64,000 nt of DNA. Source: Gammaproteobacteria bacterium (GTDB lineage Bacteria; Pseudomonadota; Gammaproteobacteria; Burkholderiales; Thiobacillaceae). A program made the translations under genes and the position numbers. Below are positions 1-64,000 of the stretch, in pieces. Numbering within the stretch: position 1 is the stretch's first letter; each line of letters begins with the position of its first letter. The notes below the pieces were generated by a model, which saw only the letters and a list, made by a program, of their open reading frames with translations, was not told where the DNA came from and did no database searches. Where the stretch lies: NCBI GenBank assembly GCA_018820765.1, contig JAHJNN010000008.1, forward strand, positions 1 to 64,000, written 5' to 3'.

Positions 1-49
1 AAGGGACGGGCCGGCCAAGCTTCAATCCAGCCGGGCGCATCCCTTTGTC

Positions 50-89
50 GCGAGCCGCTTGCAGTGAACGACACTGCGGCGCGGCTCGC
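50..89. repeat. Extragenic hairpin downstream of ridA
   Basis: A two-part stem: nine bases at 50-58 pair with 81-89, and six at 61-66 pair with 72-77, with an AACGA loop. There is no T-run on either strand, so a simple intrinsic terminator is not supported. It could be a REP-like palindrome or an mRNA 3' stabiliser for the ridA end of the operon. The rest of 1-155 shows nothing further. Confidence 0.4.
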
Positions 90-155
90 TCCGCGGCCTG
101 CATCCCGAATCGGCCTCGTCGCGGGCGTGAAATTAGTGTTAGCACGCCCTAATAT

Positions 156-536
156 TTAACCGGTCACCATCACGGCGTCGGCCTCGACCAGCGCGCCGCG
201 CGGCAGCGCGGCCACGCCGACCGCGGCGCGCGCCGGGTAGGGTTGGCTGAAGTAGGTCGCCATGATTTCGTTGACCTTGGGGAAGTGGCCGAGGTCGGTG
301 AGGAACACGTTGAGCTTCACCACGTCGGCGAGCGAGCCGCCGGCCGCGGTGGCCACCGCGGCCAGGTTCTTGAACACCTGGTGGATCTGTGCCTCGATGC
401 CGTCGACCAGTTGCATGGATGCGGGGTCGAGACCGATCTGCCCCGACAGGTATACCGTGTGGTCGACCCGCACGGCCTGCGAATAGGTGCCGATCGCGGC
501 CGGGGCGTCGGCGGTCTGGATGATGCTTTTGTTCAT
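156..536 (-). CDS. ridA: RidA family reactive intermediate/imine deaminase
   Basis: A 126-residue protein of the YjgF/YER057c/UK114 family, normally about 126-130 residues. Family features are the N-terminal GTYSQAV segment, LSGQIGLDP near residues 31-39, and the C-terminal [15 protein letters not shown] block carrying the substrate-binding Arg. RidA proteins hydrolyse reactive enamine/imine intermediates released by PLP enzymes such as threonine dehydratase, in the cytoplasm. It lies 35 bp downstream of the spoT stop on the same strand, as the last gene of the yicC-gmk-rpoZ-spoT run, and is probably cotranscribed. The family call is firm; the exact substrate is not determinable from sequence. 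Confidence 0.92.
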
Positions 537-571
537 GCTGGATATCCCTGGTGCCAGGTAAGTGGTCTGAT

Positions 572-2716
572 TTATTGGGGCGGCGTGGCGCGGCCGTCCT
601 TCTTGCCCTTGATGCGGAAGATCCGCACCACGTCGGGCAGCACGCGCAGGCCGCGCATCACGCGTGCGAGGTGCATGCGGTTCTCCACCTGCACGGTGAA
701 AAACAGCACGGTGTAGGGGCTACCGTCTTCCTCTTCCATCGCGACGTTGCCGATGTTGGAGCCGTGCTCCGCGATCGCCGCCGCAACCTTGGCCAGCACG
801 CCGCGCTGGTTGCCGACGACGACCTTGATCGAGACGTCGAACATGTGCCCCGGTTCGGCTTCCCATTCGACGTCCAGCCACTTGTCGGGATCGGCGCGGA
901 AGGCGCGGATCGACGGGCAGTCATGGGTGTGGATGATGAGACCGCGATCCTTGTGGATGAAGCCGAGAATGGGATCGCCGGGAATCGGGTGGCAGCATTG
1001 CGCCAGCTCGACCGCGATGCCTTCGGTGCCGCGGATGCTGATGGCGTGGGGGTGCGCCGGCTCGCCGGTTTTTTCGCCCTGCACGTGTAGCAGCTGGTGT
1101 GCCACCACCAGCGGCAGCTTGCGCCCCAGGCCGATGCCGGCGAACAGTTCCTGCCGCGTCTGCAGGCCGTAGTCCTTGACCACACGCTCCCACACCGCGG
1201 GATCGGGCTCCACCGGTTCGGGATGAAGTGCGGCGATGGCGTTCTTGAGCAGGCGCTCGCCCAGTGCGGCCGCTTCTTCCACGCGCGTATTGCGCAGGTA
1301 GTTGCGGATGTGCGAGCGCGCCTTGCCGGTGACGACGAAATTGAGCCAGGCCGCATTGGGACTGGCGTTGGACGCGGTGAGAATCTCGACGTGGTCGCCG
1401 TTCCTGAGCTGGGTGCGCAAGGGCATCAGTTCGTAGTTGATCTTCACCGCCACGCAGTGGCGGCCGACGTCGGTGTGGACGGCAAATGCAAAATCGACCG
1501 CCGTGGCGCCGCGCGGTAGCGCCATGATCCTGCCCTTCGGCGTGAACACGTAGACTTCGTCGGGGAACAGGTCGACCTTGATGTGCTCGAGAAATTCCGG
1601 CGAGTCGCCGTGGTCGGCGTGGATGTCGAGCAGCGATTGCAGCCAGCGGTGGGTGCGCGTCTGCACCTCGTTGAGCGCCGTGTCGGCCGACTTGTACATC
1701 CAGTGCGAGGCGACGCCCGACTCGGCCAGCCGGTTCATGTCGGTGGTACGGATCTGGATCTCGATCGGGGTGCCGTTGGGACCGAACAGGATCGAGTGCA
1801 GCGACTGATAGCCGTTGGCCTTGGGGATCGCGATGTAGTCCTTGAACTTGCCGGGGATGGGCTTGTACAGCGCATGCAGCGCGCCCAGCGCCAGATAGCA
1901 GGTCGGCTGGTCGCGCACCACGACGCGAAAGCCGTAGATGTCGAACACCTCGGAAAAGGCCAGGTTCTTTTCCTGCATCTTGCGGTAGATGCTGTAGAGG
2001 TGCTTCTCGCGGCCGGTGATGGTGGCCTCGATGCTGGCCTGCTCGAGCTTGTCCTGCAGCGCGATCTTCACCTTGTCGACCAGTTCGCGGCGGTTGCCGC
2101 GCGCCGCCTTCACCGCTTTCGCCAGAACCTGGTAACGGTTGGGGTGGCTGTAGCGGAAGCCGAGGTCTTCCAGTTCCTGGTAGACCGTGTGCAGCCCCAG
2201 CCGGTTGGCGATCGGGGCGTAGATTTCCAGCGTCTCCTTGGCAATCCGTTTGCGCTTGTCGGGCGGCATCGCACCCATGGTATGCATGTTGTGCAGGCGG
2301 TCGGCCAGCTTGACCAGGATGACCCGTACGTCCTGCGCCATCGCCAGCAGCATCTTGCGGAAGTTTTCCGCCTGCGCGTGCTGCTCGGATTCGAACGCCA
2401 GCTTGTCGAGCTTGGAAACGCCCTCGACCAGCAGGGCGACCGGCTTGCCGAAGCGCGCCTCGATTTCGCCCGCGGTGGCCGGGGTGTCCTCGACCACGTC
2501 GTGCAGCAGCGCGGCGCACAGGGTCTGCGCGTCGAGATGCCAGTCGGCGAGGATGCCGGCGACGGCAAGCGGATGGGAGATGTAGGGTTCGCCGCTTTTG
2601 CGGAACTGCCCTTCGTGGGCGCTGCGGCTGAACTCGTAGGCCTGCTCGATCTGCCCGACTTCGTCAGCAGACAGGTAGGCCAGGGCCGGGCGCAGCGATT
2701 CGAATTCGTGTGTCAT
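572..2716 (-). CDS. spoT: Bifunctional (p)ppGpp synthetase/hydrolase
   Basis: A long Rel/Spo homolog (714 residues) that makes and degrades the stringent-response alarmone. From the N-terminus: an HD hydrolase domain with intact HDVVED (H72, D73, E76, D77), so hydrolase activity is expected, unlike classical RelA; a synthetase domain containing [10 protein letters not shown] and GYQSLHS; a TGS domain starting near [18 protein letters not shown]; and a C-terminal ACT domain ([19 protein letters not shown]). The start at 2716 (MTHEFESL) was chosen over an in-frame ATG at 2791, which would run into rpoZ. It follows rpoZ as in E. coli gmk-rpoZ-spoT. The relative synthetase and hydrolase strengths cannot be judged here. 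Confidence 0.95.
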
Positions 2717-2762
2717 CGCCGGCGCACGGTGGGCGTGCGCCGGTTGACGTGAAACAGGATGC

Positions 2763-2966
2763 TCAGGCACGGCCCCGGTTGAGGATTTCACGGCCGACCT
2801 TGCCTGCGGCGATTTCGCGCAATGCGGTCACGACGGGTTTGTCCTTCGATTCGACCATGGGCTGCGAGCCCTGCGCCAGCTGGCGCGCGCGATAGGTCAC
2901 GGCGAGGGTCAGCTCGAACCGGTTGGGGAACATGTCAAGGCAATCATCAACGGTTATGCGGGCCAT
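2763..2966 (-). CDS. rpoZ: RNA polymerase omega subunit
   Basis: A 67-residue omega subunit beginning [20 protein letters not shown], which is the diagnostic N-terminus, followed by [11 protein letters not shown]. It binds beta-prime, aids core assembly and forms part of a ppGpp site, which fits its place between gmk and spoT. The reading frame is open further upstream, but family alignment fixes the start at 2966. The gap to spoT is 46 bp and to gmk 34 bp, consistent with one operon. The length is short compared with the 91 residues of E. coli but normal for betaproteobacteria. Confidence 0.95.
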
Positions 2967-3000
2967 ACGGATACTCCTGCTTCGGGGGGCGCGGGTGCGC

Positions 3001-4516
<1,516 letters not shown>

Positions 4517-4618
4517 GAGTGGTCTTATGTGGGTTATAAATAACGGTTGCTGGTGAGACGCCGGCGTGAGCATTGACGGCATGGCGGCTTAACAGGCAAA
4601 GATAATAGACGTTCGACT

Positions 4619-5563
4619 ATGGCGACTCAACCCAATCAGGCGCTTCCCAACGGATACCGGCTGAACGAATACACCATCGTGCGCAAGATCGGCGGCGGTG
4701 GCTTCAGCATGGTCTATCTGGCGCGCGACGACAACAACCAGTCGGTGGCGATCAAGGAATACCTGCCTGGCGCGCTGGTGCTGCGTACCGAAGGCTCGGT
4801 CATCGTGCAGGCCAGTTCGACCGAGAACAACAACATCTTCCGCCACGGCATGAAGTGCTTTTTCGAGGAAGGCCGGGCGCTGGCGCGCATCGACCATCCC
4901 AACGTCGTGCGCGTGACCAACTTCTTCCGCGCCAACGACACCGTCTACATGGTCATGCGCTTCGAGCGCGGCAAGACCCTGCAGCAGCACATCCAGGCCA
5001 ACCGCGGCACCATCCGCGAAAGCTTCATCCGGCGGGTGTTCGCCCAGCTTCTGAACGGCCTGCGCGAGGTGCATACGCACAAGCTGCTGCATCTCGACAT
5101 CAAGCCGTCCAACCTCTACATCCGTCTCGACGGCTCGCCGGTGCTGATCGACTTCGGCGCCGCGCGGCAGACCCTCACCCAGGAAGAGAGCAAGCTGCAG
5201 CCCATGTACACCCCCGGATTCGCCGCCCCCGAGCAATACCACAACCGCGAGCGGCTGGGACCGTGGACCGACGTCTACAGCATCGGCGCCAGCCTGTACG
5301 CCTGTCTGGCCGGCTATCCGCCGCAGTCGGCGGATGCGCGCCTGCTCAACGACAAGCTGGTGCCGGCGACGGTGAACTGGCGCGGGGCCTATTCCGACCA
5401 GTTGCTGGAAACCATCGACCAGTGCCTCAAGCTCAATTACATGGAGCGTCCGCAAAGCATTTTCAGCCTGCAAAAGGTGCTGATGGACCGTACGGCCATG
5501 ACGCCGCCCCGCCCCTCATTTTTGAGCTCGATCAAGCGTTCGCTGAGCAAGGAATTGTTTTAA
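4619..5563 (+). CDS. Cytoplasmic serine/threonine protein kinase (Hanks type)
   Basis: A 314-residue kinase with a glycine loop GGGGFSMV (25-32), VAIKE with ATP-binding K46, catalytic loop HLDIKPSN (D160, N165), DFG (178-180), APEQ (203-206) and TDVYSIG. The usual HRD reads HLD, so this is a non-RD kinase that may not need activation-loop phosphorylation. No transmembrane or sensor domain follows; the C-terminus is only about 40 residues past the kinase fold. A PP2C phosphatase starts 9 bp downstream, so the two probably act as a reversible Ser/Thr phosphorylation pair. The targets are unknown. Confidence 0.9.
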   Translation: MATQPNQALPNGYRLNEYTIVRKIGGGGFSMVYLARDDNNQSVAIKEYLPGALVLRTEGSVIVQASSTENNNIFRHGMKCFFEEGRALARIDHPNVVRVTNFFRANDTVYMVMRFERGKTLQQHIQANRGTIRESFIRRVFAQLLNGLREVHTHKLLHLDIKPSNLYIRLDGSPVLIDFGAARQTLTQEESKLQPMYTPGFAAPEQYHNRERLGPWTDVYSIGASLYACLAGYPPQSADARLLNDKLVPATVNWRGAYSDQLLETIDQCLKLNYMERPQSIFSLQKVLMDRTAMTPPRPSFLSSIKRSLSKELF

Positions 5564-5572
5564 GCTATCGCC

Positions 5573-6481
5573 ATGAAATTTACCATCTACCAGGCGTCGC
5601 GTCAGGGCGGGCGCAAAAACAACCAGGACCGGGTGGCCTACTCCTACAGCCGCGAAGCGCTGCTGATGGTGGTGGCGGACGGCATGGGCGGGCACATGCA
5701 CGGCGAGATCGCCGCGCAGATCGCGGTGCAGACGCTGACCGACCAGTTCCAGAAGCTGGCCAAGCCGCGCCTGGACGATCCCATGGAATTCCTGGCTACC
5801 ACGATCACGCACGCGCACTTTGCCATCAACGACTACGCGGTCGAACAGGACTTGCTGGAAATCCCCCACACCACCATCGTCGCTTCCGTGGTGCAGGACA
5901 ACACCGCCTACTGGGCGCATGTAGGCGATTCCCGGCTGTATCTGTTCAGCGACGGCAGCCTGCTCGCGCGCACCGAAGACCATACCGCGGTGGCCAAGCT
6001 GGTGCGTGACGGCATCATCAGCGAGGAAGAAGCGGGCCATCATCCGGAACGCAACAGAGTGTCCAACTGCCTGGGCGGCTACGTTCCGCCGCAGGTGGAA
6101 TGCAACGCCCCGATCCCGGTGCACGACGCCGACACCATGCTGCTGTGCACCGACGGCATCTGGGGCATGATCAGCATTCCCGAGGTGTCGGCGCTGCTGC
6201 ATGCCTACACGCTGGACGACGCGGTGCGCCACCTGATGGACCATGCCGAGTTCCGCGGCGGCGAGCACGGCGACAACCTCAGCCTGATCGCCATGACCTG
6301 GGGCGAGGCGCGCATGCCGAGCAAGGATTCCATTTCCACCCTGGCGCTGCCGGATGGCGGCGTTACCACCCAGATCAATGCGCTGAGCCCGATGCCCGGC
6401 GCCACAGCGGTGTCGGACGACGAGATCGAGCGCGCCATCGCCGAAATCCAGCAGGCCATCCAGAAGATTTCCGCCAAATAG
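5573..6481 (+). CDS. PP2C-family serine/threonine phosphatase
   Basis: A 302-residue metal-dependent phosphatase. Motifs in order: NQDR (D19), ADGMGGH (D36), GDSRLYLF, EDHT, LLCTDGIWG and the final GDNLSLI, which together give the acidic residues that bind Mn/Mg. The last 50 residues are a non-catalytic tail. It is encoded 9 bp after the kinase and should reverse its phosphorylations. The pair is inserted between divergent yicC and the rph-rdgB-hemW run. No membrane segment is visible, so it is probably cytoplasmic. Confidence 0.9.
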   Translation: MKFTIYQASRQGGRKNNQDRVAYSYSREALLMVVADGMGGHMHGEIAAQIAVQTLTDQFQKLAKPRLDDPMEFLATTITHAHFAINDYAVEQDLLEIPHTTIVASVVQDNTAYWAHVGDSRLYLFSDGSLLARTEDHTAVAKLVRDGIISEEEAGHHPERNRVSNCLGGYVPPQVECNAPIPVHDADTMLLCTDGIWGMISIPEVSALLHAYTLDDAVRHLMDHAEFRGGEHGDNLSLIAMTWGEARMPSKDSISTLALPDGGVTTQINALSPMPGATAVSDDEIERAIAEIQQAIQKISAK

Positions 6482-6555
6482 CCTGCGTGCAGGCGTGGTG
6501 GGTGGGGGCGCACGTGACGCGGTAAAATCACGTTTTCCGTTTTGACCCACTTGCC

Positions 6556-7287
6556 ATGTCCAATCCCCTTGCCCGTCCCAGCGGCCGCGCGCCCGATGCG
6601 CTGCGCGCCCTGTCGTTCACCCGCCAGTTCACCAAGCACGCCGAAGGTTCGGTACTCGTCGCCATGGGCGACACCCGCGTGCTGTGCACCGCCAGCGTGC
6701 TCGACAAGCTGCCGCCGCACAAGAAGGGCAGCGGCGAGGGCTGGGTCACCGCCGAATACGGCATGCTGCCGCGTTCCACCCATACCCGCAGCGACCGCGA
6801 AGCCGCGCGCGGCAAGCAGTCCGGGCGCACCCAGGAAATCCAGCGCCTGATCGGGCGCAGCCTGCGCGCCGTGGTCGACCTGAAGAAACTCGGCGAGCGC
6901 ACCCTGCACATCGACTGCGACGTGCTGCAGGCCGACGGCGGCACCCGCTGCGCCAGCATCTGCGGTGCCTATGTCGCGGTGGCCGACGCCATTGGCTGGT
7001 TGGTGCGCGAGGGCAAGCTTGCCGAAACCCCGCTCACCGACAGCATCGCCGCCGTCTCGGTCGGCGTATACCAGGGCCAGCCGGTGCTCGATCTCGACTA
7101 CCTGGAAGACTCCGACTGCGACACCGACATGAACGTGGTGATGACCGGCAGCGGCGGCATCGTCGAAGTGCAGGGCACTGCCGAAGGCACGCCGTTTTCG
7201 CGCGCCACCCTCGAAGCGCTGCTCGACCTGGCCACCGCCGGCATCGCGGACATCACCGCAGCCCAGCACAAGGCGCTGGCAGCATGA
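6556..7287 (+). CDS. rph: Ribonuclease PH
   Basis: A 243-residue phosphorolytic 3'-5' exoribonuclease that trims tRNA 3' ends. Recognised by the RNase PH fold signatures: [29 protein letters not shown], the [16 protein letters not shown] block, and [16 protein letters not shown] with [18 protein letters not shown]. Length matches the family. Its TGA overlaps the ATG of rdgB (ATGA), so the two are translationally coupled, an arrangement common in betaproteobacteria. Confidence 0.96.
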
Positions 7288-7874
7288 AGAAATTCGTCAT
7301 TGCCTCCGGCAACGCCGGCAAGCTGCGCGAAATCGCGCGCATCCTCGCACCGCTCGAAATCGAAGCCGCGCCGCAGTCCGATTTCGGTGTGCCCGAATGT
7401 CCCGAGCCGCACGTCACCTTCGTCGAGAACTGCCTCGCCAAGGCGCGCCACGCCAGCGCACACACCGGCCTGCCGGCGCTGGCCGACGATTCCGGCATCT
7501 GCGTCGAGGCGCTGAACGGCGCGCCCGGCGTGTATTCCGCACGCTATGCGGGCGAACCGAAATCCGATCAGCGCAACAACGAAAAGCTCATTGCCGCGCT
7601 GCAGGATCAGTCCAACCGCCGCGCGCATTACTACTGCGTGATGGTGCTGGTGCGCTACGCCGACGACCCCGAGCCGCTGATCGCCGAAGGCCGCTGGCAT
7701 GGCGAAATCATCGACACCCCGCGTGGCGAGGGCGGCTTCGGCTACGACCCGTATTTCCTCGTCACTGAATTCGGCAAGACCGGCGCTGAGCTCGGCGAAG
7801 ACGAGAAAAACGCCGTTTCGCACCGCGGTCAGGCCTTGCGCGAACTCGCCGACAAGCTGAAGCGACTTGGCTGA
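7284..7874 (+). CDS. rdgB: dITP/XTP pyrophosphatase (HAM1 family)
   Basis: A 196-residue house-cleaning NTPase that removes dITP, ITP and XTP from the nucleotide pool. The N-terminal [13 protein letters not shown] carries the SxNxxK motif, followed by [26 protein letters not shown] with the catalytic acidic residue, GVYSARYAG, and GGFGYDPYF and SHRGQAL near the C-terminus. The start overlaps the rph stop by 4 bp, and hemW begins 8 bp before its own stop. Confidence 0.96.
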
Positions 7875-9087
7875 AACCGTCATCCGTTTTGCCGGTGGTG
7901 GCCTGAAAGTCCAGCCGCCGCTGTCGCTCTACCTCCACCTGCCGTGGTGCGTGAAGAAGTGCCCGTACTGCGATTTCAATTCGCATGTAGTCACGGGCGG
8001 CATCACCTTATCCCCCTCGCCCTTGAGGGGAGAGGGTGCCCTTCCAGAAACCGCCTACATCGACGCGCTGCTGCTCGATCTGGAACGTGCCCTGCCCGAC
8101 ATCTGGGGACGCAAAATCCACACCGTGTTTTTCGGCGGCGGCACCCCCAGCCTGTTCTCGGCGGACGGCATCGACCGCATCCTGACCGGCGTGCGCACCC
8201 TGACGCAGCTGATGCCCAACGCGGAAATCACGCTCGAAGCCAACCCCGGAACGGTGGAAGCGGCGAAGTTCAAAGGCTTCCGCGAAGCCGGCGTGACGCG
8301 TGTCTCGCTCGGCATCCAGAGCTTCAACCCGCGTCATTTGCAGGCGCTCGGGCGCATTCACGACGATATCGAAGCGCGCCGCGCGGCCGAACTCGCCGCC
8401 GTCCACTTCGACACCTTCAACCTCGACCTGATGTACGCCCTGCCGGGGCAGACGCTGACCGAGGCGATGTCTGATATCGACACCGCGCTCAGCTTCCAGC
8501 CGCCGCACCTGTCGGCCTACCACCTCACGCTGGAGCCCAACACGCCGTTCGGCCACACCGCGCCGCCCAATCTGCCGGACGATGACCTCGCCGCCGACAT
8601 GCAGCAGGCGATCGAGGCGCGGCTGACCGAGGCCGGCATGCAGCACTATGAAACCTCGGCCTACGCGCGGCCGCAGCATGTCAGTCGCCACAACCTCAAC
8701 TACTGGCAGTTCGGCGACTACCTCGGCATCGGCGCTGGCGCGCATTCCAAGCTCAGTTTCCACGACCGCATCATCCGGCAGATGCGCGTGAAGCACCCGC
8801 AGCAGTACATGGACGCGGTGAAGGCGGGCGCGCACGTCGCGGATGCCCGCACGCTCACGCGCGACGACCTGCCGTTCGAGTTCATGATGAATGCCCTGCG
8901 GCTCAACGATGGGGTGTCTGCCGCGCTGTTCGAGGAACGCACCGGCCTGCCGCTGATCGTCTGCAGCGCTGCGCTCGATCAGGCGCGCGGCCGGGGCCTG
9001 CTCGAGCGTGACGCCACCCGGCTCGGGCCGACGCTGCAGGGGCAGCGTTTTCTGAACGACCTGCTGGCGCTGTTCTTGCCGGGTTAA
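7867..9087 (+). CDS. hemW: Radical SAM heme chaperone HemW, with an in-frame repeat insertion
   Basis: A coproporphyrinogen oxidase-like radical SAM protein; the HemW subgroup transfers heme rather than oxidising coproporphyrinogen III. The 4Fe-4S motif is CVKKCPYC (C28, C32, C35). GGGTPS, EANPGT, GIQSF and YHLTLEPNTPF follow. The start is an unusual TTG overlapping rdgB by 8 bp; no better ATG exists before the cluster motif. Residues about 43-58 (GGITLSPSPLRGEG) are not expected in the family and correspond to a GC-rich palindromic DNA element inserted in frame. The frame resumes as ALPETAYIDALLLDLE, so the gene is probably functional. Confidence 0.93.
   Translation: MAETVIRFAGGGLKVQPPLSLYLHLPWCVKKCPYCDFNSHVVTGGITLSPSPLRGEGALPETAYIDALLLDLERALPDIWGRKIHTVFFGGGTPSLFSADGIDRILTGVRTLTQLMPNAEITLEANPGTVEAAKFKGFREAGVTRVSLGIQSFNPRHLQALGRIHDDIEARRAAELAAVHFDTFNLDLMYALPGQTLTEAMSDIDTALSFQPPHLSAYHLTLEPNTPFGHTAPPNLPDDDLAADMQQAIEARLTEAGMQHYETSAYARPQHVSRHNLNYWQFGDYLGIGAGAHSKLSFHDRIIRQMRVKHPQQYMDAVKAGAHVADARTLTRDDLPFEFMMNALRLNDGVSAALFEERTGLPLIVCSAALDQARGRGLLERDATRLGPTLQGQRFLNDLLALFLPG
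8008..8042. repeat. GC-rich palindromic element inside hemW
   Basis: A CCCTCGCCCTTGAGGGGAG core, flanked by CCCC and AGAGGG, forms a short hairpin. It encodes SPSPLRGEG in the hemW frame. It is similar in composition and encoded peptide to copies at 17041, 25325 and 26341, though this copy is on the opposite strand relative to the gene and more diverged. Confidence 0.55.
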
Positions 9088-9482
9088 CGCGGGTTGGTGT
9101 TGTCGAGGTGCACCATCGCGGCAATCTCGCGATGCAGTTCCGCTTCGTCGGCCAGGTTCAGCTCTACCAGGCGCCGCAGGTTGGTGATGCTTTCCAGGTC
9201 GATTTCCGTGCAATGGATGCCGAGTCGCCCCGCTTCCACATGGACGACCTCGCCCGCCATGTTGATGGCGGTGCCATCCTCGGCCAGCTTGACCAGGAGT
9301 CTGCACGGCTCGCCGATGCTGACGTGCCAGGGCAGCGGCCGTTCGACCAGCGCGCCCTTCAGCGAAATGTCCACCAGCTTGCATTCGTGCCGGACGGAGG
9401 AGAGGTCGAGCACGGCATCCGTGTCGAATGCGATGCGCGTAAACAGGCGTTTCTTCCGGGCTGGAAATGTGTTCGTGTCCAT
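9084..9482 (-). CDS. PilZ domain protein
   Basis: 132 residues forming a single PilZ domain. The c-di-GMP-binding signature is visible as an Arg-rich start (RKKRLFTRIAF) followed by VDISLKGALVE, matching the D/NxSxxG motif. The ligand-binding role is by family. The start at 9482 is backed by GGAG upstream (GCGGAGTCG). Its stop codon overlaps that of hemW on the opposite strand (convergent). No fused effector domain, so it is probably an adaptor whose partner is not evident from the neighbourhood. A second PilZ domain lies in the large protein at 50351-54097. Confidence 0.82.
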   Translation of the reverse strand: MDTNTFPARKKRLFTRIAFDTDAVLDLSSVRHECKLVDISLKGALVERPLPWHVSIGEPCRLLVKLAEDGTAINMAGEVVHVEAGRLGIHCTEIDLESITNLRRLVELNLADEAELHREIAAMVHLDNTNPR

Positions 9483-9575
9483 CGACTCCGCTCCCGCATC
9501 CCTATGGTCTTGCCGCATCATGAATCGAGTGGCGGCCGGATGCAATCCCGGTGACGGATCGCCGCTTCGCCGCGG

Positions 9576-10298
9576 TCAGAATCGTTCGTCCCCGTGCAAA
9601 TAGCGCCACTGCCCGGGCGGCAGCTTCCCCAGCGGGACGCGGCCGAGGCGGATGCGTTTCATCGACCGCACCGTCAGGCCGACGGCCTCGCACAGGTGCG
9701 CGATCTGCCCCGGCTGGGCGCCCTTCAGCGCCACCCGCAAACGGGTTTCGTTCTGCCAGCTGACCTTGATGGCAGGCGGGGTACGGCCTTGGTAGGGGAT
9801 GCCCCGGTTCAGCTGCTTGAGCCCGTTGGGGGCCAGCTCGCCGGCGACTTCGACGATGACTTCGTGCTCCAGGGTGGCGGCATCTTCGGTCAGCTTGCGC
9901 GCCACGCGCCAGTCCTGGGTGAAGACCACGAGGCCGCTGGCCTCGGTTTCCAGCGGCACGCATAAAGTCAGCTGGGCGAAATGTTTTTTCAACGGGCGGA
10001 TGCCGGAAGCCTCTTCGTCCCACAGGCTGGCGGGCGTGAGCAACTGCGACGCGGGCGGGTCGCCCGCTGTCGTCCAATAGCCGGGCAGCTTGTGCAGCAA
10101 CAGGGTGACGGGCTCGGCCTGGGTCAGGTCGGCCTGCGGGTCGATGTCGACGCGCTGGTCGCCGACGCGGAACTGCGGCTCCTCGACCACGACGCCGTCG
10201 ACCCGCACCCAGCCGCCGCTGATGAACAGCTCGGCTTCGCGTCGCGAGCAGCCGCGCAGTTCGGCGACGCGTTTGGCAAGGCGGATGGTGTCGGTCAT
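9576..10298 (-). CDS. S4-domain pseudouridine synthase-like protein, catalytic Asp replaced
   Basis: 240 residues: an N-terminal S4 RNA-binding domain (about 1-60; RLAKRVAELRGCSRREAELF, GGWVRVDG) followed by an RsuA/RluB/E/F-type fold. The family motif GRLDxxSxGLLLLT is here VPLETEASGLVVFT, so the catalytic Asp is Glu117 and the preceding Arg is Pro. The later KTY motif with the catalytic Tyr also reads differently (LEHEVIVEV). It may be an RNA-binding pseudoenzyme rather than an active synthase. The C-terminal segment (VRSMKRIRLGRVPLGKLPPGQWR) is otherwise typical. It is monocistronic between the PilZ gene and the divergent hydrolase. Confidence 0.8.
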   Translation of the reverse strand: MTDTIRLAKRVAELRGCSRREAELFISGGWVRVDGVVVEEPQFRVGDQRVDIDPQADLTQAEPVTLLLHKLPGYWTTAGDPPASQLLTPASLWDEEASGIRPLKKHFAQLTLCVPLETEASGLVVFTQDWRVARKLTEDAATLEHEVIVEVAGELAPNGLKQLNRGIPYQGRTPPAIKVSWQNETRLRVALKGAQPGQIAHLCEAVGLTVRSMKRIRLGRVPLGKLPPGQWRYLHGDERF

Positions 10299-10442
10299 GG
10301 CGGGCAGTCGGGTGTGAAGGCAGCCAGTTTACCGCTGTGCCCACGGCGCACCCAGCACGGGCGCATGGCCGCTGTCAGAACGCGGTTGTTATTGCTGGCG
10401 GCGGCGCGGTATGCTTCCAGGCCCGTTCACCTGGAGACGCCC

Positions 10443-11225
10443 ATGAAAACTGCACTTGCCCTGTCGTTGTTGTTTTTCACCTCTTCCGCGCTTGCCGCCG
10501 TGGTCGGCAAGGATGTCAGCTACAAGGCGGGCGACACCGTCATGAAGGGCTACCTGGCGTACGACGATGCCGCGAAGGGCAAGCGCGCCGGCGTGCTCGT
10601 GGTCCCGGAATGGTGGGGCGCGAACGATTACGCGAGAAAACGCGCGCGCATGCTGGCGAGCGAGGGCTATGTGGCGCTGGTGGTCGACATGTACGGCAAC
10701 GGCCAGATCGCCGACAACCCGCAGGACGCGGGCGCGCTGGCGGGCAACGTCAACAAGAACCCGTCGCTGGCCTACGCGCGTTTCGACGCCGCGCGCCTGT
10801 TTCTCGACAAGCAGTCCAAGGTGAAGAAGGGCGAGACCGCCGCGCTGGGCTACTGCTTCGGCGGTGGCGTGGTGCTCAACATGGTGCGTGCCGGCATGCC
10901 GCTGAAAGCGGCGGCGACCTACCACGGCGTGCTGGCGACCGACGTGTCGGTCAAGCCGGGCGGCATCAAGACCAAGCTGCGCATCTTCCACGGCGAGGCC
11001 GATCCCATCGTGCCGCCCGAGCAGGTGGAGGCGTTCAAGACCGAAATGGCCAACGCCCAGGCCGACTACATGCTGGTGAGCTACCCCGGCGTGATGCACA
11101 CCTTCACCAACCGCGAGGCCGACAGCTACGCCGCGCAATTCGGCCTGCCGCTCAAGTACGACAACGCGGCCGACAAGGATTCGTGGACCCGCACGCTGGA
11201 GTTCCTCAAGGTGACCCTCCAATAA
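10443..11225 (+). CDS. Exported dienelactone hydrolase family protein
   Basis: 260 residues with a Sec signal peptide (hydrophobic LALSLLFFTSSALA, about residues 4-18), then an alpha/beta hydrolase fold of the dienelactone hydrolase type. Catalytic triad candidates are the Cys in GYCFGGG, the Asp in HGEADPIVPP and the His in GVMHTF; PEWWG holds the conserved Glu that modulates the Cys. The substrate is unknown; no aromatic degradation genes are nearby. The start at 10443 has GGAGA eight bases upstream. Its stop overlaps the folE start by one base (TAATG). Confidence 0.85.
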   Translation: MKTALALSLLFFTSSALAAVVGKDVSYKAGDTVMKGYLAYDDAAKGKRAGVLVVPEWWGANDYARKRARMLASEGYVALVVDMYGNGQIADNPQDAGALAGNVNKNPSLAYARFDAARLFLDKQSKVKKGETAALGYCFGGGVVLNMVRAGMPLKAAATYHGVLATDVSVKPGGIKTKLRIFHGEADPIVPPEQVEAFKTEMANAQADYMLVSYPGVMHTFTNREADSYAAQFGLPLKYDNAADKDSWTRTLEFLKVTLQ

Positions 11226-11869
11226 TGTCCGACGCCTGCGACCACGACGGCCACACCCCGCACGCCAGCGGCAGCCTCGGCATCCCGCAAACCGGGCCGT
11301 TCGACCCGGCGGCGTTCGAGCGGGCGGTGAACGCCATGCTCGTCGCCTGCGGGGTGGCGCCGGATTCGGTGCACACCGGACGCACGGCCGAACGGGTGCG
11401 CGAGTTGTGGCAACGTCGCCTGCTCGGGGGCTATGCGATCGAACCCGCCGCGGCGCTGGGCGAGGGCTTTGCCGACGATCGTGACGACATGGTGGTGGTG
11501 CGCGGCATCGCGGTGCATGGCGTGTGCCCGCATCACCTGGTGCCGTTTCGCGGCGTCGCGCACGTTGCCTACATCCCCGGCGGGCGGCTGCACGGCTTCG
11601 GCCGCATCGCGCGCATGGTCGACGCCATCGGTCACCGCTTCACCTACCAGGAATGGATGACGCGCGACATCGCCGAAGCACTGGTGACGCACGGCCAGGC
11701 GCAGGGCGCGGCGTGCATCATCGAGGCCGAGCAGCTGTGCCTGCTGCTGGGCGAAGACCGGCGCGGCGACGAGCGCGTGGTGACGCAGGCCTTCACCGGC
11801 TGCTTCCGCGACAGCGACCAGCTGCGCAACGAATTCCTGCGGGCCACCTCGCAGCGCGAACTGCGTTAA
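11225..11869 (+). CDS. folE: GTP cyclohydrolase I
   Basis: A 214-residue FolE1 enzyme converting GTP to 7,8-dihydroneopterin triphosphate, the first step of tetrahydrofolate synthesis. The Zn-binding motif GVCPHHLVPF supplies Cys and His, and AEQLCL supplies the second Cys. GGRLHGFGRIARMVDAIGHR and QEWMTRDIAEAL are family blocks. The N-terminus is poorly conserved, with a His-rich stretch. It is translationally coupled to the exported hydrolase upstream, though the two roles are not obviously related. Confidence 0.93.
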   Translation: MSDACDHDGHTPHASGSLGIPQTGPFDPAAFERAVNAMLVACGVAPDSVHTGRTAERVRELWQRRLLGGYAIEPAAALGEGFADDRDDMVVVRGIAVHGVCPHHLVPFRGVAHVAYIPGGRLHGFGRIARMVDAIGHRFTYQEWMTRDIAEALVTHGQAQGAACIIEAEQLCLLLGEDRRGDERVVTQAFTGCFRDSDQLRNEFLRATSQRELR

Positions 11870-11915
11870 TCGTCGGCCGCGAAAGCGGGTGTTGTTTGAT
11901 CATGCCGTTTTGGCC

Positions 11916-11943
11916 TTGACACATACCAACCGGTATGTATGAT
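11916..11943 (+). promoter_or_regulatory. tetR promoter with overlapping operator palindrome
   Basis: TTGACA at 11916-11921 and TATGAT at 11938-11943 are separated by 16 bp, close to a sigma-70 consensus. Within the spacer, ACATACC (11921-11927) and GGTATGT (11932-11938) form a perfect 7-bp inverted repeat around AACC, the layout of a TetR-family operator that blocks RNA polymerase. The predicted +1, about 7 bases after the -10, falls at the tetR start codon. Confidence 0.75.
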
Positions 11944-11949
11944 GAGGCC

Positions 11950-12558
11950 ATGAACGCGCCTGTCAAAACATCCGACCTCACCCGGCAGACGCTGCTGGAA
12001 GCGGCATTCGCCGAAATCCACCGCAACGGCTTCCAGGCCGCCTCCCTCACGCAGATCCTGGCCGACACCGGGCTCACCAAGGGAGCGCTGTACCACCACT
12101 TTCCGGACAAGAAAGCGCTCGGCCTGGCGGTGGTGGAGGAGGTGATCCGGCCGCGCCTGGCCGCGATGATGTTCGAACCGCTGGCGGATACCCGGCAGCC
12201 GCTGGCCGCCATGCAGGCGCTGCTCGCAGCCAAGGCGGCCGAGGACGATCCGATGGTGGTGACGCTGGGCTGTCCGCTCAACAACCTGATGCAGGAGATG
12301 AGCCCGGTGGACGAAAGCTTCCGCCAGCGCCTGAACGAGGTGTTCGAAGCATGGGTTGCCGTGGTGGCGGCGGCGCTCAAACGCGGCAAGACGGCGGGCG
12401 AGGTGCGCCGCGACGTCGATGCCGAGGCCACCGCCTTCTTCATCGTGTCGGCGCTGGAGGGCTGCGTCGGCATGAGCAAGAACACGCAGTCCGTCGCGGC
12501 GTATCGCAGCTGCCTCGCGCAGCTCGGCCGCTTTCTGGACACGCTGAGAGAGCCATGA
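11950..12558 (+). CDS. TetR/AcrR family transcriptional repressor
   Basis: About 202 residues with an N-terminal helix-turn-helix (SLTQILADTGLTKGALYHHFPDKKAL), the classical TetR DNA-binding domain, and a C-terminal ligand/dimer domain containing LGCPLNNLMQEMS. The start at 11950 was preferred to an upstream ATG at 11935 because the latter lies within the -10/operator region. GAGG precedes it, but the promoter geometry suggests a transcript beginning at or near the ATG. It probably represses itself and may control the small downstream enzymes (12578-14057). The inducer is unknown. Confidence 0.9.
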   Translation: MNAPVKTSDLTRQTLLEAAFAEIHRNGFQAASLTQILADTGLTKGALYHHFPDKKALGLAVVEEVIRPRLAAMMFEPLADTRQPLAAMQALLAAKAAEDDPMVVTLGCPLNNLMQEMSPVDESFRQRLNEVFEAWVAVVAAALKRGKTAGEVRRDVDAEATAFFIVSALEGCVGMSKNTQSVAAYRSCLAQLGRFLDTLREP

Positions 12559-12577
12559 TCATCCTGGGGGAAAGTTT

Positions 12578-12979
12578 ATGAGCGCACCGATTACAAAAGG
12601 TACTCATCATGTTGGTCTTGCCGTATCGAACCTGGAAGGAAGTGCGGCCTTCTTTACTTCCTTGCTCGGCTGGCGAGAAGTCCGGAGGAATGAAGACTAT
12701 CCGGCCATTTATGTAAGCGATGGGAACACCATGGTTACGCTCTGGGCAACAAAGGAAGCGCCATCAATCCCATTCGACAAGAACCGGAATGTCGGGCTGC
12801 ACCATGTCGCTTTTCACGTAAACGACGAAGCTGACTTGTATACGGTACACCAGCGGCTAACAGCCAACGGGGCGAAAATCGAATTCGGGCCGGAGTTATT
12901 GGGGCAGGGGCCTGCCAAACACTTGATGTGCTATGAGCCAAGCGGGATTCGAGTTGAATTCGTGTGGCCAGGCAATTAG
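12578..12979 (+). CDS. VOC superfamily (glyoxalase-like) protein, atypical base composition
   Basis: 133 residues with two beta-alpha-beta-beta-beta modules: HHVGLAVSNLEGSAAFFTSLLGW and LHHVAFHVNDEADLY, ending in IRVEFVW. His residues and the terminal Glu could bind a divalent metal. Function could be glyoxalase, fosfomycin-type resistance or dioxygenase-like; sequence alone does not decide. A strong RBS (GGGGGAAAG) precedes the ATG. The gene is clearly less GC-rich and has different codon choice from its neighbours, suggesting recent acquisition. It sits 19 bp after tetR. Confidence 0.85.
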   Translation: MSAPITKGTHHVGLAVSNLEGSAAFFTSLLGWREVRRNEDYPAIYVSDGNTMVTLWATKEAPSIPFDKNRNVGLHHVAFHVNDEADLYTVHQRLTANGAKIEFGPELLGQGPAKHLMCYEPSGIRVEFVWPGN

Positions 12980-13033
12980 GCGCAAGCACCAGGAACGCGG
13001 CGCGGCGCTGAATTCTTTTACAGAAGGAACTGC

Positions 13034-13504
13034 ATGAAAGACGAATTGAACCGGCCGCGCACGCTGATCCTGCCGCCAGCGCCCTATGCTGCGGCACTCC
13101 TTGGCGGCTGGTGGCTGGACCGCAACCAGCTTGCGATGCCGCTCGATCTGGGTGCAGTGACGCGTCCGCTGGGCTGGCTCGCAGTCGGCATCGGGCTGGC
13201 GCTGTTCGTCTGGACGCTGTGGACGCTCGCGCGCCACCACACCACGGTCAATCCGTATTTCGGCGCATCCGTACTGTGTACGGACGGACCGTTCCGCCTC
13301 AGCCGCAATCCGATCTACCTCGGCGACTGGTCCATCCTGGCCGGGGTATCGCTGCTGCTGCATACCGCGTGGCCGCTGCTGTTCACCCCCCTGATCTGGC
13401 TCATGCTCCGCTTCGGCGTGATCCGGCACGAGGAAGCGCATCTCGAAGCGAAGTTCGGCGACGTCTACCGGGACTACAAAACCCGCGTCAGGCGTTGGAT
13501 TTGA
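13034..13504 (+). CDS. Isoprenylcysteine carboxyl/phospholipid methyltransferase family membrane protein
   Basis: 156 residues with three or four hydrophobic segments (about 15-35, 45-65, 95-130) and the family C-terminal signature: GPFRLSRNPIYLG, then EEAHLEAKFGDVYRDY and RVRRW. Such ICMT/PEMT-like proteins methylate lipids or small acceptors using SAM at the membrane; the acceptor here is unknown. AAGGAA lies upstream of the ATG. It sits between the VOC and CMD genes and is plausibly part of the tetR-led cluster. Confidence 0.85.
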   Translation: MKDELNRPRTLILPPAPYAAALLGGWWLDRNQLAMPLDLGAVTRPLGWLAVGIGLALFVWTLWTLARHHTTVNPYFGASVLCTDGPFRLSRNPIYLGDWSILAGVSLLLHTAWPLLFTPLIWLMLRFGVIRHEEAHLEAKFGDVYRDYKTRVRRWI

Positions 13505-13523
13505 TTTAAAACAGGAGACCGTC

Positions 13524-14057
13524 ATGAGTATTCTGCAAACCGTCACGCCCGAAGCTGCAACCGGCGAAGTCGCCGAGATCTACGCCCAGATCAAGAACGC
13601 CTGGGGACACGTGCCCGCCGCCATCCAGGTGTTCAGCGCCAATCCCTTTCTGCTCAGGCACCAGTGGGAGTACTACGGCAGCATCATGCAGCATCCCACG
13701 CTTTCGATGCCGCTGACGGCGTGCATCCGCATGCTGGTGTCGCAGGCAGGCAACTGCGACTACTGCATCGACATGAATGCCGGCATGCTGATCAACCTGG
13801 CCGGCTGGACGCCGGAGCAGGTCGCGGCCACCCGCGCCGATTTTCGCAACAGCCCGCTGAGCCCGGACGAGAAGATGCTGCTCGGCCTGGTGCTGAAGGC
13901 GACCCGCGATTCCAGCAGCGTCAGCACAGTCGACCTGCAGGCCGCCCGCGTGGCCGGCTGGTCCGACGGCGACATTCTCGACGCGGTGAACCATGGTGCG
14001 CGCATGGTGGCAGGCGACATCGTCATCAACGGGTTCAAGGTCGAGCGCGATTTCTGA
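13524..14057 (+). CDS. Carboxymuconolactone decarboxylase/AhpD-like family protein
   Basis: 177 residues with the AhpD/CMD core: SQAGNCDYCIDMNAGML, containing a CxxC pair as in peroxidase-type members, and a second helical half (EKMLLGLVLKATRD, GWSDGDILDAV). CxxC members are thiol-dependent alkylhydroperoxidases; this activity is inferred. AGGAG eight bases upstream supports the start. It is the last of the small enzymes behind tetR. Confidence 0.85.
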   Translation: MSILQTVTPEAATGEVAEIYAQIKNAWGHVPAAIQVFSANPFLLRHQWEYYGSIMQHPTLSMPLTACIRMLVSQAGNCDYCIDMNAGMLINLAGWTPEQVAATRADFRNSPLSPDEKMLLGLVLKATRDSSSVSTVDLQAARVAGWSDGDILDAVNHGARMVAGDIVINGFKVERDF

Positions 14058-14149
14058 GCGTCGCCCGGCGCCTGCTGGCGTCGGGCTACAGCGCAGCGAG
14101 GCATCGCCGTTATAGCCTGATACAAACGAGGCCATTCGGGAGTCCATCC

Positions 14150-14503
14150 ATGAAGATTACCCTGCACGATAAATCCTTGGAGGTCCGCCTCACCGCCGCC
14201 GCGCAAAAGGCGCTGGCCCGGCGCGAAACGCCGCTGGTGGCCGAGATGGAATTGCTGTTCTCCTGCCTGCTGCGCAAGCGGGTGTACTTCGGCGAATCGG
14301 CGGAGCAGTCCACCCCGGTCAACGACCGCCTGTCGGTGCGCTTCAAGCCCATTATGACGCGCCGCTGCAGCGTGGCCGAGGGCGGCGCCTCGCCGCCTTC
14401 GGAGCGTTTCCCGCTGGAGAACCCGCGCCCCTACGTGCCCAACTGGCTGGCCATCGATTACCGCCGCGGCAAGTGGGTGGGCGATTTCGGCTACGCCAGC
14501 TAG
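14150..14503 (+). CDS. Conserved hypothetical protein
   Basis: 117 residues, beginning MKITLHDKSLEVRLTAAAQKAL and rich in Arg/Lys, with no membrane segment or signal peptide. The middle has LLFSCLLRKRVYFGE, and the C-terminus is aromatic and basic (NWLAIDYRRGKWVGDFGY). I do not recognise a functional motif. GGGAG upstream supports the ATG at 14150. It converges on tatD with a 4-bp overlap of the stop codons. Typical GC content suggests a native gene. Confidence 0.7.
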   Translation: MKITLHDKSLEVRLTAAAQKALARRETPLVAEMELLFSCLLRKRVYFGESAEQSTPVNDRLSVRFKPIMTRRCSVAEGGASPPSERFPLENPRPYVPNWLAIDYRRGKWVGDFGYAS

Positions 14504-15267
14504 TTCAAGCTGAACAGTTCGCGGGCGTTGCGCGTGGTGGCCTGTGCCACTGCGTCCAGGTCCAGGCCGCGCAGTTCGGCCAGAGTATCGGCAATGCGCG
14601 GCAATTCTCCGGGCGCATTGCGGCCGCGGCCGATCCACGCCGGCGGGATGTCGGGGCTGTCGGTTTCCAGCACGATCGCGGAAAGCGGCAAGTCGACTGC
14701 CAGCCGCCGCAGGTTGTTGGCGCGCGGCCAGGTGAAGGCGCCGCCGAAGCCGAGCTTGAATCCCAGCTTGATGAATGCGTCCGCCTGCTGCGGGCTGCCG
14801 TTGAAGGCGTGGGCGATGCCGCCGCGCACGCCGATCTTGCGCAGCTGCTTCAGCAACTCGTCGTTGGCTTTGCGGCAGTGCAGCAGCACCGGCAGGTCGT
14901 AGTCACGCGCAATCTTCAGCTGCTCGACGTAGAAGAATTCCTGCGTCGCGTAGTCGAGGTTATTTACAAACAAATCGAGCCCGATTTCGCCGATGGCCAC
15001 CGGGCGCTGCGTCTCGATCTGCGCGCGCAGGTCGGCCAGGTGTTCGGGGCGGTGCACGTCGATATACATCGGGTGCAGCCCCCACGCCGGCAGGCAGCCG
15101 GGATAGCGCGCGCAGGTGGCGGCCACCGCGGCGAAATTGTCGTGGCTGACGGCCGGAACCACCAGGGTGTCGACCCCGCCGGCGATCGCGGCGGCGTAGA
15201 CCGCATCGCGGTCGGCATCGAACTCCGCCGCGTCGAGATGGCAGTGGGTGTCAATGAAAAACGGCAC
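14500..15267 (-). CDS. tatD: TatD family metal-dependent DNase
   Basis: About 255 residues. TIM-barrel metallohydrolase motifs: FIDTHCHLD at the N-terminus, AIGEIGLDLF, LLHCRKANDE, GIAHAFNGSP and the C-terminal ETDSPDIPP. TatD proteins are 3'-5' exonucleases, some acting in DNA repair. The GTG at 15267 puts VPFFIDTHCHLD at the N-terminus as in homologs. A longer frame up to 15321 would overlap the upstream gene. This GTG lies in the 3' arm of the terminator hairpin of the upstream gene, so initiation may be influenced by that fold. Confidence 0.87.
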   Translation of the reverse strand: MPFFIDTHCHLDAAEFDADRDAVYAAAIAGGVDTLVVPAVSHDNFAAVAATCARYPGCLPAWGLHPMYIDVHRPEHLADLRAQIETQRPVAIGEIGLDLFVNNLDYATQEFFYVEQLKIARDYDLPVLLHCRKANDELLKQLRKIGVRGGIAHAFNGSPQQADAFIKLGFKLGFGGAFTWPRANNLRRLAVDLPLSAIVLETDSPDIPPAWIGRGRNAPGELPRIADTLAELRGLDLDAVAQATTRNARELFSLN

Positions 15268-15284
15268 CGCGCTCGGTGCCGTTT
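15257..15284 (-). terminator. Intrinsic terminator of the Bax-inhibitor-like gene
   Basis: On the minus strand AAAACGGCACCG, a short loop, then CGGTGCCGTTTTT: a 12-bp stem with flanking A and T runs, about 20 bp after the stop at 15305. It overlaps the GTG start of tatD. Confidence 0.8.
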
Positions 15285-15304
15285 TCGTTGTGCCAGTCAC
15301 GACC

Positions 15305-15970
15305 TTAGTCGTTGCTGGCAAAACCCAGCAGGTGCAGCAGGCTGGTGAACAGGTTGAAGATCGACACGAACAGCGTGACGGTCGCCATGATGTAGTTGGT
15401 CTCGCCGCCGTGGATGATGTTGCTGGTCTCGTACAGGATGAGGCCTGACATCAGCAGGACGAACATGGCGGACACCGCCAGAGACAGGCCGGGCATCTCG
15501 AAGAAGATGGCGCCCAGGCCCGCGAGGAAGGCGACCAGGATGCCGACCATGAGGAAGCCGCCCATGAAGCTGAAGTCCTTGCGCGTGGTCATCACGTAGG
15601 CCGACAGGCCGAGGAAGATCGCGGCGGTGCCGCCCATCGCCATCATCACCACCTGGCTGCCGTTGGGCAGCGCCAGATAGGCGTTGAGGATCGGGCCGAG
15701 GGTGTAGCCCATGAAGCCGGTCAGCGCGAACACGAAGGCGATGCCCAGGCCGCTGTCGCGGAACTTGGTGGTCAGGAACAAGAGGCCGAAGTAGCCGACC
15801 AGGGTGATGATCATGCCGGGGTGCGGCAGGTTCAGGGCCATCGACAGGCCGGCGGTGAGCGCGGAAAACGCCAGCGTCATCGACAGCAGCATGTAGGTGT
15901 TCCTGACGACCTTGTTGGTCGACATGGCCGCAGACTGGCTGCGGCTGAGGGTGGTGACTTGCGGGTTCAT
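15305..15970 (-). CDS. Bax inhibitor-1/YccA family inner-membrane protein
   Basis: 221 residues with seven predicted hydrophobic helices starting near residue 27 and the UPF0005 signature region (GYTLGPILNAYL). E. coli YccA modulates FtsH; other BI-1 members are pH-sensitive calcium leak channels. Which applies here is unknown. The start at 15970 has GAGGAG upstream. Transcription ends at the hairpin at 15257-15284. Confidence 0.9.
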   Translation of the reverse strand: MNPQVTTLSRSQSAAMSTNKVVRNTYMLLSMTLAFSALTAGLSMALNLPHPGMIITLVGYFGLLFLTTKFRDSGLGIAFVFALTGFMGYTLGPILNAYLALPNGSQVVMMAMGGTAAIFLGLSAYVMTTRKDFSFMGGFLMVGILVAFLAGLGAIFFEMPGLSLAVSAMFVLLMSGLILYETSNIIHGGETNYIMATVTLFVSIFNLFTSLLHLLGFASND

Positions 15971-16267
15971 CTAGGCTCCTCTATGAATGGCAAAACTGAT
16001 GTGCTGATACAGAGTGGATTTGCACCGCACAGGTTCCCGAATGCGTTCGGGATTGGGTATCAGGATACCGTGATGCGGCCCGGCTTGCTACCCACAACCT
16101 TGCGGACGCCAGGGTTTTTGTCGGCTTGATTGGGAAGCACAAATGTATTCGTCATCGCGAGGCTCGCAGAGCCGTGGCGATCCAGCCCCCTTGATGCCGT
16201 TGGCATTCTGGATTGCTTCGCGTTGCTCGCAATGACAGAAATGAATCAATCAGCGCTTTCCTTGCGG
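15971..16267. other. Intergenic region with a dispersed repeat
   Basis: 297 bp between the BI-1 gene and the slipin gene. Bases 16034-16051 form a hairpin (TCCCGAATGCGTTCGGGA). Bases 16151-16236 form a dispersed palindromic element listed separately. No coding potential was recognised. Confidence 0.6.
16151..16236. repeat. Dispersed imperfect palindrome, 86 bp
   Basis: GTCATCGCGAG at 16151-16161 pairs with CTCGCAATGAC at 16226-16236 with one mismatch. GCGATCCAG (16177-16185) pairs with CTGGATTGC (16208-16216). This resembles a widespread proteobacterial extragenic repeat. A half copy matching 16208-16236 closely is present at 50311-50339. Confidence 0.7.
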
Positions 16268-17026
16268 TCACTCGCCGGGTTTGGTGGCGCGCATCATCAG
16301 GTTCATCAGTTCGCCCGGCATCGGGAAGACGATGGTATTGGTCCTGTCTCCGGCGATATTGGCGAGCGTTTGCAGATAGCGCAGCTGCATCGCCTGCGGC
16401 CGGCCGGCGAGAACTTCGGCGGCGGCCAGCAGCTTTTCGGACGCCTGCAGTTCGCCTTCGGCGTGAATCACCTTGGCACGCCGTTCGCGTTCGGCCTCGG
16501 CCTGTTTGGCGATGGCGCGCACCATCGTTTCGTCGATGTCGACGTGCTTGATCTCGACGTTGGACACCTTGATGCCCCAGGCGTCGGTCTGCGCGTCCAG
16601 CAATTGCTGGATGTCCTGGTTCAGGCGCTCGCGCTCGGCCAGCATGTCGTCCAGTTCGTGCTTGCCGAGTACGGCGCGCAGCGTCGTCTGCGCCAGCTGG
16701 CTGGTGGCGACCAGGTAATCCTCCACCTGCAGGATGGACTTGGCCGGATCGATGACGCGGAAATACACCACCGCGTTGACTTTGACCGAAACGTTGTCGC
16801 GCGAGATCACGTCCTGGCTCGGCACGTCGAACACCACGGTGCGCAGATCCACCCGCACCATCTGCTGGATGCCGGGAATGATGATGATCAGCCCCGGTCC
16901 CTTCACCTTCCAGAAGCGTCCCAGCATGAACACCACGCCGCGCTCGTATTCGCGCAGGATGCGTATGCTGGCGACCAGCAGCGCGACGATGACAAGGACG
17001 ATGGTGAGACCGCCGAATTCAAACAT
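16268..17026 (-). CDS. SPFH/Band 7 slipin (stomatin-like membrane scaffold)
   Basis: 252 residues: one N-terminal membrane helix (LTIVLVIVALLVASI), then the SPFH domain (REYERGVVFMLGRF, GLIIIIPGIQQMVRVDLRT) and a coiled-coil tail (KQAEAERERRAKVIHAEGE). Slipins pair with NfeD proteases and organise membrane microdomains; nfeD lies immediately upstream. The start at 17026 has AAGGAG nearby. An upstream in-frame extension would be translated from repeat DNA and is rejected. Confidence 0.92.
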   Translation of the reverse strand: MFEFGGLTIVLVIVALLVASIRILREYERGVVFMLGRFWKVKGPGLIIIIPGIQQMVRVDLRTVVFDVPSQDVISRDNVSVKVNAVVYFRVIDPAKSILQVEDYLVATSQLAQTTLRAVLGKHELDDMLAERERLNQDIQQLLDAQTDAWGIKVSNVEIKHVDIDETMVRAIAKQAEAERERRAKVIHAEGELQASEKLLAAAEVLAGRPQAMQLRYLQTLANIAGDRTNTIVFPMPGELMNLMMRATKPGE

Positions 17027-17036
17027 GCTGTTCTCC

Positions 17037-18458
17037 TTAAGTCGCTTTGGGCTCAGCCTTTGTCCCCTCTCCCGCAAGCGGGGGAGGGTTGGGGAGGGGG
17101 CCACAGGGTTCAACGTCCAGAATCAGGTCGCGCCGCGCGCGTACCCGCACCCGGCTACCGCGCTTCAGCGGCACATTGCTGCGGACCCGCCACTGTTCGC
17201 CGTGGATGTGGGCCCAGCCTTCCTGCTCCATGTCTCCCAGGATTTCGCCGGCGGCGCCGATCATTTCCTCGGCGCCGGTCACCACCGGGCGCGCCCGTGC
17301 CTTGATCGCCATGCCGACGACGAAAAAGCTGAACAGCGCGCTTGTCGCCGCCAGCGGGACGATCAGCGCCCACGGAATGCCGTAGCCCGGGACGTCGGTG
17401 TCGATCAGCATCACCGAGCCGATGACGAAGGCGATGATGCCGCCCAGGCCGAGCGCGCCGAAGCTGGGAATGAAGGCTTCCGAAATCATCAGCACGATGC
17501 CGAGGATCATCAGCGCCAGCCCGGCATAGCTGATCGGCATGACCTGCAGCGCGAACAACCCGAGCAGCAGGCAGATGCCGCCGACCACGCCGGGGAACAG
17601 CATGCCGGGGTTGGAGAATTCGTAGATCAGCCCGTAGATGCCCAGCAGCATCAGGATGTAGGCGATGCTGGGGTCGCCGATCACCGCCAGCAGGCGGCTG
17701 CGCCAGTCGGGCGTGACGCGCTCGATGGTGGCGCGGGCGGTGTCCAGGGTGACAGTCTGGCCGTCCATCTTGATCGTGCGGCCATCGAGCTGCTTCAGCA
17801 GGTCGTCGAGGTCGGCCGCCACCAGGTCGATCACCTTCAGTTCAAGCGCCTCGGATGCCGGCAGGCTGACGGCTTCACGCACCGCCCGCTCGGCCCATTC
17901 GACATTGCGTCCGCGCAGTTCGGCCAAGCCGCGGATGTAGGCCGCGGCGTCGTGTACCGCCTTGCGCATCTTGGGATCCCCCGCCGGGGGCTCGGCAGGT
18001 TTCTGGGCATCGGGCTTGCCGGGGGCGGCGGGTTTCTCGGGCGTGCCGGGCTGCCCGCCCGGCGCCAGTTCGACCGGCGTTGCCGCACCCAGATTGGTCG
18101 CAGGCGCCATCGCTGCGATGTGGCTGGCGTACAGGATGTAGGTGCCCGCACTGGCGGCGCGGGCCCCCTGGGGCGAGACGTAGGTGGCCACCGGCACCGG
18201 CGAGGCGAGGATCGCCTTGATGATGTCGCGCATCGAGGTGTCGAGCCCGCCTGGCGTGTCCATCTCGATCACGATCAGATGCGCCTGGTCGTCATTCGCC
18301 TTCTTGATGCCGCGCAGCAGGTAGTCGGCGCTGGCCGGGCCGATCGCGCCCTGCACGGTCAGCACCCGCACCGTCGCCGCGCTGGCGGGGGCGGCCAGCA
18401 GCAACGTCAGGCAGGCAAACAGGACAAGTCGGGACAGCAAGCGCAGCGGGTCGGCCAT
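17037..18458 (-). CDS. nfeD: NfeD-type membrane serine protease, repeat-derived C-terminus
   Basis: 473 residues: signal peptide (about 1-28), ClpP-like protease domain (VLTVQGAIGPASADYL; IEMDTPGGLDTS; nucleophile region GARAASAGTYIL), a Pro-rich linker (about 130-160), multiple membrane helices (about 255-385) and a C-terminal OB-fold NfeD domain. Family members cleave stomatin C-termini, and the cognate slipin follows. The last 20 or so residues (PLPNPPPLAGEG...) and the stop codon come from a palindromic repeat at 17041-17101, so the native end was probably at about DLILDVEP. Confidence 0.9.
   Translation of the reverse strand: MADPLRLLSRLVLFACLTLLLAAPASAATVRVLTVQGAIGPASADYLLRGIKKANDDQAHLIVIEMDTPGGLDTSMRDIIKAILASPVPVATYVSPQGARAASAGTYILYASHIAAMAPATNLGAATPVELAPGGQPGTPEKPAAPGKPDAQKPAEPPAGDPKMRKAVHDAAAYIRGLAELRGRNVEWAERAVREAVSLPASEALELKVIDLVAADLDDLLKQLDGRTIKMDGQTVTLDTARATIERVTPDWRSRLLAVIGDPSIAYILMLLGIYGLIYEFSNPGMLFPGVVGGICLLLGLFALQVMPISYAGLALMILGIVLMISEAFIPSFGALGLGGIIAFVIGSVMLIDTDVPGYGIPWALIVPLAATSALFSFFVVGMAIKARARPVVTGAEEMIGAAGEILGDMEQEGWAHIHGEQWRVRSNVPLKRGSRVRVRARRDLILDVEPCGPLPNPPPLAGEGTKAEPKAT
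17041..17101. repeat. GC-rich palindromic element at the nfeD 3' end
   Basis: The core CCCCTCTCCCGCAAGCGGGG, followed by GAGGGTTGGGGAGGGGGC, is preceded by TTTGGGCTCAGCCTTTG. The same left flank and hairpin occur at 25325 (inside mnhD) and 26341 (inside mnhAB). It encodes PLAGEGTKAEPK in the nfeD frame. Confidence 0.75.
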
Positions 18459-18623
18459 GGCTTCACTTTAGACCGAAAAAATTATCCTGCCCTGGGTGCG
18501 ATGTTTGAAAAGGCTTGTCCGCGAAGGATGCGAAGGCACACGAATACCCCTCGGACAGAGGGTTTTCTTCGCGGCGTCTTCGCGTCCTTCGCGGAAGAAA
18601 AGGGGTTTTGGCGCTGGCGTCGC
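18459..18623. repeat. Inverted repeat of the 'CTTCGCG..CTTCGCGGA' type
   Basis: TCCGCGAAGGATGCGAAG at 18518-18535 pairs with CTTCGCGTCCTTCGCGGA at 18578-18595 with one mismatch. It fills the gap between the OmpA-like lipoprotein gene and nfeD. It could act as an mRNA 3' structure or simply be a dispersed repeat. No gene was seen here. Confidence 0.65.
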
Positions 18624-19301
18624 TTAGTTCGCGAGCACCGGCAGGATCCACAATTCGACCCGGCGGTTCAGCGTGCGGCCAGCCTCGGTGCCGTTGTCGG
18701 CACGCGGTTCGGTTTCACCCCTGCCGTAGGATTCCAGGCGCAGCGGGTTGACGTTCTGGCCGGCGAAGTAATCCAGCACCGACTGCGCGCGTCTTTCCGA
18801 CAAGGCCTGGTTGTAGGCGTCCGTGCCGACGCTGTCGGTGTGGCCGATCACGGTCACCGTGGTTTTGCCGTACTGGTTCAGTACGCGGGCGATCTTGTTC
18901 AGCGTCGGCGTGTAGCCCGGTTTCAGCACGGAGGAGTCGGTGTCGAAGCCGGTGGTGGAGGTCATGCTGACCAGCAGGGCATTATCGCTGGCGCGTTTTT
19001 CGACGCTGACTTCGCCGCGCTGGATCTCGGGCTGCAGTTGCTTCAGCAGGTCCTGAGCCTGTTTGTCCATGTAATAGCCCACGCCGGCACCGGTCAGCCC
19101 GCCGCCGACCGCGCCGATCAGCGCGCCCTTGCCGCGATTCTTGTGATTGATGATCGCGCCCAGCGCGGCGCCGCTCACGGTGCCGATGATGGCGCCCGTC
19201 TGGGTCTTGCTCAGATCGCGGGCGTCGCCCAGGTCGTTGGTCGTGCAGGCGGTGAGCAGGAAGAGTGCCGTCAGCGGCATGGCAATGAGGGGAAGTCGCA
19301 T
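18624..19301 (-). CDS. OmpA-family peptidoglycan-associated lipoprotein with glycine-zipper domain
   Basis: 225 residues. Lipobox LLTAC places the lipidated Cys near residue 19, so it is anchored in the outer membrane. A Gly-zipper segment follows (GAIIGTVSGAALGAIINH, GALIGAVGGGLTGAGVGYYM), then a C-terminal OmpA domain with VIGHTDSVGTDAYNQALSERRA and NRRVEL, which bind diaminopimelate in peptidoglycan. This is the YiaD-like architecture. AAAGGA precedes the start at 19301. It is downstream of ackA by about 100 bp and may be a separate unit. Confidence 0.92.
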   Translation of the reverse strand: MRLPLIAMPLTALFLLTACTTNDLGDARDLSKTQTGAIIGTVSGAALGAIINHKNRGKGALIGAVGGGLTGAGVGYYMDKQAQDLLKQLQPEIQRGEVSVEKRASDNALLVSMTSTTGFDTDSSVLKPGYTPTLNKIARVLNQYGKTTVTVIGHTDSVGTDAYNQALSERRAQSVLDYFAGQNVNPLRLESYGRGETEPRADNGTEAGRTLNRRVELWILPVLAN

Positions 19302-19402
19302 GATGTGTCCTTTAGGCTGGTTTTCAAGGCGGATCGGATGCTTTGGAACAGACAGCATACGTGGGTTTGCCGCCGTCCCATCGCGGCGCGAATAGGCCCG
19401 CG

Positions 19403-20497
19403 TCAATTTTCCGGGGCGCCGTTCAGCCGGTCCATGACCAGGTCGCGGATCAGGCTTTCCTCGTCCGCCGGGATGCGCAGCACCGGCTTCGAATTCTGGG
19501 CACTGAGCCGGGTGTCGTGGCGCCGGTTGGCGTCGAGGTCGAGCTGGAGTCCCATGAAGGCCAGCGGCGCGCAGACCTGGGCGCGAACCGCGTCGGCGTG
19601 TTCGCCGATGCCGCCGGTGAACACCAGCGCGTCGATGCCGCCCGCCCGCGCGGCGAACGCGCCGATGGCGCCGCTGACCTGGCGGCAGAAATAATCCACA
19701 GCGAAGCGCGCGGCGGCGGTGGGACTCGCCAGCAGCTTTGCCATGTCGCTGCTTTCGCCGTCCGACAGGGCGAGCAGGCCCATGCGGCGATAGACCAGAT
19801 CCGCCAGTTCGTCATTGTCATGGCGTTTCGCCAGTTCCAGCATCACGCCGGGATCGAGGTCGCCGCTGCGCGTGCCCATCGGGATGCCGCCCGCCGGGGT
19901 GTAGCCCATGCTGGTGTCCACCGAGCGAAGCCGGTCCAGCAGGCACAGGCTGACGCCGTTGCCGAGGTGGGCCACCACCACCCGGCCGTGGGCCGCTTTG
20001 CCGAGCAGTCCCGGCAACTGGCGCGCGACATGCGCGTAGCTGATGCCGTGAAAGCCGAAGCGGCGCAGGCCGAGCGCGCGCGGAATCGGCAGCCGCCGGG
20101 CGATCTCCGGCAGGGTGGCGTGGAACGCGGTGTCGAAGCAGGCGAAGTGCGGCACGGCGAAGCGTTCGCGGCACACGTCCACGCCCAGCAGGTTGCCCGG
20201 CAGATGCAGCGGCGCGAGCGTGACGAGGGCCTGCAGGCGCGTCCGCTCGGCGTCGTCGATCAGGCGTGCCGCATCGGTGACGTCGCCGCCGTGGACCAGG
20301 CGATGGCCCACCGCCGCCGGGGTCTCGGCGCCGAGTTCGCGCAGCAGCGCAGCGAAGGCGGCGCGATGGTCGGGCAGCGGCCCCTGGCCGATTTGCTTGT
20401 AGTGGAAATCCCGCCGGTTGCCGTCGGCGCGGAACAGGCTGGCCTTGAGCGAGGACGAGCCGCTGTTGATGACGAGGATGGGCTTCAATACGGCCAT
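19403..20497 (-). CDS. ackA: Acetate kinase
   Basis: A 364-residue ASKHA-fold enzyme interconverting acetyl phosphate + ADP and acetate + ATP. Signatures: [68 protein letters not shown] and FTGGIGEH. It is slightly shorter than the usual 400 residues, mainly through small deletions. It overlaps the 3' end of the phosphoketolase gene by 13 bp, so the two are coupled: phosphoketolase makes acetyl phosphate and this kinase harvests it as ATP. Confidence 0.93.
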
Positions 20498-22857
20498 TTC
20501 CAGTCGCGGATTGCCGGCATGTCTTCGCCGTGGCGCTCGATGTACTGCTTGTGTTCGATCAGGCGGTCGCGCATGGCCTGCTTGATGTGGGCGGCACGGG
20601 CATGCATCTTCGGCACCCGGTGCATCACATCCATCACCAGGTGGAAGCGGTCGAGGTCGTTCAGCACCACCATGTCGAACGGCGTGGTGGTGGTGCCTTC
20701 CTCCTTGTAGCCGCGCACGTGCAGGTTGGCGTGGTTGGTGCGGCGATAGGCGAGGCGGTGGATCAGCCAGGGATAGCCGTGATAGGCGAAGATCACGGGC
20801 TTGTCTGCGGTGAACAGCATGTCGAAGTCCGGGTCCGGCAGGCCGTGCGGGTGCTCCTCCTTCGGCTGCAGGGTCATCAGGTCGACCACGTTGACCACGC
20901 GCACCTTGAGTTCGGGGGCGAGCTGGCGAAGCAGGTCGACCGCGGCCAGGGTCTCCAGCGTCGGCACGTCGCCGCAGCAGCCCATCACCACATCCGGTTC
21001 ACCGCCATCGTCGCTGCTTGCCCATTCCCAGATGCCGATGCCGGTGGTGCAATGCTTCACCGCCGCATCCATCGACAGCCATTGCGGCGACGGCTGCTTG
21101 CCGGCGACGATCACGTTGATGTCGTTGCGGCTTTTCAGGCAGTGGTCGGCTACCGACAGCAGGGTGTTGGCGTCGGGCGGCAGGTAGACGCGGATGATGT
21201 CCGCTTTCTTGTTCACCGCGTGGTCGATGAAGCCCGGGTCCTGGTGCGAAAAGCCGTTGTGGTCCTGGCGCCAGACGTGCGAGGTGAGCAGGTAGTTGAG
21301 CGAGGCGATCGGCCGTCGCCAGGGAATCTCCATGCTGGTGACCTTGAGCCACTTGGCATGCTGGTTGAACATGGAATCGATGATGTGGATGAAGGCCTCG
21401 TAGCAGGAAAAGAAGCCGTGCCGCCCGGTGAGCAGATAGCCCTCCAGCCAGCCCTGGCAGGTGTGCTCTGAGAGGATTTCCATGACCCGGCCGTCCGGCG
21501 CCAGGTGGTCGTCGTAGTCGAGGCGCTCCGCCATCCAGGTGCGATCGGTAACCTCGAACAGGGCGCCGAGCCGGTTGGACGCGGTTTCGTCCGGGCCGAA
21601 GACGCGGAAGTTGTCCATGTTGCGGGCCATCACGTCGCGCAGGAAATTGCCCAGCACGCGGGTGGCCTCGGCACAGGCCTGGCCGGGGTGGTCCACCGCC
21701 ACCGCGTAATCACGGAAGTCCGGCAGGCGCAGTTCGCGCAGCAGCATGCCGCCGTTGGCGTGCGGGTTGGCGCCCATGCGGCGATTGCCGGTGGGGGCCA
21801 GGGCCGCCAGTTCCGGAATCAGGGCGCCGCGCGCGTCGAACAGCTCGTCCGGCCGGTAGCTTTGTATCCACGCCTCCAGCTGCTTCACGTGATCGGGCCG
21901 GCTTGCCAGTTCGGACAGCGGCACCTGGTGCGAGCGCCAGGTGCCTTCGGTCTTTTTCCCGTCTACGTCCTTCGGCCCGGTCCAGCCCTTGGGGCTTCTC
22001 AGGATGATCATGGGCCAGCGCGGCCGCGTCGTGTCGCCGTCTTCCCGCGCCCGGCGCTGGATCTCGCGGATCTCGGCCAGCACCGCGTCGACGGTGGCAG
22101 CCATGGTCTGATGCATGGTGTCGGGGTCGTCGCCCTCCACGAAGTGCGGCGTGTAGCCGTAGCCGACGAACAGGCTTTCCAGCTCGTCGCGGCTGATGCG
22201 CGCCAGCACCGCCGGGTTGGCGATCTTGTAGCCGTTGAGATGCAGGATGGGCAGCACCGCGCCGTCGGTCCTGGGGTCGAGGAACTTGTTGGAATGCCAG
22301 GCCGCCGCCAGCGGCCCGGTTTCCGCCTCGCCGTCGCCGACGACGCAGCAGGCGATCAGGTCGGGCGTGTCGAAGACCGCGCCGAAGGCGTGGGAAACGA
22401 CGTAGCCCAGCTCGCCGCCTTCGTGGATCGACCCCGGCGTTTCCGGCGCGACGTGGCTGGGAATGCCGCCGGGGAAGGAGAACTGCCGGAACAGCAGGCG
22501 CATGCCTTCTTCATCCTGGGAGACGTTGGGATACACCTCGCTGTAGCTGCCCTCCAGATACGTGTTGGCCACCATCGCCGGGCCGCCGTGGCCGGGGCCG
22601 GCCAGGTAGATCATGTTGAGGTCGTCGCGCTTGATGGCGCGGTTCATGTGCGCGTAGATGAAGTTGAGTCCGGGCGTGGTGCCCCAGTGGCCGAGCAGGC
22701 GCGGCTTGATGTGTTCGAGGCTGAGCGGCTGCTTCAGCAGCGGGTTGTCGAGCAGGTAAATCTGCCCGACCGAAAGATAGTTGGCGGCTCGCCAGTAGGC
22801 CTGTATGTGCTTCAGCTCAGTGGCGGACAGGGGCGGTGGGTTCTGCGGTGTCGTCAT
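20485..22857 (-). CDS. xfp: Xylulose-5-phosphate/fructose-6-phosphate phosphoketolase
   Basis: A 790-residue thiamine-diphosphate enzyme splitting X5P (and possibly F6P) with phosphate into acetyl phosphate plus G3P (or E4P). Visible family blocks: [59 protein letters not shown] and the ThDP motif [24 protein letters not shown] upstream supports the ATG. Coupled to ackA, it forms a bypass from pentose phosphates to C2 with ATP gain. It lies 38 bp after mnhG and could be part of the antiporter transcript. Confidence 0.95.
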
Positions 22858-22895
22858 CCGGTGACCTCAATGAAGTGCCGGAAGCGTCCGGCACC

Positions 22896-23231
22896 TTACA
22901 AATGCGCAGGCGTGTCGTCGCCCTCCTTGAGTGTAGGCGTGAGCGAACGCAGCTTCAAATGCAGCGCCGCCTTGGCCAGCAAATGCGCGGAGACCGGCGC
23001 GGTGATGAAGAGGAACAGCGTGACCAGCACCTCGTGCAGGCTGACGCCTTCGTCGCGCACGCTGAAGAACAGGGCGGAGGCGATCAGCAGGCAGCCGACG
23101 CCCAGCGTGGTGGCCTTGGTGGGCCCGTGCAGGCGGGTGTAGAAGTCGCGCAGGCGCGCCAGCCCCAAGGAGCCGATGAAGGTGAAGATCGCGCCGGTGA
23201 GGATCAGCAGGGAGAGCAGGATGTCGATCAT
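22896..23231 (-). CDS. mnhG: Mrp/Pha-type cation/proton antiporter subunit G
   Basis: 111 residues with three membrane helices; the family pattern LLILTGAIFTFIGSLGLARLRDFYTRLHGPTKATTLG is clear when read across 10-45. It is the last subunit of the seven-component complex encoded here in the order AB-C-D-E-F-G. GAGGA lies upstream of the ATG at 23231. The cation exported (Na+, K+) cannot be told from sequence. Confidence 0.9.
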   Translation of the reverse strand: MIDILLSLLILTGAIFTFIGSLGLARLRDFYTRLHGPTKATTLGVGCLLIASALFFSVRDEGVSLHEVLVTLFLFITAPVSAHLLAKAALHLKLRSLTPTLKEGDDTPAHL

Positions 23232-23244
23232 GTTGATCCGGTCC

Positions 23245-23514
23245 TCATTCGATGATGTCGCCGCGCAGCAGGTATTTGCACAGCGCCACCGTGCCGACGA
23301 AGCCCATCATCGCGATCAGGAGCGCGGCCTCGAAATAGAGGGCGCTGCCGAGATGGATGCCGAGCAGCACCAGGAGCGCGATGGTGTTCACGTACAGGGT
23401 GTCGAGCGCGAGGATACGGTCGGGCGCGTCGGGACCTTTCAGCAGGCGCCAGAAGCTCAGCAGAAAGGCCAGGCTGACCAGTGCAAAGGCGATCGGGATG
23501 ACGATGCTCAACAT
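23245..23514 (-). CDS. mnhF: Mrp/Pha-type antiporter subunit F
   Basis: 89 residues, three helices, with RLLKGPDAPDRILALDTLY, the conserved MnhF block. The start at 23514 follows a strong AGGAGGAGG within the end of mnhE. It begins 2 bp after the mnhE stop. Confidence 0.9.
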   Translation of the reverse strand: MLSIVIPIAFALVSLAFLLSFWRLLKGPDAPDRILALDTLYVNTIALLVLLGIHLGSALYFEAALLIAMMGFVGTVALCKYLLRGDIIE

Positions 23515-23516
23515 GC

Positions 23517-24011
23517 TCAATCCTCCTCCTCGAAGATTTTCTTCAGCGGCGCTTCGTAGCGCTGCTTGATTTCGGCGACCAGTGCCTCGGCGTCGCCGGT
23601 ATCGATCGTGTGCACGATCAGGGTGCGCTTGTCTGCGGCGAGGTGAGCCGACACCGTTCCTGGCGTCAGCGAGATGGTGTTGGCCAGCAGGCTGATGGCG
23701 AGATCGGTTCTGAGCACCAGCGGCACCTGGACGAAAGCCGGCCGCAGGCGCGCCGGCCCCCGCAGGATCAGCCAGGCGACGAGAAAGCTGCCGCGCACGA
23801 TGTCGATGACGAATATCCCCAGGTAGTGCATGAGGGCGAGCGGATGGCGGATGCGGATCTGCTCCGGCCAGAACGGCGAGGTGGCGAAGGGAATCAGCCA
23901 CCCGAGCAGCGCGCCCAGCACGACATGGCCGGCGGAAAGCTGGTTGACCAGCAGCAGCCACAGGATGGCGAGCGAAACGGTCAGCAGGGGATGCGGTAGC
24001 AAGCGTCTCAT
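23517..24011 (-). CDS. mnhE: Mrp/Pha-type antiporter subunit E
   Basis: 164 residues with two or three N-terminal helices (LLTVSLAILWLLLVNQLSAGH) and a soluble C-terminus with VQVPLVLRTDLAISLLANTISLTPGT, the family signature. The intact copy starts at 24011, inside the first unit of a 113-bp tandem duplication. Its ATG overlaps the TGA of an upstream 38-codon chimeric ORF. Before the duplication the ATG would have overlapped the mnhD stop directly. The protein itself looks complete. Confidence 0.9.
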   Translation of the reverse strand: MRRLLPHPLLTVSLAILWLLLVNQLSAGHVVLGALLGWLIPFATSPFWPEQIRIRHPLALMHYLGIFVIDIVRGSFLVAWLILRGPARLRPAFVQVPLVLRTDLAISLLANTISLTPGTVSAHLAADKRTLIVHTIDTGDAEALVAEIKQRYEAPLKKIFEEED

Positions 24012-24150
24012 GGCGTGGTTCCCAGAACGGCCCCGATATGGCCGGCGGAAAGCTGGTTGACCAGCAGCAGCCACAGGATGGCGAGCGAAACGGTCAGCAG
24101 GGGATGCGGTAGCAAGCGTCTCATGGCGTGGTTCCCAGAACGGCCCCGAT
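23925..24150. repeat. 113-bp perfect tandem duplication at the mnhD/mnhE junction
   Basis: Bases 23925-24037 are repeated without a visible difference at 24038-24150. Each unit holds the last 27 bases or so of mnhD and the first 87 or so of mnhE. Since 113 is not a multiple of three, the duplication adds a new short frame rather than lengthening either protein. Confidence 0.95.
24008..24124 (-). CDS. 38-codon chimeric ORF produced by tandem duplication
   Basis: Starts with the duplicated mnhE ATG (24122-24124, overlapping the mnhD TGA) and reads MRRLLPHPLLTVSLAILWLL, continues LVNQLSAGH, then switches to the mnhD C-terminal sequence IGAVLGTTP. It stops at a TGA overlapping the real mnhE ATG. 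Both junctions keep the ATGA coupling, so ribosomes could step mnhD, mini-ORF, mnhE. Whether the single-helix peptide is made or has any role is unknown. Confidence 0.6.
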   Translation of the reverse strand: MRRLLPHPLLTVSLAILWLLLVNQLSAGHIGAVLGTTP

Positions 24151-25749
24151 GTACAGCTGCGGCTGCAGCAGCTGCGCCGCGGTGGCACTGGCGTAATCGG
24201 ACAGCGGCCCCGCCCAGATCACCAGGCCGGCGACCAGCAGCAGCAGGCCGACGACCGGCGCCAACGCGGCGTTTGTCGGTGTCTGCGCGGCCGGGTCATG
24301 CGAGGAGTGGGTACGATAGAACAGCAGGCTGCCACTGCGCGCCAGCGCGATCAGGCCCACCAGGCCGGTGACGAGCACCACGCTCCACACCCAGGGCAGC
24401 AGCGGCGAGGCGAGCGCGGCTTTCAGCAGCATGAACTTGCCGATGAAGCCCGACAGCGGCGGCATGCCGGCGATGGCCATGGCGATGACGAAAAACAGTC
24501 CGCCCAGTACGCGCGCACCGGGCATCGCAGGGCCGGATTCGAAGCGGTCGGCGAGCGTGCCGCGCGCGCGCCCGATCGAATCGGCCAGCAGGAACAGCGC
24601 GGCGGTGGCGAACGTGGTGTGCGGCAGGTAGTACAGGCCGGCGGCGATCGCCTCCGTGCTGCCGAGGCCGAAGGCGAGCAGCAGGCTGCCGATCGAGGCC
24701 ACCATCAGATAGGCCGCCTGTTGCTTGAGCGCGGTGCTGGCCACCGCGCCGAGCATGCCCAGCGCGAGCGTCGCCAGCGCCAGCGGCGCCAGCCAGGCGT
24801 CGAGGAGCCCGGCCACCGCGCCGGCATCGTTGCCGAACATCAGGCTGTAGACACGCAGGATGCTGTAGACGCCGACCTTGGTCATGATGGCGAACAGCGC
24901 CGCCACTGGCGCGCTGGTGTGGGCGTAGGCGGCGGGCAGCCACAGGTAGAGCGGCAGCAGCGCGGCCTTCAGCGCGAACACGCCGAACAGCAGCAGGCCG
25001 GCGGACCGCACCAGCGCCACGTTGTCCGCCGGCGTGGCCGCCAGTTTCACCGCCAGGTCGGCCATGTTGAGCGTGCCGGCCACGCCGTAGAGGGTGCCGA
25101 CGGCGAACAGGAACAGCGTCGAGCCGACCAGATTGATGACGACGTAATGCAGACCCGCCTTCACCCGCAGCCGGCCGCCTCCGTGCAGCAGGAGGCCGTA
25201 GGAGGCGAGCAGCAGGATCTCGAAGAAGACGAACAGGTTGAACAGGTCGCCGGTGAGAAAGGCGCCGTTCAGCCCGAACAGCTGCAACTGGAACAGCACG
25301 TGAAAGTGGCGGCCGTCCCGGTCGTAAGTCGGTGTGGGCCTAGCGTTTGCCCCCTCCCCCATCTGGGGGGAGGGTTGGGGATAACCAGCGACTTGCCCGC
25401 TTGCGGGCTTAGTCGAATGGCTAGAAGTTCCACCAGAGGGCGCGCCGACAGCATAGAGCAGCGCAAACGCCGCCAGCAGGGACGTCGTCAGCAGCATCCA
25501 TGCCGTCAGCCGGTCGGCCACCAGCACGATGCCGTAGGGCGCTTCCCAGTTGCCGAGTGCGTAGACGAGATGGCTGCCGTCGCTGACGGACTGCAGCAAG
25601 GAGACCGCGAGCGGGATCAGCGCCAGCGCGGCGGCGAGACTGACGCCGCGCTGCAGGCGCAGCGGTGCATTGCGCAGCGCCAGTAGCACGATGCCGGCGA
25701 TCAACGGCAGCACCACCGGCAGGATGGGCAGATGCATGAATCCGTTCAT
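24121..25749 (-). CDS. mnhD: Mrp/Pha-type antiporter subunit D, with internal repeat insertion
   Basis: A 542-residue NuoN/MnhD-like polytopic subunit with about 14 helices; conserved TGDLFNLFVFFEILLLASYGL and the proton-channel Lys region FALKAALLPLYLWLPAAYAHTSAP are readable in pieces. Residues about 104-143 (including PSPQMGEGANARP) do not belong to the family and are encoded by a palindromic repeat placed in the loop before RHFHVLFQLQLFGLNGAF. The insertion keeps the frame. Start and stop overlap mnhC and the downstream mini-ORF by ATGA. Confidence 0.92.
   Translation of the reverse strand: MNGFMHLPILPVVLPLIAGIVLLALRNAPLRLQRGVSLAAALALIPLAVSLLQSVSDGSHLVYALGNWEAPYGIVLVADRLTAWMLLTTSLLAAFALLYAVGAPSGGTSSHSTKPASGQVAGYPQPSPQMGEGANARPTPTYDRDGRHFHVLFQLQLFGLNGAFLTGDLFNLFVFFEILLLASYGLLLHGGGRLRVKAGLHYVVINLVGSTLFLFAVGTLYGVAGTLNMADLAVKLAATPADNVALVRSAGLLLFGVFALKAALLPLYLWLPAAYAHTSAPVAALFAIMTKVGVYSILRVYSLMFGNDAGAVAGLLDAWLAPLALATLALGMLGAVASTALKQQAAYLMVASIGSLLLAFGLGSTEAIAAGLYYLPHTTFATAALFLLADSIGRARGTLADRFESGPAMPGARVLGGLFFVIAMAIAGMPPLSGFIGKFMLLKAALASPLLPWVWSVVLVTGLVGLIALARSGSLLFYRTHSSHDPAAQTPTNAALAPVVGLLLLVAGLVIWAGPLSDYASATAAQLLQPQLYIGAVLGTTP
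25325..25410. repeat. GC-rich palindromic element inside mnhD
   Basis: GTCGTAAGTCGGTGTGGG, then a core CCCCTCCCCCATCTGGGGGG, then AGGGTTGGGG. A second palindrome GCCCGCTTGCGGGC follows at 25395-25410. The left half matches the copy at 26341 base for base over most of its length. It adds about 40 codons to mnhD. Confidence 0.85.
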
Positions 25750-26090
25750 GCGTTGCGGTCCTCTTCGCGCTGCAGGCCGTCGACATGGTCGTTGCCCAGT
25801 TCGGCGCGCGACTTGATCGCCAGCACGATGACGAAGGCGGTCATGCCGAAGCTGATGACGATGGCGGTGAGCACCAGCGCCTGCGGCAGCGGGTCGGTGT
25901 ACGCGCTTGCGGCGTCGCTGATCACCGGCGGCACGCCGATGGCGAGCCGGCCCATGACGAACAGGAACAGGTTGACGGCGTAGGACAGGAGCGTGAGTCC
26001 CAGCACCACCGGAAAGGTCTGGCCGCGCAGCGCGAGGAACACGCCGCCCGCGGTGAGCACGCCGATGACGAGTGCGATCAGCATTTCCAT
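25746..26090 (-). CDS. mnhC: Mrp/Pha-type antiporter subunit C
   Basis: A 114-residue, three-helix NuoK-like subunit. GVFLALRGQTFPVVLGLTLL and the stretch TDPLPQALVLTAIVISFGMT are the MnhC signature. It overlaps mnhD by 4 bp and mnhAB by 1 bp (TGATG). Confidence 0.93.
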   Translation of the reverse strand: MEMLIALVIGVLTAGGVFLALRGQTFPVVLGLTLLSYAVNLFLFVMGRLAIGVPPVISDAASAYTDPLPQALVLTAIVISFGMTAFVIVLAIKSRAELGNDHVDGLQREEDRNA

Positions 26091-28945
26091 CAGTGTTTTT
26101 CCCTGTGTTTGGGCAGGGCGTGATGCAGGCCGCCGAGGTTGACCAGGATCATCAGCGTGGCGCCGACGACGACGAGGAACACGCCGAAGTCAAACGCCAT
26201 CGCCGACGCCAGTTCGAATTCGCCGACCACGGGCCAGCGCAGATGCCCGTAGGTCGAGGTGAGATAGGGATAGCCGAACAGCCAGCTTCCCAGGCCGGTG
26301 AAGGCGGCGACCGCCAGCCCCCAGGCGATCAGCGGATGGCTGTCGTAAACCGGTTTGGGCTCGGCGTTCGCTCCCTCCCCCATCTGGGGGGAGGGGGCAG
26401 ACACCATGCGCTGGTGCGTCCACTGCGCGCCGTTGGCAAGGTACTGCACGATCAGCGCCACCGACGTGATGAGGCCGGCGATGAAGCCGCCGCCCGGCTG
26501 GTTGTGGCCGCGCAGCAAAATGAACACCGCGACCAGCAGCGCCAGCGGCAGCAGGATGCGGGTCAGGGTCGCCATGATCGTCGGATGGGCGTCGGCATCC
26601 CAGACCCGCCCGGTGTCGTCGCGGCTCGGCGCGGGCAGTTTCATGCCCTGCAGCATCGCCACGATGCCGAGGCCGGCCAGTGCCAGCACGGTGATTTCGC
26701 CGAGCGTGTCGTAGCCGCGAAAGTCGACCAGGATCACGTTCACCACGTTGCTGCCGCCGCCGCCCGGCACGCTGTTTTCAAGGTAATAGCCGGCGATGGT
26801 GTCGTAGGGCCGCGTCAGCACCGCCCACGCCAGCGCCGCGGTGCCGCCGCCCGCCAGCAATGCGATCGCGCCGTCGCGCCAGGCGCGCGCCGGCTCGCGC
26901 TCGGACGCCGCCTGCTGCGGCAGGAAGTAGAGCGCCAGCAGCAACAGGACAATCGTGACGACCTCGACCGAGAGCTGGGTCAGAGCAAGGTCGGGCGCCG
27001 AGAACTTGATGAAAATGAGCGACACCACCAGCCCCACCACGCCGATGGTGACCAGCGCGACGAAGCGCTGGCGGTGCAGCCACACGGTGGCCAGCGTGGC
27101 GACGATCAGGGTGGCGGCGGCAACGAAGCTGACCGGGTCGAGCGGCAGCCCCGTACGGCTGCCGGCCAGCGCGGCGCCGCCCGCCAGCCACGGCGCGACG
27201 CCCAGCACCAGCGCGGCCGCCAGCAGCAGGAACACCTGGCGCTGCAGCGAGCCGGTGTCGATCAGGCGGGTGACGAAGCGGGACGCCCCCACCAGGCCGT
27301 CCAGCAGCGCGTTGTAAACCACACGCGCGTCGAGGCGATCGAGGGTGCGCTCGTGCCAGGCCGTCAGCGGACGGCGCGCCCGATAGATCAGCGCGCCGCC
27401 GGCCAGCGCGATGAGGCTCATGAACAGCGCCGGGTTGAAGCCGTGCCACAGCGCCAGGTGATACTCGGGCAGCGGCGCCTGCAGCGTGCCCTGTGCCGCC
27501 ACCGCCAGCAGCGGCGCGACGGTGAGGGTGGGCGCGATGCCCACCACCAGGCACAGCACCACCAGGACTTCCACCGGCACCTTCATCCAGCGCGGCGGCT
27601 CGTGCGGCGTGTGCGGCAGGTCGACCGGCGCGCCGTTGAAGAAGACGTCGTGGATGAAGCGGATCGAGTAGGCCACCGCCAGCGCGCCGGCCAGCGTCAC
27701 CAGCGCAGGCAGCAGCCAGCCACCGAGCAGGTATTCGGACACCTCCATCGCCTCGGCGAAGAACATTTCCTTGGAGAGAAAGCCGTTCAAAAGCGGCACC
27801 CCGGCCATCGCGGCGGCGGCCACCATCGCCAGCGTCGCGGTGTAGGGCATGAACGCCCACAGGCCGTGCAGGCGCCGCATGTCGCGGGTGCCCGCCTCGT
27901 GGTCGATGATGCCGGCCGCCATGAACAGCGACGCCTTGAAGGTGGCGTGGTTGATGATGTGGAACACGCCGGCCACCGCCGCGAGCGGCGTCGACAGGCC
28001 GAACAGCAGCGTGATGAGGCCGAGGTGGCTGAGGGTCGAATAGGCCAGCAGGCCTTTCAGATCATGCTTGAACAGCGCGACGTAGGCGCCGAGCAGAAGC
28101 GTCGCCAGCCCCGTGCCGGAGACCAGCCAGAACCATTCGGGTGTGCCCGACAGCGCCGGGTAGAGCCGCGCCAGCAGGAACACGCCGGCTTTCACCATGG
28201 TGGCCGAATGCAGGTAGGCCGACACCGGGGTTGGCGCGGCCATCGCGTGCGGCAGCCAGAAGTGGAAGGGGAACTGCGCCGACTTGGTGAACACGCCGAG
28301 CAGGATCAGCAGCAGCGACGGCAGGTAGAGCGGGTGCTCGCGGATCAGGTCGCCGGAGGCGAAGACGTCGGACAGTTCGTAACTGCCGACGATGTGGCCC
28401 AGCAGCAGAAAACCGCCCAGCATCGCGAAGCCGCCCAGCCCGGTGACCGCCAGCGCCATGCGCGCGCCTTCGCGCGCCTCTTCGCGGTGCTGCCAGTAGC
28501 TGATGAGGAGGAAGGACGACAGGCTGGTCAGTTCCCAGAAGATCAGCAGCTGGATCAGGTTTTCCGACAGCACGATGCCGAGCATCGAGCCCATGAACAG
28601 CATCAGGTAGGAATAGAAGCGCCCCATGCTGTCGCGTTCCGACAGGTAGTAGCGCGCGTACAGCACGATCAGCAGGCCGATGCCGAGGATCAGGCCTGCG
28701 AACAGCAGACCCAGGCCGTCGAGGCGGAAGGCGAGGTTGAGCCCCAGCGCGGGCATCCAGTCGTGCTGCTGCACCAGCAGGCTGCCGGCGAACGGCAGGT
28801 GCCACGACGGCGCCAGCCACAGCAGCGACGCCAGGGTGACCGCACCCGCCGCCCATGCGGAATGCGATCGTCCGAGACGGGACACCAGCGCAACCAGGGC
28901 TGCGCCCACGAACGGGGTCAGTACGGCGAAAAACAGCGTCATCAA
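26090..28945 (-). CDS. mnhA: Fused Mrp/Pha-type antiporter subunits A and B
   Basis: 951 residues. The NuoL-like A part occupies about 1-760 with many helices (LIFWELTSLSSFLLISYW; SAYLHSATMVKAGVFLLARL). It is fused to the B part (about 790-951; LRGHNQPGGGFIAGLITS), the group-2 Mrp layout known from Pha systems. Residues about 848-867 (SAPSPQMGEGANAEPKP) derive from a palindromic repeat inserted in frame in a loop of the B part. It is first in the operon; the 270 bp upstream are likely to hold the promoter. Confidence 0.94.
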   Translation of the reverse strand: MMTLFFAVLTPFVGAALVALVSRLGRSHSAWAAGAVTLASLLWLAPSWHLPFAGSLLVQQHDWMPALGLNLAFRLDGLGLLFAGLILGIGLLIVLYARYYLSERDSMGRFYSYLMLFMGSMLGIVLSENLIQLLIFWELTSLSSFLLISYWQHREEAREGARMALAVTGLGGFAMLGGFLLLGHIVGSYELSDVFASGDLIREHPLYLPSLLLILLGVFTKSAQFPFHFWLPHAMAAPTPVSAYLHSATMVKAGVFLLARLYPALSGTPEWFWLVSGTGLATLLLGAYVALFKHDLKGLLAYSTLSHLGLITLLFGLSTPLAAVAGVFHIINHATFKASLFMAAGIIDHEAGTRDMRRLHGLWAFMPYTATLAMVAAAAMAGVPLLNGFLSKEMFFAEAMEVSEYLLGGWLLPALVTLAGALAVAYSIRFIHDVFFNGAPVDLPHTPHEPPRWMKVPVEVLVVLCLVVGIAPTLTVAPLLAVAAQGTLQAPLPEYHLALWHGFNPALFMSLIALAGGALIYRARRPLTAWHERTLDRLDARVVYNALLDGLVGASRFVTRLIDTGSLQRQVFLLLAAALVLGVAPWLAGGAALAGSRTGLPLDPVSFVAAATLIVATLATVWLHRQRFVALVTIGVVGLVVSLIFIKFSAPDLALTQLSVEVVTIVLLLLALYFLPQQAASEREPARAWRDGAIALLAGGGTAALAWAVLTRPYDTIAGYYLENSVPGGGGSNVVNVILVDFRGYDTLGEITVLALAGLGIVAMLQGMKLPAPSRDDTGRVWDADAHPTIMATLTRILLPLALLVAVFILLRGHNQPGGGFIAGLITSVALIVQYLANGAQWTHQRMVSAPSPQMGEGANAEPKPVYDSHPLIAWGLAVAAFTGLGSWLFGYPYLTSTYGHLRWPVVGEFELASAMAFDFGVFLVVVGATLMILVNLGGLHHALPKHREKH
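26341..26400. repeat. GC-rich palindromic element inside mnhAB
   Basis: TGTCGTAAACCGGTTTGGGC followed by the core CCTCCCCCATCTGGGGGGAG. It shares flanks and core with 25325 and 17041. It encodes PSPQMGEGANAEPKP in the mnhAB frame. Confidence 0.85.
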
Positions 28946-29215
28946 TCGGGGATCGGGATGGCCGGCCGCTGGCCGGAAGACGCGGCCATTCTAGCGTGAC
29001 TTGGTGATGCGCTGAACCTGCGGCCGTTGCACCCAAGGTTTGGGCGCGCGCATCGTGCGGGAGAATCGGGTCCTCGCCGACCTGCTCCGGGTTCCCCCGG
29101 GCTTGCGCGACAAGATGCTTTTGTGAAAATGGAGTGCGGGCGCGACCTGCTACTGTTACATCACCTGCAATTCCGCCCGCCTGCGCGCGCGGTGCGAGCA
29201 CTGAAAGGACGATTC
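28946..29215. other. Divergent intergenic region mnhAB / mscS
   Basis: 270 bp that must hold the promoters of the antiporter operon and the mscS gene. No convincing -35/-10 pair, operator palindrome or hairpin was recognised by eye. Confidence 0.4.
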
Positions 29216-30124
29216 ATGGAGTATCTGAAAGCCCTGCAAACCTATCTGGGCGAGTGGCAGGGCCTGGCCGTCACCGCGCTGCACGTGGTCCTCATCCTGG
29301 GGCTGACCTGGCTGGCGCTGGGGCTGTCGCGCAAGGCATTGGGGAGATTGCGGCGGTACATGCAGCAGGATCTCGGCGATCTTGAGCGGCTCAAGCGCCT
29401 GGATACGCTGGAACGCGTATTCCGCTACGTCGCCACGGTGATCATCACGCTGGTCGGCGTCATGCTGGTGTTGAGCGAGGTCGGCATTTCCATCGCCCCC
29501 ATCCTCGCCACCGCCGGCGTGCTCGGCATCGCCATCGGTTTCGGTGCGCAAAGCCTGGTCAAGGACTACTTCAACGGTTTCTTCCTGCTGCTGGAAAACC
29601 AGGTGCGCCAGGGCGACGTGGTCGAGGTCGCCGGCAAGGGCGGCCTGGTCGAGGAAATGACGCTGCGCTACATCCGCCTGCGCGACTACGAGGGCACCGT
29701 GCATTACGTGCCCAACGGCACCATCGACAGCGTCTCCAACCGCAGCCGCGGCTTCGCCTTTGCCCTGATCGACATCGGCGTCGCCTACCGCGAGGACCTC
29801 GACGAGGTCTACGCGGTGATGCGCGAGGTGGCGGCGGCGATGCGCGCCGACCCCGAACTGGGCGCGAAAATCGAGGAGGACATCGACATTGCCGGGGTCG
29901 ACAACTGGGCGGATTCGGCCGTGGTGGTTCGCTGCCGCTTCAAGGTCAAGCCGCTGGAGCAATGGAATGTGCGGCGCGCGTTCCTGTACCGCCTGAAAAA
30001 AGCCTTCGACGCCGCCGGCATCGAGATTCCCTATCCGCACCTCACCCTGTATGCCGGGCAGGACAAGGAGGGTAACGCTGCGCCCCTGCCGCTGCAGTTG
30101 CAACGGCAGGGCAAGGCCCTTTGA
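29216..30124 (+). CDS. MscS family mechanosensitive channel
   Basis: 302 residues: three membrane helices (about 17-38, 68-92, 95-115) with the pore-helix/beta-domain signature GIAIGFGAQSLVKDYFNGFF and then ENQVRQGDVVEV, YVPNGTIDSVSNRSR. It releases solutes on hypo-osmotic shock. The start at 29216 has AAAGGA eight bases before; an upstream extension lacks a ribosome site. Its place beside a cation/proton antiporter operon suggests an osmotic/ionic homeostasis neighbourhood. Confidence 0.92.
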   Translation: MEYLKALQTYLGEWQGLAVTALHVVLILGLTWLALGLSRKALGRLRRYMQQDLGDLERLKRLDTLERVFRYVATVIITLVGVMLVLSEVGISIAPILATAGVLGIAIGFGAQSLVKDYFNGFFLLLENQVRQGDVVEVAGKGGLVEEMTLRYIRLRDYEGTVHYVPNGTIDSVSNRSRGFAFALIDIGVAYREDLDEVYAVMREVAAAMRADPELGAKIEEDIDIAGVDNWADSAVVVRCRFKVKPLEQWNVRRAFLYRLKKAFDAAGIEIPYPHLTLYAGQDKEGNAAPLPLQLQRQGKAL

Positions 30125-30131
30125 CCCGGTT

Positions 30132-31208
30132 TTATTGCGCGGTCGCGGCGACGGGTTCGTCGGCGTAGCGCCAGATGTTGACGTCCCGTCCGGCTTCGCG
30201 GATGTGCTCTGCCCGGGCTGAAAGGAAACGCTGGAAGCTCGGTTCGGTGAGATGGCTTCCCGTCGTGATGTAGTCGAACATGCCCAGGGTGTGGAACACG
30301 CGGAAGGACGATTCCCAGCGGATGACTTCCTTGCCTGCGGCGTCGAACAGGACGATGCCGGGGGCGTAGTTGACGCCGAGTTCGCGGACCCAGTCGCGCA
30401 CCGCCATGCGCTTGCCTGCCGGTGTGACGATCATGCCGGTCGACCACATGTCGAGTTGCACGTTGTCGAATTTCCTGATCGTCGCGCGGGCCTCCGGGTC
30501 GGCGAGGACGCGGCGGTGCAGCACCTCGCAATCGGGGCAGTCCTTCTGCTCGAAATACACCGCGAGCGGTTTCGCCGCCTTGCCGCGGCGCCGCAGGTCG
30601 GTGACGTTTTTGAGGAAGAAGTCCTGCCGGATCATCTCGCCCGACGCTTGCTTTGGCACCTCGCGCGCGGCGACGAAATCGCGGAAGGCGATTTTGTTTT
30701 CGTGGCGCCCGCCGACCCAGTCGAGCGCGGCCTGAAAGCGCGCCGGCGGCACATAGCCGTTGAGCCGCAGCAGGGTCTTGCCGCTCTCGTCGTAAAACAC
30801 CAGGCTGGGGGTGAACTGGATTTTCTGCGCCGCGCTGTAGGATTTCTCCGTATAGGTCTTGCCGTCCAGCCCGACCATTTCCTTGTCGCCCCACAGGTTG
30901 ACCGCGATGACGTCGAATTTCTCCCGCATCGTGGCTTCGATCTGACGCTGCGACAGGTTGCGCTCCACCAGCGCCGAGCAATAGGGGCAGCCGTTCTGGG
31001 TGAACATCAGGATGACGCGCTTGCCGTTCCTGCGCGCCTCGTCGATGTCTTCCTTCAGATTCAGGAAGCTGTCCTTGAACCAGGCCGGATACTCGGTCGC
31101 CTTGGCGCCGTAGTAAGTGCCCGGCTTGGCGGGTGCGGCCGGTTCCGCGGCGTGCAGGGAAAAGGCAGCGAACAACACGAACAAGGCCGGCAGTGCGTGA
31201 GTTTTCAT
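30132..31208 (-). CDS. Exported tandem thioredoxin-fold protein
   Basis: About 358 residues. Signal peptide LPALFVLFAAFSLHA (about 5-20), then two thioredoxin-like domains. The first has QNGCPYCSALVERN and cis-Pro in QFTPSLVFYD; the second has QKDCPDCEVLHRRV and cis-Pro-like NYAPGIVLFD. Resembles SoxW/thioredoxin_7-type periplasmic redox proteins. Both CxxC pairs are intact, so it could act as a two-site disulfide relay. The start at 31208 is preferred over 31220 because GGAGA precedes it at proper spacing. No sox or ccm genes are nearby to fix the partner. Confidence 0.82.
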   Translation of the reverse strand: MKTHALPALFVLFAAFSLHAAEPAAPAKPGTYYGAKATEYPAWFKDSFLNLKEDIDEARRNGKRVILMFTQNGCPYCSALVERNLSQRQIEATMREKFDVIAVNLWGDKEMVGLDGKTYTEKSYSAAQKIQFTPSLVFYDESGKTLLRLNGYVPPARFQAALDWVGGRHENKIAFRDFVAAREVPKQASGEMIRQDFFLKNVTDLRRRGKAAKPLAVYFEQKDCPDCEVLHRRVLADPEARATIRKFDNVQLDMWSTGMIVTPAGKRMAVRDWVRELGVNYAPGIVLFDAAGKEVIRWESSFRVFHTLGMFDYITTGSHLTEPSFQRFLSARAEHIREAGRDVNIWRYADEPVAATAQ

Positions 31209-31378
31209 GGCGATCTCCATCCAGGGGCATCAATATGCGCAATGCCCATCCTAGCAGGGGATCAAACTGGCTGTGCCTGCAGTTTGTCAATCCCGCATCG
31301 GCTCGGGTGCTGCCTGGCCGTTCCTTCGCGCGAAAGAGCGGCATGTTCTTCAAGCATCCGGTGTAGGCTACATTTTCA

Positions 31379-31408
31379 GCATGGCAATACATGAGGGCAT
31401 TGCCATGC
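31379..31408 (+). promoter_or_regulatory. Perfect 10-bp inverted repeat before the cation-transport operon
   Basis: GCATGGCAAT (31379-31388) and ATTGCCATGC (31399-31408) flank a 10-base spacer, 34 bp upstream of the exchanger ATG. It could be a repressor operator or an mRNA hairpin; there is no T-run after it. Confidence 0.5.
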
Positions 31409-31442
31409 ATCATCAAAACTGGAACTGCATTTTCAAACCGGC

Positions 31443-32456
31443 ATGCAAGAACTCTTCACCATCTGGCTTTCGCTTCTTGCCAGCCTTGCCGTGATCGGCG
31501 TGGCCGGTGTCAGGCTGTCACGCTATGGCGACACCATCGCCGAGAAAAGCGGGCTCAGCCGCGGCTGGGTGGGCCTGATCCTGCTGGCCACGGTGACCTC
31601 TTTGCCGGAACTGGCCACCGGCCTGTCCGCCGTGACGGTCGCCAACGTGCCGGACATCGCGGTGGGCGACATCATGGGCAGCTGCGTGTTCAACCTGCTT
31701 ATCATCGTGCTGCTGGATTTTCTCTATCGCAAGGAATCCGTCTACACGCGCGCACGGCAGGGCAACGTTCTGTCTGCAGGCTATGGCATCGCACTGATCG
31801 GTTTCGTGGGGTTCAACCTGCTGCTATACCAGGCTGGCACGATCCCTTCACTCGGCCATGTCGGCCTCTACACGCCCGTCATCCTGCTGCTGTATCTGCT
31901 GGCCATGCGCTCGCTCTACCATTATGAGCAGGCGCAACTCAGCGAGTATGTGGAGGATCGAGTCGAACTTTATTCCGACACAAGCCTGAAGCAGGCGGTG
32001 CAGGGCTACGCCCTGGCCGCGGTTGCGGTGGCGGCGGCCGGCATCTGGCTGCCCTTCATCGCCAGTGATCTGGCGGCGGCGATGGCTTGGGAGCAGAGCT
32101 TTGTGGGAACGCTGTTTGTCGCAGCCATCACCTCCGCCCCCGAAGTCGTGGTCACCGTGGCCGCCCTGCGCATGGGCGCGGTTAATCTGGCCATCGGCAA
32201 CCTGTTCGGCAGCAACTTGTTCAACATCGCCATCCTGGCCATCGACGATCTGGTCTATCTGCCGGGGCCGCTGTTGGCCAATGTGTCCCTCACCCACGCG
32301 ACCTCGGCCTTTTCCGCCATGATGATGAGCGGACTGGCCGTGGTTGGCCTGGTGCTGCGGCCGACCTCGCGAGTCTTTCGCTCAGTGAGCTGGATCAGCC
32401 TGCTGCTGCTCGTCATCTATTTGCTGAATATGTGGTTCCTGTATCTGCATGGCTGA
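31443..32456 (+). CDS. CaCA superfamily cation (Na+/Ca2+-type) exchanger
   Basis: 337 residues, about ten helices in two inverted halves. The alpha repeats carry LATVTSLPELATGLSAV with GDIMGSCVFNL, and FVAAITSAPEVVVTVAAL with GNLFGSNLFN, which hold the Glu and Ser residues of the ion pathway. It probably expels Ca2+ or a related divalent in exchange for Na+ or H+. No clear Shine-Dalgarno precedes the ATG. The last 8 bp overlap the P-type ATPase start, so one operon encodes a secondary and a primary cation pump. Confidence 0.88.
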   Translation: MQELFTIWLSLLASLAVIGVAGVRLSRYGDTIAEKSGLSRGWVGLILLATVTSLPELATGLSAVTVANVPDIAVGDIMGSCVFNLLIIVLLDFLYRKESVYTRARQGNVLSAGYGIALIGFVGFNLLLYQAGTIPSLGHVGLYTPVILLLYLLAMRSLYHYEQAQLSEYVEDRVELYSDTSLKQAVQGYALAAVAVAAAGIWLPFIASDLAAAMAWEQSFVGTLFVAAITSAPEVVVTVAALRMGAVNLAIGNLFGSNLFNIAILAIDDLVYLPGPLLANVSLTHATSAFSAMMMSGLAVVGLVLRPTSRVFRSVSWISLLLLVIYLLNMWFLYLHG

Positions 32457-35091
32457 TCGCACTGGACAAACATCGCCCCACTGGGATTGCCTGAGCTGCG
32501 AGGAGGCCGCCTCTCAACTAGACAGCGACCCGAGCCAGGGCCTTTCTGCCGCGGCCGCCTCATCCCGGCTCGAGCAATCCGGTCCCAACGCCCTGCAGGA
32601 GGCCGGCCGGCGCCACCCGCTCGCCATGCTGGCGTCGCAGTTCACCGACTTCATGATCCTGGTGCTGATCGCCGCCGCCGTCATCGCCGGCTTCATCGGC
32701 GAGCCGCAGGACACCATCGCCATCGTGGTCATCGTGTTCCTCAACGGCATCATCGGCTTCGTCCAGGAATACCGTGCCGAACGTGCGATGGCGGCGCTGC
32801 GGCAGATGGCTAGTCCGCAAGCCCGGGTGATCCGCGACGGGCAGCCCGTGACCGTCGACGCGATGGAACTGGTGCCCGGCGACCTGGTGGAACTGGAGGC
32901 CGGCAACATCGTGCCGGCCGATCTGCGCCTGACCGAGCTGGCCTCGCTCAAGGTCGACGAATCGGCGCTCACCGGCGAATCGCAGGCGGTCGACAAGCAG
33001 CTCGCCGTTCTGCAGGAGGCCGACCTGCCGCTCGGCGACCGCCTCAACCTGGCCTACAAGGGCACGATCGTGACCTATGGCCGCGCGCGCGGCCTGGTGG
33101 TGGCCACCGGCATGCAGACCGAACTGGGCAAGATTGCCGCGCTGCTCTCGGGCGAGTCCGGCAAGACGCCGCTGCAGAAACGCCTGGCGCGCTTCGGCCA
33201 GCATCTGGCGCTGGTGGTGCTGGCGATCTGCGCCATCATTTTCGTCGCCGGCTGGCTGCGCGGCGAACCGCCGATGGTGATGCTGCTCACCGCCGTCAGC
33301 CTGGCGGTCGCTGCGATTCCCGAGGCGCTGCCCGCGGTGGTCACCATCTCGCTCGCGCTGGGGGCAGCGCGCATGGTCAGGCAGAACGCGCTGATCCGTC
33401 GCCTGCCCGCGGTAGAAACGCTCGGCTCGGTCACCTACATCTGTTCAGACAAGACCGGCACGCTCACGCTCAACCAGATGCAGGTCGATTGCGTGTGGGC
33501 CGCCGGCGAAACCCGCCCTGTGCTTGGGGGGGCGGACGGCGCGCCCTGGCGCGAACTGGGCATGGCCATGGTCCTGTGCAACGATGCCGCGGCCGGTGCC
33601 GACGGAAAACTGGCCGGCGACCCCACCGAGACCGCCCTGCTCGAAGCCGCTCAGGCCGCCGGATTCAGCAAGTCCGAATGGCAGAACACCCTGCCGCGCC
33701 AGGCGGAGCTTCCCTTCGATTCGGAACGTGCACGCATGAGCACGCTGCATCGCGACGGCGAAGGCGTGCTGATGCTGGTGAAGGGCGCACCCGAGGGCGT
33801 GCTGTCGCTGTGCGTCGACCAGCTGGGCCGCGCCGGCACCCTGCCCATCGATCAGGCGGCGCTGCAGGACGAGGCCGAGCAACTGGCCGCGCAGGGCCTG
33901 CGCGTACTGGCCTTCGCACTGAAGCGGCTGCCGCAGTTGCCGGAGACGCTCGATGTCGACGCGCTCGAGGCCGGGCTCACCTTCATCGGCCTGGCCGGCC
34001 TGATCGATCCGCCGCGCCCCGAAGCGGCCGAATCGGTCGCGGCCTGCAAGGCGGCCGGCATCATTCCTGTGATGATCACCGGCGACCATCCCGCCACTGC
34101 GCGTGCCATCGCAAGCCGTCTCGGCATCATCGAAGACGGCGGCAAGGTGCTCAGCGGCAGCGAGCTGGCGCGGCTGTCGCTCAAGGAATTCGAAACCGAA
34201 GTGGAATCGGTGCGGGTCTACGCCCGCATCAACCCGGAGCAGAAGATCAAGATCGTGCAGGCGCTGCAGGACAAGGGCGAATTCGTCGCCATGACCGGCG
34301 ACGGGGTGAACGACGCGCCCGCCTTGAAAATGGCCGACATCGGCGTCGCCATGGGCAAGGGGGGCACCGATGTGGCGCGCGAAGCGGCGCACATGACGCT
34401 GCTGGACGACAACTTCGCCACCATCGTCCATGCGGTGCGCGAAGGCCGCCGCATCTTCGACAACATCCGCAAGTTCGTCAAATACACCATGACGAGCAAC
34501 TCGGGCGAGATCTGGACCATTTTCCTCGCGCCTTTTCTCGGCCTGCCGATCCCGCTGCTGCCGATCCACATCCTGTGGATCAACCTGGTCACCGACGGCC
34601 TGCCGGGGCTGGCGCTCGCCGGCGAACGTGCCGAACCCAAGGTGATGCAACGGCCGCCACGGCCGCCGAAGGAAAGCATCTTCGCCCACGGCATGTGGCA
34701 GCACATCCTGTGGGTGGGCCTGCTGATGGGCGGCGTCTCGCTGCTGACCCAGGCGTGGGCGATCCACACCGGTTCCGCGCACTGGCAGAGCATGGTGTTC
34801 ACCGTGCTCACGCTGTCGCAGTTGGGCCACGTGCTGGCGATCCGTTCCGAGCGCGAGTCGCTGTTCACCCAGGGCGTGCTGTCCAACCGCATGCTGATCG
34901 GCGCCGTGCTGCTTACCTTCGCCCTGCAGCTGGCCGTGCTCTATGTGCCCTGGCTCAATCCCATTTTCAGGACCGAGCCCTTGAGCGTGGGCGAATTGGC
35001 CGCGTGTCTGGCGCTGTCCTCGGTGGTGTTTTTTGGGGTGGAAATCGAAAAGGCGCTGGTGCGGCGCGGCTGGCTGTACAACGCCGGGTAG
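32449..35091 (+). CDS. P-type cation-transporting ATPase (P2 type, Ca2+-ATPase-like)
   Basis: 880 residues with an N-terminal cation-ATPase domain, the phosphorylation motif CSDKTGTLT (Asp334), GDPTETALLEAA and KGAPEG in the nucleotide domain, TGDHPATA, and the hinge TGDGVNDAPALK. TM4 carries PEALP where SERCA has PEGLP. TM6 reads WINLVTDGLPGLAL with Asn and Asp of the Ca2+ sites present. Ca2+ or Mn2+ export is likely by family. It overlaps the exchanger gene by 8 bp. Confidence 0.92.
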   Translation: MADRTGQTSPHWDCLSCEEAASQLDSDPSQGLSAAAASSRLEQSGPNALQEAGRRHPLAMLASQFTDFMILVLIAAAVIAGFIGEPQDTIAIVVIVFLNGIIGFVQEYRAERAMAALRQMASPQARVIRDGQPVTVDAMELVPGDLVELEAGNIVPADLRLTELASLKVDESALTGESQAVDKQLAVLQEADLPLGDRLNLAYKGTIVTYGRARGLVVATGMQTELGKIAALLSGESGKTPLQKRLARFGQHLALVVLAICAIIFVAGWLRGEPPMVMLLTAVSLAVAAIPEALPAVVTISLALGAARMVRQNALIRRLPAVETLGSVTYICSDKTGTLTLNQMQVDCVWAAGETRPVLGGADGAPWRELGMAMVLCNDAAAGADGKLAGDPTETALLEAAQAAGFSKSEWQNTLPRQAELPFDSERARMSTLHRDGEGVLMLVKGAPEGVLSLCVDQLGRAGTLPIDQAALQDEAEQLAAQGLRVLAFALKRLPQLPETLDVDALEAGLTFIGLAGLIDPPRPEAAESVAACKAAGIIPVMITGDHPATARAIASRLGIIEDGGKVLSGSELARLSLKEFETEVESVRVYARINPEQKIKIVQALQDKGEFVAMTGDGVNDAPALKMADIGVAMGKGGTDVAREAAHMTLLDDNFATIVHAVREGRRIFDNIRKFVKYTMTSNSGEIWTIFLAPFLGLPIPLLPIHILWINLVTDGLPGLALAGERAEPKVMQRPPRPPKESIFAHGMWQHILWVGLLMGGVSLLTQAWAIHTGSAHWQSMVFTVLTLSQLGHVLAIRSERESLFTQGVLSNRMLIGAVLLTFALQLAVLYVPWLNPIFRTEPLSVGELAACLALSSVVFFGVEIEKALVRRGWLYNAG

Positions 35092-35100
35092 CGCGAAGGC

Positions 35101-35574
35101 TCACAGTTCCGACAGCGGTTTTTGCGCGTCCTTCGTATTGATGGCACCCATTTGCGCGATCAGCGCCGCCAGATCCTGATTGAGGCGGGTCAGCGCATCG
35201 TCGGGCAGCTGGCCGAGCGCGTGGGTGAGGATGCCGGTGAGCGGCTGCGGCGCTTTTTCCAGCGCCTTGTCCCCGGCGGCGGTGAGGTAGAGCTTGACCA
35301 CGCGCTGGTCGACGCTGTTGCGCTCGCGCCGGATCAAGCCGGCTTTCTCGATCTTGTCGAGCAGGTTGCTGGCGGTGGAGGGGTGGATCGACAAGGCCTG
35401 CGCCAGTTCGGACACCTTCATGCCGGGGGTCTGGCGCAGCGCGGCCATGGCCCAGATCTGCGCACCGCTGACCCCGCAGGCCTTTTCGATCGCCTTGAAA
35501 TGCTGGCGCACGGCGCCGAAAATCACGCGAAACTGGCGCAGGGCTTCCCGTGCTGCGTCGGGGGTTGAATTCAA
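35101..35574 (-). CDS. MarR family transcriptional regulator
   Basis: 157 residues with the winged helix KVSELAQALSIHPSTASNLLDKIEKAGLIRRE and the wing SVDQRVVKLYLTAAG. The start is a TTG at 35574 with GGAG eight bases upstream; the next Met lies inside the fold. It converges on the ATPase gene, 9 bp away, and is not obviously linked to a target operon. The 44 bp behind its start separate it from the glnE stop. Confidence 0.88.
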   Translation of the reverse strand: MNSTPDAAREALRQFRVIFGAVRQHFKAIEKACGVSGAQIWAMAALRQTPGMKVSELAQALSIHPSTASNLLDKIEKAGLIRRERNSVDQRVVKLYLTAAGDKALEKAPQPLTGILTHALGQLPDDALTRLNQDLAALIAQMGAINTKDAQKPLSEL

Positions 35575-35618
35575 GATGCGATCTCCGGATGCGGCAAAGG
35601 CTCAATCATCGCAGGAAT

Positions 35619-38309
35619 TCAGGTTGCCAGGCCCATCACCTGCGCCCACAGCGCCGTGACCGCATCTCGCACGCTTTCAACCGCAGGCAGCGGCACCCGG
35701 GCGTATTGCGCGCCGCTGAGCTTGACCGCGTGCTGCTGGCGGCGCAGTTCGCGGTAGGCGTCGGCGGCGGCCTGCGCGAGATCGGTCGGGATCAGCCCGG
35801 CCGCGCCGGCGCGCTGCAGGAGCGCGATGTTGCCGACGTTGTCGGCGAGTTCGGGATGCGCGGCGCAATGCCGCAGCACCAGGTACTGCACGCAGAACTC
35901 GACGTCGACGATGCCGCCGCGGTCGTGCTTGAGGTCGAACAGTTCACTGTCGTTGACGTGGCCGGCGTGCATCTTTTCGCGCATCGCCCGCACCTCGTCG
36001 CGCAGTTTGCCGGCGTCGCGCGGGATGCACAGCACCTCGCGGCGCAGGGCCTCGAAGGTTGCGCCGATTTCCGCATCGCCGCAGACGAAGCGCGCGCGCG
36101 ACAGCGCCTGGTGTTCCCACACCCAGGCGTGACTCAGCTGGTAGTCGCGGAAGGCCTCGGTTGAACTCACCAGCAGGCCGGATGCGCCGTCGGGGCGCAG
36201 GCGCAAATCGGTTTCATACAGCATGCCGGCCGAGGTGAGGGTGCCGAGCCAGGTGTTGATGCGCTGCGCCAGCCGCGCGTAGATTTCCTGCGCGTGCTCG
36301 GCGTCGTCATCGTAGAGGAACACGATGTCGAGGTCGGAGGCGTAGCCGAGCTCCTTGCCGCCGAGCTTGCCGTAGCCGATGACGGCGAAGCGCGGGGTGT
36401 CGCGGTGGCGCGTCTTCAGCCCGGCCCAGCAGCGCGCGAGCGTTTCGGCGAGCAAGGTGTCGGCGAGATACGACAGGTGGTCCGACAGCGCCTCCAGCGT
36501 CAGCCGGCCCGCCACGTCCTGCGCCAGCAGGCGCAGCGTCTGCACTCGCTTGAAGCGGCGCATCGCGTCCATCTGCGCCTCGGTGTCGCCGAGGTGGGCG
36601 TCGAGCTCGTCGTGCAGCTGGGCGGCAAGCTGCGTCCAGTCGGGCACGCTCATCAGGTGTTGCGGCGCAATCAGTTCGTCCAGCAGTTGCGGCTGCTGCG
36701 TGATCATCTGCGCCGCCCACGGGCTGGCCGCCAGCAGGCGCACCAGCTGGCGCAGCGCCGCCGGATATTCGGCGAGCAGCGCGAGATAGGTGGCGCGCCG
36801 CGAGATCGATTGGATCAGCGCGGCAAAGCGCTCCAGCGTGGCCATCGGATCGCGCTGGCTGCCGATGACTTCGAGCGTAGGCGGCAGGAGCGCGTTGAGC
36901 CTGAGCTGCGTCGATTCGGCCAGCCGTGCGGCGTGGTGGCGCAGCGCGTCGAGCGTCGCCAGCACCCGCGGCGGATCGTCGTAGCCGGCGTTTTCCAGCA
37001 GCGCGTGCATGCTGGCGGCGTCCGCCGTGCCGCAGCACACAGCGGTGAGCGGGTGGCTCATCTGGTCGGTCTGCGGTGCGGCGAATACCTGCTCGAAGTG
37101 GCGCGTGACCTTGTTGCGGTGACGCTCGAGCGCGGCGAGCAATGCGGCGTAGTCGGCAAAACCCATCGCCTCGGCAAGCATCGCCTGCGATTCGGCGTCG
37201 TCCGGTAGCAGCTGGGTCTGCGCGTCGTCGAGATACTGGATGCGGTGTTCCAGCCGGCGCAAAAAATCATAGGCACTGGCGAGTTCCTGCTGCGCGTCCA
37301 GGGTCATCTGCCCGCTCTTCGCCAACTCTTCCAGCACGACCAGCGTCGGCCGCTGCTGCAGGGCGGCGATCTGGCCGCCGCGGATGAGCTGGAACACTTG
37401 CGCGGTGAATTCGATTTCGCGGATACCGCCCGGACCCAGCTTCACGTTGTGCGCCATTTCGCGGCGCGCGACTTCGCGGCGGATCTGCACGTGCAGGTCG
37501 CGGATCGCGGCGAAGGCGCCGAAGTCGAGGTATTTGCGGAACACGAAGGGCCGCACGATCTGCATCAGTTCGTCGTGGCGGCTGCCGGTGAGCGGGCGCG
37601 CCTTGATCCAGGCGTAGCGTTCCCACGGCCGTCCCTGCGCCACCAGATAATCCTCCAGCATGGCGAAACCCATCGCGAACGGGCCCGAGTCGCCCCACGG
37701 ACGCAGCCGCAGATCGACGCGGAACACGTAGCCGTCGGCGGTGTTCTCGCCTAGTGCGGCGGCCAGCTTGCGCCCGAGGCGGACGAAGAATTCGTGGTTG
37801 CTGATCGATTTGACCGCGGCGCCGTCGTCCGCCGCGGTGTCGCCCTCGTCGGGATAGAGGTAGATGAGGTCGATGTCGGACGACACGTTGAGCTCAAAGC
37901 CGCCGAGCTTGCCCATGCCGACCACGACCATGTGCTGGGCCTGGCCGGCTTCGTCGCGCGGCTCGCCATGACGGGCGGCGAGCAGCGCGTGGTGGAAGTC
38001 GAGCGCCGCGGCGACGCAGACCTCGGCCAGGGTGCTCCAGGTGGCGGTCACCTCGGCCAGATCGGCGCTGCCCGCCAGGTCGCGCGCGGTGGCGACCAGC
38101 CACACGCGCTGGCGCAGCTGGCGTAGGCGCTGGTGCAGCGCGGCTTCGTCGGCGCACGGCGGCTCGGTCAGAAACGCCTGCATCGCCTCGCGGGTGAAGG
38201 GGCGATCCAGCCGGACGGGAGCGGTTTCGGCCAGCTGGGGTTGGCTTTCCAGCAGGCGGCGGCCGAAACGGGAACAACGGGCCACGCGGTCGAGTTCGGG
38301 GATGGGCAT
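35619..38309 (-). CDS. glnE: Glutamine synthetase adenylyltransferase/deadenylylase
   Basis: 896 residues with two nucleotidyltransferase domains. The N-terminal (deadenylylase) one has [23 protein letters not shown]. The C-terminal (adenylylase) one has [23 protein letters not shown], both with the GxxKxGG...DxD motif; other family blocks include [17 protein letters not shown] and [19 protein letters not shown]. It sets glutamine synthetase activity in response to PII. The length is slightly below the 946 residues of E. coli. It is divergent from acs. Confidence 0.96.
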
Positions 38310-38326
38310 GGGCGGGATTGGGATGG

Positions 38327-38366
38327 TTTGAATTAGGCCGGTTTAAATTAGGCCGCTTTAAATTAG
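38327..38366. repeat. AT-rich 15-bp tandem repeat upstream of acs
   Basis: The unit TTTRAATTAGGCCGS occurs at 38327-38341 and 38342-38356, with a third partial copy TTTAAATTAG from 38357. It lies in the 98-bp glnE/acs divergent region. Phased AT tracts could bind a regulator or affect promoter shape. Confidence 0.7.
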
Positions 38367-38407
38367 AATCGACCGCTTATCAAACACTCTATCAGTGGAG
38401 AGACGAT

Positions 38408-40375
<1,968 letters not shown>

Positions 40376-40440
40376 CCCTCCCCGCGAGTGCCGGACATGA
40401 TTTTCCCGGCATGCGGGCTTTATTTACCTGAAAGGAAATC

Positions 40441-40830
40441 ATGTCCCATTACCACGCAGTCGTCTGGCTCGACCACAACGAAGCCCATGTCATGCACATC
40501 AGCCCGGACGATGTCGAGAAATCGGTCGTGCATCCGGCCAGCCCGGCGCGTCACCTGCAGCGCAAGCGCGGCTCGGTCAGCGGCAGCCGCCAGCCGGAAG
40601 ACCAGCACTACTATCACGAAGTTGTCGAGGCGCTGGCCGGCGCCGCTGAAATCCTGATCGTCGGCCCCGGCCACGCCAAGCTCGAACTGATCAAGCACAT
40701 CCACGCGCACGACCCCGCGGTGGTCAGCAAAGTGGTGGGGGTGGAAACCGTGGATCATCCCGGCGACGGCCAGCTCGTGGCCCATGCCCGCACCTATTTC
40801 GTGGCCAAGGACAGGATGCTGACGCAGTAA
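40441..40830 (+). CDS. Conserved small protein of the 'translational machinery protein' type
   Basis: 129 residues: HYHAVVWLDHNEAHVMHIS at the N-terminus, a basic loop (ARHLQRKRGSVSGSR), then EILIVGPGHAKLELIKHIHAH and a C-terminal GDGQLVAHARTYF. The pattern resembles betaproteobacterial proteins annotated by weak similarity to eRF1-like/translational-machinery folds; the function is unproven. AAAGGA precedes the ATG. It ends 43 bp before an intrinsic terminator and may be cotranscribed with acs, 65 bp upstream. Confidence 0.75.
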   Translation: MSHYHAVVWLDHNEAHVMHISPDDVEKSVVHPASPARHLQRKRGSVSGSRQPEDQHYYHEVVEALAGAAEILIVGPGHAKLELIKHIHAHDPAVVSKVVGVETVDHPGDGQLVAHARTYFVAKDRMLTQ

Positions 40831-40872
40831 ATCCGGGTTCGGCTGCAACACGAGCCGACATCGGAACGACCC

Positions 40873-40897
40873 AGCCCCCGCACGGGGGCTTTGTTTT
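40873..40897 (+). terminator. Intrinsic terminator after the small conserved gene
   Basis: AGCCCCCG, CA loop, CGGGGGCT, then TTTGTTTT. An 8-bp GC stem with a T-rich tail. Confidence 0.85.
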
Positions 40898-41064
40898 GCC
40901 TGCGAACCGGAAAATTCACAAGTACTTGATCCATCGGGACATTATTTTTGTGGTGGCGTCTGGCGGCGCCTAAAGTCCGTCGAAAAATCGTCGTTACTGT
41001 TGATAAGCTGTACAAGGGCAACCCGCCGCCCCGATTCAGGCAGCCGTTTGAACCAGGAGGTCCC

Positions 41065-41265
41065 ATGTCGCGCCATTGCCCGTTCCCAGTCCGTTCGACC
41101 GACAGCCGCAGTTCCTACCGTGCCGGCAGCGCGCCGGGATTTACCCTGTGCCTGGCCTTGGTGGCCGCCCTGTCGGGCTATGCGGGATACAGCCACGCTG
41201 CGCCCGCGACGGCGGGCGACAGCCTCGACGCCCCCGCCGCGCAGGCCGTCTCCGCGACGCGCTGA
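41065..41265 (+). CDS. Small exported peptide precursor
   Basis: 66 codons with a perfect AGGAGG four bases before the ATG. The peptide has a long basic n-region (MSRHCPFPVRSTDSRSSYRA), a hydrophobic core FTLCLALVAALSGYAGY (26-42) and a likely signal peptidase site after SHA, leaving a mature part of about 20 residues rich in Ala/Asp/Ser. An independent terminator follows at 41288. It belongs to no family that I recognise. A weak promoter candidate is TTGTGG (40948) and TAAAGT (40971) at 17-bp spacing. The signals make a real gene more likely than chance. Confidence 0.6.
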   Translation: MSRHCPFPVRSTDSRSSYRAGSAPGFTLCLALVAALSGYAGYSHAAPATAGDSLDAPAAQAVSATR

Positions 41266-41287
41266 GCGCGGCAATCCCTGCACCAGC

Positions 41288-41312
41288 AAGCGCCCTTCGG
41301 GGCGCTTTTTTG
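41288..41312 (+). terminator. Intrinsic terminator of the small exported peptide gene
   Basis: AGCGCCC, TTCG loop, GGGCGCT followed by TTTTTTGTTT. It ends at the stop codon of the convergent FMN reductase gene. Confidence 0.85.
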
Positions 41313-41313
41313 T

Positions 41314-41889
41314 TTAGTGTGCCGGGCTGGCGATGGCGGTGCCGGTGCGCACCAGTTCCAGCACCAGCGCATGCAGGCGTGCCGGCGATTTCAGCGCGCC
41401 GCTCTCTTCGTCAAATGCCGTGTCTGCATGCGGCAGCGAAAACTGGCCGGGCAGCACCAGGACCCCGAGCGTGTTCAGGATCTGGCGCAGGTGGGGCAGC
41501 ATGCGCATGCCACCGAAGGTGCCCGGCGAGGCGGCGAGGATGGCAGCGACCTTGTTCTGGTAGGGCACCAGGCCCGACTCGCCCTGCCATTCGCGCGACA
41601 CCCAGTCGATCGTGTTCTTCAGCAGCGGCGGGATCGAACTGTTGTATTCCGGGCTGGCGATCAGCAGGGCGTCGTGTTCCTTGAACAGGGCCTTCAGCCG
41701 CAGCGCGTTGTCGGGCAGACCGTCGCGGTCCTCGAGATCGCCGTTGTAGAGCGGCAGCGGGTAGTCCGCCAGGTCGATCAGGGTGACCTCGCCGCCGGCG
41801 GCGCGGGCCGCATCCCCCGCAACATGGATGAGCTTGCGGTTCCAGGAATCGCGGCGAATGCTGCCGGAAAAAGCGAGAATCTTGGGCAC
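41314..41889 (-). CDS. NAD(P)H-dependent FMN reductase/quinone reductase family
   Basis: 191 residues of flavodoxin-like fold. FSGSIRRDSWNRKL binds the FMN phosphate, SPEYNSSIPPLLKNTIDW is the family signature, and LAASPGTFGGMRMLPHLRQI follows, as in YieF/ChrR-type reductases. The start is a GTG at 41889 with AAGGAAGG just upstream. Possible roles are quinone or metal-oxyanion reduction; sequence does not decide. Confidence 0.87.
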   Translation of the reverse strand: MPKILAFSGSIRRDSWNRKLIHVAGDAARAAGGEVTLIDLADYPLPLYNGDLEDRDGLPDNALRLKALFKEHDALLIASPEYNSSIPPLLKNTIDWVSREWQGESGLVPYQNKVAAILAASPGTFGGMRMLPHLRQILNTLGVLVLPGQFSLPHADTAFDEESGALKSPARLHALVLELVRTGTAIASPAH

Positions 41890-42011
41890 GGGCCTTCCTT
41901 GCTGGAAAACGGGGAATTGTATCGGACCCGGACGGCGCCGCATTGCGGCGTGGTTTCGGGCGGGCAAACCCGGCACAATCCGGGCCATGCGCCCAAGCGA
42001 TGCGAACCACG

Positions 42012-42410
42012 ATGCCGACTGAAAAAACCTCTCTCGACAAGATGCGGCTCGACAAGTGGCTGTGGGCCGCGCGCTTTTTCAAGACGCGCAGCCTTGCCAT
42101 CCAGGCCATCGACAACGGCCGCGTGAAACTCAACGGCGAGCGCGTCAAGCCGGCACGCGAGGTGAAACCCGGCGACCGGCTCGATGTCCATCTGGGCGAG
42201 GCCGACTGGACGCTGACGGTGCGGGCGCTGGCGATGCAGCGCGGTCCGGCGCCGGTGGCGCAGGCGCTGTACGAGGAAGACCCCGCCTGCCACGCGCGCC
42301 GCCTGCAGCAATTGCAGGACCGCAAGCTGGCAGCCAGCCCGGAAGCCGCCATCAAGGGGCGGCCGACCAAGCGCGACCGCCGCCGGATCCACCGCTTTAC
42401 CGGCGAATGA
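42012..42410 (+). CDS. hslR: Hsp15-like S4 RNA-binding protein
   Basis: 132 residues. S4 domain MRLDKWLWAARFFKTRSLA, NGRVKLNGERVKPAREVKPG, then a basic C-terminal tail (KGRPTKRDRRRIHRF). Hsp15 recycles stalled 50S subunits carrying peptidyl-tRNA. The start at 42012 was chosen among close ATGs, and one at 42042 would also keep the whole domain. It is divergent from the FMN reductase gene. Confidence 0.88.
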   Translation: MPTEKTSLDKMRLDKWLWAARFFKTRSLAIQAIDNGRVKLNGERVKPAREVKPGDRLDVHLGEADWTLTVRALAMQRGPAPVAQALYEEDPACHARRLQQLQDRKLAASPEAAIKGRPTKRDRRRIHRFTGE

Positions 42411-42417
42411 GGCGCTA

Positions 42418-42684
42418 AGGGCCTATTCACGCTATTTTCGCGCCTGCGGCGAGGCCGATTCGGAGATGCGCCCGCGAAGCGAGGCGCGCCGCTGTGTCAT
42501 TCACAGCAAGCGACTTGCGACAAAGGACGCGCGCCGAATCGTCCCGCCCCTCCGGGTTGCCGCGAGAAAGCGCGTCTGCGGCGTTGCGCCACTTGGCAAG
42601 GGATGGCCCTTGCCGGCGCGACGCGCCTTGCATCAGTCGCTTTCTCGCGGCAACGCAGGCGCGAAAATAGCGTGAATAGGCCCT
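42418..42684. repeat. 267-bp multi-branched palindromic element
   Basis: The ends are 31-bp perfect inverted repeats (42418-42448 and 42654-42684). Inside are two sub-structures. One is 42457-42540, closed by GATTCGG/CCGAATC with an inner GCTGTG/CACAGC hairpin and the words CCGCGAAGCG and GCGACAAAGG. The other is 42556-42654, closed by a 17-bp perfect repeat GTTGCCGCGAGAAAGCG with an inner GGCAAGGG/CCCTTGCC hairpin. It fills the hslR-yhdP gap (42411-42753), has no transposase ORF, and has a half-size relative at 60642-60719. Confidence 0.85.
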
Positions 42685-42753
42685 CTTCCTGCCGGCTTCC
42701 CCCGCAAGGCACGGGCAAACGCATAGAATTGACGCATTCGAGACCTTGTATTG

Positions 42754-45700
42754 ATGACCTTTCCCCCCGCGATTTCCAAGCTCCTGCGCCGCGCCGCGCG
42801 CTGGCTGGCAGCCCTCGCTGCATTGGCTGCGCTGGGCGCGGCGGCGGCGGCGGGGCTGATGTATTTCTGGGTGCTGCCGAATATCGCCGACCACCGCGAC
42901 ACGGTGGCCGGCCTGATGTCGCGCGCGCTGGGGCAGCGGGTGACGCTGGAAGCGGTGTCGGGCGTGTGGCAGCAGGCGCGCCCGGAATTCCGTCTGCTGG
43001 GCGTGCGCTTGTACGATCAGCAGGGTCAACCCGCACTCCATCTGCCACAGCTGGATGCCGCATTCGCCTGGCGTTCGCTGCTGTTCCTGGAGCCGCGCTT
43101 CAACCGCATCGAACTGCAGGGACTGACGCTCGGGGTGCGGCGCGCGCGCGACGGGCATCTCTACGTCGGCGGCATTCCGGTCAACCCGGCGGACCCCGAC
43201 AGCGGCTTTTCCAACTGGCTGTTGCGGCAGGGACGGGTGCACGCCGGCAAGGCCACGCTCACCTGGCTGGATGAAGTGCGCGATGCACCGCCGCTGGTTC
43301 TGCGGGAGGTCGATTTCACGCTCGCCAACACCCGCCATGCCCACCGCCTGACCCTGCGCGCCGTGCCCCCGGCGACCCTGGCGCGGCCGCTGACGATCAC
43401 GGCGGATATAAGCAGCCGCAATACGGACGACATCAAGACCTGGAGCGGTCGCGTCGACGCCAGCCTGGCGGGCGTGTCCCTGCCGCGCCTGGCCACCTGG
43501 CTGGCGCTGCCGTATCCGACCCGGCAGGGCTGGGGCGCGTTGAACATGACGTTCACGGTGACGCGCGGCGAGTTCGCCGGCGTGGCGGCGGGCTTCGACC
43601 TGCGCGAGATCGAAACCCGGTTCGGTGACGATTTGCCTGCGCTGCAGCTGGCGCAGGTGCGCGGCCAGGCCAGGTGGCAGCGCGGCCCCGACGGTCAGCG
43701 CATCGCGTTCGAAAACCTGCGCGTGGCGCGGCCCGGTGGCACGCTGGGCGTACCGTTCAATGCGGGACTGGCTTGGAGCGCCGACTCGCGTGAACTCACC
43801 GCCCGTTCGCTCAACCTGGGTGTCTGGCAATCGGTGTTGCCGAGCCTGCCGCTCGACGCGACCTTGCGCGAGCGGCTGCAGGCCCTGCAGCCGCAGGGGC
43901 GTCTCGACGAATTCCGCCTCGGCTGGCGCGGCGCGCAGCCCGGCCGCGACAATTTCAGCATCGCGGCCCACTTCAGCGGCCTCGGCGTGGCCTCGGTCGA
44001 CGCGCAGCCGGCACTGGCCAACCTGACCGGGCGCATCGAGGGCGACGCGCGCGCCGGCGCGTTCGAGGTCGATTCCGAGCAGCTGATCATCAAACTGCCC
44101 GCCCTGTTCCGTGAACCGTCGTTCGGATTCGACCGCGCGCGCGCGCGCGGCAGCTGGAAGAAATCGCCGCGCGGACTGCGCCTGACGCTGAGTGACGCCG
44201 CCTTCGCCAACCCGGACCTGGCGGGCACGGTGCAGGGGGACTACGAACTGATCGCCGGCCATCCCGGCATCATCGATCTGACTGCGCACCTGAGCCGTGC
44301 CGAGGCGACGGCCGTGCATCGCTATTTCCCGAAAATAATCGGCGACCACACGGTCGACTGGGTGCGGGAGAGCGTCGTGGCCGGGCATTCCGACGACGTG
44401 CGGCTGAACCTGAAAGGCGACCTGACGCAGTTTCCGTTCGAGCAGGGCAACGGGACGTTCAGCGTCGACCTGCAGGTGAAGGACGGGGTGATCGACTATG
44501 TGCAGGGCTGGCCGCGCATCGAGGGCATCCAGGCGCGCGTGCTGTTCCGGGGCAAGCGGATGGAAGTGACCGCCAGCCAGGCGCGGATTTACGGGGCGTC
44601 CCTGCTGCCGGTGAAGGCGGTGATTCCGGACCTGCTGCATCACAACGAGACGCTGCTGATCGAAGGCCAGGCGGGCGGCCCGGCGCAGGATTTCATCCGC
44701 TTCGCCAATTTCAGCCCGGTGGGCGAGCGCCTGCGCGGCTTCACCGACGCGCTCGAGGGCAGCGGGCCGATGCGGCTCACGCTCAACCTACAGGTGCCGC
44801 TGCGCCGCAGCCACGACACCCGGCTGACGGGACGGTTGTCGTTTCTGGGCAATGTCCTGTTCCCGGCCGGCCTGCCGCGGCTCGACCGGGTGCGCGGCGA
44901 CATCGATTTCACCCACGCCAGCCTGAATGCAAAAAACCTGACCGCGCAGTTTCTGGGCGGCCCGCTGCGCGTCGACGCCGCCACCCGCAACGGCCAGGTG
45001 CAGTTTCTGGCACAGGGAAGCGCCACCGCGGCCGGCATCGTGCCCTGGCTAGGGGCGGCGTGGGACCAGCGCTTGTCGGGGCAGACCGCATGGCGCGGCC
45101 AGGTGGATATGGAGCCGACCGGCGAGCGCATCCGCATCGAGTCCGATCTGGTCGGGCTGGGGTCCAGTCTGCCGCTGCCGCTGGCCAAGGCCGCCGCGCA
45201 GCCCTTGCCGCTGCTGGTGAGCAGCCAGCCGCAGCGCGATGGCCGCTTGCATGAGGTGCGGCTGGGCAACACCGTCGGCGCGCTGTGGCGCAGCACGGCG
45301 GGCGGCGGTTTTGACCGCGGCGAAATCCGCTTCGGCGGACTGGCCGTGATGCCGCCCGAGCCCGGCCTGCGTCTGGCAGGCGACGGGCGCGCCCTGGATA
45401 TTTCCGGCTGGGCGGCGCTACTGTCCGATCGCGCAGGGGGCGACACCTTGCCGCTGACGTCGCTGGATCTGGATTTCGACGCGCTCGACCTGATGGGACG
45501 CCGCTATCTGGGAATGAACCTGCAGGGGCGCGTCCGCAACGGCCTGCTGCGGCTCCAGGTGACGGGGCGCGAGGTCAACGGGGCGTTGACCTATCGCCCG
45601 GCCGGGACGCAGTCTGCCCGGGTGTCGGCGCAGTTCACGCAGTTGACCGTGCCGGAACGGGCGCCCGCGGCCGGTGCGGCAGGCAGCCTTAACATGAAGG

Positions 45701-46548
45701 CCGCGAATTTTCCGATCCTGGACGTGACAGTGGAGGATTTCCGCTTGCAGGAACGTTCGCTTGGAAGGCTGGAGGTCTTGGCGCGGGGGGCGGCGGAGGG
45801 GATGGTGATCGACAATCTGCAGCTGACGCACCCCGACAGCGTCTTCCGCATGAGCGGCCTGTGGCGCGACGGCGCGCCGAGCGAAACCCGTGCCGAGCTG
45901 GACCTGAAGGTGCTGGATGCGGGTAAATTCCTGACCCGTTTCGGATACGCCGACGCGCTCCGCCGCGGCAGCGCGGAGATACGCGGCAACGCGACCTGGG
46001 TGGGCTCGCCCGCCGATTTCTCGTTCGACACCCTGGCAGGGCAACTCGACTTCAAGGCCCGCGGCGGGCAATTCCTCAAGATCGACCCCGGTGCGGGCAA
46101 GCTGCTGGGCGTGTTGAGCCTGCAATCGCTGCCGCGCCGGCTGAGCTTCGATTTCCGTGATATCTTCAATGCAGGCTATGCCTTCGACGACATCGGCGCC
46201 ACCCTGCGCATCGCGCGCGGTGTGGTCTACAGCGACGATTTCAGGATGCGCGGGCCGTCAGCCAAGGTCAACATGTCCGGGCTGGCCGACCTCAACCAGG
46301 AATCCGTGCAGCTGCGGGTGAAAGTGATCCCGAAACTGTCCGAGGGCGTCGCGGTGGCCGGTGCCCTGCTCGGCGGTCCGCTGGCAGGCGTCGGCGCGCT
46401 GGCTGCGCAAAAACTCCTGCGTGACCCGTTCGAGGAAGCCATCAGCCAGGAATACCTGGTGAGCGGAGCGTGGCAGTCGCCCGACGTCAAAAAACTGTCG
46501 AAGGCAAAAACCGAGAACCCGTCCGGCACCCGGGCGTCAGAACCTTGA
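42754..46548 (+). CDS. yhdP: YhdP family AsmA-like lipid transport protein
   Basis: 1264 residues: one N-terminal membrane helix (WLAALAALAALGAAAAAGLMYFW read in part, about 17-40) and a very long periplasmic beta-rich body (DUF3971 and AsmA-like C-terminal regions). YhdP-type proteins bridge the periplasm and carry phospholipid to the outer membrane. C-terminal LNQESVQLRVKVIPKLSEGVAVAGAL is typical. The start is an ATG at 42754 directly after a TTG; no clear ribosome site. It precedes a nitrilase and tldD, a conserved betaproteobacterial trio. Confidence 0.9.
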   Translation: MTFPPAISKLLRRAARWLAALAALAALGAAAAAGLMYFWVLPNIADHRDTVAGLMSRALGQRVTLEAVSGVWQQARPEFRLLGVRLYDQQGQPALHLPQLDAAFAWRSLLFLEPRFNRIELQGLTLGVRRARDGHLYVGGIPVNPADPDSGFSNWLLRQGRVHAGKATLTWLDEVRDAPPLVLREVDFTLANTRHAHRLTLRAVPPATLARPLTITADISSRNTDDIKTWSGRVDASLAGVSLPRLATWLALPYPTRQGWGALNMTFTVTRGEFAGVAAGFDLREIETRFGDDLPALQLAQVRGQARWQRGPDGQRIAFENLRVARPGGTLGVPFNAGLAWSADSRELTARSLNLGVWQSVLPSLPLDATLRERLQALQPQGRLDEFRLGWRGAQPGRDNFSIAAHFSGLGVASVDAQPALANLTGRIEGDARAGAFEVDSEQLIIKLPALFREPSFGFDRARARGSWKKSPRGLRLTLSDAAFANPDLAGTVQGDYELIAGHPGIIDLTAHLSRAEATAVHRYFPKIIGDHTVDWVRESVVAGHSDDVRLNLKGDLTQFPFEQGNGTFSVDLQVKDGVIDYVQGWPRIEGIQARVLFRGKRMEVTASQARIYGASLLPVKAVIPDLLHHNETLLIEGQAGGPAQDFIRFANFSPVGERLRGFTDALEGSGPMRLTLNLQVPLRRSHDTRLTGRLSFLGNVLFPAGLPRLDRVRGDIDFTHASLNAKNLTAQFLGGPLRVDAATRNGQVQFLAQGSATAAGIVPWLGAAWDQRLSGQTAWRGQVDMEPTGERIRIESDLVGLGSSLPLPLAKAAAQPLPLLVSSQPQRDGRLHEVRLGNTVGALWRSTAGGGFDRGEIRFGGLAVMPPEPGLRLAGDGRALDISGWAALLSDRAGGDTLPLTSLDLDFDALDLMGRRYLGMNLQGRVRNGLLRLQVTGREVNGALTYRPAGTQSARVSAQFTQLTVPERAPAAGAAGSLNMKAANFPILDVTVEDFRLQERSLGRLEVLARGAAEGMVIDNLQLTHPDSVFRMSGLWRDGAPSETRAELDLKVLDAGKFLTRFGYADALRRGSAEIRGNATWVGSPADFSFDTLAGQLDFKARGGQFLKIDPGAGKLLGVLSLQSLPRRLSFDFRDIFNAGYAFDDIGATLRIARGVVYSDDFRMRGPSAKVNMSGLADLNQESVQLRVKVIPKLSEGVAVAGALLGGPLAGVGALAAQKLLRDPFEEAISQEYLVSGAWQSPDVKKLSKAKTENPSGTRASEP

Positions 46549-46564
46549 TCGTGGAATCCGTAAC

Positions 46565-47512
46565 ATGACAACGAAAAAGCCGGCAAGACCCAGTGTGGCA
46601 CGCTCCAAGGGCGCGCAAGTGAAGAAATCCGCACCGCAGGCCGGAACCGTGCGCGTCGCGGCGATCCAGATGGCGTCCGGCCCCAACGTGTCGGCCAATC
46701 TGGCGGAAGCCGAGCAGCTTATCGAGCTGGCCGTCGATGCCGGCGCGCGTCTGGTCGTGCTGCCGGAATTTTTCTGCATCATGGGGATGAAGGACGCCGA
46801 TGTGGTGAAGGCGCGCGAAGCCGAAGGCCGCGGCCCGATCCAGACCTTCATGGCGCGCATGGCGAAAAAGCATCAAATCTGGCTGGTCGGCGGTTCGGTG
46901 CCGCTGGAGGCCGGCGCGGCGAACAAGGTGCGCAACAGCTGCCTGGTGTACGACGAGCGCGGCAAGCAGGTGGCGCGCTACGACAAGATCCATCTGTTCG
47001 GACTCGACCTCGGCAACGAGCGCTACCAGGAAGCCAAGCTGATCGAGCCGGGCGACAAGGTCGTCGTCGTCAGCAGCCCGTTCGGCCGCATCGGCCTGTC
47101 GATCTGCTACGACCTGCGCTTCCCCGAGCTGTATCGCGCCATGCCCGACGTCGACCTCATCGTGGTGCCGTCAGCGTTTACCGCCACCACCGGGCGCGCG
47201 CATTTCGAAACCCTGATCCGCGCGCGCGCGATCGAGAACCTTGCCTACGTGATCGCCCCCGCGCAGGGCGGCTACCACCTGTCGGGCCGCGAAACCCATG
47301 GCGACAGCATGATCGTCGACCCCTGGGGCGTGGTGCTCGACCGCCTGCCGCGCGGTTCAGGCGTCGTCATCGCAAACATCAACCCGGCCTACCAGGCAAG
47401 CCTCAGGAAGAGCCTGCCTGCGCTGCAGCACCGCTTCATCACTTGCCATCAGATCGAGGTCGAAGTGGTCGAGCGCCGCGCGGTCGCCAAGCGCGAGCCC
47501 TCCAGCAAATAA
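46565..47512 (+). CDS. Carbon-nitrogen hydrolase (Nit/omega-amidase-like)
   Basis: 315 residues with the nitrilase-superfamily triad visible: Glu68 in VVLPEFFC, Lys141 in RYDKIHLF and Cys181 in LSICYDLRFPELYR. The GFTATTGRAHFE-like block (SAFTATTGRAHFETLIRAR) fits the Nit1/Nit2 branch, whose members hydrolyse deaminated glutathione or alpha-keto amides. The first 28 residues are a basic extension absent from most relatives, so a later start is possible. It lies 16 bp after yhdP and 12 bp before tldD. Confidence 0.88.
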   Translation: MTTKKPARPSVARSKGAQVKKSAPQAGTVRVAAIQMASGPNVSANLAEAEQLIELAVDAGARLVVLPEFFCIMGMKDADVVKAREAEGRGPIQTFMARMAKKHQIWLVGGSVPLEAGAANKVRNSCLVYDERGKQVARYDKIHLFGLDLGNERYQEAKLIEPGDKVVVVSSPFGRIGLSICYDLRFPELYRAMPDVDLIVVPSAFTATTGRAHFETLIRARAIENLAYVIAPAQGGYHLSGRETHGDSMIVDPWGVVLDRLPRGSGVVIANINPAYQASLRKSLPALQHRFITCHQIEVEVVERRAVAKREPSSK

Positions 47513-47524
47513 AAGGACACAGCC

Positions 47525-48997
47525 ATGAACCCCACCGACGCCTTCGTCCCGATCCAGACCGCCGAGCAGCTGTTCCGCTCCGCCGAGGCCACGCTCTTGA
47601 CGCCGAACGGCCTTGACGCCGACAAGCTGGCGCCCGTGTTCGGCCGCCTGCTCACGCACGACGTCGACTACGCCGACCTGTACTTTCAGTACTCGCGCTC
47701 CGAAGGCTGGAGCCTGGAAGAAGGGCAGGTCAAATCCGGCAGCTTCAACATCGACCAGGGCGTCGGCGTACGCGCGATCTCGGGCGAAAAAACCGCCTTC
47801 GCCTATTCCGACGACATCAGCCTCGACGCGCTCGGGGCCGCCGCCGACGCCACCCGCGCCATCGCGCGCGCCGGCCAGAACCGCAGCTTCGGCATGGTGC
47901 AGCGCGGCGAAGGCCGCCTGCTCTACAACGCGGTCGACCCGCTGGTCTCGCTGGCCGACGCCGACAAGGTCGCGCTGCTGGAACGGCTGGAGAAAAAAGC
48001 GCGCGCGATGGACCCGCGCGTCATCCAGGTGATGGCCAGCCTCGCCTCCGAATATGAAGTGATCTTCATCGCGCGCTCCGACGGCCATCTCGCTGCCGAC
48101 GTGCGCCCGCTGGTGCGCCTGTCGCTGCAAGTCATCGCCGAGCAGGACGGCCGCCGCGAGCAGGGCAGCGGCGGCGGCGGCGGCCGCTTCGACTACAGCT
48201 ACTTCACCGACGACATCCTGGAAAAATACGCCCGCCAGGCCGTGCATCAGGCCATGGTCAACCTCGACGCCCGTCCCGCGCCCGCCGGCAGCATGACCGT
48301 CGTCCTCGGCTCCGGCTGGCCCGGCATCCTGCTGCACGAAGCCATCGGCCACGGCCTCGAAGGCGACTTCAACCGCAAGGGCAGCTCGGTCTTCTCCGGC
48401 CGCATCGGCGAACGCGTCGCCGCGCCGGGCGTCACGGTCGTCGACGACGGCACCATTCCCCTGCGCCGCGGCTCATTGAACGTCGACGACGAAGGCAATC
48501 CCACCCAGCGCACCGTGCTGATCGAAGACGGCATCCTCACCGGCTACATGCAGGACATGATGAACGCCCGCCTGATGGGCATGCCGATCACCGGCAACGC
48601 CCGCCGCGAATCCTTCGCGCATCTGACCATGCCGCGCATGACCAACACCCTCATGCTCGGCGGCGACAAGAACCCCCACGAAATCATCGCCTCGGTGAAA
48701 AACGGCCTCTACGCCGTCAACTTCGGCGGCGGCCAGGTCGACATCACCAGCGGAAAATTCGTCTTCTCCGCCGCCGAGGCCTACATGATCGAAGACGGCA
48801 AGATCACCTACCCCGTGAAAGGCGCCACCCTCATCGGCAACGGCCCCGAAGTGCTGACGCGCGTCAGCATGATCGGCAACGACATGGAGATGGATTCCGG
48901 CGTAGGCACCTGCGGCAAGGAAGGCCAGAGCGTCCCGGTCGGCGTGGGTCAGCCGACGCTGCGGATCGATGGGTTGACTGTGGGTGGGACGGCCTGA
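47525..48997 (+). CDS. tldD: TldD metalloprotease subunit
   Basis: 490 residues. The zinc motif [11 protein letters not shown] is present, as are [18 protein letters not shown] and the C-terminal [21 protein letters not shown]. TldD works with PmbA/TldE as a heterodimeric protease that degrades unfolded or leader peptides; pmbA is not in the window. AAAGGA precedes the ATG. Confidence 0.95.
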
Positions 48998-49008
48998 CGC
49001 ACTGAGCA

Positions 49009-49222
49009 ATGCCGACAATCAGTCAGTTCTTCGGCATCGTCATTCAAATGTTCTGGAGAGAACATGCGCCGCCGCATTTTCATGCGATGTACGCGGAACA
49101 CGAGGCGTTGATCGCTCAACCTGACGGTAGAGTGGGCCATTGAACATCGCGAAGAATTGATGGAGGACTGGAATCTATGTCAATCCAAACAACACCCGAA
49201 GCGGATCAAACCGCTGGAGTAA
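49009..49222 (+). pseudogene. Frameshifted DUF4160 gene
   Basis: The 5' part reads MPTISQFFGIVIQMFWREHA then PPHFHAMYAEHEALI, the DUF4160 N-terminus. It stops early at 49141. The C-terminal part continues in another frame from about 49127 as VEWAIEHREELMEDWNLCQ...PKRIKPLE and ends at 49222. About 15 codons of the usual middle are also missing, so an internal deletion with frameshift has broken the gene. The intact family often pairs with DUF2442, which follows here. Confidence 0.8.
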
Positions 49223-49497
49223 TCCCCGCCGCGCCCTGGCGCGTAAAAGCGATGTCCGTGCTGGCCGATTATCGTTTGGCAGTCACGTTTATGGACGGCA
49301 TAAATGGCATCGCGGATTTCTCGGCTGTTCTGACGGCCAAGGAATGCGGAATCTTCGAAGCGCTCAAGGACAAGGCCTGTTTCGATCAGGCGCGCCTCGA
49401 ACTGGGCGTCGTGACCTGGCCCAATGGAGCGGATATCGACCCTGCCTGGATGTATGAGCAGATCAGGGAAAATAAATTGTGGGCTGTCCCGTTTTAG
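49177..49497 (+). CDS. DUF2442 protein
   Basis: Up to 106 residues. The domain is VLADYRLAVTFMDGINGIADFSAVL ... VTWPNGADIDPAWMYEQI, read across about 27-97. The first 25 residues overlap the broken DUF4160 frame and may be spurious; the ATG at 49177 has GGAGGA upstream, while a start at residue 26 would match homologs better. DUF4160/DUF2442 pairs look toxin-antitoxin-like, but activity is not established. Lower GC than the region. Confidence 0.75.
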   Translation: MSIQTTPEADQTAGVIPAAPWRVKAMSVLADYRLAVTFMDGINGIADFSAVLTAKECGIFEALKDKACFDQARLELGVVTWPNGADIDPAWMYEQIRENKLWAVPF

Positions 49498-49541
49498 CCA
49501 CCCGGAATCGGCAAGGTCGAACACAAGATCAAGAGGTTGCT

Positions 49542-49767
49542 ATGAGCGAAAATCGTTTTGGTCGTCTGTCTTTCAAACGAGGGCTACCCCGCTTCGCTGG
49601 AGCCGCGCAAGCTCTACGAGTGGCTGGACGACCCACAGGCTGAGTCCAAAGGCATGCTGCGGGTCATCGACGAGTCCGGCGAGGACTACCCTTACCCGAA
49701 GGCGTTTTTTGCCCAGGTCGCCGTGCCGGGCGAGTTGGCGGAGCGGCTGCACAAGATGGCGGCGTGA
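49542..49767 (+). pseudogene. Small conserved gene with a one-base frameshift near its start
   Basis: An ATG at 49542 with AGAGG upstream opens MSENRF, but that frame soon leaves the conserved protein. From 49561 the next frame reads VVCLSNEGYPASLEPRKLYE ... GMLRVIDESGEDYPYP, a family of about 70-residue proteins I have seen only as hypothetical. Removing one G around 49559-49561 would join the two into MSENRFVVCLSNEGY. Either a recent mutation, a base-call error, or translation from TTG 49558. Confidence 0.6.
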
Positions 49768-50350
49768 ATCTTCGCGTCATTGGTGAAGACGGTGTTTGAC
49801 CCTATATCCGCGGCGCAATGCCTTCCGGTTGTCGCGCTGTGCACGGGTTAGCACGCGTAGGTTGGGCTGGATGAAATGAAGCCCAACGTATTCGCACATA
49901 GGTGGACGCCTGCCAGAGACGTTGGGCTTTACAGCCCAACCTACATGGCTGTACTCAAATATGAGTCGTTGCGCAGCACCCAAACCGTTCAGTCATCATC
50001 GCCCTGGTTTTGACTTTCTCCCCTTACAGCCACGCCGAGAATCGGCCCTGCCGGGCGGATCAGCGGCGAAGATGTTTGAGCCCCGCTCACAAAATCAAAT
50101 CAGCCCAGCAAAAGCGGGGCGAGTTCTTCGCCGCCCGTCCGGCAGGCTTGATTTTCGGGAATTCGGGGATGTCGGGGTCGCCTTCTTTTGGTTACTTCAC
50201 AGCGCGAGACAAGCGAGGGAACCGAGTGACTAGCTGCCGGGCTACCCCCGGCTAACGGTCAGTGGTTCTGAAAAAGTTCAACCATTAAGCGTGCTTCGCG
50301 CTCAGCTCAACTGGTTTGCTTCGCTGCGCTCGCAATGACGGGGCCAAGCC
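49768..50350. other. Gene-free repeat-rich stretch
   Basis: About 580 bp without a credible gene. It holds an 88-bp double palindrome (49857-49944), a segment around 50060-50250 that resembles widespread betaproteobacterial extragenic repeats (GGCAGG, TTTTGGTTACTTCACAGC, GCCGGGCTACCCCCGGC), and at 50311-50339 a half copy of the 16151 repeat. It looks like a landing zone for repeats next to decayed genes. Confidence 0.6.
49857..49944. repeat. 88-bp double palindrome
   Basis: GTAGGTTGGGCT (49857-49868) pairs with AGCCCAACCTAC (49933-49944), and the inner AAGCCCAACGT (49879-49889) pairs with ACGTTGGGCTT (49919-49929); all matches are perfect. Symmetry implies two inverted copies of one small unit. 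Confidence 0.8.
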
Positions 50351-53300
50351 TCAGGCCAGCGTGTCCAGCGGCTTCGGCGCGCCGATCAGATACCCCTGCA
50401 CACAATCCACTCCCATCTCCCCCAACTTCGCCAGCATTTCCGCATCTTCCACATACCCCGCCACCGTCCTGATCCTGAGGAAGCTGCCGGTCTCCAGGAT
50501 CGACCGCACCAGCGCCTCGTCGATCATGCTGGTGGAGATCTCGCGCACCAGGGCACGGTCGATCTTCAGGTAATCCAGCTTCATGCTCTTCAGCTGCGTG
50601 TAGGAGCTGTTGCCGGCACCAAACTCATCCAGCGTGAAACGACAGCCGTAGCGCTGCAGCTGGCGCATGAACAGCTGGGTCTGGGCGTGGCCTTCGACGG
50701 CGTCGGCTTCGCTGATCTCGAAGATCAGCTTGTCGCCGGGGAGGTCGCCGCGCGTCAGGTCGGCCAGCACCAGCTTGAGGAACAGCGGGTTGGTGACCGA
50801 CTGGCCGGAGAGGTTGATCGACAGCCCGCCCAGTTGGGCGACCTGCTCGGGATGCGCGCGCATCCACTGCATCACGTTTTTCACCACCCAGCGGTCGATT
50901 TCGGTGATGCGCTGCAGGCGCTCGGCCACCGCGATGAGGTCGCGCGTGGCGATGCTGCGTTCGCCGTGAGCGATCGGGTGCAGCAGCACCTCGTAGTAAA
51001 GCGGGGCGCGCGCAGCGTCGGCCGTGGCGACCACTGCCTGGCAGTCGAGGCTGAGCTCGTTGTGGGCGAGGATGGCGGTCAGTTCGTGCGCCCATTCGGC
51101 CAGCGCCAGCACGCCGCTGTCGTCAGCCTCGCTGCTGTATGCGACGACGCCAAGGTCGGATTCGCGCGCACGGGCGCAGGCGGCGTTGGCGTTGTCGTAA
51201 TAGGTTTCCGGGTTGAGGCAGTCGCTTGCCCACATGAGGCCGGCCGCGGCCTGCACGCGGTAGCGGGTGCCGTCGATTTCGTGTCGCTGATCGGCGATGA
51301 AGCGGAGCAGGGCTTCGGTCTGCGCCATGGCGGCGGTGTGGTCGGCGGCCTCGACCCAGAACGCCAGGCCGGATTCCCCGGCGCGCGCCAGCAGTGCGAC
51401 CGGCGGCAGTTGCGCAGGCAACAACCCGGCGAACTTGCGCAGGATGGGGGTGCGGATTTCGCCGTCGGCCGCTTCGCCTGCGGGGGTGAGAATGTCGAGC
51501 TGGATCACGCCGATGCCGTAGCCGCCATCGGCCGCCTTGCTGCGCAGCCAGTTGCGGCGGACGGCGCGGAAGAAGGCCTTGCGGTTGGCGAGCCCGGTGG
51601 CGGGGTCGTGCGAGGCCTGCCACAAGAGGTCGCGCTGCATCTTCTGGATCATCGCGCTATAGGAGCGGTCCATCAGCGGCAGTTCCTGGTCTTCGGTCCA
51701 GTGCGCCTCGCCGTTTTCCAGCGATTGCAGCAGATCGGGGCGCTTGAGGTCGAGCTTCTTGATGCCGCGATAGTTGGCAAACACGTACACCGGCGGCTGG
51801 TCGCCGATCCAGATCAGGTTGAGCGGGGTGTCGAGCGACTGGAACTGCAGCCAGTCGCCCACCCGCAGGCGTTCGGCCAGATTGTCCTGCGCCTCGCTCA
51901 GGGGCTCGCTGGCGGCGTCGTTGAGGCGGGCGGCGACCGGCGTGTGCTGGTGCTGCGATGCGTCCGTGTCGAACAGGGCGCCGGCAAGCTGATCGACGAT
52001 GCGGTCCTGCGAAAACTTGTCGGCGCACACATGGGTGAGCGCCTGGTCGATGCGCTGCAGCAGGGTCTGGATGTCGGCGGCGGCGGGCGCGCCGGCGCGA
52101 TCCGGATCCAGCCATTCGCACAGCTGCTGCAGTACCTGCCAGGCTTCGTGCGCTTCCTCGCTGTCGATGCCGTGGCGCATCTCGGCCATCAACAGCACGT
52201 TGCGCCAGCCGCCGTTCAGAAGTTCGATCACGGCATTGGGTATCGAGCGCTCATCCAGCCGCGCCAGCAGTTCGCGCAGGATGCGCTGCTTGGCGACTTC
52301 CGCGTTCTGCCGACCTTCGCACATTTCCTGCAGGCGGAACACGCGTGCGGCGCGCTCATTCAAGAGCGGCTTGACCACGCGTTCGAGCTGGGTGCGCGCT
52401 TCCTCGAACACCCCCGGATTCTTGTCGGCTTCGGCGCTGATGCGGTCGGTCCAGCGGCTCATCAGCCGCAACAGGCGCGCATCGGCGATCTTGCCGTCGT
52501 CGCCCGCCACCATGCCGATGCGGTCGAGCGTGTTCAGCACCCGGTGCGCCGGGTGCGCGGGCGAGTTCAGAAACTGCGGGTCCGACATGGCCAGCCGGAT
52601 GAGGCTGGTTTCCAGTTGCCGGAAGATCGGTTGCACCCCCGCGCTCACCGATTTTTCGGCGTTCATGGTGTCGAACAGGGCGCCGAACATGTCGACCGAA
52701 CGCTGCATCTCGTGGCTGATGACGGGCGGCAGCGCGCCGGCACTGGCCAGGCGCTGCAGCACTGGCGAGTGCGCCACGCCGGGCATGCCGCCGGCCATCA
52801 TGGGCTGGCCAGTTCCGCCCGCCCCGGGCGCCGCGCCTGGGGCGGCTTGGCCCGGTTGGGGGCCGCCGGGGCCGGCGGGCGTGGAAACGGCGCCTGCGGC
52901 GCCCGATGAGGCCGTCGGCTGGCCGCGGAAAAAATCCAGCAGCGAGCCGGCCAGCCGGCTGAGCGCACCTTGCTGCGGTGCGTCCCCGCTTGCGGGGGCC
53001 TGGGCCTGGGCTTGGGCCTCCACCGTTGCGGCGACATCGGGCGCCGACGGCGCGGTGGCAGGCTGCGCGGGGGCAGGTTGCGTTTGCTCGGTCTCGGCCT
53101 CCGCCTGCGAAACCGGCAGCAGCGCCAGCAGTTCGGCATACAGCGGCGCCAGCTGCTCGGTCAGCACGTCGCGCAGCAAGGCATACGCCACCTGGCGTGC
53201 GCGCGCCGGCACCGGGACATCCTCAATGGCGCTGCGGTAGGCGTGCCCGATCACGGCCGGGCCGAAGGGGTTGTTGCTGTGGTCGCAGGCAAAATTGAAC

Positions 53301-54097
53301 AATTGCCCGATGCGCGGCTCGATGGAAAAAAGCTGCGTGCGATATATCTCGTCCAGTTTATGGACTTCGGTCGCGGTGGCGAGCCAGTCCTCGAAATCCT
53401 GTTCGTCGACCAGGCTCAGCCCGCCGTCCATGGAGTCGCGGGTGGCCTGCGTCTGCACTGGCCGCGCCTGCCTCAGTGCGTCCATCACCTGTTGCGCAAA
53501 GCGGGTCTGCACGCTTGCCGCCAACTTGCCGAATTCGAGCGTGGCGTCCAGCAGCCCGTTGTGTTCGGCAATGCTCGCGGCGTGTTGGGCGGCTGCGCTC
53601 AGCTTGTCGCCCAACTGCTGCATCACCTGGTCATGCACCAACTGCAGGGTTTCATTCAGCAGCGTCGAACTGACGTCGCGCAGGCGCGGGGAGGCCTCGG
53701 GGGCAGGCAGGCCGGCAAGCGTCTGGCGGTGGCCGGCCATGCGCAGCTTCTGCAGCGCCTGCAGCGCATCGGCGGGGTGATGCTCGAATGCGACGCCGAC
53801 TCCCAGCGGGCTCAGGCGCCTGAGCTTCGCAGGCACGCGGACGATCTGGGCGATGTCGTTCCGGTCTGGAGCGAAGCAGATTTCCACCGCGGCGTTCGAG
53901 CGATTGTGCAGCGAGGCGATTGCCGCTTCCGGGTCGGTGAATTTGAGAAACAGGCCACCGAGACAGAAATCGCGGATTTCGCAGGCGATGTCGGGGTGCC
54001 CGGGTTGCGTGATCACCGCGCTTTGAGCAACCTCGAAGCGCTTGCCATGTCGCGATTCCCGGCCGCTGTAAGCGTGGTCTGTGCTGTTCGCCGTCAT
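50351..54097 (-). CDS. PilZ-DUF1631-GGDEF-EAL signalling protein with degenerate catalytic motifs
   Basis: 1248 residues. N-terminal PilZ (about 15-110; HGKRFEVAQ, IRDFCLGGLFLKF), a long DUF1631 helical region with an Ala/Pro/Gln/Gly-rich linker (about 345-445), then GGDEF-like (HDPATGLANRKAFF; the GGDEF itself reads GESGL) and EAL-like domains. In the latter, EAL is EVL, DDFG is DEFGAG and KID is kept, but the AEGVE motif reads VAGYVED, losing a metal-coordinating Glu. Both enzymatic activities are doubtful; binding of c-di-GMP by PilZ or EAL is more likely. No signal peptide or membrane segment. Confidence 0.88.
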   Translation of the reverse strand: MTANSTDHAYSGRESRHGKRFEVAQSAVITQPGHPDIACEIRDFCLGGLFLKFTDPEAAIASLHNRSNAAVEICFAPDRNDIAQIVRVPAKLRRLSPLGVGVAFEHHPADALQALQKLRMAGHRQTLAGLPAPEASPRLRDVSSTLLNETLQLVHDQVMQQLGDKLSAAAQHAASIAEHNGLLDATLEFGKLAASVQTRFAQQVMDALRQARPVQTQATRDSMDGGLSLVDEQDFEDWLATATEVHKLDEIYRTQLFSIEPRIGQLFNFACDHSNNPFGPAVIGHAYRSAIEDVPVPARARQVAYALLRDVLTEQLAPLYAELLALLPVSQAEAETEQTQPAPAQPATAPSAPDVAATVEAQAQAQAPASGDAPQQGALSRLAGSLLDFFRGQPTASSGAAGAVSTPAGPGGPQPGQAAPGAAPGAGGTGQPMMAGGMPGVAHSPVLQRLASAGALPPVISHEMQRSVDMFGALFDTMNAEKSVSAGVQPIFRQLETSLIRLAMSDPQFLNSPAHPAHRVLNTLDRIGMVAGDDGKIADARLLRLMSRWTDRISAEADKNPGVFEEARTQLERVVKPLLNERAARVFRLQEMCEGRQNAEVAKQRILRELLARLDERSIPNAVIELLNGGWRNVLLMAEMRHGIDSEEAHEAWQVLQQLCEWLDPDRAGAPAAADIQTLLQRIDQALTHVCADKFSQDRIVDQLAGALFDTDASQHQHTPVAARLNDAASEPLSEAQDNLAERLRVGDWLQFQSLDTPLNLIWIGDQPPVYVFANYRGIKKLDLKRPDLLQSLENGEAHWTEDQELPLMDRSYSAMIQKMQRDLLWQASHDPATGLANRKAFFRAVRRNWLRSKAADGGYGIGVIQLDILTPAGEAADGEIRTPILRKFAGLLPAQLPPVALLARAGESGLAFWVEAADHTAAMAQTEALLRFIADQRHEIDGTRYRVQAAAGLMWASDCLNPETYYDNANAACARARESDLGVVAYSSEADDSGVLALAEWAHELTAILAHNELSLDCQAVVATADAARAPLYYEVLLHPIAHGERSIATRDLIAVAERLQRITEIDRWVVKNVMQWMRAHPEQVAQLGGLSINLSGQSVTNPLFLKLVLADLTRGDLPGDKLIFEISEADAVEGHAQTQLFMRQLQRYGCRFTLDEFGAGNSSYTQLKSMKLDYLKIDRALVREISTSMIDEALVRSILETGSFLRIRTVAGYVEDAEMLAKLGEMGVDCVQGYLIGAPKPLDTLA

Positions 54098-54219
54098 GCC
54101 TGTCTACCCCCTGAGTATTCGCCGATTATAGGGTTTGAATGGCTGAATGATTATGCTGTAGGTCCATTGTATTTAAAGGCGGTTGGCGCGGGGAGGCGGG
54201 TTTTGATAGACTGGCAGCC

Positions 54220-54288
54220 ATGAACTTGGCCGCTGTGTTCTTTTTTAGCCGCTTTTATCCCACGCTCAGGGCGGTCGGGAGGCGCTGA
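54220..54288 (+). CDS. Aromatic-amino-acid leader peptide for aroG
   Basis: 22 codons: MNLAAVFFFSRFYPTLRAVG then RR, with four Phe and one Tyr packed between codons 7 and 13. A rho-independent terminator starts 25 bases after its stop and lies 45 bp before the DAHP synthase ATG. This is the layout of translational attenuation, in which ribosomes stall on Phe/Tyr codons when charged tRNA is scarce. The AGGGCGGT stretch at 54268-54275 can pair with ACCGCC at 54313-54318, giving an antiterminator. The ribosome site is weak. The role is inferred from architecture. Confidence 0.75.
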   Translation: MNLAAVFFFSRFYPTLRAVGRR

Positions 54289-54312
54289 GACGAACAGCAC
54301 AGCCTTAACGAA

Positions 54313-54340
54313 ACCGCCAGCCTGCTGGCGGTTTTTTGTT
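54313..54340 (+). terminator. Attenuator terminator upstream of aroG
   Basis: ACCGCCAG, CCTG loop, CTGGCGGT, then TTTTTTGTTT: an 8-bp perfect stem with a U-run, positioned between the leader peptide and aroG rather than after a gene on this strand. Confidence 0.88.
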
Positions 54341-54381
54341 TAGGCCGCTGCGGACCCAGGCACACCCTTACGGAGCCGAAA

Positions 54382-55455
54382 ATGACAGCCCAAACCGACG
54401 ACACCCGCATCGAGCAAAGCGGCGAACTGCTTGCCCCGATGCAGATCATGCGCGAGCTGCGCGCCAGCGACGCCGTGCACACGCACGTGGTGCATGCGCG
54501 CAGCGCCATCCACGACGTGCTGCGGGGGGCGGACGACCGCATGTTCGTTGTCGTCGGCCCCTGTTCCATCCACGATCCGGCGGCCGCACTTGATTATGCG
54601 AGGAAGCTGAAGCCGCTGGCCGACGAACTGATGCACGAGCTCGTCATCGTGATGCGGGTGTATTTCGAGAAGCCGCGCACCACGGTGGGCTGGAAGGGAC
54701 TGATCAACGACCCGCATCTGGACGAGAGCTTCGACATCAACGAAGGCCTGCGGCTGGCGCGCAAGCTGCTGCTGGACGTCAACGAAATCGGCCTGCCCTG
54801 CGCGACCGAGTTCCTCGACCTGATCTCGCCGCAATACATCGCCGACCTGGTGAGCTGGGGCGCCATCGGCGCGCGCACCACCGAATCGCAGTCGCATCGC
54901 CAGCTGGCGTCCGGCCTGTCGTGCCCGGTGGGATTCAAGAACGGTACCGACGGCAGCCTCAGGATTGCCGTCGACGCGATCAAGGCGGCGGCGGCGCGCC
55001 ACCATTTCATTTCCATCACCAAATCGGGCCACGTCGGCGTGTTCAGCACCTCGGGCAACGAGGATGCCCACGTCATCCTGCGCGGCGGCAAGGCGCCCAA
55101 CTATGACGCCGCCAGCGTCAATCTGGCGTGCAGCGAACTGGCCGCGGCCGGCCTGCGCCAGCAGTTGATGGTCGACTTCTCGCATGCCAATTCGAGCAAG
55201 CAGTACCAGCGCCAGATCGATGTCGCCGCCGACGTGGCCGCGCAGGTGTCCGGCGGCGATACGCGCATCATCGGCGCCATGGTCGAAAGCCATCTCAACC
55301 CCGGGCGCCAGGACCTGGTCCCCGGCCAGCCGCTGGAATACGGCAAGTCGATCACCGACGCCTGCATCGGCTGGGATGACACCATCCCCCTGCTGCACAT
55401 GCTGGCCGGCGCGGTGAAGAAACGCCGCCTGGCCGCGCCGATGGATGAGCAATAA
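54382..55455 (+). CDS. aroG: 3-deoxy-7-phosphoheptulonate (DAHP) synthase, class I
   Basis: 357 residues of the AroF/G/H type that joins PEP and erythrose-4-phosphate, opening the shikimate pathway. Motifs: VVVGPCSIHDP, MRVYFEKPRTTVGWKGLIND, GARTTESQSHR, GFKNGTDGS, KSGHVGVFSTSGN and the metal-binding DFSHANSSKQ. GGAG precedes the ATG. Feedback class cannot be assigned, but the Phe/Tyr codons of the upstream leader suggest Phe- or Tyr-responsive expression. Confidence 0.95.
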   Translation: MTAQTDDTRIEQSGELLAPMQIMRELRASDAVHTHVVHARSAIHDVLRGADDRMFVVVGPCSIHDPAAALDYARKLKPLADELMHELVIVMRVYFEKPRTTVGWKGLINDPHLDESFDINEGLRLARKLLLDVNEIGLPCATEFLDLISPQYIADLVSWGAIGARTTESQSHRQLASGLSCPVGFKNGTDGSLRIAVDAIKAAAARHHFISITKSGHVGVFSTSGNEDAHVILRGGKAPNYDAASVNLACSELAAAGLRQQLMVDFSHANSSKQYQRQIDVAADVAAQVSGGDTRIIGAMVESHLNPGRQDLVPGQPLEYGKSITDACIGWDDTIPLLHMLAGAVKKRRLAAPMDEQ

Positions 55456-55502
55456 GCGCACTTGCGGACGCGAAATTATCCGGCATCCGGGTTAAAATGC
55501 GC

Positions 55503-55604
55503 GTGGCGGGCCTCCCCGCATGGCTAAGTCGTGAATCGGGTCAGGTCCGGAAGGAAGCAGCCACAGCGAGTGATGCCAGTGCCGGGGTTCTGGCTCGCCA
55601 CTTT
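55503..55604 (+). ncRNA. ffs: Signal recognition particle 4.5S RNA
   Basis: About 100 nt. The invariant apical region GGTCAGGTCCGGAAGGAAGC is present, followed by AGCCACAGCGAG, and the ends GTGGCGGGCC and GGCTCGCCAC pair to close the hairpin. It ends in CTTTT. A -10-like TAAAAT at 55493-55498 fits a start at about 55504. It binds Ffh for co-translational membrane targeting. It lies just before dnaX, as in many betaproteobacteria. Confidence 0.95.
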
Positions 55605-55615
55605 TCCAGGATTCA

Positions 55616-55706
55616 GGGGTCAGGATTCAGGGATCAGGGTGTGACGGTCTTGCCGGCGCGAACCGTCAGCGAAACGGCTTTTCCCTGACCCCTGAATCCT
55701 GACCCC
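55616..55706. repeat. Long inverted repeat between ffs and dnaX
   Basis: 24 bases at 55616-55639 (GGGGTCAGGATTCAGGGATC...) pair with 55683-55706 with one mismatch, and an inner TGACGGT/ACCGTCA stem lies at 55642-55668. The GGGTCAGGATTCAGGG words are internally repeated. Could terminate ffs transcripts or insulate dnaX. Confidence 0.75.
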
Positions 55707-55720
55707 TAGCCCCTCAAACC

Positions 55721-57421
55721 ATGACTGATCTTTTCGGCGACGCTGCATCCCCCGCACTTGCGCTGGCGCGCAAGTGGCGGCCGCGTGCGTTTGCCGACCT
55801 CAAGGGGCAGGAGCACGTGGTGCAGGCGTTGTCGAATGCGCTGACGCAGGGCCGGCTGCACCATGCCTATCTCCTGACCGGCACGCGCGGGGTGGGCAAG
55901 ACCACGCTGGCGCGGATTCTCGCCAAGTGCCTCAACTGCGAAACCGGCGTGACGGCCACCCCCTGCGGGACGTGCTCGGCCTGCACCCAGATCGACGCCG
56001 GCCGCTTCGTCGACCTGCTGGAACTCGACGCGGCGTCGAACACCGGCGTCGACAACATGCGCGAAGTGCTCGACAACGCGCAATACGCGCCGACGGTCGG
56101 GCGCTACAAGGTCTACATCATCGACGAAGTGCACATGCTGTCGAAGCCGGCGTTCAACTCCATGTTGAAGACGCTGGAAGAACCGCCCGCGCATGTGAAG
56201 TTCATCCTCGCCACCACCGACCCGCAGAAGATTCCGGTGACGGTGCTCTCGCGCTGCCTGCAGTTCAACCTGAAGCCGATGCCGCCCGCGCTGGTGGCGC
56301 AGCACTTGGGCGAGGTGCTGGCGCAGGAGAACGTCGACGCCGAACCCGCCGCGCTGAACCTGTTGGCGCGCGCCGCCGCCGGCAGCATGCGCGATGCGCT
56401 GTCACTCACCGACCAGGCCATCGCCTATGGCAGCGGGCGCATCGAAGCGGCCGGCGTCGAGGCCATGCTCGGCACGGTGCGGCGCGACTACCTGTTCGAC
56501 CTGCTCGATGCGCTGGCGGCGCAGGACGGCGATGCGCTGCTGGCGCAGGCGCGCCAGCTTGCCGAGCGCGGCATCGCCTTCGACGCCGCGCTGCAGGACC
56601 TGGGCAACCTGCTCACCCAGTTGGCCCTGCTGCTGCATGCGCCCAATGCAATCGAAATCGGCATGGATGCCGAGCGCATGCAGGCCACCGCCGCGCAGCT
56701 CGACGTCGAAACCGTGCAGCTGTATTACCAGATTGCGTTGAACGGCCGTCGCGACCTGCCGTATGCGCCGGACGAGTTTTCCGGCTTCTGCATGACGCTG
56801 CTGCGCATGCTGGCGTTCGCCCCCGGTTCGGCCGAAACGGATCGCCCCGCACCGGTGCGTGCAGTGCCCGTCGCACGCAACGAGCCAGCGCCGCGTGCTG
56901 CTGCACCGGTAACGGCACCCAGCGCGCTGCCTGCAGCCGCCCCCGCCGCGGTGCCGCGTGCAGAGGCCGCGCCGGTCGCTGTCCCTGTCCCTGCCGCGGC
57001 TCCGCTGCATGCCCGCGAGCCTTCGCCGCGTGCGGCCTGGGACTGGCTCGCCGTCGTCGCCGAATTGCGTCTCGGCGGCATGGCCAAAATGCTTGCCGAC
57101 CACTGCGAGCTGGTATCGCAGGCCGGCGATGCGGTGACCTTGCGAGTGGGCGAAGCGCATAAGCATCTGCTTGATCGCGCCTATCAGGACAAACTGGTGT
57201 CGACGCTGCGCGACAAGTACGGCGCGACGCTCGAGGTGACGTTCGAGATCGGCGCCGCCGCCGAGCAGACGCCGCAGCAGGTGCGCACGCGCATCAAGGA
57301 TGCGCGCCAGGCCGAGGCCGTGGCCGCCATCGAATCGGATCCCTTCGTGCGCGAGCTGGTCGACCAGTTTGGCGGTCAGATCGACGCCTCAACCATACAA
57401 CCTTTAGGAGAACACCCATGA
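55721..57421 (+). CDS. dnaX: DNA polymerase III subunits gamma/tau
   Basis: 566 residues of clamp-loader ATPase. Walker [14 protein letters not shown], zinc module [19 protein letters not shown], Walker [10 protein letters not shown], and sensor 1 [19 protein letters not shown]. The Ala/Pro-rich linker (about 375-425) separates a C-terminal tau-like domain binding the polymerase. No A-rich slippery site was seen for a gamma-form frameshift. The stop overlaps the ybaB ATG (ATGATGA). Confidence 0.95.
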
Positions 57422-57744
57422 TGAAGGGCGGCATCGGCAACATGATGAAGCAGGTCCAGCAGATGCAGGAGAACATGGCCAAGATGCAGGCCAAGCTGGC
57501 CGAAATCGAAATCGAGGGCGCCAGCGGCGCCGGCATGGTCAAGGTGACGATGACCTGCAAATACGACGTGCGCCGCGTTGCCATCGATCCCAGCCTGATG
57601 ACGGACGACCGCGAAATGCTGGAAGACCTGGTGGCGGCGGCGATGAACGATGCCGTGCGCAAGGTCGAATCCACGGTGCAGGAAAAGATGGCGGGCGTGA
57701 CCGCCGGCCTGCCGATTCCGCCGGGTATGAAGCTGCCGTTCTGA
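57418..57744 (+). CDS. ybaB: YbaB/EbfC nucleoid-associated protein
   Basis: 108 residues with an N-terminal coiled coil ([20 protein letters not shown]) and [20 protein letters not shown]. It binds DNA as a dimer. Standard dnaX-ybaB-recR order; AGGAG upstream; recR begins 4 bp after its stop. Confidence 0.95.
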
Positions 57745-57748
57745 GACC

Positions 57749-58342
57749 GTGCAACCCGCCGCGCTTGAAAACCTGATCAGCGCCCTGCGCGTGTTGCCCG
57801 GCGTCGGCCCCAAGTCGGCTGCGCGCATGGCCTACCATCTGTTGCAGCGCGACCGCCGCGGCGCCGAGGCGCTGGCCGGGGCGCTCAGCCACGCGCTGAC
57901 GCATCTACATCACTGCCGCCTGTGCAACAATTTTTCCGAGGCGGAAGTGTGCGAAGTCTGCGCCAGCCCCAAACGCGACAAGCGCAAGCTGGCGGTGGTC
58001 GAAATGCCGGCCGACTTCAACATGATGGAGGCCACGCAAAGCTTCGACGGCCTGTATTTCGTGCTGATGGGGCGCCTGAGTCCACTCGACGGCATCGGTC
58101 CGCGCGAGATCCATCTCGACCGCCTGATCAGCCGCGCGCTCGATGGCGTGGTCGAGGAAGTGATCCTGGCGACCAACTTCACCCCCGAGGGCGAGGCCAC
58201 TGCGCACACCATCGGCGAACTGCTGAAGGCGCGCGGCTTGAACGTAAGCCGGCTGGCGCGCGGGGTGCCGGTGGGCGGCGAACTGGAATATGTCGACAGC
58301 GGCACGCTGGCTCAAGCCGTGCGTGATCGGCGTGCTGTATAA
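57749..58342 (+). CDS. recR: Recombination mediator RecR
   Basis: 197 residues: helix-hairpin-helix [17 protein letters not shown], zinc finger [16 protein letters not shown], then a Toprim domain ([27 protein letters not shown]). Helps load RecA at gaps with RecFO. The start is GTG at 57749, consistent with the N-terminus of homologs. Confidence 0.95.
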
Positions 58343-59740
<1,398 letters not shown>

Positions 59741-59765
59741 GCCGGCACCTTGAACCTGAGCGCGC

Positions 59766-60608
59766 ATGTCTGACCACGCACTCGACGTCGGCCTTGCCGA
59801 CTTTGCGCAGCACGTCCTCGAAGAATCGAAGCAGCGCCCGGTCGTGGTCGACTTCTGGGCGCCTTGGTGCGGGCCGTGCAAATCGCTCAAGCCCATCCTG
59901 GAGAAGCTCGCCGCCGAATACGGCGGCAAATTCCTGCTCGCCAAAATCAATTCCGACGACAACCAGGAGCTTGCCGCGCGCTACGGCGTGCGCGGCATTC
60001 CCAGCGTCAAGGCCTTCGTCGACGGCGCGCCGGTCGATGAGTTTTCCGGCGCGCTGCCGGAAGGCGAGGTGCGCGCCTTTCTCGATCGCCTGGTTCCGGG
60101 GCCGGCCGACGAACTGCGTGCGCAGGCTGTCGAACTGCGTGCCGCTGGCGACATGCCTGCCGCGCTGCAGAAGTTGGTCGATGCTTCCAGAGTCGACCCC
60201 AACCATCTCGGCGTGCGGCTCGATGCGGCAGAAATCATGCTCGACTTGGGCGAAGCCGACGAAGCCCGCCGCCTGATCGGCAGCGTATCGGACGATGCCG
60301 ACCCGCGCGTCCCGCAACTGAAGGCGCGGCTGCAGTTCATGGGTGCAGCCGGCGAGGATGTGGCGGCACTGACCGCGCAGGTGGGGGCGAACGAAAACGA
60401 TCTGGCGGCGCGGCTGAAACTCGCCAACCTGCTGGTCGGCGCCGGGCAATATGAAGCGGGCATGGACCAGCTGCTCGAAATCGTCCGCCGCGACCGCGGC
60501 TTCGAAGACGACATCGGCCGCAAGACTCTGCTCTCGGTATTCGATCTGCTGGGCGGCGGCGAACTGGTGAGCCGCTACCGGCGCCGGCTTTCCAGCCTGC
60601 TGTACTGA
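59766..60608 (+). CDS. Thioredoxin-TPR chaperone of the CnoX/YbbN type
   Basis: 280 residues. The N-terminal thioredoxin fold has an intact WCGPC (Cys35, Cys38) and RGIPSVKAFVDG; the C-terminal half is helical TPR-like (LRAAGDMPAALQKLVDASRVD, LKLANLLVGAGQYEAGMDQLLEI). E. coli CnoX has SxxC and acts as a holdase that hands clients to GroEL/DnaK; intact CxxC here suggests retained redox activity. It lies 25 bp after purB. Confidence 0.9.
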   Translation: MSDHALDVGLADFAQHVLEESKQRPVVVDFWAPWCGPCKSLKPILEKLAAEYGGKFLLAKINSDDNQELAARYGVRGIPSVKAFVDGAPVDEFSGALPEGEVRAFLDRLVPGPADELRAQAVELRAAGDMPAALQKLVDASRVDPNHLGVRLDAAEIMLDLGEADEARRLIGSVSDDADPRVPQLKARLQFMGAAGEDVAALTAQVGANENDLAARLKLANLLVGAGQYEAGMDQLLEIVRRDRGFEDDIGRKTLLSVFDLLGGGELVSRYRRRLSSLLY

Positions 60609-60850
60609 ACCTGAAAACTGTAGTTGGACGCGCTCGATGGTGCGTCTGGGCACGTGGCTGCCGCGAAGCGCGGAGGCGGCAGGCCGGGGCCTGCAACGAC
60701 GAGCGACAAAGGCAGACGCGCGACCAGGCGTGCCAGCGGGTGCGTAGCGGTCTCACTCCGACGATGGTCACGATCGGAGGCGAGAAATTCAATTCATGCG
60801 GTATTCCATGAGCTTATAAGCGGTCAACTGCGGTTTCCAGGTTCAAGTGC
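60609..60850. repeat. Structured repeat related to the 42.4-kb element
   Basis: Within this 242-bp gap, 60642-60719 is closed by GCGTCTG/CAGACGC and contains CCGCGAAGCG (60661), the hairpin GCAGGCC-GG-GGCCTGC (60679-60694) and GCGACAAAGG (60703). The same two 10-base words at nearly the same spacing (42 versus 45) occur around a different hairpin at 42472-42526. No gene recognised. Confidence 0.65.
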
Positions 60851-61411
60851 TCAGTCGATGGTCTGGTAGCGCACTTCGACGATGTCCACTTCGCGCCGCC
60901 CGTCCGGGGTCTGCACACTGACGGTGTCGCCTTCGCGTGCCTTCATCAGCGCGCGCGCCATCGGCGATATCCAGGCGATGCGGCCGCGTCCGGCATCCGC
61001 CTCGTCGATGCCGACGATGGCGTAGGTGGACGCCTTGCCGCTTTCATCCGCGATGGTGACGGTGGCGCCGAAGAACACCTGGTCGGTATCCTCGCGCGTG
61101 GCGGGGTCGACGACTTCAGCGTATTCCAGCCGCTTGGACAGAAAACGGATGCGGCGATCGACTTCGCGCAGGCGCTTCTTGCCGTAGATGTAGTCGCCGT
61201 TTTCCGAGCGGTCGCCGTTGCTCGCCGCCCAGGAGATGGTTTCCACCAGCCTGGGCCGCTCGACTTTCCACAGCTGGTTGAATTCGGCATCCAGCTGCGC
61301 GTAGCCGGCGGGCGTCATGTAATTCTTCGACCCGGCGGGCAGGGCGGGCGCCGCGACGTCGTCCTCGTCGGCGTCCGGGGCGTCGGTTTCCTTAACGAAG
61401 GCTTTGTTCAT
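60851..61411 (-). CDS. greB: Transcription elongation factor GreB
   Basis: 186 residues. An N-terminal coiled coil (about 30-105) whose tip NGDRSENGDYIYGKKRLREVD carries the acidic residues that activate RNA cleavage in backtracked polymerase, then an FKBP-like domain (VTIADESGKASTYAIVG, ISPMARALMKAREGD). The first 30 residues are an acidic extension. It is the last gene of the minus-strand operon and overlaps DUF2905 by 4 bp. Confidence 0.93.
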   Translation of the reverse strand: MNKAFVKETDAPDADEDDVAAPALPAGSKNYMTPAGYAQLDAEFNQLWKVERPRLVETISWAASNGDRSENGDYIYGKKRLREVDRRIRFLSKRLEYAEVVDPATREDTDQVFFGATVTIADESGKASTYAIVGIDEADAGRGRIAWISPMARALMKAREGDTVSVQTPDGRREVDIVEVRYQTID

Positions 61412-61608
61412 CGGCCAAATAAATACGCAAGCAGGGTGAGCACCAGCGACATGAGAATGACGCTGGTGAAGGGAAAGTAGAAGGTGCCGCGCGCGCGTTT
61501 AATTCGCAGGTCGCCCGGCAACCGTCCCAAGCCCAGGCGGTTGAGCCAGGGGGTGAGCAGGCCCAGCACCAGCAAGGCTGCAATCAGCGTGAGCAACCAC
61601 TTCAACAT
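61408..61608 (-). CDS. DUF2905 two-helix membrane protein
   Basis: 66 residues, helices at about 3-22 and 48-64, joined by GLGRLPGDLRIKRARGTFYF, the DUF2905 signature. Function unknown. Start lies 3 bp after the lipoprotein stop. Confidence 0.88.
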   Translation of the reverse strand: MLKWLLTLIAALLVLGLLTPWLNRLGLGRLPGDLRIKRARGTFYFPFTSVILMSLVLTLLAYLFGR

Positions 61609-61611
61609 AGC

Positions 61612-61815
61612 CTATTGCTGCGCCGCCTCATCCATTTGCCGGCGTTGCGCCTCGGCCGTCTCCTGCATCTGTTTCTCCACGGCGCGGGCCTTTTCCATCG
61701 CCTGGATCTGCGTTTCGAATACGGGGTTGGGCTCGCGTTCGGTTTCGGGTTGCGGCGGCGGCGTGGGGTCGCAGGCGGTCAAAATCAAGGCCAACGGAAT
61801 CAAGGTCCATTTCAT
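61612..61815 (-). CDS. Small lipoprotein
   Basis: 67 residues: signal LIPLALILTAC with lipobox LTAC (Cys15), Pro-rich linker DPTPPPQPETEREPNP, then a short coiled coil of Gln/Glu/Lys (QAMEKARAVEKQMQETAEAQ). No family recognised. Overlaps the PNPOx-like gene by 4 bp. Confidence 0.8.
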   Translation of the reverse strand: MKWTLIPLALILTACDPTPPPQPETEREPNPVFETQIQAMEKARAVEKQMQETAEAQRRQMDEAAQQ

Positions 61816-62363
61816 GGTGCGTCCTCCAGTAAACCCGTGGGCAGGCCGTCGATGCTGGCCTGGTTTTTCTCGCGCCAGTACTCCAGCAACCCCACCGGGC
61901 CTTTCTTTTCGGCCCAGCGCGCCAGGGTATCGCGTTCACCCTGGTAGGCATACATCGGCACGGCATAGCCGCACGAGGTCTGCACCGATTCGATGTCGAG
62001 CACGATGATCTGGCGTTCGCCCGGCGGGGCGGGAAAGTGGCGGCGCAGTTCGCCCCATGCGGCGTCCTGCCGGCGTACGGCGTGGCCGCGCCCATACAGG
62101 CGCAGGATCAGCGGGGCGGCGTCGAAGCTGCACCACATCAGCGTCATGCGGCCGTCGTGCTTCAGGTGGGCGGCGGTCTCGTTGCCGCTGCCGGTGAGAT
62201 CGAGGTAGGCGACGCGGCGGTCGGACAGCACGCGCAGGCTGTCCATGCCCTTGGGCGACAGGTTGAGGCGGCTGTCGGCGGTGCCGCTCGCGGTGAAAAA
62301 CAGCTTTTGCGCAGCGATGAAGGCGCGATGTCTGGCCTCGAGCGCAGGGTAGAAGCGCGCCAT
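61812..62363 (-). CDS. PNPOx-like FMN-binding split-barrel protein
   Basis: 183 residues of the pyridoxamine 5'-phosphate oxidase-like superfamily: FYPALEARHRAFIAAQKLFF, then RVAYLDLTGSGNETAAHL and GRMTLMWCSFDAAPLILRLYG, with QTSCGYAVPMY near the C-terminus. Members bind flavin or F420; this branch has no assigned reaction. It overlaps both neighbours, so is translationally coupled. Confidence 0.85.
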   Translation of the reverse strand: MARFYPALEARHRAFIAAQKLFFTASGTADSRLNLSPKGMDSLRVLSDRRVAYLDLTGSGNETAAHLKHDGRMTLMWCSFDAAPLILRLYGRGHAVRRQDAAWGELRRHFPAPPGERQIIVLDIESVQTSCGYAVPMYAYQGERDTLARWAEKKGPVGLLEYWREKNQASIDGLPTGLLEDAP

Positions 62364-62959
62364 CAGTTGACCTGCTTCTTGAGGAACTCGGTGAGGATGC
62401 GCAGGCGCATCACGCTGTCGTTCATTTCCAGCAGGCTTTGCTTGATGCCGAGCTTGAGCGGCAGCACTTCGGACAGCCGGTAGCCGACCCACACGGCGTC
62501 GTCGAAAGCGTGCGGCGCGGGGAAATGCGCATCGCCGTATTCGTTGACGATGTGGCGCAGGATTTCGACGGCGAGTTCGAGATCGTCCGGCACGGTGGCG
62601 GCGATTTCGCTGCTGACCGCCTCCACGCTGCCGATGAGCAGGCCGCTGGGTTCGGTGCGGGTGTTGCGGATGACGAAGCGCTCCTGCGCCTGCGTGTCGA
62701 TGTGCAGGATGCCTGTTTCAGGCATGTCCCAGTCGGTCACGATGACGCGGGTGCCGACGGAATGGGGAACCGCAGGGGTGCCGGTCTCGGTGCCTTCGCG
62801 GATGGCGCAGATGCCGAACGGTGTGTCGTCGGCGATGGCCTGCTTGACCATGTCGAGATAACGCTGCTCGAAGATGCGCAGGGGCAGGCGTCCGCCCGGG
62901 AACACAACGGCGTTGAGGGGAAACAGCGGCAGGGTGGGGGAAGAGAATACGGCACTCAC
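62363..62959 (-). CDS. Stand-alone Lon N-terminal (substrate-binding) domain protein
   Basis: 198 residues: [20 protein letters not shown] then [25 protein letters not shown] and a helical C-terminus. This LON_substr_bdg fold occurs without the ATPase/protease domains, so it is not a protease. The GTG start at 62959 overlaps the ubiX stop (GTGA). Confidence 0.88.
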
Positions 62960-63573
62960 GGCGCGTCTCCCCAGCGGGCCATCAACTGGTGCTGGATGCC
63001 CAGCTGGTCGAGGATGCGCGCGACGATGAAGTCGACGATGGCTTCGACCGATTGCGGCCGGTGATAAAACCCGGGATTGGCGGGCAGGATCACCGCATTC
63101 ATCCGCGACAGGGTCAGCATGTTTTCCAGGTGCAGGGTGGAAAACGGCGCTTCGCGCGGCACCAGGATCAGTTTCCGCTGCTCTTTCAGCATCACGTCGG
63201 CGGCGCGCTCGATCAGGTTGTCGGACATGCCGTGAGCGATGGCGGCGAGCGTGCCCATCGAACACGGGCACACCACCATCGCATCGGCCGGATTGGATCC
63301 GGAGGCGACCGGCGCATTCCAGTCGTCGCGGCCGAACACGCGCAGCTGGCCGTCGCGTGCGTTCAGGCTTTCGGACAACTGTTTTTCGAGATCGCCGGCG
63401 CGGGCGGGCAGCGCCACTCCGAGCTCCTGTTTGGCGACGATGTGGGCGGCCTGCGAGACCAGCAGGTACACGCGCACCTCGGCCGCCAGCAGACATTCGA
63501 GCAGGCGCAGGCCATAGGCCATGCCGGACGCGCCGGACAGCGCCAGGGTTACGGTATGGACGGGGGGATGCAT
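62956..63573 (-). CDS. ubiX: Flavin prenyltransferase UbiX
   Basis: 205 residues. Makes prenylated FMN, the cofactor of UbiD decarboxylase in ubiquinone synthesis. Signatures: [77 protein letters not shown]. The start at 63573 is preferred over a longer frame that runs through the upstream gene. Overlaps its upstream neighbour by 25 bp. Confidence 0.94.
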
Positions 63574-64000
63574 GTCGCGGATTGTCGCCCGGATGGTGCG
63601 GGGCGGGCAAGCAAACGCGCCACGATGACACCGTTCACCGCGCCGAAAATCAGGGCGGCGGCGGCAAATATCGGCAGCAGCTTGAGCAAAGCCGCGCCCG
63701 GCAACAGCCACCACCCGGCCAGCGCGAGTTGTCCGCCGATGTGGCCGAAGGCCGCCAGCACCGACAGGCTGACCGGGCCGAAATGGCGTTGCGGCAGATG
63801 CTGTGCCAATGCCAGGACGGCCAGGCTGACGAGTGCGCCGGAAGCCGACAGCCAGAAGCCCGGCGCGAACAGGCTGCCCAGCAGCAGGCCGCCGGCGAGC
63901 ACGCGCAGGGACGACACCCAGGCTGCGGCGCGCCAGCCGTATTGCAGAAGCACCAGCAGGATGACGATGTTGGCCAGTCCCGGCTTGACCCCGGGAATGG
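63549..64000 (-). CDS. Gx transporter/heptaprenyl diphosphate synthase component I-like membrane protein (5' end off window)
   Basis: The visible 150 residues start inside the protein at [20 protein letters not shown] and continue through several hydrophobic segments to [16 protein letters not shown]. The PGVKxGLANI motif is that of the Gx transporter/HepS-I family of small integral membrane proteins. The N-terminus lies beyond base 64000. Confidence 0.65.

Follow-up and report, generated by a model that had tools for sequence, protein, structure and literature searches.

Anatomy of the aroG locus

The window (the whole stretch of 64,000 nucleotides that was analysed) carries the gene aroG for a class I DAHP synthase, preceded by a short upstream open reading frame (uORF) rich in aromatic codons and by an intrinsic terminator (Table 1). 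The AroG protein matched TIGR00034 (aroFGH) with 535.6 bits against a cut-off of 173.2 and PF00793 at 4.1e-96, and narrowly missed the narrower AroG model NF006723 (565.3 vs a cut-off of 568). The preliminary description of this DNA had placed here a 22-codon ORF with clustered FFF and FY codons, followed by a GC stem of 8 bp with a U-run and then by aroG; its coordinates for the ORF and the aromatic codons proved correct to the base, and the stem, the U-run and the gene were all verified, as was the complementarity of AGGGCGGT (54268-54275) to ACCGCC in the 5' arm of the terminator. The uORF holds four F codons and one Y codon among its 22, and a spacer of 22 nt separates its stop from the terminator, whose stem and loop occupy 54311-54334, whose T run reaches 54337, and whose stem extends to 10 bp once A-U pairs are counted. 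The region 2 core has a single occurrence in the genome, two other sites differing from it by 3 bases.

Table 1. Features of the aroG leader region in the window, with the basis of each assignment
Feature	Position	Strand	Basis
Candidate -35 box TTGGCG	54183..54188	+	Read directly; majority bases in family leaders
Extended -10 box TGA-TAGACT	54204..54212	+	Read directly; family column majorities
Leader-peptide uORF MNLAAVFFFSRFYPTLRAVGRR, 22 codons + TGA, predicted leaderless	54220..54288	+	ORF call, conservation
Control codons F7 F8 F9 S R F12 Y13	54238..54258	+	Sequence, genus conservation
Region 1, part of the predicted 1:2 anti-antiterminator hairpin	54258..54267 (approximate limits)	+	Folding
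Region 2 (core GGCGGT 54270-54275) and 5' strands of the distal antiterminator helices	54268..54287	+	Complementarity, conservation
Spacer; CAGC and GCCTT are 3' strands of the distal antiterminator helices	54295..54310	+	Folding, pairing conservation
Intrinsic terminator: region 3 AAACCGCCAG, loop CCTG, region 4 CTGGCGGTTT, U-run	54311..54337	+	Terminator and stem finding
aroG, class I DAHP synthase, 357 aa, proposed regulated gene	54382..55455	+	TIGR00034, PF00793

Such an arrangement is rare by chance. Among 3000 dinucleotide shuffles of 54098-54381, an aromatic-rich ORF (at least 5 F/Y/W per 10 codons) arose in 145 and a perfect 8-bp terminator in 3, while the ORF followed by the terminator arose in 0; when both strands of the window were cut into 898 half-overlapping tiles of 284 nt, one ORF, eight terminators and one combination were counted.

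The gap 5' of aroG measures 284 bp, and its other flank is a large divergent gene (50351-54097) matching c-di-GMP turnover proteins of the GGDEF/EAL type. On the far side of aroG, a bacterial small SRP RNA (RF00169, 71 bits) lies at 55505-55602, between aroG and dnaX, with repeated GGATTCAGGGGTCAG-like DNA 3' of it.

Regarding the rest of the genome (assembly 99.98% complete), aroG was the only DAHP synthase gene found: the type II enzyme (PF01474) had no match, and a second PF00793 protein, considered as another DAHP synthase, was rejected since it is KdsA. Neither TrpR (PF01371) nor a TyrR-type HTH (TIGR04381) matched in the genome, while the E. coli controls matched both, which fits the contrast with TyrR/TrpR control that had been drawn at the outset. 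Trp codons are absent from the window leader, and a shortage of Trp alone should therefore go unsensed at aroG.

A candidate promoter and a probably leaderless uORF

Across 54 Thiobacillaceae leaders, T, T, G, G and C are the commonest bases at -37 to -33 from the uORF ATG (61-85%), and the -10 columns T-16, G-15, T-13, A-12 and T-8 stand at 74-83% each. The majority TG..TA...T box of the family thus ends at -8 from the ATG, and in the window it stands 7 nt before it; the candidate -35 and -10 boxes together share 8 of 12 positions with the consensus (counted by hand), and a consensus promoter scan returned no + strand promoter at the window uORF. Shine-Dalgarno pairing was seen at 3/54 Thiobacillaceae uORFs vs 53/54 aroG starts, and in the leaders of other families at 2/22 uORFs vs 16/21 aroG starts. 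Taken together, this suggests that the uORF is translated from a leaderless RNA, a claim that we limit to Thiobacillaceae because the promoter seems to lie further upstream in some other families.

Conservation within the genus

The family search yielded 56 genomes of the window's genus, 48 of them with a full-strength AroG match, from which 47 aroG loci of 46 genomes were examined (L001-L028, L033-L045 and L330-L335); the matches of G033 and G397 were left out because they start inside the gene. The preliminary description had named the absence of the ORF or of the pairing in relatives as what would count against it, and the feature survived this comparison, with the terminator kept at 47/47 loci, an intact leader with a YP or HP and an AVGRR-type end at 46/47, and the plan recurring in other families (see below). 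The single exception, L044, has a uORF frameshifted in its T run that stops after FFF (MNCAAKFFF), with the terminator and the rest kept; this may be a true loss or a homopolymer assembly error. The leader of L028 shows a deletion of exactly three bases.

Within 27 genus leaders of 22 codons, F9, F12 and Y13 are present in 26 each, F8 in 23 and F7 in 20; the N-terminal codons are variable, and in 27/27 not one base differs within codons 18-21 or the stop. As this block is region 2, it is conserved as RNA. Counting of synonymous and nonsynonymous changes in the genus did not distinguish the uORF frame from other frames, and the coding argument therefore rests on the in-frame deletion, the frame-specific aromatic content and the recurrence across families. 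The pattern TTYTTYTTYWSNCGNTTYTAYCC was found in 2/300 genomes of the order, both from the window's genus; the exact peptide is thus restricted to genus level, its overall plan being broader.

Spread across the family and the order

Outside the genus, 53 genomes of the family had a match and 35 upstream regions were taken, 26 of which contain an ORF with at least 4 F/Y/W per ten codons and 31 of which satisfy the strict GGCGG...CCGCC...GGCGG-TTTT expression; L075, L078 and L080 miss this expression yet have a terminator, and L067 is without such an element. Six loci of one genus, g27 (L054, L055, L057, L058, L060 and L065), keep the -10 box and the terminator and have only 1-3 aromatic codons, which points to a possible loss or change of sensing. 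At L052, leader and terminator lie far 5' of aroG, with extra, apparently repeated DNA between.

A set of 25 loci (L081-L105, 23 from other families) gave 6 with at least 6 F/Y/W per ten codons. We then have a sample of 60 loci outside the family, one per genus out of 98 genera with a match, in which the same threshold was reached on the gene strand in 15/60 and on the opposite strand in 0/60, and missed on the gene strand by 45/60. Leaders were picked from nine other Burkholderiales families (f3, f4, f8, f10, f12, f13, f20, f23 and f32), and they share a plan in differing sequence: a run of F/Y/W codons, GGCGG near the end of the ORF, CCGCC...GGCGG and a U-run, all before aroG. Examples are MLRTAPYFFWFWYPTLLAAGRK (L029, f23), MSFARAYFFFYFSYSSPTAVKSGKRS (f8), MKFASPAFYFYFYGFLKPLAEEGTRSI (f4) and MTAKFYFYFFWHLTPLADREGRL (f32).

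In all, 78 leaders and their start codons were chosen by eye, and gene-strand ORFs were dropped as likely chance in L105, L108, L120, L121, L130, L132, L158, L161, L162 and L164, as were extra ORFs in L078, L106, L125, L143 and L156; L161, though dropped from the picked leaders, reaches the 6-of-10 threshold and so is one of the 15/60. The terminator lies 16-45 nt 3' of the stop codon in 76/78 of these hand-picked leaders. Per frame, 76 leaders have a mean of 5.8 aromatic codons in the uORF vs 3.0 and 1.8 in the other two, in a set picked for aromatic content. A-U/G-C exchanges between leaders occur among the terminator pairs, and these were not counted as covariation since the stem finder demanded perfect stems.

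On a tree of 45 AroG proteins, the presence of a leader required 7 changes, compared with a mean of 15.2 for shuffled labels, 0/500 shuffles being as low; here the second tandem aroG copy L166b was assigned leader-free by default, and some rows labelled leader-free (e.g. L183, L188, L189 and L203) have weak matches judged chance. The leader thus tracks AroG history, with several gains or losses. Tandem aroG copies were seen in family f23 (L166; G057 = L029), with a leader of F, W and Y codons before the first copy.

A pattern scan that contains no gene information

The pattern TTTTAYTTYTAYTTYN{8,30}GGCGGN{35,65}CCGCC, which has no gene information in it, matched at least 120 stretches of a named genome collection, and 80 loci among the matches listed were examined. 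A DAHP-synthase class I signature (a sequence motif test, as opposed to a domain scan) stood 219-443 nt downstream in 63/80 of them. Among the matches listed, the loci with the signature are labelled Burkholderia, Paraburkholderia, Caballeronia, Cupriavidus, Pandoraea, Trinickia, Bordetella and Achromobacter, and further Herbaspirillum, Herminiimonas, Undibacterium, Comamonadaceae and similar. L215 bears only the label Proteobacteria, and for its ORF a start codon was looked for and not found; the ORF is altered at its end in L225, L256 and L280; and L250 (Burkholderia) has the leader, with downstream DNA too short for the signature. Counting the 63 signature loci and L250, again among the matches listed, a perfect-stem terminator was present in 62/64, an element that the pattern does not require. 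At least 4 of the remaining 16 listed loci precede genes of the aromatic pathway, and the rest look like chance.

Pairing and modelled folding of the leader

Region 2 GGCGGTCG (54270-54277) pairs with CGAAACCGCC, and GAGGC/GCCTT together with GCTG/CAGC extend the helix to 17 pairs. Over 26 genus sequences this 17-pair antiterminator has 95.9% of cells paired, as against 22.7-50.6% when slid. Covariation was absent, no pair being changed on both sides in these 26 sequences (two near-copies omitted), and in most sequences of the genus the 2:3 duplex by itself did no better than its shuffles (p 0.10 for the window).

In a restricted model that folds only the RNA 3' of the ribosome, pairing of region 3 with the leader is 0.89-0.90 with the ribosome at F7-F9, 0.64-0.67 at F12-Y13, 0.02-0.12 from T15 to A18 and 0 from V19 through the stop. 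With the ribosome at codons 3-6 it is 0.86-0.88, as high as at the aromatic run, so that the model shows where region 2 is free and not that the aromatic codons are special. Applied to 76 leaders, it gives a mean of 0.74 at the aromatic codons, and 72/76 exceed 0.5 at these codons and stay under 0.1 at the stop, although zero pairing at the stop is built into the model because region 2 lies inside the ORF. In a freer model, which lets RNA upstream of the ribosome take part in the pairing, F12 drops to 0.16 and 26/76 leaders pass the strict criterion.

At equilibrium, in the full-length window RNA, the terminator wins in every ribosome state (0.93-0.99), and the switch must therefore rest on timing, decided during transcription; known attenuators likewise decide during transcription. 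With no ribosome on the RNA, pairing takes an intermediate value (0.43-0.54), and the models therefore do not predict strong termination of an untranslated leader. On these models, the structural case for a switch is fair, not proved.

Proposed mechanism and rival explanations

We consider it highly probable that aroG is controlled by ribosome-mediated transcription attenuation through a Phe/Tyr leader peptide. The basis of this reading is computed, and consists of the anatomy, conservation, complementarity, the association with aroG and the modelled folding; the interpretation of the preliminary description, that leader attenuation acts here, is supported on the same computational ground, by conservation, by the plan in other families and by a folding that fits stalling at the aromatic run. 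According to this proposal, transcription would start at 54220 or no more than a few bases away, the RNA beginning with the uORF start codon. With ample charged Phe-tRNA and Tyr-tRNA, the ribosome would reach the TGA and cover region 2, the terminator would form, and the terminated RNA would end near 54337, at about 118 nt. Under a shortage of charged Phe-tRNA, and perhaps of charged Tyr-tRNA, the ribosome would stall within FFFSRFY; GGCGGTCG would then stay exposed and could pair with CGAAACCGCC ahead of the synthesis of region 4, so that the terminator would come too late and aroG would be transcribed, presumably as a response to Phe and Tyr. Sensing of Tyr is the less certain part of the proposal, since the Tyr codon of Corynebacterium glutamicum aroR brings no Tyr sensing.

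The same elements could also be read as a constitutive terminator that lowers aroG expression or shields the gene against transcription from upstream, the short ORF being incidental. The terminator is plainly a strong one and prevails in all modelled states at equilibrium, nucleotide conservation within the genus is so high that conservation of the ORF could follow from that of the RNA, and L044 keeps its terminator beside a broken uORF. Insulation, however, finds little to act upon, as the upstream gene is divergent and no read-through from it exists to be insulated against, and an incidental ORF is hard to square with other families, where aromatic ORFs of other nucleotide sequence precede the terminator, in the uORF frame. 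We accordingly regard a merely constitutive element as improbable.

That the leader RNA senses something other than a stalled ribosome, be it a small molecule, an RNA-binding protein or a trans-acting RNA, seems to us very improbable: constraint at the RNA level is indeed shown by codons 18-21, every base of which is identical in 27/27, but regions 1-4 explain the conserved RNA, what leaders in other families retain is the aromatic run and not the sequence, and no family of Rfam 15 reached its cut-off at the window site or in 14 named loci. Hardly to be expected, too, is that the terminated leader RNA or the peptide acts mainly in trans, like Sinorhizobium trpL, although such a role may coexist with one in cis. 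A leaderless attenuator RNA with trans roles does exist in S. meliloti, as far as PMC7298713 describes it; at the present locus, the position before aroG is kept across families while the N-termini of the peptides vary freely, which favours a cis role. Attenuation by a stalled ribosome at the aromatic codons thus stays the preferred reading, and our analysis goes beyond the preliminary description in the longer antiterminator, the probably leaderless uORF, the W codons of some lineages and the spread past the genus.

Relation to known systems

The leader is a new, widespread case of a type of DAHP-synthase attenuation already known, and is absent from Rfam 15. Attenuation was reportedly hypothesised for E. 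coli aroF by Camakaris in 1980. One close likeness, by description, is C. glutamicum aroR-aroF, where a leader peptide (there Phe-Tyr-Phe) also stands upstream of a DAHP synthase gene, the leader has been detected (PMC4046766), and read-through rises under Phe limitation, Tyr availability being without effect in the account of PMC11802643, which cites Neshat et al. 2014; that system differs in being actinobacterial and in having two DAHP synthases (PMC4046766, in the text available) vs the one found here. The uORFC-13-1 motif before Acholeplasma aroF, likened likewise by description, combines a uORF containing one or more Phe codons and a terminator, both upstream of a gene for DAHP synthase; in the available text of PMC8632094 it is given for Acholeplasma and environmental sequences only, with regulation predicted from sequence.

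Among the hypothesised attenuators of aroF or DAHP synthase-tyrA operons in Gammaproteobacteria, one is listed for Shewanella aroF (PMC2659441) and one for Vibrio (PMC1173090 Table 7); these belong to other lineages, and the descriptions at hand give no comparable leader peptide. For Bordetella parapertussis, PMC1173090 lists, in the part available, a putative attenuator before another aromatic operon, not before aroG, and the main text of PMC2965389 leaves aroG, aroF and DAHP unmentioned. No description of an aroG leader peptide in Betaproteobacteria was found in such open-access literature as was accessible.

E. coli pheL is a Phe leader peptide with attenuation (PMC11802643, in the sections available), although it controls pheA and not a DAHP synthase gene; Rfam Phe_leader RF01859 was the best sub-threshold Rfam match of the window, end to end, at 19.8 bits and E 0.41, which is not significant and lies below the gathering cut-off of 55. 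DAHP synthase control in E. coli by TyrR and TrpR, DNA-binding repressors according to the same partial source, concerns the same enzyme step in another mode, with repressors instead of a leader. The attenuator uORF of S. meliloti trpL, on an RNA beginning at the AUG and with reported trans roles (PMC7298713, as available), is a Trp leader before trpE(G), and differs further in that leaderless translation at our locus is predicted from promoter spacing only.

Wider reading

With arguments that we judge evenly balanced for and against, the leader-peptide attenuator may be an old and common control of shikimate entry across Burkholderiales, replacing TyrR/TrpR in the window's genome, in which lineages would tune the aromatics sensed through their F, Y and W codons (F/Y in the window, F/Y/W in sampled f23 and many Burkholderia-group leaders), the sensor would be eroding in some Thiobacillaceae with terminator and antiterminator kept, and the RNA would be leaderless in Thiobacillaceae. 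The first shikimate-pathway enzyme determines the flow towards every aromatic amino acid, and the textbook control of this entry is that by the E. coli repressors. Our results suggest that, within a large order, many bacteria rely on ribosome stalling in place of repressors, and that the leader codons could tell which amino acids are sensed. If so, the eroding Thiobacillaceae leaders would form a natural series for the evolution of sensing specificity, and the leaders would offer ready reporters of aromatic starvation as well as engineering targets for aromatic production in Cupriavidus and relatives.

Leaders beyond the order

Some matches of the gene-blind scan come from elsewhere. L249 and L261 (Roizmanbacteria) and L274 (Microgenomates) have FYFYF leader ORFs, e.g. 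MSKKPFHRFYFYFYFTASGGVESYV, before DAHP synthetase family genes (PF00793), which follow the leader directly in L249 and L261 and come second, after a PfkB kinase, in L274; a perfect-stem terminator is present in L249 and L274. Aromatic synthesis may thus be under leader attenuation in candidate phyla. At L283 (Muribaculaceae), the leader MLKTYFAYYYFYFYFAE lies directly 5' of a prephenate dehydratase gene (PF00800, 1.3e-53), and at L263 (Roizmanbacteria, about 4970-5356) the leader MKNLNPNFYFYFTREGGGEGCDC and a terminator precede an ORF of 93 aa.
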